From an uncultured Bacteroidales bacterium (GTDB taxonomy: Bacteria > Bacteroidota > Bacteroidia > Bacteroidales > Muribaculaceae), in the NCBI GenBank assembly GCA_902782465.1, contig CACZNH010000021.1:1-40635 (forward strand): DNA of 40,635 nt, written 5' to 3'. Below the pieces are notes generated by a model. That model worked only from the letters and a program-made list of their open reading frames with translations. It was not told the origin of the DNA and did not search any database. The translations under genes were made by a program, and so were the position numbers. How positions within the stretch are numbered: the first letter of the stretch is position 1; each line of letters starts with the position of its first letter. Below are positions 1 through 40,635 of the stretch, piece by piece.

Positions 1-2
1 AC

Positions 3-98
3 CTGGCCGGTCAGGAGATGCAGGAGGCTAACGGTATGACCATCATCGTTACCACCTACACCGACGGCACCACCAGCGCTGTTAAGGTGATGAAGTAA
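3..98 (+). CDS. C-terminal end of a probably secreted protein (5' end outside window)
   Basis: Only the last 31 residues are present, in frame from base 3 to the TAA at 96-98. They end in NGMTIIVTTYTDGTTSAVKV followed by MK. A glycine, a hydrophobic beta-strand, a DG turn and a final strand ending in a basic residue is the layout of the type IX secretion C-terminal sorting tail (type A) of Bacteroidota surface proteins. That match is by eye and the tail is short. The rest of the protein is outside the window, so its function cannot be stated. A strong terminator follows directly. Confidence 0.6.
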   Translation: MAGQEMQEANGMTIIVTTYTDGTTSAVKVMK

Positions 99-120
99 TC
101 AATCATCCACCTTTAAGGTG

Positions 121-159
121 AAAAAAAAGGGCGGTCCCCATCCGGGACCGCCTTTTTTT
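121..159 (+). terminator. Rho-independent terminator
   Basis: A perfect 9-bp GC-rich stem (GGCGGTCCC at 130-138 with GGGACCGCC at 144-152) and a 5-nt loop are flanked by an A-tract and a run of seven T. It ends the transcript of the partial gene to its left. The A and T tracts pair as well, so it could also work leftward. Confidence 0.92.
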
Positions 160-162
160 GTG

Positions 163-407
163 GAGTTGCGGGCTGTCGCCCGCGTGGAAGGGTAGAGTTG
201 CGGGCCCAGAGGCCCGCAGTGGAGAAGAATGCCCCTGCCCGCCCGTGAGACGCAAAATCTTGCGTCTCCCTTCCCGCATCGATGGTAGTCACGGTTCGCA
301 TGTAGATGCTCCCGCATCTCCTCCACCGCAGGCGCAGCCTGCGCCTCCACTCTTCCACGCGGGCCAACGGCACGCAACTCTGCCGCGGCCGCCTGCAGGC
401 GGCACGC
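163..407. repeat. GC-rich nest of palindromes and inverted copies in the gap before pyrG
   Basis: The 377-nt gap before pyrG holds no supported gene. It is filled by a set of related palindromes. One unit beginning GAGTTGCGGGC and ending CCCGCGTGGAAG (163-190) returns as an inverted copy at 352-380. A second unit (195-224, ending CCGCAGTGGAG) has an inverted relative at 321-350. The end (381-407) is another palindrome around GCCGCCTGCAGGCGGC. A GAGACGC palindrome also seen elsewhere lies at 247-268. The whole could fold into a multi-branched structure. Its role is unknown. Confidence 0.75.
247..268. repeat. GAGACGCAA palindrome, copy 1 of 3
   Basis: GAGACGCAA and TTGCGTCTC face each other around AATC. 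Longer and better copies of the same palindrome occur at 20566-20593 and 32387-32412, so this is a dispersed REP-like element and not a local accident. Confidence 0.75.
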
Positions 408-433
408 TTAAAAAACTGTTTTCCCGTGCCGTG

Positions 434-2098
<1,665 letters not shown>

Positions 2099-2100
2099 TG

Positions 2101-2187
2101 AAGTTGTCAGTTGTCAGTTTTCAGCGGCATCCGCAAACTAACAACTGACAACTGAAAACTGAAGACTGACAACTGACAACTAAAAAC
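2101..2187. repeat. Heptamer-word hairpin with GGCATCCGC core (after pyrG)
   Basis: Three GTTGTCA/GTTTTCA words on the left face ACAACTG/AAAACTG words on the right, around GCGG-CAT-CCGC at 2124-2134. The reverse complement of the left arm matches the right arm at 17 of 18 positions. More right-hand words continue to 2187. The same core occurs in hairpins at 13593-13652 and 34795-34874. It may end the pyrG transcript, but there is no U-tract. Confidence 0.85.
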
Positions 2188-2206
2188 CGAATATTATTTA
2201 CAACAA

Positions 2207-2572
2207 ATGAAATCCAGCGATTATAAAGATTTATTAGTTTGGCAAAAAGCAATGGACCTGACTGTTGAGGTCTATTCGATTGTCAAATTATTGCCACAGG
2301 AAGAGACTTATGCTTTGTCTGACCAGATGCGTCGTGCTGCAGTCTCGATTCCTTCCAATATTGCTGAAGGACAAGGTAGGGACTCAAGCAAAGAATTTAT
2401 AAGGTTTTTATCTGTGGCTCGTGGCTCTCTCAGGGAATTGTCTACACAGTTTGAGATATGCGAACGACTTGGTTATATTAATCAATCAAACACCTCAAGA
2501 TCAAGTGTGTTGATTACCGAAGTAGATAAAATGCTCACATCTCTAGCAACTAAATTGATGCAAAAAAACTGA
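2207..2572 (+). CDS. Four-helix-bundle protein, 23S rRNA intervening-sequence (IVP/S23) family
   Basis: The 121-residue protein matches the small four-helix-bundle family first noted as ORFs in 23S rRNA intervening sequences. Family marks are the opening DLLVWQKAMDL, then LSDQMRRAAVSIPSNIAEGQ (residues 38-57) and FLSVARGSLREL. No enzyme activity is established for the family; the related Avd proteins work with reverse transcriptases in diversity-generating retroelements, but no reverse transcriptase or rRNA is nearby. The gene is clearly more AT-rich than pyrG and yidC, which it separates. Heptamer-word arrays lie on both sides, and its TGA stop (2570-2572) lies inside the right-hand array. 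It looks like an inserted cassette. Identity is confident from sequence; the role is unknown. Confidence 0.85.
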   Translation: MKSSDYKDLLVWQKAMDLTVEVYSIVKLLPQEETYALSDQMRRAAVSIPSNIAEGQGRDSSKEFIRFLSVARGSLRELSTQFEICERLGYINQSNTSRSSVLITEVDKMLTSLATKLMQKN

Positions 2573-2633
2573 CAACTGAAAACTGACAACTGAAAACTGA
2601 AAACTGAAAACTGACAACTGACAACTGAAAACT
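2564..2633. repeat. Tandem 7-nt array (aCaactg/aAaactg) between the four-helix-bundle gene and yidC
   Basis: About nine uninterrupted 7-nt units, each spelled ACAACTG or AAAACTG, run from the last codons of the preceding gene to 8 nt before the yidC start. There is no inverted arm here, unlike 2101-2187. Confidence 0.9.
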
Positions 2634-2641
2634 TATAATAT

Positions 2642-4735
2642 ATGGATAAAAACACTTTGATTGCAATGTTGCTGATGGGACTCGTCGTCTTCGGGTTCAT
2701 GTGGCTGCAGCAGCCCAGCGAGGCCGAGATGGCCGAGTATCAGCGGCAACTGGACTCTATCGAAGCGGTGCAGAAGGCACAGCAGCGCACCGACGTCACC
2801 GCCGGTAACGTGGACACCATCTCTGCCGCCGAGGTGACACACCTCAAGAGCGTCCTCGCCAATATGCCCGAGGGTAACGCCACCATCAACAACGAGGGCG
2901 TCATCCTCTCGCTCAAGGACGGTGAACTCAACGGCACTGTCACCGTGGCCGACACCACCGTGACGTGGGACGAGGTGGCAGCTGCCACCAGCAGCAACCC
3001 GGCAGTGCACAACCTGGCAGTGCAGGCCGTGCAGCGTGCGCTGGACGTGTATGCCAAGAACGGCTCGTTTGCCGCATCACTGACGGGAACCGAGCAGTTG
3101 GTGACCCTCGAGAACGACTCCCTGAAGGTCGAACTCAGCACCAAGGGCGGCATCATCGCCCGCGCCACCTTGAAGGGCTACAAGACCTACAAGACGCCGC
3201 AGCTGCTGCTGTTTGACAAGGGCGACAACGACTACAGCTTCACCCTGAGCAACAACACGCAGCGCTTCGAGACCAAGAATTTCTATTTTGAACCGCAGCA
3301 CATCAACGACAGCACCGTGCTGATGAACCTCAACCTGGAGGGCGGCGCACAGTGGGGACTGAAGTACACCCTGGTGCCCGGCAGCTACATGGTGCGCATG
3401 GAGATGGTGCAGAAGTCGATGTCACGCCTCATCCCGTTGAACATCAACCTGGTGGACCTGGACTGGCACCAGAAGATTTCGCGCCACGAGTTCGGCAAGC
3501 AGTTTGAGGAGCGCAACAGCGGCGTCTATTACAAGTATGCCGGCAAGGGTGGCGACGTGAAGCACATGAGCGAGAACGGTAGCGACGAGGACGAGGTGAA
3601 GGAACAGCTCAAGTGGGTCAGCGCCAAGAACCAGTTCTTCTCGACCGTGCTCATCGCCGACAGCGTCTTCACCACCGCCAACATGACGAGCAACACGACC
3701 AACGACACGCCCGACTATGAGAAGTACCTCAAGGACGTGAACATCCACACGATGATTCCCTACTCGAGCGACAAGGCCGTGCCCGCTTCGTTCTACTTCT
3801 ATCTGGGTCCCAACCGCTACCACATGCTGTCGAGCTACGACAAGTATTCTCCCAAGGAGGACCTGAAGCTCACCCACCTGATCCCGCTGGGATGGAAGTT
3901 CTTCCGCTGGATTAACACGGGCGTCATCATCCCCGTGTTCAACTGGCTGGGCAAGTTCATGAGCAACTACGGTCTCATCATCCTGGTGCTCACCATCCTC
4001 ATCAAGCTCATCCTGTCGCCGCTGACCTTCAAGACCTACATCTCGCAGGCCAAGATGCGCATCCTGGCGCCCGATATCGCCAAAATCAACGAGCAGTATC
4101 CCAACCAGGAAGATGCCATGAAGAAGCAACAGAAGACCATGGAGCTGTACCGCCTGGCGGGTGCCAACCCCATGGGTGGCTGTCTGCCCATGCTGCTGCA
4201 GATGCCCATCCTGATTGCGATGTTCACCTTCTTCCCCTCGTGCATTGAGTTGAGAGGTCAGTCCTTCCTGTGGGCCAATGACCTGAGTGCTCCCGACAAG
4301 ATTTTGGAGTGGAGTGGCAACATTCCCATCCTCTCGAGTCTGTTCGGTAACCACTTGAGCCTCTTCTGCCTGCTGATGACGGTAACCAACATCATCTTCA
4401 CCTGGCTGACCACCAAGTCGCAGCCCTCATCCAACTCGATGCCGGGCATGAAGTGGATGATGTACCTCATGCCGCTGATGTTCCTGTTCTTCTTCAACAA
4501 CTATGCAGCAGGCTTGAGCTACTACTACTTCCTCTTCACGCTGATTACCATCCTGCAGACCTATCTGTGCCGTTTCTTCGTCAGCGAGGACAAGGTGCGC
4601 GCCACCATCGCCGAGAATTCCAAGAAGCCCAAGAAGAAATCCAAGTGGATGGAACGCCTCGAGGAGGCCCAGAAACAGCAGCAGGCCATGCAACGCCAGC
4701 AAGCCAAGGCCAACAACGCCAAGCGCCGCCGCTGA
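2642..4735 (+). CDS. yidC: Membrane protein insertase YidC
   Basis: Inserts and folds inner-membrane proteins, alone or with SecYEG. The 697-residue product has the Gram-negative layout: an N-terminal membrane anchor (residues 5-22), a large periplasmic beta domain, then the conserved Oxa1-type domain from about residue 440. That domain begins with a hydrophobic segment (GLIILVLTILIKLILSPL), followed by the cytoplasmic loop with QAKMRILAPDIAKINEQYP, MGGCLPMLLQMPILIAMF and further membrane segments. The C-terminus is a basic tail ending AKRRR, as in proteins that touch the ribosome. It is slightly longer than the usual Bacteroidales YidC, mainly in the low-complexity N-terminal linker (residues 30-110). 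A long hairpin follows the stop. Confidence 0.96.
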   Translation: MDKNTLIAMLLMGLVVFGFMWLQQPSEAEMAEYQRQLDSIEAVQKAQQRTDVTAGNVDTISAAEVTHLKSVLANMPEGNATINNEGVILSLKDGELNGTVTVADTTVTWDEVAAATSSNPAVHNLAVQAVQRALDVYAKNGSFAASLTGTEQLVTLENDSLKVELSTKGGIIARATLKGYKTYKTPQLLLFDKGDNDYSFTLSNNTQRFETKNFYFEPQHINDSTVLMNLNLEGGAQWGLKYTLVPGSYMVRMEMVQKSMSRLIPLNINLVDLDWHQKISRHEFGKQFEERNSGVYYKYAGKGGDVKHMSENGSDEDEVKEQLKWVSAKNQFFSTVLIADSVFTTANMTSNTTNDTPDYEKYLKDVNIHTMIPYSSDKAVPASFYFYLGPNRYHMLSSYDKYSPKEDLKLTHLIPLGWKFFRWINTGVIIPVFNWLGKFMSNYGLIILVLTILIKLILSPLTFKTYISQAKMRILAPDIAKINEQYPNQEDAMKKQQKTMELYRLAGANPMGGCLPMLLQMPILIAMFTFFPSCIELRGQSFLWANDLSAPDKILEWSGNIPILSSLFGNHLSLFCLLMTVTNIIFTWLTTKSQPSSNSMPGMKWMMYLMPLMFLFFFNNYAAGLSYYYFLFTLITILQTYLCRFFVSEDKVRATIAENSKKPKKKSKWMERLEEAQKQQQAMQRQQAKANNAKRRR

Positions 4736-4746
4736 GTTCCCCCTAT

Positions 4747-4861
4747 CAGACAACAATGACAACTATGTTAGACAACAAGAACAATCATCGATTAGTATCT
4801 GTATAGCATCTATAGTTTCTATAGCATCTATAATTGTCTATCATGTTGTCACTGTTGTCTG
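4747..4861. repeat. Long imperfect hairpin after yidC with CTATAGCATC words
   Basis: The outer arms, beginning CAGACAACAATGACAAC at 4747 and ending GTTGTCACTGTTGTCTG at 4861, are near reverse complements over 28-29 nt. Between them are repeated TATAGCATCTATAG words at about 4802-4832. The same inner word fills the speA-truA gap at 15853-15884. It probably forms a structured 3' end for yidC, without a clear U-tract. Confidence 0.8.
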
Positions 4862-4866
4862 AAATA

Positions 4867-4898
4867 TTTGGTACGATAATTGCAACCTTTTAGATATG
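4867..4898 (+). promoter_or_regulatory. Candidate promoter of the TM2 gene and envelope run
   Basis: TTTG at 4867-4870 is followed after exactly 20 nt by TAGATATG (4891-4898), one mismatch from TAnnTTTG. This would give a leader of about 40 nt. Confidence 0.55.
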
Positions 4899-4944
4899 CC
4901 ATACGTCTAACAGATGCAATTACTAACCATTAAAAGATAAGAAT

Positions 4945-5385
4945 ATGTATATCCACAATTGCCCCGAGTGCGGGAAACAGTACAGCACTCAAGATAAGGT
5001 GAACCGTGTGAAGTGCCCCTATTGCGGCGCTGAGACCAACGTTTCCTACAGCGAGCAGGAACAGAGCCGTTGGGAACAGTTCAACAGCCAGCAGCGTGCC
5101 TATGGCAATATCGACAGCGTGTTCAACAACGGTCCTTCGGGCAAGAGCCGCGGCATTGCCGGTCTGCTCGCCATCCTGATGGGGTGGTGCGGCCTGCACT
5201 ACTTCTACATCGGCAAGACCAATGCAGGCATCCTGTTCCTGCTTGTCGCCATCCTGTCGTGCGGTATCCTGGCCAGCATCACCACGATCATATCCATCAT
5301 CCAGGGTGTGCTCTTCTTTACCTCGACGCAGGAGGAGTTTGAGCACAAGTGGGTGAACTCGCCAAGTAATTTCCCGTTCTTCTAA
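4945..5385 (+). CDS. Zinc-ribbon plus TM2-domain membrane protein
   Basis: The 146-residue protein has two parts. Residues 6-28 hold two CxxC knuckles (CPEC and CPYC), a small zinc ribbon. Residues 67-130 form a TM2 domain: two membrane segments joined by a short turn, with the family signature GLHYFYIGKTNAGI. TM2 proteins are small inner-membrane proteins of unclear function, and the ribbon is on the N-terminal, presumably cytoplasmic, side. It is first in a same-strand series of envelope genes; the GH25 gene starts 17 nt after its stop. The domain call is firm, the function is not known. Confidence 0.85.
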   Translation: MYIHNCPECGKQYSTQDKVNRVKCPYCGAETNVSYSEQEQSRWEQFNSQQRAYGNIDSVFNNGPSGKSRGIAGLLAILMGWCGLHYFYIGKTNAGILFLLVAILSCGILASITTIISIIQGVLFFTSTQEEFEHKWVNSPSNFPFF

Positions 5386-5402
5386 CACAACGTTGACTGC
5401 CT

Positions 5403-6164
5403 ATGGGTAGAAACCGGACTAGGACACAACCCGACTACATCAAGTGGCTGCTCCTGATAGGGGCAGCAGCACTTGTTGTGCTTGGGGGTGCCTATCTGTT
5501 CAGGAATTACATCCTGCCGCACTCCATCAGCGTGGACCGTTTCCGCTACCCCGTGGCGGGCATCGACGTGTCCAAGCACAACGGCAAGATAGACTTTGAA
5601 CAGGTCGCTGCCGACGACTACCAGTTTGTCTTCATCAAGGCCAGCGAGGGCAAGACCTACAGGGACGATGCCTTTGACCGCAACTACGAGGCTGCCCGTG
5701 AGGCGGGGCTGATGGTCGGCGCCTACCATTTCTTCCGCAAGAACCGCACCGGCGAGGAACAGGCAGCCAATCTGCTCGCCGCCATCAAGGGCAAGACGCT
5801 GGACCTGCCGCTGGTCATCGACCTGGAGGACGATTGGGGCAACGGTGCCACCACAAGCCGCGAGACGGCGCTGAAACGCGTCCTGGAGATGATAGAAATC
5901 CTCAACGGCAAGGGCTATGACGTGATGATTTACACCAACCTGGACGGCTACGAGAAGTACTACAAGGGGATGCTGGGCGACCACGACCTGTGGCTCTGCT
6001 CGTTTACCAGCCCCGATATGCTCAAGGACATGCCGCACCGTTTCCAGCAGTTCAGCCACGAGGGCTCCGTCGCCGGAATGAAGGGCAACGTGGACCTGAA
6101 CGTGTGGCGAGGCAGCAAGAAGGAGTGGAACCGCTACCTGGAACAAGTGAAACGACCAATGTGA
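5403..6164 (+). CDS. Membrane-anchored GH25 muramidase (lysozyme-like)
   Basis: Predicted to cleave the beta-1,4 bond between MurNAc and GlcNAc in peptidoglycan. The 253-residue protein has a short basic cytoplasmic tail, one membrane segment (about residues 14-34) and a GH25 barrel. The first strand is GIDVSKHNGKIDF, and the acidic catalytic positions of the family are seen in IDVS, KASEG and VIDLEDDWG. The strand MIYTNLDGYEKYY and the terminal DLNVWRG also fit. With an uncleaved anchor it should act from the inner membrane into the periplasm, as in cell-wall remodelling, not as a secreted toxin. It is 17 nt after the TM2 gene and 22 nt before the next. Confidence 0.88.
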   Translation: MGRNRTRTQPDYIKWLLLIGAAALVVLGGAYLFRNYILPHSISVDRFRYPVAGIDVSKHNGKIDFEQVAADDYQFVFIKASEGKTYRDDAFDRNYEAAREAGLMVGAYHFFRKNRTGEEQAANLLAAIKGKTLDLPLVIDLEDDWGNGATTSRETALKRVLEMIEILNGKGYDVMIYTNLDGYEKYYKGMLGDHDLWLCSFTSPDMLKDMPHRFQQFSHEGSVAGMKGNVDLNVWRGSKKEWNRYLEQVKRPM

Positions 6165-6186
6165 TGAATGCTTATATTTCCACGCA

Positions 6187-6807
6187 ATGATGATGAGAAC
6201 CGAAACGATATACCGCACCGCCACGAGGTTGGCCCTGATGATGGTCCTGCTGTGCTCGGCCATGACGGCTACGGCAACAGTCTATACCTGGAGCCGTTAC
6301 GACCTGTCGTTCGAGACCCCTGAGGGCGGTTTTGTCACCTATAACTCGCCGACCCGATTCGAGGTGCAGTGGGAGGACATGGTGATGACCGTGCAGCTCT
6401 ACAGCAAGGACAAGGGCGACGAGAAGAAGATGCTCAACAACAACCTGCAGCGCAAGGCGCTGGGTTACAGCATGTATGACCTCAAGGACGGCAAAATCAA
6501 GGTCAAGGGTTTCAAGAAGACCTATAGCATCGAGGGCACGATGCCCGACGGCTCACGAGCCATCATTGCCGACCTGGTCTCCAAGAAGCAGAACCTCATC
6601 GTTGAGATTACGGTCAACTACCTCTTCGGTAACCGCGAGACGGTCGAGGATATGATTAAGAGCTTTGCCGAGAACAAAAAGCAGCAACCCAACCACGAGC
6701 GCAAGCACCAGAAGGTGCAGCCCAAGCACAAGGCCGACAAGGAGAAAAAATCCCAGGAACGGCCCGAGCAGCGCCCGGCGCGCAAGGAGAAACTATATGA
6801 TGCTTAA
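6187..6807 (+). CDS. Exported protein of unknown function with basic C-terminal tail
   Basis: I do not recognise this 206-residue protein. It has a clear signal peptide: basic start, hydrophobic stretch LALMMVLLCSAM, cleavage probably after ATATA. A compact beta-rich region follows (residues 32-155) with YDLSFETPEGGFVTY and a repeated YSMYDLKDGKIKVKG element. The last 45 residues are Lys/Gln/His-rich, with KHQKVQPKHKADKEKK, and may bind peptidoglycan or another polyanion. Three ATGs in a row (6187, 6190, 6193) leave the exact start open. It lies in the envelope series between GH25 and the DUF3078 gene. Confidence 0.7.
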   Translation: MMMRTETIYRTATRLALMMVLLCSAMTATATVYTWSRYDLSFETPEGGFVTYNSPTRFEVQWEDMVMTVQLYSKDKGDEKKMLNNNLQRKALGYSMYDLKDGKIKVKGFKKTYSIEGTMPDGSRAIIADLVSKKQNLIVEITVNYLFGNRETVEDMIKSFAENKKQQPNHERKHQKVQPKHKADKEKKSQERPEQRPARKEKLYDA

Positions 6808-6837
6808 TACATGAACCCAATAAACCGATATGGAATT

Positions 6838-8079
6838 ATGAGAACGAAAACGACATTGAAACTCTGGCTGGCAATTGCCGCGATGACGGCAATGGGACTG
6901 ACAGCCGCCGCCCATGACGGTGACAAACCCGACACGCAGTCGGGGATGATGTATGCTCCGCTGGTGTATGTCAACCATGACGCCGCCACGACGGACAAAG
7001 CGACAACCCCAAGCACCCCCTACAATCTGGATGCCGGTGACCAGTGGCTGCAGGACGCCATGAACGACGCCAGCCGTGCCAGACAAGTGCGCCAGCGTGC
7101 GATGATTGAGAACCCGCAACTGGTGGCCTATAATGCCAACCGCCTGCCCGAGGCACCCCCCGAGGGGGTTATTGCCGGTGACCCGCGCCAGGCGATGCTC
7201 ACCATCGCCCCGGCTCAGGTGGCAGTCGATGAGGTGACACCTCCCGTTGCTCCGCCTCAACCCATCCACAACTGGCTGCATGTCTTCAATGCCTCGCTGC
7301 AGTTCACCCAGGCCTACATCAGCGGCAACTGGTACCAGGGCGGTGAGAACAACCTCGCCCTGCTCGGTGGCCTGAACTGGATTTGCAACCTGAACCAGGA
7401 CGTGCATCCCAACTGGCTGTTCAACAATGCCTTGTCCTATAAACTCGGTATCGCCACCACCCACGGCGACAGCATCCGCAAGTACCTCATCAACGAGGAT
7501 AACTTCCTGTTCTCTTCGCAACTGGGTTACAAGGCGGTGAAGAACTGGTACTACAGTGCCATGCTCCAGTTCACCACGCAGTTCCTGAACAACTACAAGA
7601 CCAATACCCGCACGATGACCGCTGCCTTCCTCTCGCCTGCCGAGTTGAACATCGGTCTTGGTATGACCTACAACCTCAAGAAGGCCGATGACCGCATGTT
7701 CACCCTGGCCATCGCGCCCATCTCCTATAACCTGAAATATTGCCGCAACATCACCGACATCGATCCGACAAACTTCGGCATCGATGCCGGCAAGCATAGC
7801 AAGAGCACCGTCGGTAGCAACTTTGAGGCAAAACTGCTGTGGCGCTTCAATCCCAGCGTGATGCTCACTTCCAGGTTCTACATGTTCACGAACTATCAGT
7901 ATGTTCAGGGCGACTGGGAGAATACCTTCGACTTTGCCATCGGCAAGTACCTGACCACCCAGTTCTATACCCACCTGCGCTTCGACCGCTCGCGTCCCCG
8001 CGACAATGACTGGAACTACTGGCAGTTCAAGGAAATCCTCAGTTTGGGTGTCATCTACCGCTTTGCCACAGTGAACTGA
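6838..8079 (+). CDS. DUF3078 family outer-membrane beta-barrel candidate
   Basis: The 413-residue protein begins with a signal peptide (MRTKTTLKLWLAIAAMTAMG, cleavage near AAA-HDG). From about residue 140 it matches the DUF3078 family of Bacteroidota, shown by NASLQFTQAYISGNWYQGGENNLALLGGL (quoted here as two parts: NASLQFTQAYISGNW and YQGGENN). Alternating aromatic strands and a C-terminal strand ending in IYRF-type residues suggest an outer-membrane barrel. The family has no established function. An upstream in-frame ATG at 6811 would place nine residues before the signal peptide, so 6838 is preferred. It follows 30 nt after the previous gene and leads into the next by 10 nt. Confidence 0.8.
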   Translation: MRTKTTLKLWLAIAAMTAMGLTAAAHDGDKPDTQSGMMYAPLVYVNHDAATTDKATTPSTPYNLDAGDQWLQDAMNDASRARQVRQRAMIENPQLVAYNANRLPEAPPEGVIAGDPRQAMLTIAPAQVAVDEVTPPVAPPQPIHNWLHVFNASLQFTQAYISGNWYQGGENNLALLGGLNWICNLNQDVHPNWLFNNALSYKLGIATTHGDSIRKYLINEDNFLFSSQLGYKAVKNWYYSAMLQFTTQFLNNYKTNTRTMTAAFLSPAELNIGLGMTYNLKKADDRMFTLAIAPISYNLKYCRNITDIDPTNFGIDAGKHSKSTVGSNFEAKLLWRFNPSVMLTSRFYMFTNYQYVQGDWENTFDFAIGKYLTTQFYTHLRFDRSRPRDNDWNYWQFKEILSLGVIYRFATVN

Positions 8080-8089
8080 TTGACCTGAA

Positions 8090-8683
8090 ATGAGGCGTCT
8101 GGTGCTGATATTGCTCACCCTGTCACTGCTGCCCCTCATGGCGGTGGCGGGTAACGGGGTGCCCAAGAAATCGGTCATCCTGGACGGGTTGGACATCGAC
8201 TCGATGCGTGTGCGCCTCGATGAGACCGACATGCAGCCCCTGGAGGGCATCTGGTATTATCCTAACGAAGAAATGACCCTGGGCATCGAGCGCTATCGCG
8301 GCAAGCACAACATCGGTTACCGCATTATCCTGCTTGACTCGCCCGACATCAACGTGATGCCGGGAACAGTCATCGGATACATCGCCACTAGTGCCGTCGA
8401 CAGCAAGTACCAGTTGTGGCTCTACAGCCAGCGCGACAAGCTGACGCTGAAAAAGCCGCTGGAATGTGTCGCCACCCTCAACAAGGACGCAACGACCTTT
8501 ACCTTTGACCCGCCACGCTGGAAAGTCAAGGTGCGCCTCAACGTAGCCCGCTTCTTGCCCACGCTTTTCAGAGGGGTGAGCATCATACCGGAGATGACGG
8601 GCGAGACATTGCCTGTGGGATTCCGTAAAATCTATCCCGAGGGTGGGGCAGATACTCCGTTTAACCGCATCCGCTACTTGTGA
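8090..8683 (+). CDS. Exported protein of unknown function
   Basis: The 197-residue product has a signal peptide (MRRLVLILLTLSLLPLMAVA, cleavage before GNG). The mature part is predicted beta-rich and contains EGIWYYPNEEMTLGIERY, a pattern seen in small lipocalin- or calycin-like Bacteroidales proteins in which a modified sugar or lipid is bound; that link is only a resemblance. I do not recognise the family. The start is 10 nt after the DUF3078 stop and the stop codon shares a base with the next ATG (TGATG), so the genes are probably translated together. Confidence 0.72.
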   Translation: MRRLVLILLTLSLLPLMAVAGNGVPKKSVILDGLDIDSMRVRLDETDMQPLEGIWYYPNEEMTLGIERYRGKHNIGYRIILLDSPDINVMPGTVIGYIATSAVDSKYQLWLYSQRDKLTLKKPLECVATLNKDATTFTFDPPRWKVKVRLNVARFLPTLFRGVSIIPEMTGETLPVGFRKIYPEGGADTPFNRIRYL

Positions 8684-9195
8684 TGAGAGATGTAAATAAA
8701 CATATTTTAAGATTCCCCCCGCTACTTTTTTTGTTGCTGGCGCTCTTGTGTGTCAGCACATTGGAGGCCAGGACTCGCACCACGCGCAAGAATCTGCAGA
8801 CGCTCGAGGTGCCTGTCGCCGTGCTTGAGGCCGACGACAGCCTCTTGCCCGACAGCCTGCCACAGCTCGACCCCAATGCGGTCACGCTCAAGGGGTTCAG
8901 CAAGCGTGCCAGCGACGCCAAGGAGTCTTTTTTCATCACCAACAACACCGGTCAGCGGATGAGCGCGGTGAGGCTGCTGTTGCGCTACACCACGGTGAAC
9001 GGAGAACTGCTCACGCAACGCACGGTCAACGTCCCCGTCAGCCTCAAGCCCGGGGAGACCAAGCTGGTCGAGGTCAAGTCCTTTGACGTGCAGCGCCTGT
9101 TCTACTTCTTTGCCGGCCCCAAGCCGCGCAAGCAGGCAACACCCTTCAAGGTGGCATTCCGCCTGGTGGGTTATGACGTGCCGGTGGGCAACTGA
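8683..9195 (+). CDS. Small exported protein, immunoglobulin-like fold candidate
   Basis: The 170-residue protein starts at the ATG that overlaps the previous stop by one base. A GTG three bases earlier is also in frame. The signal peptide (FPPLLFLLLALLCVSTLEA) is followed by a linker and then a domain with FFITNNTGQRMSAVRLLLRY, TVNVPVSLKPGETKLVEV and VAFRLVGYDV. That order of strands, with a PGET turn, resembles small Ig-like or FN3-like periplasmic domains. No known function. It closes the tightly spaced part of the envelope series; the dipeptidase gene follows after 55 nt. Confidence 0.7.
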   Translation: MRDVNKHILRFPPLLFLLLALLCVSTLEARTRTTRKNLQTLEVPVAVLEADDSLLPDSLPQLDPNAVTLKGFSKRASDAKESFFITNNTGQRMSAVRLLLRYTTVNGELLTQRTVNVPVSLKPGETKLVEVKSFDVQRLFYFFAGPKPRKQATPFKVAFRLVGYDVPVGN

Positions 9196-9250
9196 AATGG
9201 AAACCAATACATTATATAATATATCAACTAATCAAAAAAAACGAAGAAAG

Positions 9251-10936
9251 ATGAAGACTATCAAACTGCTTTCGGCCGCGTTGCTGGCTCTCGCCGCATG
9301 GAGCACCGCCGATGCCTGTACTAACCTGCTGGTGGGCAAGAACGCCAGCGTCGATGGCTCGACCATCATCACCTATGCTGCCGACAGCCACACCCTGTTC
9401 GGTGACCTGCAGTACATTCCCGCTGCCGACCATGCTCCTGGCGCCATGCGTCAGATTATTGACTGGGATAGCGGCAAGCCTCTGGGCGCCATCCCCGAGG
9501 TAGCGCACACCTATGCCGTTGTGGGCAACATGAACGAGCACCAGGTGACCATCGCCGAGAGCACCTGGGGCGGACGTGAGGAACTGTGGGATACCACGGG
9601 TAATTCCATTATCGACTACGGTAGCCTGATGTACATCGCCCTGCAGCGTTCCAAGACCGCCCGCGAGGCCATCAAGTGGATGACCGAGCTGGTGGCCAAG
9701 TACGGTTATGCCAGCGAGGGTGAGTCCTTCTCGATTGGTGACCCCAACGAGATTTGGATTATGGACATGATTGGCAAGGGTCCTGGTGAAATCGGTGCCG
9801 TTTGGGTAGCCATCCGCATCCCCGACGACTGCATCGCCGGCCATGCCAACAATCCCCGTATCTGGAAGTTTGACATGAAGGACAAGAAGAATGTCATGTA
9901 CAGCAAGGACGTTATCTCCTTCGCCAAGAAGAAAGGCCTCTTCAACGGCAAGGATTCGGAATTCGCCTTTGCTCCTGTGTACCAGAAGTTTGACGCTGGT
10001 GCCCTGCGCGGCTGCGATGCCCGCGTGTGGAGCTACTTCAACCGTTTCCACAAGGGCATGGACGCTTACCTGCCCTTTATCTACGGTAAGACCCGCGCCG
10101 ATGCCGACGTGATGCCCCTCTATGTGAAGCCCGACCGCAAGGTCAGCGTGCGCGACATGCAGGAGATGATGCGTGACCACTTCGAGGGAACCCCCTTTGA
10201 CATGACCAAGGATCCCGGTGCCACGACCGCCTATGGCGTGCCTTACCGCTGGCGTCCTATGGACTTTGAGGTTGACGGCGTGCACTACAGCCAGGAGCGT
10301 GCCATCGCCACACAGCAGACCGGTTGGGTCTTCGCTGCCCAGATGCGTTCATGGCTCCCCGACGAGGTGGGCGGCTGCTTCTGGTTTGGTGTCGATGATG
10401 CCAACACTGCAGTGTTTGTGCCCATGTACTGCTGCATTACCCAGGTGCCCGAGAGCTATCGTCAGGGCAAGGCCGACATGTACACCCTGGACTGGGATTG
10501 CGCCTTCTGGGTGAACAACTGGGTGGCCAACCAGGCCTATCACCGCTATTCACAGATGATTGGCGACATCCGCAAGGTGCAGGGTGCCATCGAGGACAAC
10601 TTTGCCAAGCAGCAGTCGGTCATCGAGGCACAGGCTACCTCGCTGCTCGCCACTGACCGTGCCGCTGCCGTGCGCCTGCTGACCAACTACTCGGTCAACG
10701 CCGGACAGGATGCTACCGCACGCTACAAGAAGCTGGGTGAGTACCTGTTCGTGAAGTACCTCGACGGTAACGTCAAGAAGGAGAAGGACGGCAAGTTCCT
10801 GCGCAACGAGTATGGTACGCCGGCATCGCCCAACTGGCCCGGTTACACCAAGGAGTACTACGAGATGCAAGTCAAGGGCAGTGACGTCCTCAAGGTCGAA
10901 GAACCGGTTTGGTTAGACCCCAAGGACAGGAACTAA
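9251..10936 (+). CDS. Secreted C69-family dipeptidase (Ntn hydrolase)
   Basis: Predicted to cleave dipeptides in the periplasm or outside the cell. The 561-residue protein has a signal peptide ending ADA, so that Cys23 in the sequence CTNLLVGKNASVDGS becomes the first mature residue. A free N-terminal cysteine nucleophile is the hallmark of C69/PepD enzymes. Further family marks are ADSH, WGGREEL, GSLMYIALQRSKTAREAI and GESFSIGDPNEIWIM. The reading frame stays open upstream to 9083, but that stretch overlaps the previous gene and lacks a signal peptide, so the ATG at 9251 is chosen. The TAA stop lies in a heptamer-word array, then a terminator. Confidence 0.93.
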   Translation: MKTIKLLSAALLALAAWSTADACTNLLVGKNASVDGSTIITYAADSHTLFGDLQYIPAADHAPGAMRQIIDWDSGKPLGAIPEVAHTYAVVGNMNEHQVTIAESTWGGREELWDTTGNSIIDYGSLMYIALQRSKTAREAIKWMTELVAKYGYASEGESFSIGDPNEIWIMDMIGKGPGEIGAVWVAIRIPDDCIAGHANNPRIWKFDMKDKKNVMYSKDVISFAKKKGLFNGKDSEFAFAPVYQKFDAGALRGCDARVWSYFNRFHKGMDAYLPFIYGKTRADADVMPLYVKPDRKVSVRDMQEMMRDHFEGTPFDMTKDPGATTAYGVPYRWRPMDFEVDGVHYSQERAIATQQTGWVFAAQMRSWLPDEVGGCFWFGVDDANTAVFVPMYCCITQVPESYRQGKADMYTLDWDCAFWVNNWVANQAYHRYSQMIGDIRKVQGAIEDNFAKQQSVIEAQATSLLATDRAAAVRLLTNYSVNAGQDATARYKKLGEYLFVKYLDGNVKKEKDGKFLRNEYGTPASPNWPGYTKEYYEMQVKGSDVLKVEEPVWLDPKDRN

Positions 10937-10966
10937 GGACTAAAAACTAAGGACTAAAAACTAAAA
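10931..10966. repeat. Heptamer-word array (aaggact/aaaaact) over the dipeptidase stop
   Basis: Alternating AAGGACT and AAAAACT words begin within the last codon and stop (AAC TAA) of the C69 gene and end at the terminator stem. The same spelling recurs at 29024-29058 and 38522-38546. Confidence 0.8.
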
Positions 10967-10967
10967 A

Positions 10968-11000
10968 GCCGCATCGATATCACATCGGTGCGGCATTTTA
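10968..11000 (+). terminator. Rho-independent terminator of the dipeptidase transcript
   Basis: GCCGCATCGAT and ATCGGTGCGGC pair almost perfectly around a 4-nt loop and are followed by ATTTTAT. The A-run before the stem may allow leftward use as well. Confidence 0.85.
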
Positions 11001-11169
11001 TCTGTTTACTTAATGTGTTGTCAACTAATAACTAATTCACTTTTTCACGTTGCAAAATTACAGCAGCTTTGAAGGGCGTACAATCGCTAAAATCAGCCAT
11101 TTTTTACCCAATTCATCATCATTATGGGGGATTTTCAGGGATTTAGTGCCATTTTTGTGAGATTATCCT

Positions 11170-11177
11170 TACCTTTG
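11170..11177 (+). promoter_or_regulatory. -7 element upstream of the TraB/GumN gene
   Basis: TACCTTTG fits TAnnTTTG and lies 21 nt before the ATG. No -33 element was found at the normal distance. Apart from this, the terminator and the array, the 262-nt gap shows nothing. Confidence 0.6.
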
Positions 11178-11198
11178 TGAAGGTAAAACAATAAAAAT

Positions 11199-12095
11199 AT
11201 GACAACTATGATGAAGCGTTTATCTATGGTGATGGCAGTGCTGATGATTGCCATCGCAGCCAATGCACAACTCTTGTGGAAAGTGAGCGGTAACGGTCTG
11301 TCAAGGCCCAGTTATATCATGGGTACACACCATTTTGCACCATCCTCGATGCTGGATGAAATACCAGGTATGAATGAGGCCTTTGAGGGCTGTGATGTCG
11401 TGGTGGGCGAGATGGACATGGAAGCCTCGATGAGTTTTGACGGACAGATGGCGATGGCTCAGGCGATGATAGCACCGTCTGACAGCACACTCGACAAATT
11501 GTATTCACCCGAAGACTACAAGATTATCGAGGATGCTTTCAACAAGTATTGCGGTGACTTGGGCATACCTTTCAGCATGATGAACAGGCTCAAACCAGCA
11601 GCCATCTCGATGCAGATGGAAGCCCTGCTGGCAACTAAGAGTTTTCCTGATTTCGACCCCACTGATGGCATTGACATCGCTGTGCAGAAGCGTGGCAAGG
11701 AGATTGGACGGCCCGCGATGGGATTTGAGACCGTCGAGGAACAGGTAGGTTTTATCTTCGATACTCCTATTAGCCGTCAGGCCGAGGACCTGCTTGAGAC
11801 CTGCAAGAAAGATGACTTGCTGGAGGAAGAGTCAGTGACGCTTGTCGAGGCTTATATGAGCCAGGACCTGAGCAGAATAGAAGCTGTGTTCAATGACCCC
11901 GAATTGAACTCGATGGATGAGGAGGCTATGGAAATCCTCATCAATAAGCGCAATCGCAACTGGATTGAGAAACTTGTCAAGATGATGCCCGAGCGCGCTT
12001 GCCTCGTCTGCGTCGGCGCGGGCCACCTCTTCGGTGAGAAGGGTCTGCTGCAACTGCTGCGCGACCTTGACTACACTGTTGAGCCAATGAAATAA
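11199..12095 (+). CDS. TraB/GumN family protein (possible metalloprotease fold)
   Basis: The 298-residue protein has a signal peptide (cleavage after ANA, before QLLWKVSG) and is complete for the family. The N-terminal motif YIMGTHHFAP and the paired acidic motif VVVGEMDME correspond to the GTxH and E-x-D signatures. The C-terminus CVGAGHLFGEKGLLQLLRDL matches the family's conserved GxxHL..G..G..LL block. Family members are proposed metal-dependent hydrolases related to the TIKI fold, but bacterial substrates are unknown. A second ATG at 11211 (MKRLS) is an equally good start. Base composition is somewhat lower in GC than the neighbours. Confidence 0.88.
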   Translation: MTTMMKRLSMVMAVLMIAIAANAQLLWKVSGNGLSRPSYIMGTHHFAPSSMLDEIPGMNEAFEGCDVVVGEMDMEASMSFDGQMAMAQAMIAPSDSTLDKLYSPEDYKIIEDAFNKYCGDLGIPFSMMNRLKPAAISMQMEALLATKSFPDFDPTDGIDIAVQKRGKEIGRPAMGFETVEEQVGFIFDTPISRQAEDLLETCKKDDLLEEESVTLVEAYMSQDLSRIEAVFNDPELNSMDEEAMEILINKRNRNWIEKLVKMMPERACLVCVGAGHLFGEKGLLQLLRDLDYTVEPMK

Positions 12096-12173
12096 TTTTT
12101 GTTTTTTTCTTGCCATTGTGTTCGGCTTGCACTATCGTTGCCTGGCGGCGAAGATGGGCTGCGTCTCGAAATA

Positions 12174-12223
12174 AAAAAAGAATAAATTCTTTTTGTTCTT
12201 TGCTCGACTTGCACTATCTTTGT
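12174..12223 (+). promoter_or_regulatory. Promoter of gldE: 50-bp block identical to the one before rpoN
   Basis: TTTG at 12192-12195, 19 nt, then TATCTTTG at 12215-12222 form a good promoter. The whole stretch 12174-12223 is identical to 32500-32549. A partial third copy (CTTGCACTATCGTTG) lies just upstream at about 12127-12141, with one change in the -7 box. Confidence 0.85.
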
Positions 12224-12251
12224 CGCATTATTCAACAAAACAAGATAAATT

Positions 12252-13589
12252 TTGGACCCTGACCCGTTATCGTGCCTGTTATCGGTACTCAATACAGCGA
12301 GCGTTCATCCGCTTGTCACATTCAACACACCCACCACTGGGAGCATCATAGCCATTATCGTCGCCGTTTTAGGGCTTTTCCTGTCGGCATTCAACTCAGG
12401 CAGCGAGATTGCCTTTTTCTCGTTGCGCAACGATGATATTGACGAAATTGAGGATCCTCACCGTCGTGAACGCGTGAGGGAACTGCTGGGCAAGCCCGAG
12501 AAACTGCTCGCAACCATTCTGGTGGGCAATAATCTGGTTAACATTATGATTGCCATCGTGTTGAACTATGCGATGAACCAGATTTTTGACTTCAAGAGCA
12601 CGGTACTCGACTTCGTTGTCCAGACGATTATCCTTACTTTCCTGATTTTGCTGTTTGGTGAAGTGATTCCCAAACTGTATGCCACCAATTTCAACGTCAA
12701 GTTCGCAGCAATGGCGTCGGCTCCGCTCAAGGCCGCCGTCAAGCTGTTCTCGCCATTCACGGCATTGCTGGTGCGCAGCACGAGCATCGTCAACAAGGTT
12801 GTACCCTCCCAAACCGAGGAACTCTCGGTAGATGACCTCACTCGAGCACTGGAGGTGAGCGAGGTGAAGAACCCCGACGAGAAGGAACTCTTGGAGGGCA
12901 TCTTGTCGTTTGGTGACAAGACGGTAAGCGACATCATGCGTCCTCGTGTCGATGTTGTGGATATCGACCAGGCTGATGACTTTGACGAGGTCGTGCGCAA
13001 GGTTATCGAGACAGGCTATTCCCGCATGCCGGTCTATGAGGAGACACCCGACAATATCAAGGGCATCCTCTATGCCAAGGACCTCTTGCCCTACATCGGC
13101 AACCGCGACAACACCTTCAAGTGGCAGACGCTCATGCGTCCCGCCTATTTCGTTCCTGAGGCACGCATGCTCAACGATTTGCTCGAGGACTTCCGCATGA
13201 AGAAGATGCACATGGCGATTATCGTGGACGAGTTCGGCTGCACACAGGGCATAGCCACGCTCGAGGACGTCCTGGAAGAGATTGTGGGCGACATCAACGA
13301 CGAGTACGATACCGAGGAAAAATTCTATAACCGCATCAACAAGAATACCTGGATGTTCGACGGCAAGACACTGCTGAGTGATTTTGCACGTGTGCTGGAC
13401 ATCGATGAGGAGGAACTGGGCGAACATGCCGAGGAGGCCGAGACCATCGCCGGTTTCCTGCTCGACCTCAAGGGTGATTTCCTCAAGGAAAAAGAGGTGG
13501 TCAAGTATGGCCGCTTCACTTTTACCGTCATCAAGGTCATCAAGTACCGCATAGCCAAGGTCAAGGTAACCGTCGAGGGAGAGGAGTGA
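12252..13589 (+). CDS. gldE: GldE-type CNNM/CorC-domain membrane protein
   Basis: The 445-residue protein combines an N-terminal CNNM domain with membrane segments (about 30-55, 90-115, 120-145), a pair of CBS domains (about 200-335, with IMRPRVDV and VDEFGCTQGIATLEDVLEEIVGDI) and a C-terminal CorC/HlyC domain (about 350-440). Relatives are ion transporters or efflux factors. In gliding Flavobacteria GldE is linked to the GldD lipoprotein, but in gut Bacteroidales it has no known gliding role. The start is a TTG; the next residues MDPDPLS resemble the N-terminus I recall for GldE, which supports this start over later codons. The transcript leader is about 22 nt. Confidence 0.9.
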   Translation: MDPDPLSCLLSVLNTASVHPLVTFNTPTTGSIIAIIVAVLGLFLSAFNSGSEIAFFSLRNDDIDEIEDPHRRERVRELLGKPEKLLATILVGNNLVNIMIAIVLNYAMNQIFDFKSTVLDFVVQTIILTFLILLFGEVIPKLYATNFNVKFAAMASAPLKAAVKLFSPFTALLVRSTSIVNKVVPSQTEELSVDDLTRALEVSEVKNPDEKELLEGILSFGDKTVSDIMRPRVDVVDIDQADDFDEVVRKVIETGYSRMPVYEETPDNIKGILYAKDLLPYIGNRDNTFKWQTLMRPAYFVPEARMLNDLLEDFRMKKMHMAIIVDEFGCTQGIATLEDVLEEIVGDINDEYDTEEKFYNRINKNTWMFDGKTLLSDFARVLDIDEEELGEHAEEAETIAGFLLDLKGDFLKEKEVVKYGRFTFTVIKVIKYRIAKVKVTVEGEE

Positions 13590-13592
13590 AAC

Positions 13593-13652
13593 GTTAGGCA
13601 TTAGGCGTTAGGCGGATGCCACCTAAAACCTAAAGCCTAAAACCTAAAACCT
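13593..13652. repeat. Heptamer-word hairpin with GCGGATGCC core (after gldE)
   Basis: GTTAGGC/ATTAGGC words on the left face CCTAAAA/CCTAAAG words on the right. The centre GCGGATGCC (13612-13620) is the exact reverse complement of the GGCATCCGC core at 2101-2187 and 34795-34874, although the words in the arms are spelled differently. Confidence 0.8.
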
Positions 13653-13656
13653 GACT

Positions 13657-13672
13657 TGGCACATGATTTGCA
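13657..13672 (+). promoter_or_regulatory. Sigma-54 (-24/-12) promoter candidate of the DUF1232 gene
   Basis: TGGCAC (13657-13662), five bases, then TTGCA (13668-13672) is a full match to TGGCAC-N5-TTGCW, preceded by the favoured T. The expected start of transcription is near 13684, leaving a leader of about 27 nt to the ATG at 13711. The sigma-54 gene itself lies in this window at 32582-34030. Confidence 0.72.
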
Positions 13673-13710
13673 GCATGAGTGGCAGTATGACCAATTCATG
13701 TGATTCTAGG

Positions 13711-14151
13711 ATGAACATCAACAACATCAATCTCGATGATTACGCCCAGTACTTCAACGACAGCAAGTTGTGGAAGAAACTGAAGAAGGTGGCCCGTAAG
13801 GCTGGCCGCAAGGCCGTCTATTATGTGCTGGTGCTCTACTATGTGGCAAGTGACCCTGCTGTTCCCCGTAGCCTGAAACTCAAGGTGTTGGGAGCACTGG
13901 GTTACTTCATCTTGCCCCTGGACTTCATCCCGGACTTCATTCTGGGGCTGGGCTTCACCGATGACCTTGCTGCCCTGGCATGGGCACTGTTCACGATGAG
14001 GAAGTACATCACTCCCGAGATTGAACGCAAGGCCCGCGAACGCCTGCGCGAGTGGTTCGGTCCCGAGGAAGGCGAGGAGATGGATCTCACCATCCCAGAT
14101 TACGACCCCAACGCCCCGCACATCATCGACGTCGAGGCCGAGGAATACTAA
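13711..14151 (+). CDS. YkvA-like DUF1232 membrane protein
   Basis: The 146-residue protein carries the DUF1232 core YYVASDPAVPRSLKLKVLGA and YFILPLDFIPDFILGLGFTDD (split here; residues about 45-90), the hallmark of YkvA proteins, which have one or two short membrane-associated helices. A basic N-terminal helix and an acidic tail (PEEGEEMDL) flank it. The function of the family is unknown. The frame is open back to an ATG at 13663, but that codon lies inside the sigma-54 promoter, so the ATG at 13711 is preferred. A sigma-54 promoter suggests response to a specific signal through an enhancer-binding activator; none is encoded nearby. Confidence 0.85.
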   Translation: MNINNINLDDYAQYFNDSKLWKKLKKVARKAGRKAVYYVLVLYYVASDPAVPRSLKLKVLGALGYFILPLDFIPDFILGLGFTDDLAALAWALFTMRKYITPEIERKARERLREWFGPEEGEEMDLTIPDYDPNAPHIIDVEAEEY

Positions 14152-14214
14152 ACGTCGCCAGACGATCGAGGTAATGCAAGGCTCGGCCTTGTATGCTTGT
14201 GTGTTGGTGATATC

Positions 14215-14260
14215 GACAATAAAATGAGGGTGAGCGACCGTGATGGTGCTCACCCTCATT
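14215..14260 (-). terminator. Terminator of the rplU-rpmA transcript
   Basis: A perfect 13-bp stem (14223-14235 with 14248-14260, AATGAGGGTGAGC and its complement) is followed, reading leftward, by TTTTATTG. It lies 25 nt beyond the rpmA stop. It faces the convergent DUF1232 gene and may stop that transcript too. Confidence 0.85.
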
Positions 14261-14284
14261 CCCTTAGGGTTGGGATTTGTTTCC

Positions 14285-14554
14285 TTAGTTCTGTTCCTCC
14301 TTGGGAATCTCGTTAACGTTGATGTAGATGTGACCAGCGCGGTGCTGGAACTCTACGATACCGTCAACCAGAGCATACAGAGTGTGGTCCTTGCCCATGC
14401 CAACGTTCTGACCGGGACGATGCTGGGTACCGCGCTGACGGCGGATGATGTTACCGGCCTTGGCAAACTGACCACCAAAAATCTTCACGCCGAGACGTTT
14501 GCTTTCGCTCTCGCGGCCGTTCTTAGAACTGCCGACACCTTTTTTATGTGCCAT
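14285..14554 (-). CDS. rpmA: 50S ribosomal protein L27
   Basis: Ribosomal protein near the peptidyl-transferase centre. The 89-residue sequence is typical: [20 protein letters not shown], then [30 protein letters not shown] and [11 protein letters not shown]. There is no Firmicutes-style N-terminal extension. The tail after residue 75 ([19 protein letters not shown]) differs from the common ending, which is variable in the family. It is the second gene of the rplU-rpmA operon, 30 nt after rplU. Confidence 0.97.
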
Positions 14555-14584
14555 AATCTAGAGTTTGGATTTTTAAATGGTTAA

Positions 14585-14905
14585 TTAAGCAATGACTTCT
14601 TTAATCTCAAGCTGAGTGAACTGCTGGCGATGGCCGTTCAGACGGCGATAGCCTTTGCGACGTTTCTTCTTGAAAACAATAACGTGTTCACCTTTTACGA
14701 GGGGAGCCTTTACCTCGCAAACAACCTTTGCACCTTCGACGGTAGGTGCGCCAACCTTAACGGCACCGTCGGCATCTACGAGCAGGACGCGGTCGAACTC
14801 TACAGAGTCACCTTCCTTGCGCTCGTCGCCGAGATAGTGGACATACAACTTCTTGCCCTGCTCGGCACGGAACTGTTGTCCCTGAATTTCTACAATTGCG
14901 TACAT
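14585..14905 (-). CDS. rplU: 50S ribosomal protein L21
   Basis: Binds 23S rRNA in the large subunit. The 106-residue protein starts [20 protein letters not shown] and contains DRVLLV and the C-terminal [19 protein letters not shown] signature. The frame is open 17 codons further upstream, but the conserved N-terminus fixes the start at 14905. It heads the rplU-rpmA operon and has a leader of about 87 nt. Confidence 0.97.
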
Positions 14906-15028
14906 TTGTTTAATCTTGTAGTTTAAATAACTGTCCCTGAGGCGGCTGGACATCATTTTCCAGCACTTCGCTAAGCCCCGTGGGCACTAATGCGGGTGCA
15001 AAGGTAATACAATTTCCTGAACCGACAA
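14906..15028 (-). promoter_or_regulatory. Promoter and structured leader of rplU-rpmA
   Basis: Reading leftward, TTG at 15028-15026, 19 nt, then TACCTTTG at 15006-14999. The leader to the rplU ATG can form a small hairpin (CTGGA and TCCAG around 14945-14965) and a GC-rich one near 14975-14985. Ribosomal protein leaders often carry autoregulatory structures; that role is only suggested here. Confidence 0.65.
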
Positions 15029-15068
15029 GTATCTTGACCAAATTTTTCATTGGTCCGCTCAAATACAA

Positions 15069-15110
15069 CCAACTAGAAACTAGGGACTAGCAACTAGGGA
15101 CTAAAAACTA
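15069..15110. repeat. Heptamer-word array over the truA stop
   Basis: Words AACTAGA, AACTAGG, GACTAGC, AACTAGG, GACTAAA and AACTA run without a break. Read leftward, the last truA codons and its TAG stop (15103-15101) are part of the array. Confidence 0.85.
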
Positions 15111-15841
15111 TAAGGATAAATGATATCCCACAGGAAGAGGGCGTTGCCGGGCATGGAGGTACCGGCGGCGCAGCGGTCTTTGCGCTCGATGACCTGACAG
15201 AACTCTTCCACGCTCATCTTGTGGCGACCCACCTCGACGAGGGTGCCCACGATGGCGCGCACCATGTTGCGCAGGAATCGGTCGGCAGTGATGGTGAACA
15301 CCCATTGCTCATCCTCCTGTGTCCACTGTGCATGGGTGATGCGGCAGTTGTTGGTCTTGACATCGGTGTGGAGCTTGGAGAATGAGGTGAAGTCGGTATA
15401 GTCCATCAGACGGGCGGCGGCCTCGTTCATCAGGTCGAAGTCGAGGTCAGGCGGGCATTTCCAGCTCAAGGGGTAACGGAATGGGTCCTTACGGGTGACG
15501 GCGAAGTACTTGTAGGTGCGGCTTGTAGCATCAAAGCGGGCATGGGCGTCGTCATGGACGGGTGCGATGCTATAAATGGCAATGTCCTGCGGCAGCAGGG
15601 CGTTGAGGCTGTGAATCAGGCGTTGTACATCGGCAACGGGTTGCTCGGTGTCGAAGTGGGCGACCATGAGGCGGGCATTGACACCGGCATCGGTACGTCC
15701 TGCGCCGGTGACGGGCGTGGGGGTGCGCAGCAGCGTGGCTAAGGCCTCCTCGAGTGTCTGTTGCACCGACGAGTCCTGGGGCTGCACCTGCCATCCATGG
15801 TAGGCAGCCCCCTTGTAACCCAATCTAATGAAATACCGCAT
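15101..15841 (-). CDS. truA: tRNA pseudouridine(38-40) synthase TruA
   Basis: Converts uridines 38-40 in the anticodon stem of tRNAs to pseudouridine. The 246-residue protein has the usual length and the catalytic Asp51 in [11 protein letters not shown]. Other family marks are [11 protein letters not shown] at the start, the SRTYKYF strand (family R-x-Y-x-Y) and [17 protein letters not shown] near the C-terminus. It lies 39 nt after speA on the same strand, so it is probably the second gene of a speA-truA transcript. Its last residues SF and stop are supplied by a heptamer-word array. Confidence 0.96.
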
Positions 15842-15852
15842 GATAGTTTTGT

Positions 15853-15884
15853 GCTATAGCATCTATAGCGTCTATAGCATCTAT
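15853..15884. repeat. CTATAGCATC repeat between speA and truA
   Basis: Three copies of CTATAGC(A/G)TC almost fill the 39-nt gap and include the speA TAG stop (15883-15881). The same word occurs twice inside the hairpin after yidC at about 4802-4832. Confidence 0.8.
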
Positions 15885-17797
15885 TTCTCCAAGTAGGTGT
15901 ATCCGTAGAGGCCCGAGCGGAAGTTGCGGACGAACTCGTTGCCCTCCTCGCCGGTGATTTTGCCCGAGCGGATGGACTCGCTCACCCAGGTCTCAACGTT
16001 GCGCACCAGCTGCTTGGGGTTGAACTCGACATAGTCAAGCACCTCGGCAACGGTTTCGCCGTCAATAACCTGGTCAATCTCGTAGTGGTCCTTGAACACG
16101 TTGATGTGTACCGCATTGGTGTCACCGAACAGGTTGTGCATATCACCCAGAATCTCCTGGTAGGCGCCCACGAGGAAGATGCCCAGGTAGTAGTGCTGGC
16201 CGGCCTTAAGTTTGTGGACGGGCAGCGAGTGGGCGATGCCCTGTGACGAGATGAAGTTGTTCAGCTTGCCGTCGCTGTCACAGGTCATATCCTGCAACGT
16301 TGCGTAGTGGGTGGGACGTTCGGTGAGGCGGTCGATGGGCATTACGGGGAACACCTGGTCGATGGCCCATGCGTCGGGCAACGACTGGAAAAGCGAGAAG
16401 TTGCAGAAGTATTTGTCAGGCAGCATGCGGCTCACCGAGCGCAATTCGTCGGGAGCGTGCTTCATGTTGCGCACATAGCCGTCCACGTCGCGGGCAATCG
16501 ACCAGAAGAGTTTCTCGACCATGGCGCGGGTGCGCAGGTCGATGAGGCCGAGCGAGAAGCGGTCGAGCGCCTCATCACGGATTTGCAGGGCGTCATGCCA
16601 GTCCTCGAGCAGGCGGGCCTGGTTGATTTTGTCCCAAATCTCGTACATGTCGCGCACCAGTTCGTTGTCCTCCTCACTCACTGTATCCACCTTGTCGTCC
16701 CACTCGGGCAGCGAGGTGGTCTCGAGCACGTCAACGACGAGCACCGAGTGATGGGCGGTCAAGGAACGGCCGCTCTCGGTAATGATATTGGGATGCTTGA
16801 GGTTGTTCTTGTTGCTGGCGTCAACCAGGGTATAAACGGCATCGTTGACATACTCCTGGATACTGTAGTTCATGGAGTGGCTGCTGCCGCTGGAACGCGT
16901 GCCGTCATAGTCCACGCCCAGTCCGCCGCCGATATCGACATATTCCACGTCAAAGCCCAGCTTGGACAGTTGCACATAGAACTGTGCTGCCTCGCGCAGG
17001 GCGTTCTTGATGCGGCGTATCTTGGTAATCTGGCTGCCGATGTGGAAATGGATGAGCTTGAGGCAATCCTCCAACTTGTGCTCGTGCAGGTAGTCGATGG
17101 CGCTGAACAGTTCGCTGGTGTTCAGGCCGAACTTGCTGCTGTCACCGCCGCTTTCTTCCCACTTGCCGCTGCCGCTGCTCGACAGCTTGATGCGGAATCC
17201 GATGTTGGGGCGGATGTGCAGGCGCTCGGCGACGCGGTCGATGAGCTCCAGCTCGCTGAGTTTCTCCACGACAACAAAGATGCGGCGACCCATCTTCTGC
17301 GCCAGCAGTGCGAGTTCAACATAGCCCTCGTCCTTGTAGCCGTTGCAGATGATGACGGGATTGGCGTTCAGGTCGGTCATGTTGCTGGCGAGCACGGCGT
17401 GCAGTTCGGGTTTGCTGCCGGCTTCCAGACCGATGTTGAACTTCTTGCCGTGGCCGATGATTTCCTCTACGACTTGCCTCATCTGGTTCACCTTGATGGG
17501 ATAGACGATGAAGTTGGCTCCCTGGTACTCATATTCCTTGGCCGCCTTCTTGAAGCAGCTGGAAATCTTGTCGATGCGATTGTCCAGGATATCAGGAAAA
17601 CGCAACAGCACGGGTGCCGTCACCTTGCGGGAATGCAACTCGTCCATGACGTCTGCCAAATCCACAGGCACACAACTGCTCTTGGGAGTAACGGTGACAT
17701 GCCCGTTCTCGTTGATGGAGAAGTACTTGAGGCCCCAGCCTCCGATGTTGTAGAGTTCGGCGCTATCCTCGATGCGCCATTTGTTGATTGCTGACAC
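15881..17797 (-). CDS. speA: Biosynthetic arginine decarboxylase
   Basis: PLP enzyme that decarboxylates arginine to agmatine, the entry to putrescine and spermidine synthesis in many Bacteroidales. The 638-residue length and fold type III layout match SpeA. The PLP lysine is Lys102 in YPIKVNQMRQVVEEI. Other marks are GLEAGSKPEL, HFHIGSQ, the phosphate-binding VDIGGGLGVDYDG, and NIITESGRSL. The C-terminal region ends GLYGYTYLEK. A promoter lies 44 nt upstream of the start. Confidence 0.96.
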   Translation of the reverse strand: MSAINKWRIEDSAELYNIGGWGLKYFSINENGHVTVTPKSSCVPVDLADVMDELHSRKVTAPVLLRFPDILDNRIDKISSCFKKAAKEYEYQGANFIVYPIKVNQMRQVVEEIIGHGKKFNIGLEAGSKPELHAVLASNMTDLNANPVIICNGYKDEGYVELALLAQKMGRRIFVVVEKLSELELIDRVAERLHIRPNIGFRIKLSSSGSGKWEESGGDSSKFGLNTSELFSAIDYLHEHKLEDCLKLIHFHIGSQITKIRRIKNALREAAQFYVQLSKLGFDVEYVDIGGGLGVDYDGTRSSGSSHSMNYSIQEYVNDAVYTLVDASNKNNLKHPNIITESGRSLTAHHSVLVVDVLETTSLPEWDDKVDTVSEEDNELVRDMYEIWDKINQARLLEDWHDALQIRDEALDRFSLGLIDLRTRAMVEKLFWSIARDVDGYVRNMKHAPDELRSVSRMLPDKYFCNFSLFQSLPDAWAIDQVFPVMPIDRLTERPTHYATLQDMTCDSDGKLNNFISSQGIAHSLPVHKLKAGQHYYLGIFLVGAYQEILGDMHNLFGDTNAVHINVFKDHYEIDQVIDGETVAEVLDYVEFNPKQLVRNVETWVSESIRSGKITGEEGNEFVRNFRSGLYGYTYLEK

Positions 17798-17840
17798 GGC
17801 TTAGCGGTTTTTTTTTAATGTGGTTAAATATATTGAACTG

Positions 17841-17870
17841 CAAAAGTAATCATTATAATTGGTTATGCAA
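17841..17870 (-). promoter_or_regulatory. Promoter of speA-truA
   Basis: Reading leftward: TTG (17870-17868), 19 nt, TACTTTTG (17848-17841). The predicted leader is about 35-40 nt. Confidence 0.75.
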
Positions 17871-17913
17871 TAATAAGCCCTCAGATTTTATTCCTTCAAA
17901 AGGGTCCGCATGG

Positions 17914-17960
17914 TATAAAAAACAGCAGGAAGCCCCGCAATCACGCTAGGGGCTTCCTGC
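17914..17960 (-). terminator. Terminator of the dockerin-protein gene
   Basis: A perfect 12-bp stem, GCAGGAAGCCCC at 17925-17936 with its complement at 17949-17960, is followed leftward by TGTTTTTTATA. It lies 25 nt after the stop of the gene at 17985-19181 and upstream of the speA promoter. Confidence 0.92.
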
Positions 17961-17984
17961 CGATGTGGTCAGTCAGATTGGAGT

Positions 17985-19181
17985 TTAAGAAGGCCAAACT
18001 CCGTTCAAGATGAAGTCAATAATCGTGGTTACGTCACCGATGCCTACGTTACCATCAAGGTCGCAGTCGGCGGCAACGGCGTCAAAGACTGGAGCGGTGC
18101 CGTTCAGCAGGTAGTCAATGAGGTTTGTCACGTCACCGATACCCACGTTGCCGTCCATGTCCACGTCACCGCGCATGGCCTGAGGACCGTCCTTGGTCAT
18201 GCGCCACACTTCAATATAGCCACCGGGATAGTAGTGATAGATGGTCACGCCATTGGCATCCACCTCGGCATTGAGCCAGTTGCACTGATAGCCATTGATG
18301 GGAGCGGTAATGGTAGCAGGGACAATAGCGGTGGGCTCTTCGGCACCAATCTCGCTGATGATGAAGCCATCCACGTAGTTCACATCGGTTGTTGCCTTGT
18401 AGGGATAGAGGATGAACTCCTTGCCGTCAAAGACAAAGGGGAATGCACCGTTGCTCGGCCCCCTGAACGGCAAGGTGAGTTTTGTACCGCCACTCAGGTC
18501 GTCCATCGGAATCTTGACCATGGGAGAATTGCGGGTAACATAGAGGAGGTTCTCATCCCCGTTAGCGTCGGTGTAGAAGTTGATGACGGTGCTCGTTGTT
18601 GAATACGTCAACTCGTTATCTACATGATAGCTGTTGTCGGTGTCAAGTTCACCGCCGGCGACAGCGATGATAGAGAAAACAGTCCTTCCATTACCGCTAG
18701 TGAGATAAACCTCACCATCTTCCATCAGGTTGCCCTTGGGGAAGCCCAGGAAGTCGCAGCGGCCAGAGAGAAGGGCATCGGGGGGAATCTGATACTCCTT
18801 GCTCTCACTCGTGTTCAGGTCAATGACTCTGATGGAGGCACCAAGCGGCCAGGGATCGTCGTTGGTGTGGGCAGCAAAGCCGGTGTTGTCCATCACAACC
18901 AGGTTACCGGCCTCGTCGCGGGTGATGGCTGAGTTGGCATAGCCAGGCATCGTGGCTACCAAACCATCCTCGCCGTAGATGTAGATGGTGGACTCACCTT
19001 CGCCGTTCCACTGCGTGTCGTTGATGTAGAACAAGCCGTCCATACCGAAGCCTTGACGTACGCCTGCCATATACAGTGATGCCACGTCGGTGTTCTTCCA
19101 CACCTGCTCCAACTTGTAGCCGTCGGCATTGGCACCCAGTGCCAATGCTGCCATGGCAGCAATCAGTAATAATTTTTTCAT
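17985..19181 (-). CDS. Secreted protein with a C-terminal dockerin-like calcium-binding pair
   Basis: The 398-residue protein has a signal peptide (MKKLLLIAAMAALALGANA). Its body (residues 20-335) looks like a beta-propeller or other beta-strand repeat domain, with recurring lines such as YINDTQWNGEGESTIYIYG and NLVVMDNTGFA; I do not recognise a family. The C-terminus has two dockerin type I loops, DVDMDGNVGIGDV followed by LIDYLL, and DCDLDGNVGIGDV followed by IIDFIL, each with the Ca-binding D-x-D-x-D-G-x-x-x-I-x-D spacing. Such tails are frequent in Prevotella-like secreted proteins that have no cellulosome, where their role is unclear. It is monocistronic, with its own promoter and terminator. 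Confidence 0.85.
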   Translation of the reverse strand: MKKLLLIAAMAALALGANADGYKLEQVWKNTDVASLYMAGVRQGFGMDGLFYINDTQWNGEGESTIYIYGEDGLVATMPGYANSAITRDEAGNLVVMDNTGFAAHTNDDPWPLGASIRVIDLNTSESKEYQIPPDALLSGRCDFLGFPKGNLMEDGEVYLTSGNGRTVFSIIAVAGGELDTDNSYHVDNELTYSTTSTVINFYTDANGDENLLYVTRNSPMVKIPMDDLSGGTKLTLPFRGPSNGAFPFVFDGKEFILYPYKATTDVNYVDGFIISEIGAEEPTAIVPATITAPINGYQCNWLNAEVDANGVTIYHYYPGGYIEVWRMTKDGPQAMRGDVDMDGNVGIGDVTNLIDYLLNGTAPVFDAVAADCDLDGNVGIGDVTTIIDFILNGVWPS

Positions 19182-19297
19182 AATCTTTGAATTTTAAAAA
19201 GTTAGATATACTTATATAAACTTAATTGGTTATTGTCGAGTGGGATTATCCTGAAGCATTATTCTCGTATAAAACAACATAGAGGTCATACACGTGG

Positions 19298-19328
19298 CAA
19301 ATATAGTAAAAAATAATGAATTATCAAA
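19298..19328 (-). promoter_or_regulatory. Promoter of the dockerin-protein gene
   Basis: Reading leftward: TTTG (19328-19325), 19 nt, TATATTTG (19305-19298), a complete match to the Bacteroidota consensus. The leader would be about 110 nt. The rest of the 348-nt gap to the aldolase gene holds only the opposite-facing promoter at 19449-19480. Confidence 0.75.
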
Positions 19329-19448
19329 ATATTATTGATTTTTGCCATATTTTTAAGATTTTTTACAATTTGCGGTGACAATTTGCAGCCTTTCGAGGTG
19401 TTCAAGGCTTACTGGAGCCCGGTTGCCGAAAAAATAATCCCTGAAGTT

Positions 19449-19480
19449 TTTGTAGAGACCACAAAAAACATATACCTTTG
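19449..19480 (+). promoter_or_regulatory. Promoter of the class II aldolase gene
   Basis: TTTG (19449-19452), 20 nt, TACCTTTG (19473-19480): a consensus promoter with a leader of about 43 nt. Confidence 0.8.
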
Positions 19481-19529
19481 CAGGAAATAAGAATTGTTTT
19501 GACCCAATAAATATTATTTATTCTAGATT

Positions 19530-20531
19530 ATGGTAAATTACAAGGATTTAGGTCTCGTGAACACCCGCGAGATGTTTGCAAAGGCAATTGATGGCGGCTA
19601 TGCCATCCCCGCATTCAACTTCAACAACATGGAGCAGTTACAGGCTATCATCAAGGCTTGCGCCGAGACGAAGTCGCCTGTTATCCTGCAGGTATCGAGT
19701 GGTGCCCGCAAGTATGCCAACCAGACGCTGCTGCGTTACATGGCCGAGGGTGCTGTTGAGTATGCCAAGGAGTTGGGCTGGGAGCATCCGCAGATTTGCC
19801 TCCATCTGGACCATGGTGACACCTTTGAACTGTGCAAATCCTGTGTGGACTTTGGCTTCTCGTCGGTAATGATCGACGGTTCGTCGCTCCCCTACGAGGA
19901 GAACATCGCCCTGACCAAGAAGGTTGTGGAGTATGCTCATCAGTTTGACGTGACCGTTGAGGCCGAGCTGGGCGTTCTCGCTGGCGTTGAGGACGACGTT
20001 GTTGCCGAGGAGTCGCACTACACCAAGCCCGAGGAGGTGATTGACTTCGCCACCCGCACCGGTTGTGACTCGTTGGCCATCAGCATCGGCACCAGCCACG
20101 GTGCTTATAAGTTCAAACCCGAGCAGTGCACCCGTGACCCGAAGACCGGCAAGCTCGTTCCTCCTCCCCTGGCATTTGACGTGCTCGAGGAAGTAGAGAA
20201 GAAGCTCCCCGGCTTCCCCATCGTGCTGCACGGCTCATCGAGCGTTCCCCAGGAGTATGTTGACATCATCAACAGCCACGGCGGCAACCTGCCCGATGCC
20301 GTTGGTATCCCCGAGGACCAGCTGCGCAAGGCTGCCAAGAGCGCCGTTTGCAAGATCAACATCGACAGCGACAGCCGTCTGGCCTTCACCGCTGCCGTTC
20401 GCAAGGTGTTTGCCGAGAAGCCCGGCGAGTTTGACCCCCGCAAGTACTGCGGTCCCGCCCGCGACGAGATGACCAAGCTGTACAAGCACAAAATCATTGA
20501 GGTGCTGGGCAGCGACGGCAAGGCCGAGTAA
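19530..20531 (+). CDS. fba: Class II fructose-bisphosphate aldolase
   Basis: Zinc-dependent enzyme that splits fructose-1,6-bisphosphate to dihydroxyacetone phosphate and glyceraldehyde-3-phosphate, and works in reverse in gluconeogenesis. The 333-residue protein shows the zinc and catalytic histidines in HLDHGD (about residue 92-97), the acidic loop VEAELGVLAGVEDD, and the later histidines in ISIGTSHGAYKF and IVLHGSSSVP. The substrate phosphate site follows at KINIDSDSR. The absence of class I features makes the class assignment firm. It is a single gene with its own promoter, followed by a 28-bp palindrome. Confidence 0.96.
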   Translation: MVNYKDLGLVNTREMFAKAIDGGYAIPAFNFNNMEQLQAIIKACAETKSPVILQVSSGARKYANQTLLRYMAEGAVEYAKELGWEHPQICLHLDHGDTFELCKSCVDFGFSSVMIDGSSLPYEENIALTKKVVEYAHQFDVTVEAELGVLAGVEDDVVAEESHYTKPEEVIDFATRTGCDSLAISIGTSHGAYKFKPEQCTRDPKTGKLVPPPLAFDVLEEVEKKLPGFPIVLHGSSSVPQEYVDIINSHGGNLPDAVGIPEDQLRKAAKSAVCKINIDSDSRLAFTAAVRKVFAEKPGEFDPRKYCGPARDEMTKLYKHKIIEVLGSDGKAE

Positions 20532-20565
20532 ACCCCAAAAACCTGAATTACTGAATTGGGACAAG

Positions 20566-20593
20566 GTAGAGACGCAAAATTTTGCGTCTCTAC
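20566..20593. repeat. GTAGAGACGCAAAA palindrome, copy 2 of 3
   Basis: A perfect 28-bp palindrome whose half is GTAGAGACGCAAAA, followed by TATTTTATT. It may end the aldolase transcript. Its relatives are at 247-268 and 32387-32412. Confidence 0.85.
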
Positions 20594-20661
20594 TATTTTA
20601 TTGTATATCAGTCATTTAATTCGTTTCTGTGATTTTTTGGGCAAAAAAAGTCGCTTAAAAA

Positions 20662-20693
20662 TTTGGTCAGTATATAAATCGGTATTACCTTTG
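20662..20693 (+). promoter_or_regulatory. Promoter of tRNA-Pro
   Basis: TTTG (20662-20665), 20 nt, TACCTTTG (20686-20693): full consensus, 39 nt before the mature tRNA 5' end. Confidence 0.8.
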
Positions 20694-20732
20694 CACCGCT
20701 TTACGAAACAATTGCGTTTCGGCAAGTGCGTT

Positions 20733-20807
20733 CGGGGTGTAGCTCAGTCCGGTTAGAGTACGCGTCTGGGGGGCGTGGGGTCGCTAGTTCGAATCTAGTC
20801 ACCCCGA
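20733..20807 (+). tRNA. tRNA-Pro (anticodon GGG)
   Basis: The 75-nt cloverleaf folds by eye: acceptor CGGGGTG/CACCCCG, D stem GCTC/GAGT, anticodon stem CGCGT/GCGTG with loop CTGGGGG (anticodon GGG), a 5-nt variable loop and T arm GCTAG/CTAGT around TTCGAAT. The first pair C1-G72 and discriminator A73 are specific to bacterial tRNA-Pro. The 3' CCA is not encoded, since ACAAC follows. Several G-T pairs occur but no mismatch. Confidence 0.95.
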
Positions 20808-20818
20808 CAACGCAAAAG

Positions 20819-20852
20819 AGTGCTGATGATCATTGATTGTCGGCACTTTTTT
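20819..20852 (+). terminator. Terminator after tRNA-Pro
   Basis: AGTGCTGA (20819-20826) pairs with TCGGCACT (20840-20847) and is followed by six T. The last T is also the first base of the next promoter's -7 box. Confidence 0.82.
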
Positions 20853-20859
20853 AGCTTTG
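20852..20859 (+). promoter_or_regulatory. -7 element of the GH53 gene
   Basis: TAGCTTTG matches TAnnTTTG and lies 24 nt before the ATG. The nearest TTG upstream is at 16 nt, closer than usual, so the -33 element is doubtful. Confidence 0.55.
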
Positions 20860-20883
20860 GTAATCATTAATTCAAGTACAGAT

Positions 20884-21984
20884 ATGATGAAACGTGTTGT
20901 GACAATGATACTTGTGCTGGCAGCGGTGCTGCCAGTGACAGCGCAGGCATGGCTGGGCGGCGACATCTCGATGATGTCGTCCAATGCCCGTCAGGGAGTG
21001 ATTTACAAGGATTCGTGTGGTGTGACAGTGGACCCCTATAACCTGTTCCAGCAGCAGGGGTGGAACATGATGCGTGTTCGCCTGTTCGTTGACCCGCAGA
21101 ATGCCCCCGGCAGGCATCACGACGAGGGCGTGTGCCAGGATTTGGCCTATGTCATCGACCTGTGCAGGACCATCAAGGCTCGCGGCTTTGAGGTGATGCT
21201 GGATTTCCATTACAGCGACACCTGGGCTGATCCCGCCAAGCAGTTTACCCCCAAGCGCTGGGAGGGACTGGACGGCAAGACGCTCGCCGACAGCATCTAC
21301 CGTTATACCCGCCATTGCCTGCTGGCACTGAAGGCTGCTGGCGTCGTTCCCGCCACCATCCAGGTGGGCAACGAGATCACCTTTGGTATGGACTGGCCAA
21401 TGGGACGCGTTGACCCGCTGAAGGATGAGAATTGGGACGTGTTCACCCGTCTGCTCAAGGCGGGTTGCAAGGCATGCCGCGAGGTGTGCCCCGATGCAGG
21501 CATCATCATTCACACTGAGAAGGCTGGCGTGTGGGAGATGACGCGCGGCTACTATGACCGCCTCAAGCAGGCAGCTGTGGACTATGACATCATCGGCCTG
21601 AGCTATTATCCCATGTGGCACGGCACGATTCCCAACCTGGGCGCCACGCTCGACTCTATTGCGGTGCGTTATCCCGATAAACCCGTGATGATGGTCGAGG
21701 CTGCCTATTATTACCTGCACGACGGCGTGAACCGTGGTGAGGAAGATTTCACCCATTGCTTGCCTGGCACTATTGAGGGACAACGTGAATTCACCGCCCA
21801 GCTGGTCAGGGAGCTGAACCGCCACGACAATGTGACGGGCCTGTTTTGGTGGTATCCCGAAGAAAACCTTTACGGTACCCGCTTCGAGGGCAGCGGATGG
21901 GGTCTGCACCGCGGCTTGTTCAACAACGCCAACGGCCAAGCCTTGCCCGCCCTCTACGAGATGAGCAAGTTCAAAAACAAATAG
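20884..21984 (+). CDS. Secreted GH53 endo-beta-1,4-galactanase (arabinogalactanase)
   Basis: Predicted to cut beta-1,4-galactan, the side chain of type I arabinogalactan and pectin. The 366-residue protein has a signal peptide (cleavage after AQA) and a single GH53 barrel. Family marks are WNMMRVRLFVDPQ, MLDFHYSDTWADPAKQ, the acid/base Glu164 in QVGNEITFG and the nucleophile Glu272 in MMVEAAYYY. The FWWYPEENL strand and the closing ALFN-like GLHRGLFNNANGQALPAL also fit. ATG 20884 and 20887 are both possible starts. No SusC/SusD or other polysaccharide-utilisation genes are near, so it works outside a visible PUL. It converges with aroB. Confidence 0.94.
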   Translation: MMKRVVTMILVLAAVLPVTAQAWLGGDISMMSSNARQGVIYKDSCGVTVDPYNLFQQQGWNMMRVRLFVDPQNAPGRHHDEGVCQDLAYVIDLCRTIKARGFEVMLDFHYSDTWADPAKQFTPKRWEGLDGKTLADSIYRYTRHCLLALKAAGVVPATIQVGNEITFGMDWPMGRVDPLKDENWDVFTRLLKAGCKACREVCPDAGIIIHTEKAGVWEMTRGYYDRLKQAAVDYDIIGLSYYPMWHGTIPNLGATLDSIAVRYPDKPVMMVEAAYYYLHDGVNRGEEDFTHCLPGTIEGQREFTAQLVRELNRHDNVTGLFWWYPEENLYGTRFEGSGWGLHRGLFNNANGQALPALYEMSKFKNK

Positions 21985-22009
21985 TAGATTATAGGAACAA
22001 TATTTGTTC

Positions 22010-22081
22010 AAACTACGAATTACGCTAATTGTACGAATTTATTGATATAGAATTCGTTGAATTAGCGTAATTCGTGGTTTA
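22010..22081. repeat. CGAATTACGC/GCGTAATTCG hairpin at the GH53-aroB junction
   Basis: AAACTACGAATTACGCTAA (from 22010) faces TTAGCGTAATTCGTGGTTT (to 22080), with further imperfect pairing inside. The aroB TAA stop (22081-22079) is part of it. A close relative lies at 23120-23197 on the other side of aroB, and a half copy at 32325-32360. Confidence 0.85.
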
Positions 22082-23113
22082 TAGGCCCAGGTGGTCGCGC
22101 AGGATGTCGAGGGCGGCGGTGACGTCGTCGGGGGTGACGGTCTGGTCGATGTGGAAATTTCCAATGGCGCTTAGCAGAGTGCAGGTGATTTCGCCGTCAC
22201 GGCTTTTCTTGTCGTGACGCATCAGTGCCAGCAGTTCGTCGTAGTCGTCGCAGGTAAAGGGAAAATCGCGGTAATTATCGCGCACGAAGTTGCCCAGCCG
22301 ATGGACATCCTCGCTGGGGAATTTCAAGAGCAGATGGGAGAGCACCGCCTCGGTGACCAAGCCCCATGCCACGGCATAGCCGTGCGGCACGGGTTTGCCG
22401 CGTTGCATCGCCAGGCTCTCGAAGGCGTGGCCCACGGTGTGTCCCAGATTCAGCGCTTTGCGTTCGCCCTGTTCGTTGGGGTCGCGGGCAACGATGTCCA
22501 CCTTGACCTGCACCGAGCGGCGCAGCCTTTCCAGCAGGTCATCGTGGTCGATGGGGGCGCAGAAATCATGGTTGAGCAGGCGCAGGAACTCGTCGCGGTC
22601 GCTCAGCATGGCGTGCTTGAGCACCTCGGCAAAGCCCGACTTCATCTCCTGCAGGGGCAGCGTGTCAAAGAAGCAGGTCGAGATAATGCCGTCGCTGGCG
22701 GGGGCGAAGGCGCCGATTTCGTTTTTCAGTCCATGGTAATTGATGCCTGTCTTGCCGCCCACTGCGGCATCGACGGCACCCAGCAGGGTAGTGGGCACAT
22801 TGATGAACCTCACGCCGCGCTTGAAGGTTGCAGCGGCAAAACCTCCCAGGTCGGTCACCATGCCGCCGCCCAGGTTGACGACCAGTGAATGGCGCGTCAC
22901 GCCCATGCGCTCCATCTCGTCCCACACGCGGGTTACGGTCTCCAGCGTCTTGCTGTCGTCGCCGTCGGGGATGGTGATGAGGTGGGGCGGGGTTGGGGTG
23001 ATGAGGCGAGCCGTGTTCACGTCGGCAATCCACACCGTGAGGTTATGGCCGCCGTCGTGCTCCAGCCGCTCAATAGCCGCCGTGACATCGTTGGTGAAAA
23101 TGAGGTTCTGCAT
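22079..23113 (-). CDS. aroB: 3-dehydroquinate synthase
   Basis: Second step of the shikimate pathway, converting DAHP to 3-dehydroquinate with NAD and a divalent metal. The 344-residue protein shows the NAD-binding core LVVNLGGGMVTDLGGFAAAT, then FINVPTTLLGAVDAAVGGKTG (two parts, residues about 100-140), and the metal ligands in LNLGHTVGHAFE and HGYAVAWG. It begins MQNLIFTNDV, without an extension. It is last in a probable lipoprotein-HAD-aroB transcript, and related hairpin repeats sit on both of its sides. Confidence 0.96.
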   Translation of the reverse strand: MQNLIFTNDVTAAIERLEHDGGHNLTVWIADVNTARLITPTPPHLITIPDGDDSKTLETVTRVWDEMERMGVTRHSLVVNLGGGMVTDLGGFAAATFKRGVRFINVPTTLLGAVDAAVGGKTGINYHGLKNEIGAFAPASDGIISTCFFDTLPLQEMKSGFAEVLKHAMLSDRDEFLRLLNHDFCAPIDHDDLLERLRRSVQVKVDIVARDPNEQGERKALNLGHTVGHAFESLAMQRGKPVPHGYAVAWGLVTEAVLSHLLLKFPSEDVHRLGNFVRDNYRDFPFTCDDYDELLALMRHDKKSRDGEITCTLLSAIGNFHIDQTVTPDDVTAALDILRDHLGL

Positions 23114-23119
23114 AATTTT

Positions 23120-23197
23120 AAAAAAACTACAAATTACGCGAATTTAACGAATTGCTTTTGAAAACAAGATTCGTTTAATTCGCGTAATTCGTGGTTA
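23120..23197. repeat. AATTACGCGAATT/AATTCGCGTAATT hairpin upstream of aroB
   Basis: AAACTACAAATTACGCGAA (23124 on) faces TTCGCGTAATTCGTGGTT (to 23196). It is closely related in sequence and structure to 22010-22081 and fills the HAD-aroB gap. Confidence 0.85.
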
Positions 23198-23202
23198 AGA
23201 AA

Positions 23203-23943
23203 TTAGGCTTTGACAACGGTCAGGGCCACGAGCAGTGAGGGCAGTGCGGCAGCCAGTTCGTCCATGTTCTTATAGACGAGGTCGGCACCGGCCTTGAGCA
23301 GGTCTTTCTCGGGGATGGGACCCGTGGTCACGCCGATGGTAAAGCAACCTGCGGCATGTGCGGCCTGTACGCCCAGGGGCGCATTCTCGATGACGATGCA
23401 CTGGTTGGGTTTCTTTTCGGCCTTGGCCATACCTTTCAGGAACGGCTCGGGGTTGGGTTTGCCCTTGCGCACGTCATGTCCCGTGACTTTTGCGTCGCCA
23501 AAGAGCTTGGGGAAATCGTTCTCGATGCGCTCCAGCAGGGTATCCTGTTGTGAGCCGGTCACCAGCACACGTTCCACATCGGCCTCCTTGAGGGCTTCCA
23601 GCACACGTTTGGCACCGGGCATCACGGGAGCCTCGCCCAACTCGCGGAAGTAGCGCGTCTTTACACCATACAGGGCGTGTGCCTCGTCGTCGGTGATGTT
23701 TTTGCCGACACCCTTCTTGAATTTTGTTTTGATGATTTCGGTACCCGTCATGCCTTCCATCTCATAGAATTCGTCGCGGGTACACTTGATTCCGTTTTTC
23801 TTCATCAGCTTCACCCAGGCTTGGGTGTGGAGCTTCATCGAGTCATAGAGCACGCCGTCGCAGTCGATGAGGGCGGCTTGGATGTCTAAGCCTTTTTGAC
23901 CTGTATATTCCAGGTATGCAGCTATAGTCTGTTGTAAGGTCAT
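23203..23943 (-). CDS. HAD-superfamily sugar phosphatase or phosphoglucomutase-like hydrolase
   Basis: The 246-residue protein belongs to HAD subfamily IA. Motif I is DCDGVLYDS with Asp27 (nucleophile) and Asp29, motif II is VLVTGSQQ, motif III is the lysine in RKGKPNPEPF, and motif IV is VIENAPLGVQAAHAAG. The helical cap lies between residues 35 and 105. The beta-phosphoglucomutase-like group includes phosphatases for small sugar phosphates and mutases; Asn-Ala after Glu in motif IV leaves the substrate open. It is 36 nt after the lipoprotein gene and upstream of aroB, with no obvious metabolic link. Confidence 0.88.
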   Translation of the reverse strand: MTLQQTIAAYLEYTGQKGLDIQAALIDCDGVLYDSMKLHTQAWVKLMKKNGIKCTRDEFYEMEGMTGTEIIKTKFKKGVGKNITDDEAHALYGVKTRYFRELGEAPVMPGAKRVLEALKEADVERVLVTGSQQDTLLERIENDFPKLFGDAKVTGHDVRKGKPNPEPFLKGMAKAEKKPNQCIVIENAPLGVQAAHAAGCFTIGVTTGPIPEKDLLKAGADLVYKNMDELAAALPSLLVALTVVKA

Positions 23944-23979
23944 TGGTTTTTGATGTTTTTATAGTTATATCGTTGTTTT

Positions 23980-24735
23980 TTATCTCACGGTAACGTGCAG
24001 GCAGCCCGACTTGCGCTCAAAGATGGCGTAGCACCGCCCCTGGTGCCTGAAGTCCTGAATCACCTCGGCGAGGATGTTCTTCAGGTCCTCGAGCGAGACC
24101 ACCATCGAGGGGTCTAGGCAGTCAAACTTTACCCAGCTGATGTCGAACGTTGTGCCGTACTGGTGGCAGGAATTTTCGGTCGCAGCGCGGTTGCGGCGCA
24201 TGAGCTTGCCCACGCTATACACAGTGCGCGTCACGCTGGTTACCTTGATGCGGTAGGCCTTGCCGCCGCGCTTGCGGATGCTGTCCTGGAAGGCATAGCC
24301 GATTTCCTTGAGCAGTTGTGCCGCCTTGGGCACCAGATAGGGCACCGAGGCGCTCAGGTCATCAAGCATGTAGGCGTCGCACGAGAAAATCCTGATCAGC
24401 GGCCGGTCGATGTGCCATGCATCGCTCAGGCTGGTCACCGGTTTGAAGCCGTTCTGTTCAGCGGCGACGAGTTGCAGGGCATTGCTGTCGTTGAAGATTT
24501 CCTTGAGCGGGCGTTGCTCGATGTAGGTGGGCAGACGATGAATATCAGCATCGGCGATGAGGCCCATGCTGTCACCTGTAATAGCTCGGTTAATGGGCAT
24601 GGCAGGCGGTGCCTTGTAGTCCCATGCCGTGGTATCTTGTTGCTGTTTGCTGCCATTGCCGCACGACGAGGTGCTTGCCAGGGCCATTCCCATCAGCAAC
24701 AGTAGCGGCAGCAGACGCAATATGTTCAGATTCAT
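23980..24735 (-). CDS. DUF5715-like lipoprotein with an M15 peptidase-type metal motif
   Basis: The 251-residue product has a hydrophobic signal ending ASTSSC, a relaxed lipobox, so it is probably a lipoprotein. The C-terminal half contains YRIKVTSVTRTVYSVGKL, NRAATENSCHQYGTTFDISW and a final KSGCLHVTVR. The order SxHxxGxxxD (His191, Asp198) followed by a late His247 is that of M15 D,D-carboxypeptidases and VanY relatives, so a zinc peptidase acting on peptidoglycan is plausible. Bacteroidales proteins of this type are filed under DUF5715. The upstream ATG at 24795 would bury the signal peptide and is rejected. Confidence 0.78.
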   Translation of the reverse strand: MNLNILRLLPLLLLMGMALASTSSCGNGSKQQQDTTAWDYKAPPAMPINRAITGDSMGLIADADIHRLPTYIEQRPLKEIFNDSNALQLVAAEQNGFKPVTSLSDAWHIDRPLIRIFSCDAYMLDDLSASVPYLVPKAAQLLKEIGYAFQDSIRKRGGKAYRIKVTSVTRTVYSVGKLMRRNRAATENSCHQYGTTFDISWVKFDCLDPSMVVSLEDLKNILAEVIQDFRHQGRCYAIFERKSGCLHVTVR

Positions 24736-24792
24736 CTGTGTTTTATCGATAGAAGCCACATGACAGTGGCGGTAGTTCACGTTTTCGAAAGG

Positions 24793-24800
24793 CAAAGTTA
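24793..24800 (-). promoter_or_regulatory. -7 element for the lipoprotein-HAD-aroB transcript
   Basis: TAACTTTG read leftward fits TAnnTTTG, about 50 nt before the ATG. No convincing -33 element is seen. Confidence 0.5.
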
Positions 24801-24873
24801 CATATAAATAATGTAAAAACCACCACCAAGTGCATCAAATTTGTGCGATTTTTTGTAATATTGCACCTTCAAA

Positions 24874-25374
24874 ATGACGCAATCAAGAAAATACAGTGTG
24901 CTTTTCATCTGTCTGGGGAATATTTGCCGGTCTCCGGCGGCCCAGGCGGTGATGCAGCGCATGGTCGATGAACGTGGGCTGAGTGACCGTTTTTTCATCG
25001 ACTCGGCAGGGATAGGAGGCTGGCATATCGGCGACCTGCCCGACAAGCGCATGAGGGTGCATGCCCGTCCGCGCGGCTATGAGTTGACGCACCGTGCCCG
25101 CAAGGTGCAGGCAGGTGATTTTGAGGACTTTGACCTCATTGTGGGCATGGATGCCGCCAATGTCGATGACCTGCGCTATCTGGCGGCTACCATCGAGCAG
25201 CAGGACAAGGTGGTGATGATGGGTGACTACATCCGTCAGTTCCCCAACTATGACTATGTCCCCGACCCCTACTACGAGGGCAGCGAGGGCTTTGAACTGG
25301 TGCTTGACCTGTTGGAGGATTCCTGCGACAACCTGTTAAACCGAATTATAGAACAAAACAAGATATCAAAATGA
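24874..25374 (+). CDS. Low-molecular-weight protein-tyrosine phosphatase
   Basis: The 166-residue protein has the complete active site: CLGNICRSP at residues 13-21 (nucleophile Cys13, Arg19) and the general acid Asp131 in VPDPYYEG. It can dephosphorylate phosphotyrosine; in bacteria such enzymes often regulate tyrosine kinases of capsule or exopolysaccharide export, but no kinase is nearby. Its stop overlaps the start of the GH20 gene (ATGA at 25371-25374), which implies coupled translation. Confidence 0.94.
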   Translation: MTQSRKYSVLFICLGNICRSPAAQAVMQRMVDERGLSDRFFIDSAGIGGWHIGDLPDKRMRVHARPRGYELTHRARKVQAGDFEDFDLIVGMDAANVDDLRYLAATIEQQDKVVMMGDYIRQFPNYDYVPDPYYEGSEGFELVLDLLEDSCDNLLNRIIEQNKISK

Positions 25375-27848
25375 AAAGAATCAAATTATTGACCACTATG
25401 GCCCTTGCTATCGCAGCCCTGACGATGAGTGCCCAGTCGCCCATCGCTGTGGACTGGCACATGGGCCAGAACAACACCGCTGCGGGCAACTACAGCTCAC
25501 GCTTCGTCATCAAAAACGTCTCCAAGCAGCCGTTGGCTGCCGATTGGGCCTTCTTTTTCAACCAGTTCTCGCGTTCGGTGCATCTGCCCGCCGGATGCCC
25601 GGTGGACATCGATGAGGTCTCGACAACCTATTACCGCATCTGCCCCAACGCCAACTACAAGCCTCTTGCCGCTGGCGACTCGCTGGTGATTGACATGGTG
25701 ATGGACGGTGCTTTCCTCAACAAGAACTATGGTCCTGACGGTGGCCATGTGGTGATGAACGGCGACATGGCGCACCCCATGGCGGTGAACATCAATCGCT
25801 CGCCGCTCGACAAGCCGGGACAGTGGCGTGACCACAAGGCTTACCCCGACGGCAACTACATGTTTGCCTTCAACGAGGCCATCAACAGCTTTGGCGACGG
25901 TTACACGGGCAACGACTATGACATCTTCCCGGCTCCCAAGCAGGTGGATATCGAGGACGGCTTCACCCAAATAGGAAACCTCGTTACCATCAAGACGGGA
26001 AAACTCTTCCAGTGGGGCGGATACCGTCGTGCCAAGAACCTGCTCACCAGTGAGTTGAAGAAGCGCGGCATTTATACCACCAGCGGCCAGAACACCGTTA
26101 TCGAGCTGCTGCTGGACAAGAAGATGAGCGATAACCGCGAGTATTACAGCCTGCGTGTGCATGACGGCAAAATCACCATCCATGGTGTGACCCAGGCTGC
26201 GCTCATCAACGGTGTGAAGACGCTCGTGGCAGCGCTGGACCACAGCAAGGGCCACCGCCTGCAGAACTGCTTTGTCATCGACTGGCCCGACTTCGGCTAT
26301 CGTGGCATGATGCTCGATATCGCCCGCAACAACGTCATCAATGTCGCCAATTTCAAGCGCACCATTGACCTGCTGGCCTACTACAAGTTCAACGTCATCC
26401 AGTTCCACTTCACCGACGACGAGGGCTGGAGACTGGAAATTCCCGGATTCCCCGAGTTGACGCAGGTGGCAGCCCGCCGTGGCGCCACGCTCGACGAGAA
26501 GGGCTACCTGGCACAGGTTTTTGACGGCAACGGCAACCCCGACGACCTGACGCAGTGTGCCAACGGCTATCTCACCCGCGCGGAGTTCATCGAGCTGCTG
26601 CGCTATGCCTGGAAACAAGGCATCCGCATCATCCCCGAGATCGAGACGCCGGGCCATGCCCGCGCTGCCATCGTGGCGATGAAGAACCGCGCCCTGAGCA
26701 ACCCCAGTGCCGAGCAGTTCCGCCTGTGGGACGACAAGAACGATAGCCGTTACACCTCGGCACAAGGCTACCACGATAACATCCTCAACGTCGCCAGCGA
26801 CGACGTCTACCGCTTCATCGACCGCATTGTGGGCGAGTTGCAGAAGATGTACAAGGAGGCTGGCCTCAAGCTCGAAATCGTCCACTTGGGCGGTGACGAG
26901 GTGCCCAATGGCGCTTGGGCCAACTGCCCCGATGTGCAGGCGCTCATGCAGCGTGAAAACCTGAAGAACCAGCACGAGGTGAGCGAGTATTACATCAAGC
27001 GCATCAGCACGTTGCTCGCTGAGCGCAAAATCCGCATCGAGGGTTGGCAGGAAGTGGCGCTCGACCATCAGCCCGAGTTCAACTTTGTGATGGCGCCCCG
27101 CGTGGCTGGCGTGAACGCCTGGAGCACTGTGGGCTCACGCAGCGACGTGCCTTATCGCCTGGCCAACGACGGCTATCCCGTCATCCTGTCCAATGTGACC
27201 AACTTCTACATGGACATGGGCTACAGCTGGCACCAGAACGAGCAGGGTCTGCACTGGGGCGGCAAGGTCGATGAGTTTGACGCATGGAGCGCATTGCCCG
27301 CCAACATCTACGCCAGCGCCCGTACGGCGGTGGACGGCACCCCCATCAACATCACCACCGCCGGTGACGGCAAGGTGAAACTGGAGAAGCCCGAGAACAT
27401 CATCGGCGTTCAGGGCCAGCTGTGGGGTGAGACGCTGCGTTCGTTCGACGAGGTGCAGTACATGCTGCTGCCCAAGATGATGGGTGTGAGCGAGCGAGCC
27501 TGGAATTCCATCCCCGAGTGGAGCAAGAACCTGACCGACCTCAACGCCTATGGCGAAGCTCGTCACCAGTATAACCTCAAAATCGGAACCCGCGAGTTGC
27601 CCCTGTTGAACAAAATGGGCTACAACTTCCGCGTGGGACCTCCGGGCATCAAGCTGGTCGACGGCAAGTTGCTTATCAACACGCAGTACCCCGACGAGAT
27701 GGTAACCTATACCCTCGACGGCAGTGAGCCCACTCTCACCTCGCCCCGCTGGACGGCCCCCGTGCCCGTCAAGAACCAGCCCCAGGTCATCAAGGCCAAG
27801 GCCTTCTACCTGGGCCACGAGAGCGTGACAACCTACCTGTTCAAGTAA
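25371..27848 (+). CDS. Secreted GH20 beta-N-acetylhexosaminidase
   Basis: Removes terminal GlcNAc or GalNAc from glycans such as N-glycans, mucin or chitin. The 825-residue protein has a signal peptide (cleavage after MSAQ), an N-terminal carbohydrate-binding domain of the chitobiase type (about 25-165), a GH20b domain (185-305) and the catalytic barrel from about 307. The catalytic pair is Asp509-Glu510 in HLGGDEVPNGAW. Substrate residues are seen in FHFTDDEGWRLEI and PEIETPGHARA. A chitobiase C-terminal Ig-like domain closes the protein (765-825, EMVTYTLDGSEPT). Its start overlaps the LMW phosphatase stop. Confidence 0.95.
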   Translation: MKRIKLLTTMALAIAALTMSAQSPIAVDWHMGQNNTAAGNYSSRFVIKNVSKQPLAADWAFFFNQFSRSVHLPAGCPVDIDEVSTTYYRICPNANYKPLAAGDSLVIDMVMDGAFLNKNYGPDGGHVVMNGDMAHPMAVNINRSPLDKPGQWRDHKAYPDGNYMFAFNEAINSFGDGYTGNDYDIFPAPKQVDIEDGFTQIGNLVTIKTGKLFQWGGYRRAKNLLTSELKKRGIYTTSGQNTVIELLLDKKMSDNREYYSLRVHDGKITIHGVTQAALINGVKTLVAALDHSKGHRLQNCFVIDWPDFGYRGMMLDIARNNVINVANFKRTIDLLAYYKFNVIQFHFTDDEGWRLEIPGFPELTQVAARRGATLDEKGYLAQVFDGNGNPDDLTQCANGYLTRAEFIELLRYAWKQGIRIIPEIETPGHARAAIVAMKNRALSNPSAEQFRLWDDKNDSRYTSAQGYHDNILNVASDDVYRFIDRIVGELQKMYKEAGLKLEIVHLGGDEVPNGAWANCPDVQALMQRENLKNQHEVSEYYIKRISTLLAERKIRIEGWQEVALDHQPEFNFVMAPRVAGVNAWSTVGSRSDVPYRLANDGYPVILSNVTNFYMDMGYSWHQNEQGLHWGGKVDEFDAWSALPANIYASARTAVDGTPINITTAGDGKVKLEKPENIIGVQGQLWGETLRSFDEVQYMLLPKMMGVSERAWNSIPEWSKNLTDLNAYGEARHQYNLKIGTRELPLLNKMGYNFRVGPPGIKLVDGKLLINTQYPDEMVTYTLDGSEPTLTSPRWTAPVPVKNQPQVIKAKAFYLGHESVTTYLFK

Positions 27849-27852
27849 ACTG

Positions 27853-27957
27853 AGTTGTAAGTTGTAAGTTTTTAGTTTTAAGTACGATTACTCTCGCCTA
27901 TGGGAGTCGAGGCAAAGGTATTATTACTTAAAACTTACAACTAAAAACTTAAAACTA
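27853..27957. repeat. Second hairpin family, copy 1 (TAAGTACGATTAC core)
   Basis: Outer AAGTTGTAAGTTTTTAG words on the left face CTTACAACTAAAAACTT words on the right. Inside them a core of about 50 nt begins TAAGTACGATTACTC and ends GGTATTATTACTTA, itself an imperfect inverted repeat. Copies are at 28950-29058 and, in the opposite orientation, 34031-34137. Confidence 0.85.
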
Positions 27958-27965
27958 TATAGAGT

Positions 27966-28964
27966 ATGAAAATCGGGAACATAGATTTGGGCGAGCGCCC
28001 TGTGATGCTGGCACCCATGGAGGATGTCACCGACCAGTCGTTCAGGCTCATCTGCCGTGAACAGGGCGCCGATATGGTCTATACCGAGTTTGTCAGCGCC
28101 GACGCGCTGATACGCAGCATTGAACGCTCGTTCCAGAAGATGGCCATTGCCCCGGGCGAACGACCTGCTGCCATCCAAATCTATGGCCGCGACGTGGACT
28201 CCATGGTTGAAGCGGCACGCATCGCTGCGACGGCCAAGCCCGATTTCATTGACATCAACTGGGGCTGCCCAGTCAAGAAAATCGCGGGCAAGGGCTCGGG
28301 AGCGGGAATGCTGCGCAATATCCCGCTGATGCTCGAAATCACCCGTGCCGTGGTCAATGCCGTGGATCTGCCCGTGACGGTGAAAACGCGCCTGGGATGG
28401 GACCACAACAGCAAAATCATCGTTGAACTCGCCGAGCAGTTGCAGGACTGCGGTATCGCTGCCCTCACCATCCACGGTCGCACACGTTCCCAGATTTACA
28501 CCGGCGAGGCCGACTGGACTCTCATCGGTGAGGTGAAAAACAACCCGCACATGAAGATTCCCATCATCGGCAACGGTGACGTGACCACGCCACAGCGCCT
28601 CAAGGAGTGCTTTGACCGCTACGGTGTCGATGGTGTGATGGTGGGCAGGGCCAGTATCGGTGCCCCGTGGATTTTCCGCGAGATGAAGCAATACCTGATC
28701 ACAGGCGAGGTGCCTGTTATCAGCGATGCCGAGAAGATGGCGCTTGTGCGGCGGCAGATTGCCGAGAGCATCGACCGCATCGACGAGTACCGCGGCATCC
28801 TGCACATCCGTCGCCACCTGGCCGCCACCCCGCTGTTCAAGGGGATACGCAACTTCCGTCCCACGCGCATCGCTATGCTGCGAGCCGACACGCGTGCCGA
28901 ACTTGAAGCCATCCTCGACCATATCGAGAAAGATATTTTACCACACATAGGTTGTGAGTTTTAA
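27966..28964 (+). CDS. dusB: tRNA-dihydrouridine synthase
   Basis: FMN enzyme that reduces uridines in the tRNA D-loop. The 332-residue protein has the barrel start LAPMEDVTDQSFR, the catalytic Cys101 in DINWGCPVKKI, then GSGAGMLRN, TVKTRLGWD, LTIHGRTRSQ and the phosphate-binding IIGNGDV with GVMVGRASIGAPW. The small helical domain follows. DusB is the best subgroup guess by overall length and context, but the subgroup cannot be settled by eye. The C-terminal residues CEF and the stop lie in the next repeat. Confidence 0.93.
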   Translation: MKIGNIDLGERPVMLAPMEDVTDQSFRLICREQGADMVYTEFVSADALIRSIERSFQKMAIAPGERPAAIQIYGRDVDSMVEAARIAATAKPDFIDINWGCPVKKIAGKGSGAGMLRNIPLMLEITRAVVNAVDLPVTVKTRLGWDHNSKIIVELAEQLQDCGIAALTIHGRTRSQIYTGEADWTLIGEVKNNPHMKIPIIGNGDVTTPQRLKECFDRYGVDGVMVGRASIGAPWIFREMKQYLITGEVPVISDAEKMALVRRQIAESIDRIDEYRGILHIRRHLAATPLFKGIRNFRPTRIAMLRADTRAELEAILDHIEKDILPHIGCEF

Positions 28965-29058
28965 GTTTTAAGTACGATTACTATCGCCTATAGAATGTTG
29001 AGGCAAAGGTTTTATTACTAAAAACTAAGGACTAAGGACAAAAAACTAAGGACTAAGA
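28950..29058. repeat. Second hairpin family, copy 2, with heptamer tail
   Basis: Begins inside the dus gene (GGTTGTGAGTTTTAA, its last codons and stop), carries the TAAGTACGATTAC...TTTTATTACTA core, and then changes to AAAAACT/AAGGACT words up to 2 nt before the next ATG. The right arm therefore uses a different spelling from the left. Confidence 0.82.
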
Positions 29059-29060
29059 TA

Positions 29061-29768
29061 ATGAGAAGAGTGCTGATTAGTTTTCTGTTGGCGGTCGCCA
29101 CATTGTTGACGGCCAGTGCCCAAGTAACGCGCCATGAGCTCAAGGTGGGAGACTTCAACCGCTTGACCGTGGTGAGTGACATCAATGTGAACTATCGCTG
29201 TAATGCCGATTCGGCAGGTATGGCTGTCGTCACATGCAGTAAGGATTTGCTGGATTTCATCATGTTCAAACTTTCTGCCAAGGGACGCTTGAGCATCCAG
29301 CTCAGCGAATTCTACGAGCGGATGGAAGGCCTGCCCACCGTCACGGTCTATTCCTCCTCGATTGAAGAGGTCGAGAACGACGGCGACAGCACACTCCGGG
29401 TCACTGGACTGCCGCCCTTGAAGGCCTTCAAGGCTCGCCTTACCGACAACGGCAAGGTCATTGTGCGCGGTGTGCGTGCTTCCCAACTCGAGCTCCACAT
29501 CCTGAGCGGCAAGGGCAAAATCATCGCTCAGGGCGCCTGCGACGACCTGTCGCTCAGACTCGTGGGCACAGGTGAAATCCAGGCCGACGAGGTAGAAGCC
29601 GTCAACGTTTCGTGCCGCATCATCGGCACCGGTTCGATGGGCTGTGACGTACGGGGTGGTGAACTCAAGGTGAGCGGCAGCGGCACTGGCAAAGTATATT
29701 ACAAAGGCACGCCCAGCAAAGTCACCGTCCGCAAACTCGGCACTATCAAGGCCATTCCCATGGAGTGA
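29061..29768 (+). CDS. DUF2807 (GIN domain) secreted protein
   Basis: The 235-residue protein has a signal peptide (cleavage after ASA) and a putative auto-transporter adhesin head GIN domain, DUF2807. The repeated short strands FNRLTVVSDINVNYRC, VIVRGVRASQLELHI, DDLSLRLVGTGEIQADEV and CRIIGTGSMGCDVRGGELKV form a right-handed beta-helix pattern of about 20 residues per turn. Such proteins are common in Bacteroidota, often several per genome, and their function is unknown. It starts 3 nt after a repeat array and has no clear promoter. Confidence 0.85.
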   Translation: MRRVLISFLLAVATLLTASAQVTRHELKVGDFNRLTVVSDINVNYRCNADSAGMAVVTCSKDLLDFIMFKLSAKGRLSIQLSEFYERMEGLPTVTVYSSSIEEVENDGDSTLRVTGLPPLKAFKARLTDNGKVIVRGVRASQLELHILSGKGKIIAQGACDDLSLRLVGTGEIQADEVEAVNVSCRIIGTGSMGCDVRGGELKVSGSGTGKVYYKGTPSKVTVRKLGTIKAIPME

Positions 29769-29819
29769 TTACCGAATCCCTATTCTTGGGAAGGCAATAT
29801 AAGTTCATAAAACTGAGAT

Positions 29820-31262
29820 ATGCTCTTCAATTCGATTGAATTTCTGCTGTTTCTGCCAATAGTGTTTTTGCTCTATTGGTTTGTGTTTCGTGGGCGACGA
29901 TGGCAAAACCTTCTGGTGGTTGTTGCCAGTTATGTCTTCTATGGATGGTGGGATTGGCGTTTCTTGTTTCTCATAGCCCTCACTTCATTATGCAGCTATG
30001 GGAGCGGACTGCTGATTGAGCGTTTTGAGGGGAAGCGAAAAAGCCAACAGCTGGTGAGCGCAGCCAATATTCTGGTGAATATCGGCATCCTGGGCGTTTT
30101 CAAGTATTACAACTTCTTTGTTGAGAATCTTGATGCCCTTTTCGCGGCGATGGGCTTTCATCTCGACTGGGTAACGATGAGCATTATTTTGCCTGTAGGT
30201 ATCAGTTTCTATACATTCCAGGCATTGAGTTATTCAATAGATGTCTATCAAAGAAAGTTGCCTGCCACTCACGACATTGTTGAGTTTTTTGCATATATCA
30301 GTTTCTTCCCGCAGCTGGTGGCTGGCCCCATTGAGCGGGCAACCAATCTGTTGCCGCAGTTTCAGCGGGAACGCCGCTTTGACTATGCCAAGGCTGTCGA
30401 TGGCTTGAGGCAAATGCTATGGGGCTTTCTGAAAAAACTGGTCATTGCCGACAATTGTGCAGCAGTAGTGAACTATTACTGGCCTCAATACCACGACTTG
30501 CCTGGTGCGTCGTTATTCTTGCTGGGAGTATTGTTTACATTCCAGATTTATTGCGATTTCTCAGGTTATTCTGATATTGCTATCGGTTGCGCCCGTCTCT
30601 TCGGGTTCAATCTCATGAGGAATTTCAGCTACCCCTATTTCTCGCGCAGCATTCCTGAATTTTGGCGGCGTTGGCACATATCGTTCACCACATGGTTTCG
30701 TGATTACATCTATTTCCCCCTGGGTGGAAGTCGATGTGACAAGTGGAAAGTCATCCGAAATGTTTATATCGTATGGGGCATCAGCGGTTTGTGGCATGGG
30801 GCCAATTGGACTTTTGTCTGTTGGGGATTGTTTCATGGAACACTGCTGGCCATCTACAATATTCTGGGTATCAATACACGGTATAAGCAAGTTGTTGCCT
30901 TCGGCCGTTATTTGCCAAGTATCAAGGAAGCATTTCAAATCGCCCTCACTTTCTTTCTTACGGTGATAGGCTTCATTATCTTCCGTTCCAAAACAATGAC
31001 ACAAGCCATCGGTTATCTGAAGTCAATGGTTTGCAATCAGTTCTTCGATGCCTCGGCACTATACGGTGTTACCTATGTTTGCTTCGGCCTTGCATTGCTC
31101 GCTGTTGAGTGGCTACAAAGGGACAAGCAACACGCACTGCAGTTTTCAAGTGTCAAGCCATTCAACTATCGGCTTGTGCGTTGGTGTGTCTATTACCTGA
31201 TTCTCATTATCATCTCAAAATATGCCGGTTCAAGCCAGACTTTCATCTATTTCCAGTTTTAA
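29820..31262 (+). CDS. MBOAT-family O-acyltransferase (AlgI-like)
   Basis: Integral membrane protein that passes acyl groups, usually acetyl, across the membrane to an extracytoplasmic polymer. The 480-residue protein has about 11 hydrophobic segments and the family blocks SYVFYGWWDWRF, FPQLVAGPIER, WRRWHISFTTWFRDY and FPLGGSR. The invariant catalytic-site histidine is His326 in SGLWHGANWTF. It resembles AlgI and DltB-type acyltransferases. The next gene, 8 nt downstream, encodes a probable SGNH-type partner, as in AlgI/AlgJ-X and DltB/DltD. Both genes are more AT-rich than their surroundings. The polymer modified is unknown; no polysaccharide synthesis genes are in the window. Confidence 0.93.
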   Translation: MLFNSIEFLLFLPIVFLLYWFVFRGRRWQNLLVVVASYVFYGWWDWRFLFLIALTSLCSYGSGLLIERFEGKRKSQQLVSAANILVNIGILGVFKYYNFFVENLDALFAAMGFHLDWVTMSIILPVGISFYTFQALSYSIDVYQRKLPATHDIVEFFAYISFFPQLVAGPIERATNLLPQFQRERRFDYAKAVDGLRQMLWGFLKKLVIADNCAAVVNYYWPQYHDLPGASLFLLGVLFTFQIYCDFSGYSDIAIGCARLFGFNLMRNFSYPYFSRSIPEFWRRWHISFTTWFRDYIYFPLGGSRCDKWKVIRNVYIVWGISGLWHGANWTFVCWGLFHGTLLAIYNILGINTRYKQVVAFGRYLPSIKEAFQIALTFFLTVIGFIIFRSKTMTQAIGYLKSMVCNQFFDASALYGVTYVCFGLALLAVEWLQRDKQHALQFSSVKPFNYRLVRWCVYYLILIIISKYAGSSQTFIYFQF

Positions 31263-31270
31263 ATGCTCAA

Positions 31271-32278
31271 ATGAAGATATTTATACGTCGAATATTATTG
31301 TTTATGTTGCCGCTGCTGCCAGTTGTGGCTACATATGTGTATTTCGACCCCTTCAAGGTGTTGCGCAGTTATGACGTTTACTATGTGGAAGGTGACGGTG
31401 GCTATCTGAACAAGAATTATGTGTCAACGATGAATTACATCAATAAACGCGATAAGTACCACTATGACAGCTTTATTTTTGGTAATTCACGCAGCATGTT
31501 CTATATGATTGCTGATTGGCAGCAGCATCTTGACGATGACAGTCAATGTTATCATTTCACTGAATCAGGTGGCTCAATTAACGGGCTTTACTATAAATTG
31601 CGGCTGATAGAAGAAAAAGGAGACCCAATCAATAATGCCCTGTTTGTGATAGATTACTCACTGCTGTCCTGCATGGACCGGGATGGAGACGGGGCCTTGT
31701 TTATCATGCCGCCCGCATTGAACAGAAATAAGAACTTTCTGATTTTTCATCTGGAGAATTTCCTGCAATGGACCAATGTCGATTACCTCAGTTTGTGGTT
31801 CCGGTATCGTATCACCGGGAAGTACACCGATGACATGATTGAGTATATTGCCAAGGATGAGAACTACAAGTATTATAACCCCGTCACCAACGAGGAGCCG
31901 CTGCACGTGCAGGACAGCCTCATCAGTATCGGCAAGTATTACGATAACGGGCGGATTGCCGTTTTCGACAATCAGCACAGACCCAAAATCTGGGATTCTA
32001 TCCTGGATGACGAGGCAATCAAGGTGCTGTCAGATATCAGAGACATCCTGCATCGCAACAACACCGATTACAGAATAGTCATCAGCCCACTATATGACCA
32101 GGTCACGTTAAATCCGAAAGACATACAGGCATTACACCGCATTTTTGGAGAGAGCCATGTGTATGATTTCTCGGGCATCAACGAGATTACGCAGGATTAC
32201 CATAACTATTATGAGCCGAGCCATTATGTGCCCCGCGTAGCAGCCGCAATTATGGATAAAGTCTATGCCGACCAATAG
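31271..32278 (+). CDS. Membrane-anchored SGNH-like partner of the MBOAT acyltransferase
   Basis: The 335-residue protein has an N-terminal membrane anchor (residues 5-25) and an extracytoplasmic domain. Ser73 in IFGNSRSMF fits the block I serine of SGNH/DltD/AlgX-type proteins, and Glu315-Pro-Ser-His318 (EPSHYVPR) sits where these proteins have D-x-x-H. Glu in place of Asp is a small deviation. By analogy it would take the acyl group from the MBOAT protein and place it on a polymer. The reading frame is open back to 31109 inside the MBOAT gene; the ATG at 31271 gives a proper anchor. Sequence similarity to named families is weak, so the assignment relies on motifs plus position. Confidence 0.75.
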   Translation: MKIFIRRILLFMLPLLPVVATYVYFDPFKVLRSYDVYYVEGDGGYLNKNYVSTMNYINKRDKYHYDSFIFGNSRSMFYMIADWQQHLDDDSQCYHFTESGGSINGLYYKLRLIEEKGDPINNALFVIDYSLLSCMDRDGDGALFIMPPALNRNKNFLIFHLENFLQWTNVDYLSLWFRYRITGKYTDDMIEYIAKDENYKYYNPVTNEEPLHVQDSLISIGKYYDNGRIAVFDNQHRPKIWDSILDDEAIKVLSDIRDILHRNNTDYRIVISPLYDQVTLNPKDIQALHRIFGESHVYDFSGINEITQDYHNYYEPSHYVPRVAAAIMDKVYADQ

Positions 32279-32324
32279 CCCAGGGAAAAAGACTGAAACA
32301 GGAGCTACATGCCACCTGTTCTTG

Positions 32325-32360
32325 AAAACTACGAATTACACGAATCTAACTAACGTGGGT
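32325..32360. repeat. Half copy of the aroB-flanking repeat
   Basis: AAAACTACGAATTACACGAAT is followed by a short reversal ending AACGTGGGTT. It resembles the left arms at 22010 and 23124. It lies in the 303-nt gap 32279-32581, which also contains a palindrome (32387-32412) and the rpoN promoter but no gene. Confidence 0.7.
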
Positions 32361-32386
32361 TCAATGGAATTGTTTTTCCAGTTCTG

Positions 32387-32412
32387 TAGAGACGCAAAAT
32401 TTTGCGTCTCTA
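32387..32412. repeat. TAGAGACGCAAAA palindrome, copy 3 of 3
   Basis: A perfect 26-bp palindrome with half TAGAGACGCAAAA, nearly identical to 20566-20593 over its full length. Confidence 0.85.
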
Positions 32413-32499
32413 TAAAGAGAACACACTTTTGTTATTATCTTAGCGCCTTTGCGGCTTAGCGTGGGGACCTGGGGGCGTGGAGGATTGGCACCTCTACAT

Positions 32500-32549
32500 A
32501 AAAAAGAATAAATTCTTTTTGTTCTTTGCTCGACTTGCACTATCTTTGT
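32500..32549 (+). promoter_or_regulatory. Promoter of rpoN: 50-bp block identical to the one before gldE
   Basis: Contains TTTG, 19 nt and TATCTTTG (32541-32548). It matches 12174-12223 base for base, while sequence on both outer sides differs. The leader is about 27 nt. Confidence 0.85.
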
Positions 32550-32581
32550 AGGTTATAAAACACTAAAACCTCTTAACTATC

Positions 32582-34030
32582 ATGGCAGATCAGGGACTTA
32601 CACTGGTGCAGAAACAGGCTCAGCGCATCGCGATGGAGCAGCAGCGCCTGTTGGGGCAGATGCTGGAAAAGAACGATGCAGAGATGGCTGAGTTCATCGA
32701 CAATAAGGTGAGCGAGATACAGGCGCTCGAGAAGAAAAGCGATGAGGACGGTGAGGAGCCTCAGAACGAGATGGGCGCTGAACTGCGCGATGACCGCAAG
32801 CCCGACAGTGACGCGGGCGGCGACGATGATGCCGGCGAGGAGTGGTTCCGTTACCTGGCGAGTAACCGCAGCCGTGACGATGAGTACATCGAGCCGACGG
32901 TGGTGGGCGAGAAGACGCTGCAGGATTTCCTGCATGACCAACTGGGAGAACTGGAACTGGACGAGACCCAACAGATGATTGCACAAGCCATCGTGGGTAA
33001 TATCGCCGACGACGGATACCTGCGGCGCAGCGTGGCCGAGATTGCCGATGACGTGACCTTCAACGACGGCTACATGGTGAGTGCAGACCAGGTCGAGGAG
33101 ATGCTGCACACCGTTCAGAGCCTGGACCCGCCGGGCATTGCCGCACGCGACATCAGGGAGTGCCTGCTGCTGCAGCTGCGCCGCAAGACGCAGACCGAGG
33201 ACGTGAAACTGGCCATCAAGATGGTGGACAGCCACTTCGATGACATGGCATCGCGGCGCTTTGACACCCTGTCACGCAAAATGGGCGTGAGCAAGGAGCG
33301 CCTGGAAGAGGTCTTCAATAACCAGATTCGCAGGGGGCTGAATGCCAAACCCGGCAACGCATTCTCGTCGAGGGCCGAGATGAGCCTGCAGGTGACGCCC
33401 GACTTTGACGTGGAGCTGGACGAGGAAAGCGGCAGACTGACAGTGACCTTGCGCAACAACATCCCCGCCCTGCAGGTGAGCGAGAGCTATGAGCTGATGA
33501 ACGAGCGCTATCGTGAAGGCAAGGCCCTGAGCGTGCAGGAAGCCAAGGAGAAGAAACGCATCGTGGATGCCTACCAGCGTGCCAGCATGTTCCTGGAAGT
33601 GCTCAGACAACGCCAGGAGACGTTGTTCAACACGATGAGCGCCATCGTGAAGTGCCAGCGTGACTACTTCATGAGTGGCAATGAGCGTGACCTGAAGCCG
33701 CTGGGACAGCAGCAGATTGCCGACATGATTGGCAAGGACGTGACGGTGGTCTCGAGGGCGGTGAACAACAAGTATGTGCAGATGCCGTGGGGAGTGAAGG
33801 CGTTGAAGTCCTTCTTCTCGGAGGACATCAACGGGGCATCGCGTCACGAGGTGTATGACGACCTGAAGAGACTCATCGAGAACGAGGACAAGAAGCATCC
33901 GTTGAGCGATGACGCCCTGTGCGAGCAGCTCAAGGCCATGGGCTACCGGCTGGAACGCCGCACCGTGGCCAAGTACCGCGAGGCGCTCAAGATACCCAGC
34001 AGCCCCATCCGCCGCAAAATGGCAAAATAG
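32582..34030 (+). CDS. rpoN: RNA polymerase sigma-54 factor
   Basis: Directs RNA polymerase to -24/-12 promoters and needs an ATP-driven activator. The 482-residue protein has an acidic linker (residues 55-90, region II), a core-binding region (about 115-300) and the DNA-binding C-terminus with a helix-turn-helix (LGQQQIADMIGKDVTVVSRA) and the RpoN box RRTVAKYREA near residue 459. Region I (residues 1-50) is recognisable but unusual: the family's SPQQ-type core appears as AMEQQ, and ENPALE as EIQALE. The gene has a vegetative promoter. A matching sigma-54 promoter is found at 13657-13672. A long hairpin follows the stop. Confidence 0.94.
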   Translation: MADQGLTLVQKQAQRIAMEQQRLLGQMLEKNDAEMAEFIDNKVSEIQALEKKSDEDGEEPQNEMGAELRDDRKPDSDAGGDDDAGEEWFRYLASNRSRDDEYIEPTVVGEKTLQDFLHDQLGELELDETQQMIAQAIVGNIADDGYLRRSVAEIADDVTFNDGYMVSADQVEEMLHTVQSLDPPGIAARDIRECLLLQLRRKTQTEDVKLAIKMVDSHFDDMASRRFDTLSRKMGVSKERLEEVFNNQIRRGLNAKPGNAFSSRAEMSLQVTPDFDVELDEESGRLTVTLRNNIPALQVSESYELMNERYREGKALSVQEAKEKKRIVDAYQRASMFLEVLRQRQETLFNTMSAIVKCQRDYFMSGNERDLKPLGQQQIADMIGKDVTVVSRAVNNKYVQMPWGVKALKSFFSEDINGASRHEVYDDLKRLIENEDKKHPLSDDALCEQLKAMGYRLERRTVAKYREALKIPSSPIRRKMAK

Positions 34031-34137
34031 AGTTGTAAGTTGTGAGTTTTTAGTTTTAAGTAATAATACCTTCGCCGCTACATTTTTTAGGCGAAAGTAA
34101 CCGTACTTAAAACTTACAACTAAAAGCTTAAAACTGA
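34031..34137. repeat. Second hairpin family, copy 3, core inverted
   Basis: Outer AGTTGTAAG words are as in 27853-27957, but the core reads TAAGTAATAATACC...AACCGTACTTA, which is the reverse complement orientation of copies 1 and 2. It runs from the rpoN stop to 8 nt before the next ATG. Confidence 0.85.
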
Positions 34138-34145
34138 ATAGAACA

Positions 34146-34784
34146 ATGAACAAATATACCGTCAATAAATTAATCGCTGTTCTGGCAGATGTCCTGTCCA
34201 CTGCACTGAGCCCGCTGCTCATGCCCACCTATGGCGTGTTCATCGCTCTGTGGGTATCGGTGCTGTGTCTGCTGCCTTATGGCGTCCGAGTGTCGGTGCT
34301 GCTCATGTGTATGGGCATCACCTGCATCCTGCCGTTGATTTTCCTGAGCGTGCTGCGCCATTTCAAACTCATCAAGGACCTGCATGTCAACCTGCGCGAG
34401 CAACGCCTGTTCCCCTACCTGTTTGCGGCATTGTGCTATCTGGTTGCAGCCTTTTACCTGTTCTACCGCCACTCGCCGCAGTGGTTCGTTATGTTCATGA
34501 TGGGTTCGGCGGTGACAGTGCTGGTTTTGGCATTGATTAACCTCAAGTGGAAAATCAGTGCCCACACGGCCGGCATCAGCGGCGTGGTAGCGCTGATTTA
34601 CCAGATTCATGTGCAGGGACTTAGCGCATTTGACCTGTTGTGGCCCCTGTGCTTCTCCATCATTGTGGCGGGGCTGGTGGGCTCGTCGCGCATGATATTG
34701 CGCCGTCACGACCTGTGGCAGGTGCTGGCAGGTGCCGTTGTGGGCTTCCTGTGCGTGTCGCTGACCATGAGATTTTTTGGATAG
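34146..34784 (+). CDS. PAP2-like integral membrane phosphatase
   Basis: The 212-residue protein has about six hydrophobic segments. Two short blocks recall PAP2 lipid phosphatases: KISAHTAGISG (family SGH block, His in the middle) and SSRMILRRHDLWQVLAGAVVG (here split: SSRMILRRHD and QVLAGAVVG), matching SR-x5-H-x3-D/Q-x2-AG. The first K-x6-RP block is replaced by a KDLHVNLREQR stretch between helices. If active it would remove phosphate from a lipid such as undecaprenyl or phosphatidylglycerol phosphate. It stands between rpoN and ispG. Confidence 0.72.
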   Translation: MNKYTVNKLIAVLADVLSTALSPLLMPTYGVFIALWVSVLCLLPYGVRVSVLLMCMGITCILPLIFLSVLRHFKLIKDLHVNLREQRLFPYLFAALCYLVAAFYLFYRHSPQWFVMFMMGSAVTVLVLALINLKWKISAHTAGISGVVALIYQIHVQGLSAFDLLWPLCFSIIVAGLVGSSRMILRRHDLWQVLAGAVVGFLCVSLTMRFFG

Positions 34785-34794
34785 TGATATAAAT

Positions 34795-34874
34795 AGTTTT
34801 CAGTTGTCAGTCGTCAGTTGTCAGCGGCATCCGCATTCAACTGAAAACTGAAAACTGAAAACTGAAAACTGAAG
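34795..34874. repeat. Heptamer-word hairpin with GGCATCCGC core (before ispG)
   Basis: GTTTTCAGTTGTCAG words face AACTGAAAACTGAAAACTG words around CGGCATCCGC (34825-34834). The same core and words as at 2101-2187, about 32 kb away; the array ends 3 nt before the ispG ATG. Confidence 0.85.
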
Positions 34875-34877
34875 ATA

Positions 34878-36701
34878 ATGAACACATTCAACTATAAACG
34901 TCGCCCGACAGTGAGCGTTCATGTCGGCGACATCCCGATGGGCAGCGAGTGGCCCGTGCGCGTACAGTCCATGACCAATACCGCTACCGATGACATCGAG
35001 GCCAGTGCTGCCCAGTGCCAGCGCATCGCCTATGCTGGAGCGGCCTACGTTCGACTCACCGCCCAGGGCATCAAGCAGGCCCAGAGCATCGGCGAGATTT
35101 CGCGGGTGCTGCGTGCCCAGGGCTGCAATATCCCCTTGATTGCCGACATCCACTTCAATCCGCAGGCTGCCATGGCTGCTGCCGAGGTGTGCGAGGGTGT
35201 GCGCATCAATCCGGGCAACTTTGTGGACCCGGCACGCACGTTCAAGCAGCTGGAGTACACCGACGAGGAATACCGTGACGAGCTGCAGCGCATCCGCACG
35301 GCTCTGAAGCCGTTTATCGCGCTGTGTCGCGAGCGACACACGGCAGTGCGTCTGGGCGTGAACCATGGCTCGTTGAGCGACCGCATCATGAGCCGTTACG
35401 GCAACACTGCCGCGGGCATGGTGGAGAGCGTGATGGAGTTCCTGCGCGTGTTTGTCGAGGAGAATTTCATGGAGGTGGTTATCTCGATGAAGGCCTCCAA
35501 CGTCGTGGTGATGGTCGAAGCGGTGCGTCGCCTTGTTGACGCTATGGACCGCGAGGACATGCATTTCCCGTTGCACCTGGGCGTGACCGAGGCGGGATTT
35601 GGCGAGGACGGACGCATCAAGAGCGCTGTGGGCATCGGTGCCCTGATGGCCGAGGGCCTGGGCGACACGATCCGCGTCTCGCTCAGCGAGGAGCCCGAGT
35701 TGGAGGTGCCGGTGGGACGCAAACTGGTGGACTATATCACTGCCCGCGAGGGACACGAGCCCATCGAGGGCGACTACTGCGAGGGCTATGACCCCTTGTC
35801 TCCTGAACGCAGGCCAACGGTTGAAGTGAACAATTGCATCGGCGGCAACCGGCAGCCCGTGGTCATTGCCAGCTACCGCCCTGACGAAATCGACAGCGCT
35901 GCGCTGCAGCCTGATTTCTACTATAGCGCCGACGGCCTCATCGACGGCATGCACCGTTTTCTGGTGCCGCTGGACTGCTGGAACGGCGAGCGCAATGTCT
36001 TTCCGCTGCTCACCCTGGGCGAGTGGGACCGCTGCTCCTCGTCGCCCTTGCGGTTCCTGCAGTTGCCTGCCACCACACCCGTCAACAGGCTGGAATTCCT
36101 GCGTGGCCGCAGCGATACGGTCTTGGTCATCACCCCCGTGGGCAAGAACATCCCCGGTGGCCAGCAGGCGCTGATTCATGCGCTGGACAAGGCGGGCATC
36201 AACTGCCCTGTCGTGGTGCGCAATACCTATTCCGACAGTTCCAACGAGTGGCTGCAGGTCAAGGCTGGTGCCGACTTGGGTGCCGTGCTGTTGAACCGTC
36301 GCGCCGACGGCATCTGGCTGGAAGCCCCTACATGCCATAACCATGCCGAGGTGGTGCGCTACGCCTTCGCTATCCTGCAGGCAGCGCGGCAGCGCATCAG
36401 CAAGACGGAGTTTATCTCATGCCCTGGCTGCGGCAGGACGATGTTTGACCTCCAGACCACCGTGCAGCGCGTGCAGCAGGCGACCGCCCACCTCACGCAC
36501 CTGAAAATCGGTGTCATGGGTTGCATCGTCAACGGCCCTGGTGAGATGGCCGATGCCGACTATGGCTACGTCGGTGCCGCTGCAGGACGCATCAGCCTGT
36601 ACAAGGGCAAGCAATGCGTCGAGATGAATATCCCCGAGGACGATGCCATCGACCGCCTGGTTGACCTCATCAATCAGCATGGCGACTGGCGTGAACCATA
36701 A
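34878..36701 (+). CDS. ispG: 4-hydroxy-3-methylbut-2-enyl diphosphate synthase, long form
   Basis: Iron-sulfur enzyme of the MEP pathway that forms HMBPP from MEcPP. At 607 residues it is the long form found in Bacteroidota, chlamydiae and plants, with an extra middle domain (about residues 290-500) between the barrel and the [4Fe-4S] domain. The N-terminal barrel shows VQSMTNTATDD, IPLIADIHFNPQAAM and INPGNF. The C-terminal cluster ligands are in ISCPGCGRTMFDL and GVMGCIVNGPGE. This supports isoprenoid synthesis by the MEP route. A lipoprotein gene follows after 19 nt. Confidence 0.96.
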   Translation: MNTFNYKRRPTVSVHVGDIPMGSEWPVRVQSMTNTATDDIEASAAQCQRIAYAGAAYVRLTAQGIKQAQSIGEISRVLRAQGCNIPLIADIHFNPQAAMAAAEVCEGVRINPGNFVDPARTFKQLEYTDEEYRDELQRIRTALKPFIALCRERHTAVRLGVNHGSLSDRIMSRYGNTAAGMVESVMEFLRVFVEENFMEVVISMKASNVVVMVEAVRRLVDAMDREDMHFPLHLGVTEAGFGEDGRIKSAVGIGALMAEGLGDTIRVSLSEEPELEVPVGRKLVDYITAREGHEPIEGDYCEGYDPLSPERRPTVEVNNCIGGNRQPVVIASYRPDEIDSAALQPDFYYSADGLIDGMHRFLVPLDCWNGERNVFPLLTLGEWDRCSSSPLRFLQLPATTPVNRLEFLRGRSDTVLVITPVGKNIPGGQQALIHALDKAGINCPVVVRNTYSDSSNEWLQVKAGADLGAVLLNRRADGIWLEAPTCHNHAEVVRYAFAILQAARQRISKTEFISCPGCGRTMFDLQTTVQRVQQATAHLTHLKIGVMGCIVNGPGEMADADYGYVGAAAGRISLYKGKQCVEMNIPEDDAIDRLVDLINQHGDWREP

Positions 36702-36720
36702 ACAGTTAACAACCAATTCA

Positions 36721-37722
36721 ATGAAGTGCTTACAATATTTTTCAGTTCTGCTGATGCTGGCCTTCATCTTGGCTGCGTGCAGCAACGACAGCTTCAAGAT
36801 TGAGGGCAAACTTGCGAATCTTGACGGCATGTCTGTCAAGGTCATCTTTATGGGCGATTCGGGCGTCGTTGATGAGTGGGCCAATACGGACAAAAAGGGC
36901 AAATTCGTCATCGAGGGGCATGCGGCCGAACCGGTGCTCGTGACCTTGCAGGACCGTATGGGAAAGTCGCTTGCAATGCTGGTGGCTGCCAACGGTGACC
37001 ACCTGAAGGTGAGCGGTGATGCCAAGGCGGGCGACATCAAGGTAAAAGGCAACCGCCTGAACGAGGAATGGCAGCTCTTCCGCGACGAGCACAAGGCGTT
37101 CTATACCGATGCCAACCCCAGCCGCCTGGATGCCGCCATCGAGAAATATGTGCGTGAGCACCCCGACAAGATGCTCTCGACCATCCTGCTGCTGGCAGAC
37201 TATAGCGACTACAGCGACCGCAATAAGGTGAAAACGCTGCACAACAGCATTGACGAGAAAGCACGTCCCAAGTCATTGGCACACGGTTTGGAAGGCAATG
37301 GTCGGGAAATGCGTCTCACAGGGCATCTGCCACGCCTGATGACCGTTAAGCTGATGGCACATGGCGGTGGGTTTGAAGAAATCAAACTGACGAACCAGAC
37401 GACCTTGATTCACCTGTGGGCCACCCCTGAAGATAACCGCCAGGCGATCATCGACAAGCTGAAAGGGGTGGGCGAGGGCGTCCGTGTCATCGATATCCTT
37501 GCCGAGAGTGACACCATGCGCTGGCAAATGACCATTGCAGACGACCCTGCGGGCTGGAAACACTATTGGGCGCCTGGCGGCCCCCTGGAGCAGGATATCC
37601 AGCTGTTGGGCTTCACCACCGTGCCCTGGTTTGCCGTGACCGACAGCACGGGCCTGGTCACTTATTCGGGTCCCAGCGTGGATGAGGCTGTGAGTAAAGT
37701 CGCTGTCAATAAAAAGAAATAG
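36721..37722 (+). CDS. DUF4369 lipoprotein with a thioredoxin-like domain lacking CxxC
   Basis: The 333-residue protein has a perfect lipobox (FILAAC) for lipid attachment. An N-terminal DUF4369 domain (about 24-110, FKIEGKLANLDG) is followed by a helical linker and a thioredoxin-like domain (about 215-330). In place of the usual WCxPC it has LWATPEDNRQ (Trp233 to Asn239), so there is no redox pair. The cis-proline strand VPWFAVTDSTG (Pro302) is kept. It cannot be a normal thiol oxidoreductase and may bind a partner. An open frame reaches back to 36643 within ispG, but only the ATG at 36721 gives the lipobox. The metalloprotein gene begins 3 nt after its stop. Confidence 0.85.
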   Translation: MKCLQYFSVLLMLAFILAACSNDSFKIEGKLANLDGMSVKVIFMGDSGVVDEWANTDKKGKFVIEGHAAEPVLVTLQDRMGKSLAMLVAANGDHLKVSGDAKAGDIKVKGNRLNEEWQLFRDEHKAFYTDANPSRLDAAIEKYVREHPDKMLSTILLLADYSDYSDRNKVKTLHNSIDEKARPKSLAHGLEGNGREMRLTGHLPRLMTVKLMAHGGGFEEIKLTNQTTLIHLWATPEDNRQAIIDKLKGVGEGVRVIDILAESDTMRWQMTIADDPAGWKHYWAPGGPLEQDIQLLGFTTVPWFAVTDSTGLVTYSGPSVDEAVSKVAVNKKK

Positions 37723-37725
37723 ACG

Positions 37726-38523
37726 ATGAAAAAGTCAGTCTTCAACAGGTTATCGGTTTTGCTGCTGTTCCTGATGCTCGGTGTCTCGTCATGGGGCGCC
37801 CAGAAGGTTGGAAACCGCTATCAGGGCAGCGCTCCCTCGTTGAACGGCAGAATCTACGTGTTGACCTGCTATATCTCCGAAACAGGATGGACCGATACCG
37901 AGGTGGAGGAATATAACGCCCTGATTCAGGAGGCCGAAGACTGGCTCGTGACTCAGGCGGCAAACTACGGTAAGGAAGTTTCGTTCGTGAACGGGACGGC
38001 TGGCATCAAGACGCCACTGCTGTTTGACGACATCGTGAGCGGTAACGGCGTGGGCAACGAACCGGTGAACCTGGTGTCCAAGGTGATGAAAAAGATGGGC
38101 TATAAAAACGGGGTTGAATACCTTAGCTGGCTCAACGACACGATTGACTGCGACGCCTGCATCGTGATGATGGCGGCCAACAAGCCCGGCAGAGGCTATT
38201 CCATGGCCTATAAAGACAGCTATGACAGCAAGATGTACTTCCTTGAGGGAACGATACTCTACACCTCCTATCCAGGCGGCCAGGCCAATTGTGCAGCAGG
38301 CATCGCCCACGAGATGTGCCACCTGTTCGGGGCCGAAGACCTGTATGCCACCTTCCTGCAGAGTGAGGAGAACGAGGCCCGCGCCCGTGAGTTATTCCCC
38401 GATGACATCATGTTGCGCGTGTCCTATGACATCAACGAGCTGAAAATCGACAAGTTGACTGCCTGGCTCGTCGGCCTGACCGATGAAATGGAAGACTGGT
38501 ACACGTCATTCCTGTATGAATAA
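37726..38523 (+). CDS. Secreted HExxHxxGxxD zinc-metalloprotease candidate
   Basis: The 265-residue protein has a signal peptide (cleavage after WGA). The sequence AHEMCHLFGAEDLY (His195, Glu196, His199, Asp205) gives a gluzincin/metzincin-type HExxHxxGxxD zinc site, with Gly202. The part before it (residues 40-190) looks alpha/beta with YVLTCYISETGWTDTEV and CDACIVMMAANKPGRGYS. I do not recognise the family, and no Met-turn is evident after the site. It sits 3 nt after the lipoprotein gene, so the two are very probably made together. Target unknown. Confidence 0.75.
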   Translation: MKKSVFNRLSVLLLFLMLGVSSWGAQKVGNRYQGSAPSLNGRIYVLTCYISETGWTDTEVEEYNALIQEAEDWLVTQAANYGKEVSFVNGTAGIKTPLLFDDIVSGNGVGNEPVNLVSKVMKKMGYKNGVEYLSWLNDTIDCDACIVMMAANKPGRGYSMAYKDSYDSKMYFLEGTILYTSYPGGQANCAAGIAHEMCHLFGAEDLYATFLQSEENEARARELFPDDIMLRVSYDINELKIDKLTAWLVGLTDEMEDWYTSFLYE

Positions 38524-38546
38524 CTAAGGACTAAAAACTAAGGACA
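38522..38546. repeat. Short heptamer-word array before the YifB/ComM gene
   Basis: AACTAAGGACTAAAAACTAA and GGAC continue from the metalloprotease stop codon to 3 nt before the next ATG. The spelling matches 10931-10966. Confidence 0.75.
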
Positions 38547-38549
38547 AAT

Positions 38550-40097
38550 ATGTTAGCGAGAACGATTGCAGCCGCCTTGCAGGGCATCGACGCCATCCGT
38601 GTCGAGATTGAAGTGACTGTGGACTGGGGTGCGGGTTTTATGATTATCGGACTGCCCGACACTGCCGTCAAGGAGAGCGCCGAACGCGTGCGCTGCGCCA
38701 TGCAGCAGGCAGGATTCAGTTTCCCGGGCAAGAAGGTGATGATTAACATGTCGCCTGCCGACATCAAGAAGGAAGGCTCGGCCTATGACCTGCCGCTGGC
38801 AATCGGCATCCTCGCTGGAGACGAGAAAATCAACACGGACAAGCTGGACCGCTATATGCTCATGGGCGAACTCTCGCTCGACGGCAGTCTGCGGCCCATC
38901 AAGGGTGCCCTGCCCATGGCGATTCTCGCCCGACAACTGCAACTCGACGGCTTTATCGTGCCGCGTGCCAACGCCCTCGAAGCGGCCGTGGTCAATAACC
39001 TCAACATCTATGGCGTGGACAACATCATCGAGGTCGTGCAGTTCCTCAACGGCGAAATCGACCTCATGCCCACCGTTGTGGATACCCGTGCCGAGTTTGC
39101 CAAGGCCCAGGGTGTCTTCCCCTATGACTTCGCCGATGTGAAGGGACAGGAGAACGTGAAACGCGCCTTCGAGGTCGCCTGTGCCGGTGGCCACAACATC
39201 CTGCTGGTGGGCAGTCCAGGCTCGGGTAAGTCGATGATGGCCAAGCGCTTGCCATCTATCATGCCGCCGCTCACACTCAGCGAGGCACTCGAAACCACCA
39301 AAATCCACAGCGTGGCGGGCAAGCTGCCCCAAGGCACCACGCTGATGACCGTGCGCCCCTTCCGCAGCCCGCACCACACCATCTCGCCCGTCGCCCTTGT
39401 CGGTGGCGGTTCCTTCCCCATGCCCGGCGAAATCTCCCTCGCCCACAATGGCGTCCTCTTCCTGGACGAACTACCTGAATTCAATCGCTCAGTTTTAGAG
39501 GTGATGCGGCAGCCGTTGGAAGACAGGATTATATCGATTTCAAGAGCAAAATATTCGACCGAATACCCTGCCTCGTTTATGCTTGTGGCGAGCATGAATC
39601 CGTGCCCGTGCGGATACTATGGGCACCCCAAAAAGAAGTGCGTCTGCAACGAGTATCAGCGCACCCACTATATGAGCAAGATTTCGGGTCCGCTGCTCGA
39701 CCGCATTGACCTGCAGATCGAGGTCCAGCCCGTCGATTTTGACCAGATGTCATCCAAGGCCCCTGGTGAACCCAGCGCCGCCATCCGCCAGCGCGTCATC
39801 GCCGCCAGGATGCTCCAGGAGCGCCGCTTCAAGGACGAACCCGGCATCCACTGCAACGCCCAGATGACCCCGTCCCTCCTGCACAAATACGCCGAACCCA
39901 ACGCCGCCGGCTTGGAGAAACTGAAAGACGCCATGGAACGCATGAACATGAGCGCGAGGGCCTACGACCGCATCCTCAAAGTCGCCCGCACCATCGCCGA
40001 CCTCGAAGGCACCGCCGACGTCCTCGACCACCACATCATGGAAGCCATCGCCTACCGCAACCTCGACCGCCCCACCTACCTGGGGTCCACATTATAA
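38550..40097 (+). CDS. yifB: YifB/ComM-family AAA+ ATPase (Mg-chelatase-like)
   Basis: Hexameric helicase-type ATPase; ComM relatives help branch migration during natural transformation. The 515-residue protein has the N-terminal ChlI/S5-like domain (residues 1-165, GFMIIGLPDTAVKESAERVR-type sequence), the AAA module with P-loop GSPGSGKS at 221-228 and Walker B VLFLDELPEF, and the four-cysteine insert CPCGYYGHPKKKCVC. The C-terminal Mg-chelatase domain has the sensor region KISGPLLDRIDLQIEV and ends LDRPTYLGSTL. The length is normal. No other competence gene is nearby. Confidence 0.94.
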   Translation: MLARTIAAALQGIDAIRVEIEVTVDWGAGFMIIGLPDTAVKESAERVRCAMQQAGFSFPGKKVMINMSPADIKKEGSAYDLPLAIGILAGDEKINTDKLDRYMLMGELSLDGSLRPIKGALPMAILARQLQLDGFIVPRANALEAAVVNNLNIYGVDNIIEVVQFLNGEIDLMPTVVDTRAEFAKAQGVFPYDFADVKGQENVKRAFEVACAGGHNILLVGSPGSGKSMMAKRLPSIMPPLTLSEALETTKIHSVAGKLPQGTTLMTVRPFRSPHHTISPVALVGGGSFPMPGEISLAHNGVLFLDELPEFNRSVLEVMRQPLEDRIISISRAKYSTEYPASFMLVASMNPCPCGYYGHPKKKCVCNEYQRTHYMSKISGPLLDRIDLQIEVQPVDFDQMSSKAPGEPSAAIRQRVIAARMLQERRFKDEPGIHCNAQMTPSLLHKYAEPNAAGLEKLKDAMERMNMSARAYDRILKVARTIADLEGTADVLDHHIMEAIAYRNLDRPTYLGSTL

Positions 40098-40110
40098 TTA
40101 ATGCAGAAAT

Positions 40111-40635
40111 ATGCCTGACCAAGAGAGAAATATCATCATCTACCGCACTGCCGATGGCCGTGCTTCAGTAGCGCTATATGCCCATGACGGCAAGATTTGG
40201 GTCAACCAACAGCAGATGGCAGAACTTTTTGCCACCTCCAAGCACATCCTGAAAGAAAATGAATTAACAAAAGATTCAGTTGTCAAAGAATTTTTGACAA
40301 CTGCCGCCGATGGCAAGAGTTACAATGTCATTTTCTATTCGTTGGAGATGATTATTGCAGTGGGTTATCGTGTACGTGGCGTACGTGGTACTCAATTCCG
40401 CCAATGGGCAACGGAACATTTGACCGAGTATTTGGTTAAGGGATTCACAATGGACGATGAGCGTTTAAAGAATCCCGATGGTCGTCCCGACTATTTTGAT
40501 GAACTGTTAGCGAGAATTCGGGACATTCGGGCCTCGGAGAAACGCTTCTACCAAAAAATCCGTGATCTGTTCAAACTAAGCAGCGATTACGATAAAACAG
40601 ACAAGGCAACACAGATGTTCTTTGCCGAGACGCAG
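40111..40635 (+). CDS. RhuM family protein (3' end outside window)
   Basis: The first 175 residues fit the RhuM family, named after a Salmonella pathogenicity island protein of unclear function and often found in mobile or accessory regions. Marks are NIIIYRTADGRASVALY, WVNQQQMAELF, SVVKEFLTTAADGKSYNVIF, IAVGYRVRGVRGTQFRQWAT and KGFTMDDERL. The family usually has a helix-turn-helix of form LF-TS-(K)QNISxHIxNILKExEL; here ATSKHILKENEL is about eight residues shorter, which removes much of the recognition helix. Composition is more AT-rich than the YifB gene. The ATG at 40111 is chosen; the ATG at 40101 leads to a stop after five codons. Confidence 0.85.
   Translation, partial: MPDQERNIIIYRTADGRASVALYAHDGKIWVNQQQMAELFATSKHILKENELTKDSVVKEFLTTAADGKSYNVIFYSLEMIIAVGYRVRGVRGTQFRQWATEHLTEYLVKGFTMDDERLKNPDGRPDYFDELLARIRDIRASEKRFYQKIRDLFKLSSDYDKTDKATQMFFAETQ

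What the first reader, a model, noticed from the sequence alone, without database searches (positions are those of the whole stretch)
2101..2633. AT-rich four-helix-bundle gene bracketed by heptamer arrays splits pyrG and yidC
The S23/IVP-type gene differs in composition from both neighbours, is enclosed by the two arrays with the same spelling, and has its stop codon inside the right array. pyrG and yidC are often adjacent in Bacteroidales. This looks like a cassette: a repeat element carrying a protein that may act on the repeats. IVP proteins have no known function, so an association with repeat arrays would be a real lead.
Basis: partly seen in the sequence, partly recalled or inferred. 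Interest (0 to 1): 0.75.

Follow-up and report, generated by a model that had tools for sequence, protein, structure and literature searches.

The report
Heptamer-armed mobile element carrying pentamer-ring protein
A small gene of unknown function sits between two mirror-image runs of a 7-letter DNA repeat, and its relatives across many bacterial phyla usually do too, which suggests that the protein and the repeats form one mobile unit and could explain why 7-letter repeats are so common in bacterial genomes.

Summary
The window gene (2207-2572) is a PF05635 IVP gene between heptamer arrays, absent from this site in most relatives examined. It is typical of the family. Of 87 same-genus IVP genes, 68 have 6-8-mer arrays on both sides (control genes 12 of 316), and 69 have matching inverted arms (controls 5 of 316). 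Among 94 loci from many phyla 72 have inverted arms, mostly of period 7. Spelling differs between elements but tracks the protein (Mantel r 0.54), also at different sites. Arms change in concert, a cassette is found inverted in place, sites are reused, and IVP is under purifying selection (dN/dS 0.04-0.16). Arms without the gene are scattered genome-wide, with partial bias to genomes carrying the cognate IVP. A PD-(D/E)XK family (GxxExxY) shares the pyrG-yidC site and elsewhere has mostly 9-mer arms. Best explanation: a REP/RAYT-like repeat system with a non-transposase protein, of which the 23S rRNA intervening sequence is probably one instance. Binding and the chemistry of movement are inferred. 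In the papers seen, only a Coxiella paper notes heptamers beside one such gene; another calls heptamer abundance unexplained.

The parts
2102..2124 (-). outer left arm: AGTTGTC heptamer array (inverted copy of the right array)
   Evidence: score 23 against reverse complement of 2565-2633
2125..2134 (.). hairpin core CGGCATCCGC, shared with the array at 34795-34873; a similar motif recurs between arms in relatives
2136..2190 (+). inner left array, AACTGAC spelling, pairs with 2102-2124
2207..2572 (+). IVP / four-helix-bundle protein, 121 aa, PF05635; stop codon lies in the right array
2565..2633 (+). right arm: AAAACTG / GACAACTG heptamer array, 9.9 copies
476..2098 (+). pyrG (CTP synthase), upstream co-directional host gene (ATG at 476 read by eye; ORF list gives TTG 464)
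2642..4735 (+). yidC, downstream host gene
34795..34873 (.). solo element without ORF: same arm spelling and same CGGCATCCGC core as the IVP locus
27853..27956 (.). solo element: heptamer arms plus core sequence shared with the ends of IVP elements of G020/G017 (possible internal-deletion derivative)
28957..29057 (.). solo element, same core as 27853
34031..34135 (.). solo element, same core as 27853
13592..13652 (.). solo inverted arrays GTTAGGC / ACCTAAA with GGATGCC core

Best explanation
The window gene and its flanking arrays are one copy of a bacterial mobile repeat element. The full element is an IVP gene lying between two inverted arms, each most often 28-34 bp (4-5 copies) of a heptamer array; single or paired arms without the gene are its dispersed derivatives. 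The protein, a pentameric four-helix-bundle ring in its solved relatives, is proposed to recognise its own heptamer spelling and to promote strand exchange or copying between arms, using host replication or recombination enzymes, since no catalytic domain was found in it. That would keep left and right arms identical, invert the cassette, spread arms (and now and then the whole cassette) into gene-end and intergenic sites, and pull dispersed arms towards the spelling of the resident IVP. The cassette seems to depend on read-through from the upstream gene. Shown here: anatomy, generality, protein-spelling correlation, concerted arms, an inversion, site variability, dispersed arms of the same spelling, purifying selection. 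Inferred: binding, action in trans, read-through, chemistry.
For: Association: 68 of 87 both-sided against 12 of 316 control ORFs; inverted arms 69 of 87 in the genus, 72 of 94 wide, controls 5 of 316. Period 7: 132 of 153 array sides in the genus, 103 of 122 wide. Protein-spelling Mantel r 0.544 (64 proteins), 0 of 2000 permutations; wide r 0.169 (66 proteins), 0 of 2000. Different-site pairs of at least 80% identity share spelling (0.90, n=9) against 0.03 below 30% (n=1224). Cassette inverted in place, with breakpoints at the arms, between G035 and G036; 27 of 117 same-site pairs lie in opposite orientation. Arms spelled differently per species but matched within each. Site without IVP in G018, G023, G024. 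Dispersed arms: the 33-bp left arm of L076, odd unit included, exact in 3 of 20 G036 arrays and within 3 mismatches in 13 of 20 there and 13 of 20 in G035 (arrays chosen by similarity). AATGCAC arrays in 10 of 37 genomes, including all 6 carriers; AGATAAG 52 hits in G007, the one genome whose fetched IVP has AGATAAG arms, next 10. dN/dS 0.04-0.16 in 12 of 13 pairs. Upstream ORF co-directional 77 of 85.
Against: No catalytic or transposase domain found: Pfam shows IVP and sub-threshold bAvd only. No binding data. No target-site duplication read: nearly all gaps looked at hold arrays or hairpins in other species; one gap without an array (L326 site in G032) is too diverged to read. Spelling and resident IVP do not always agree: AATGCAC arrays in four genomes without such an IVP (G033 48, G010 23, G005 16, G029 15) and only 1 in carrier G015; AGTTAGG arrays in genomes where I fetched no such IVP (G016 127, G007 106) and only 5 in carrier G017; AGTTAAT only 9 in G016, whose IVP has such arms, but 25 in G007. 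In the genus 6 of 87 have no array by score and 13 only one; wide, 18 of 94 none and 28 one. 14 of 94 show direct similarity. At two of the six sites with opposite orientations the proteins share only 21-51% identity, so these are different elements, not inversions; others could be independent insertions. Genomes are drafts and related, so counts are not independent.
Confidence: 0.65

Rival explanations
1. RNA-level element, as in the 23S rRNA intervening sequence: the arms pair in the transcript, RNase III cuts the stem, and the IVP message is released from host mRNA; the arms are kept by selection for RNA pairing.
For: Upstream ORF co-directional in 77 of 85 (genus) and 73 of 87 (wide); in the genus tandem sites 50 co-directional, 5 antisense. 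Arms enclose the ORF in the folded RNA. The Coxiella IVS is cut by RNase III in vitro (PMC4990558, passages).
Against: Arm mismatches show no excess of G.U over A.C pairs on the transcribed strand: 230 against 266 in 175 arm pairs. An odd unit is mirrored in both arms and found in single arms elsewhere. Could still be a secondary property.
Confidence: 0.2
2. IVP is a repeat-binding regulator and the dispersed arms are its operators or RNA targets; spelling co-evolves as regulator and sites do.
For: Arms sit in intergenic gaps near stop and start codons; protein and spelling correlate. MacGregor 2015 proposed regulatory sites for TAACTGA repeats (PMC4679880, abstract, passages and its Bacteroidetes section).
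Against: The same gap holds differently spelled arrays in related species; dozens of sites would have to change in step. Inversion and occupation of one site by different IVP or GxxExxY genes are not expected of a regulator.
Confidence: 0.12
3. Passive hitch-hiking: heptamer arrays arise by slippage or an unrelated process in intergenic gaps, and IVP genes merely accumulate there.
For: Arrays are common in these genomes: 91 of 316 control ORFs have one on at least one side.
Against: Inverted matching arms 69 of 87 against 5 of 316; protein-spelling correlation and shared spelling at different sites; the period is 7 with IVP but 9 with GxxExxY.
Confidence: 0.03

Closest known systems
REP sequences with RAYT transposases (REPIN/RAYT)
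   Same: Single gene between two inverted copies of a short repeat; the same repeat scattered singly and in inverted doublets (RAYT facts from PMC2817692, abstract and passages).
   Different: RAYT is an IS200/IS605-related tyrosine transposase and its REPs are palindromes with a GT(A/G)G head; here the protein is a four-helix bundle without a transposase domain and the repeat is a tandem heptamer array.
23S rRNA intervening sequences (IVS) with S23p/IVP ORF
   Same: Same protein family in the loop of terminal inverted repeats; the Coxiella IVS has a 28-bp stem and tandem heptamers (GACAGAT) of variable number before the ORF (PMC4990558, passages).
   Different: Here outside rRNA, between protein genes, in many sites and spellings, with genome-wide solo arms. 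The passages seen do not generalise the heptamers beyond Coxiella.
Heptanucleotide repeats of cyanobacteria, Xanthomonas, Beggiatoaceae
   Same: Intergenic heptamer arrays, up to hundreds per genome, some inverted; the Dyella IVP locus L266 has GGGAATN arms like the Xanthomonas GGGAATC repeats, and Nostoc, Anabaena and Picosynechococcus plasmid IVP genes lie between heptamer or octamer arrays.
   Different: In the passages seen no IVP partner is named; one paper states that the repeats were generally not found with mobile elements (PMC4692102). That Xanthomonas IVP genes have such arms was not tested.
Bordetella-type Avd of diversity-generating retroelements
   Same: Related family by sequence (bAvd 27.8 bits, below the 40-bit cut-off; NCBIfam Avd 32 bits, cutoff 80).
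   Different: Below both cut-offs; presence of a reverse transcriptase or template repeat was not searched for.
MITEs
   Same: Short ORF-less elements sharing ends with a gene-bearing element (three window solos).
   Different: No transposase and no target-site duplication identified.

Membership tests
PF05635 / TIGR02436 four-helix-bundle IVP | profile match above curated cutoff | tested here: met
   137.6 bits (cutoff 33.8), 133.8 bits (cutoff 24):
PF05635 / TIGR02436 four-helix-bundle IVP | homopentameric ring | not testable with these tools
   relatives 2gsc and 2rld have five chains per entry; X. campestris homopentamer stated in PMC4990558
23S rRNA intervening sequence | IVP ORF in the loop of terminal inverted repeats | tested here: met
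23S rRNA intervening sequence | located inside a 23S rRNA gene | tested here: not met
   window copy lies between pyrG and yidC; 20 of the 80 wide genome loci scanned with Rfam hold no rRNA
23S rRNA intervening sequence | excision by RNase III | not testable with these tools
   needs RNA
REP/RAYT | gene between inverted copies of a dispersed repeat | tested here: met
REP/RAYT | IS200/IS605-type tyrosine transposase (Transposase_17) | tested here: not met
   Pfam scan finds only IVP and weak bAvd
REP/RAYT | palindromic REP with GT(A/G)G head | tested here: not met
   arms are tandem heptamers; no separate search for the head
DGR Avd | match to Avd models above cutoff | tested here: not met
   27.8 of 40 and 32 of 80 bits
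DGR Avd | adjacent reverse transcriptase and template/variable repeats | not tested
   neighbours in the window are pyrG and yidC; no search for a reverse transcriptase was made
Known anti-phage defence protein | PADLOC model match | tested here: not met
   0 families at E 0.01

The most novel reading that the evidence does not exclude
IVP rings read DNA (or RNA) one heptamer per subunit, and are the engine of a cross-phylum class of mobile repeat elements that needs no dedicated transposase. This class is the source of most intergenic tandem heptamers in bacteria and of the rRNA intervening sequences. A parallel class uses a PD-(D/E)XK protein (GxxExxY) with 9-mer arms, so the repeat period is set by the protein.
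Probability: 0.3. Interest if true: 0.96.

Novelty: categorically new. Interest (0 to 1): 0.9.

Why it matters
Two old puzzles meet. IVP/S23 proteins are said to have no known function (PMC4990558, passages). [quoted passage not shown] Pairing the two gives a testable partner for each, a probable origin for rRNA intervening sequences, and a new kind of repeat-protein system with spelling-linked recognition that might be read out as a code. It also warns that IVP and GxxExxY genes between operon genes (for example pyrG-yidC, cas6-cas4) are probably insertions, not operon members.

Tried and rejected
RNA-stem selection: tested by G.U against A.C mismatches, not supported. Solo-arm empty sites for target duplications: of 20 G036 arrays fetched, 10 matched one of the 20 G035 arrays over a long stretch; flanks of four more were sought in five genomes, and in the gaps retrieved for three of them other species mostly hold some array or hairpin; one (L326 site, G032) has none but is too diverged to read a duplication. 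My first same-site analysis counted opposite-orientation pairs at one site as different sites; redone allowing inversion (9 further pairs had inconsistent flank matches and were not used). A search with a broad IVP alignment failed. Rfam on 20 of the 80 wide genome loci found no 23S rRNA, so heptamer arms in rRNA IVS rest on the Coxiella paper alone. PADLOC: no hit. One heptamer per ring subunit: array lengths peak at 28-34 bp (57 of 133), 4-5 units, which does not single out five. Solos 34795 and 13592 do not share the G020/G017 end cores.

Three dN/dS pairs have dS above 1.7 and one was undefined.

Literature: eight searches of an open-access library, listings of at most 20 papers each. Apart from the Coxiella IVS paper, no listed title or abstract and no passage opened links IVP or GxxExxY genes to flanking repeats. 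Some listed papers that mention such proteins were not opened (e.g. PMC5524665, PMC8700078, PMC11637426). Subscription papers and preprints are not covered.

Full report
What is there. Window 2207-2572 encodes a 121-aa IVP protein (PF05635, 137.6 bits) between CTP synthase and YidC. Its GC is 0.39 against 0.61 and 0.57. A heptamer array follows it (2565-2633) and overlaps its stop codon; on the other side is a full hairpin of two heptamer arms around CGGCATCCGC (2102-2190). The outer left arm also matches the right array in inverted sense. The window has seven other places with heptamer arrays and no IVP gene, for instance 27853-27956, 28957-29057, 34031-34135 and 34795-34873.

It is typical, not an exception. 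The genome of the window (G000) has four PF05635 genes. Three have heptamer arrays on both sides in inverted sense, in three spellings: AGTTGTC, GATTAGA, AGTTAGG; the fourth (L003) has other inverted sequences, scoring 14, at the threshold and not above it. I fetched 87 same-genus loci (of 153 counted matches, mostly the best). Arrays of period 6-8 lie on both sides in 68, on one side in 13, on none in 6; shuffles give 0 of 1740 both-sided. For 316 non-IVP ORFs from 400 kb of the same genus plus the window, the numbers are 12 both-sided, 79 one-sided, 225 none (periods 6-9). Left and right flanks carry matching inverted arms in 69 of 87 (score above 14, the 95th percentile of mismatched pairs), and by the same score in 5 of 316 controls. 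Reading low scorers shows that several carry arms with odd or longer units.

It is not confined to this genus. Fourteen IVP loci from plasmids (12 cyanobacterial, plus Gemmatirosa and Azospirillum) and 80 from a scan of one genome per species (record titles name Bacillota, Verrucomicrobiota, Planctomycetota, Acidobacteriota, Nitrospirota, proteobacteria, candidate phyla and others) were picked by protein similarity alone. In 72 of 94 the arms are inverted copies above the 95th percentile of mismatched pairs; direct similarity passes in 14; arrays are both-sided in 48, one-sided in 28, absent in 18. Period 7 accounts for 103 of 122 array sides, 8 for 16. The lag spectrum has one series of peaks, at 7, 14 and 21.

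Protein and spelling go together. Protein distance correlates with array 5-mer distance (r 0.544, 64 dereplicated proteins, 0 of 2000 permutations; r 0.421 with 33 proteins at 70% dereplication, 0 of 2000; wide r 0.169, 66 proteins, 0 of 2000). Pairs at different genomic sites with at least 80% protein identity share spelling (mean 0.90, n=9), against 0.415 at 70-80% (n=33) and 0.03 below 30% (n=1224). The nine pairs involve few protein groups and are not independent, and 'different site' means that flanks of about 1 kb did not match.

The element behaves like a unit that moves and turns. The 87 genes lie at 46 sites; 27 of 117 same-site pairs are in opposite orientation, at six sites. At two of the six the proteins are only 21-51% identical, so different elements, not inversions. 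In the clearest case (L076 in G035, L075 in G036) the left flank and the cassette are 94% identical, the right flank 86%, and the cassette is reversed, with breakpoints in the arms. At that site G018, G023 and G024 lack the gene, and G007, G032 and G031 have it with arms of other spellings, yet left and right arms agree within each. Between pyrG and yidC, 30 genomes show IVP in 4, a PF13366 (GxxExxY-type) gene in 10 by profile (G034 decayed, G002 cut by the contig end) and neither in 16, down to a 22-bp gap in G018. IVP coding sequence is constrained: dN/dS 0.04-0.16 in 12 of 13 pairs, one undefined, three with near-saturated dS. The upstream ORF runs the same way in 77 of 85 (genus) and 73 of 87 (wide); in the genus tandem sites are 50 co-directional and 5 antisense (ORFs called by a simple script). 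This fits dependence on read-through.

Scattered arms. In G035/G036 many intergenic arrays resemble the IVP arms of L075/L076. Among 20 fetched from each, the 33-bp left arm of L076, odd heptamer included, is exact in 3 G036 arrays and within 3 mismatches in 13 of 20 in each genome. AATGCAC triplets are found in 10 of 37 genomes: all 6 whose fetched IVP has such arms and 4 of 31 others (Fisher by hand about 9e-5, about 0.008 within the 19 genomes of that pyrG subclade). IVP arms themselves count in these totals; G015 has one hit only, and in G014 (20) they may be most. AGATAAG triplets: 52 in G007, the only genome whose fetched IVP has such arms, 10 in G032, at most 2 elsewhere. AGTTAAT: most in G035 and G036 (35, 32), but also 25 in G007, 17 in G033, and only 9 in G016, whose IVP has such arms. 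AGTTAGG arrays are numerous in carriers G000, G031, G032 and G035 (120, 140, 134, 76) but few in carrier G017 (5), and also numerous where I fetched no matching IVP. So arms may outlive or precede the gene. Three window solos share core sequence with IVP elements of G020/G017 (score sums 24-28, null maxima 21-23), two do not.

A second protein class. PF13366 genes use the same pyrG-yidC gap, there with 8-mer arms or other inverted ends. In the 30 loci given, 23 of 32 rows score above 14.05 for inverted arms, the 99th percentile of mismatched pairs. Their arrays have period 9 in 19 of 26 sides and never 7. So the period seems to go with the protein.

How it may work. The solved relatives 2gsc and 2rld have five chains per entry and the X. 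campestris protein is described as a toroidal homopentamer (PMC4990558, passages). I propose that the ring recognises heptamers and helps strands exchange between arms with host enzymes. This would give inversion, arm homogenisation and array-to-array spread. Recognition, trans-action and chemistry are inferred. The mismatch test (G.U 230, A.C 266 in 175 arm pairs) gives no sign of selection for an RNA stem, though RNase III cutting of transcripts remains possible.

Against known systems. The architecture is that of RAYT genes between inverted REPs (PMC2817692, abstract and passages), but the protein has no transposase domain and the repeat is not a REP palindrome. It is also that of the 23S rRNA IVS: the Coxiella IVS has a 28-bp terminal stem and tandem GACAGAT heptamers before the S23p start. 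I take the rRNA IVS to be probable members of this class; I had no other rRNA case to test. Heptamers are reported as the most abundant intergenic tandem repeats in a wide range of prokaryotes without a clue to function (PMC6344855, passage); the Xanthomonas GGGAATC repeats (PMC4692102, passages) resemble the GGGAATN arms of the Dyella IVP (L266). Apart from the Coxiella case, the eight literature searches showed no such association (listings and passages only). I call it categorically new because it meets neither the RAYT protein criterion nor the rRNA-location criterion of IVS; a reader who widens either class would call it a new variant.

Limits. Genomes are mostly drafts of different species and share ancestry; threshold choices matter for weak arrays; no binding, expression or transposition was measured.

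Noticed in passing
L114-L143 (pyrG-yidC gaps): PD-(D/E)XK (PF13366, GxxExxY-type) genes occupy the same gap as IVP, with 8-mer CTAAGNCG arms or GGCC..GAGAAATTAAAC ends; two protein types share one insertion hot spot.
   Followed up: partly
L144-L173: GxxExxY-type genes elsewhere often lie between inverted 9-mer arrays such as CGGATTAAA/TTTAATCCG or CACAGAGAC/GTCTCTGTG.
   Followed up: partly
L007, L011, L012, L013, L223, L262: IVP elements recur in what looks by eye like the sdhA-sdhB junction in different families of Bacteroidota (gene names guessed from end sequences, not searched).
   Followed up: no
L175, L176, L181: Cyanobacterial IVP elements inside CRISPR operons (cas6-IVP-cas4; cas10-IVP-cmr3), per the record annotation.
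   Followed up: no
L213, L252: Two purple sulfur bacteria carry IVP elements just upstream of closely similar gene starts; gene not identified.
   Followed up: no
window 2125-2134, 13592-13652, 34795-34873; L148, L153, L324, L344: The motif GGCATCCGC / GCGGATGCC recurs as linker or core in IVP, GxxExxY and solo elements of this genus.
   Followed up: no
L324 site in L364-L379: One intergenic gap holds heptamer arrays in six species in several spellings; in G024 the odd unit AGAGAAC sits where G036 has AGAGAAA within the array, as if units had changed in step.
   Followed up: partly
window 4749-4850, 15854-15884: Other short repeats: GACAACAAT and TCTATAG-type 9-mer runs; after yidC they look, by eye, like inverted pairs; possibly further element types.
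   Followed up: no
L004 (own genome): The fourth IVP copy has a premature stop (1 TAA in the profile match), a decaying copy with AGTTAGG arms, whose spelling is abundant in the genome (120 pattern hits).
   Followed up: partly
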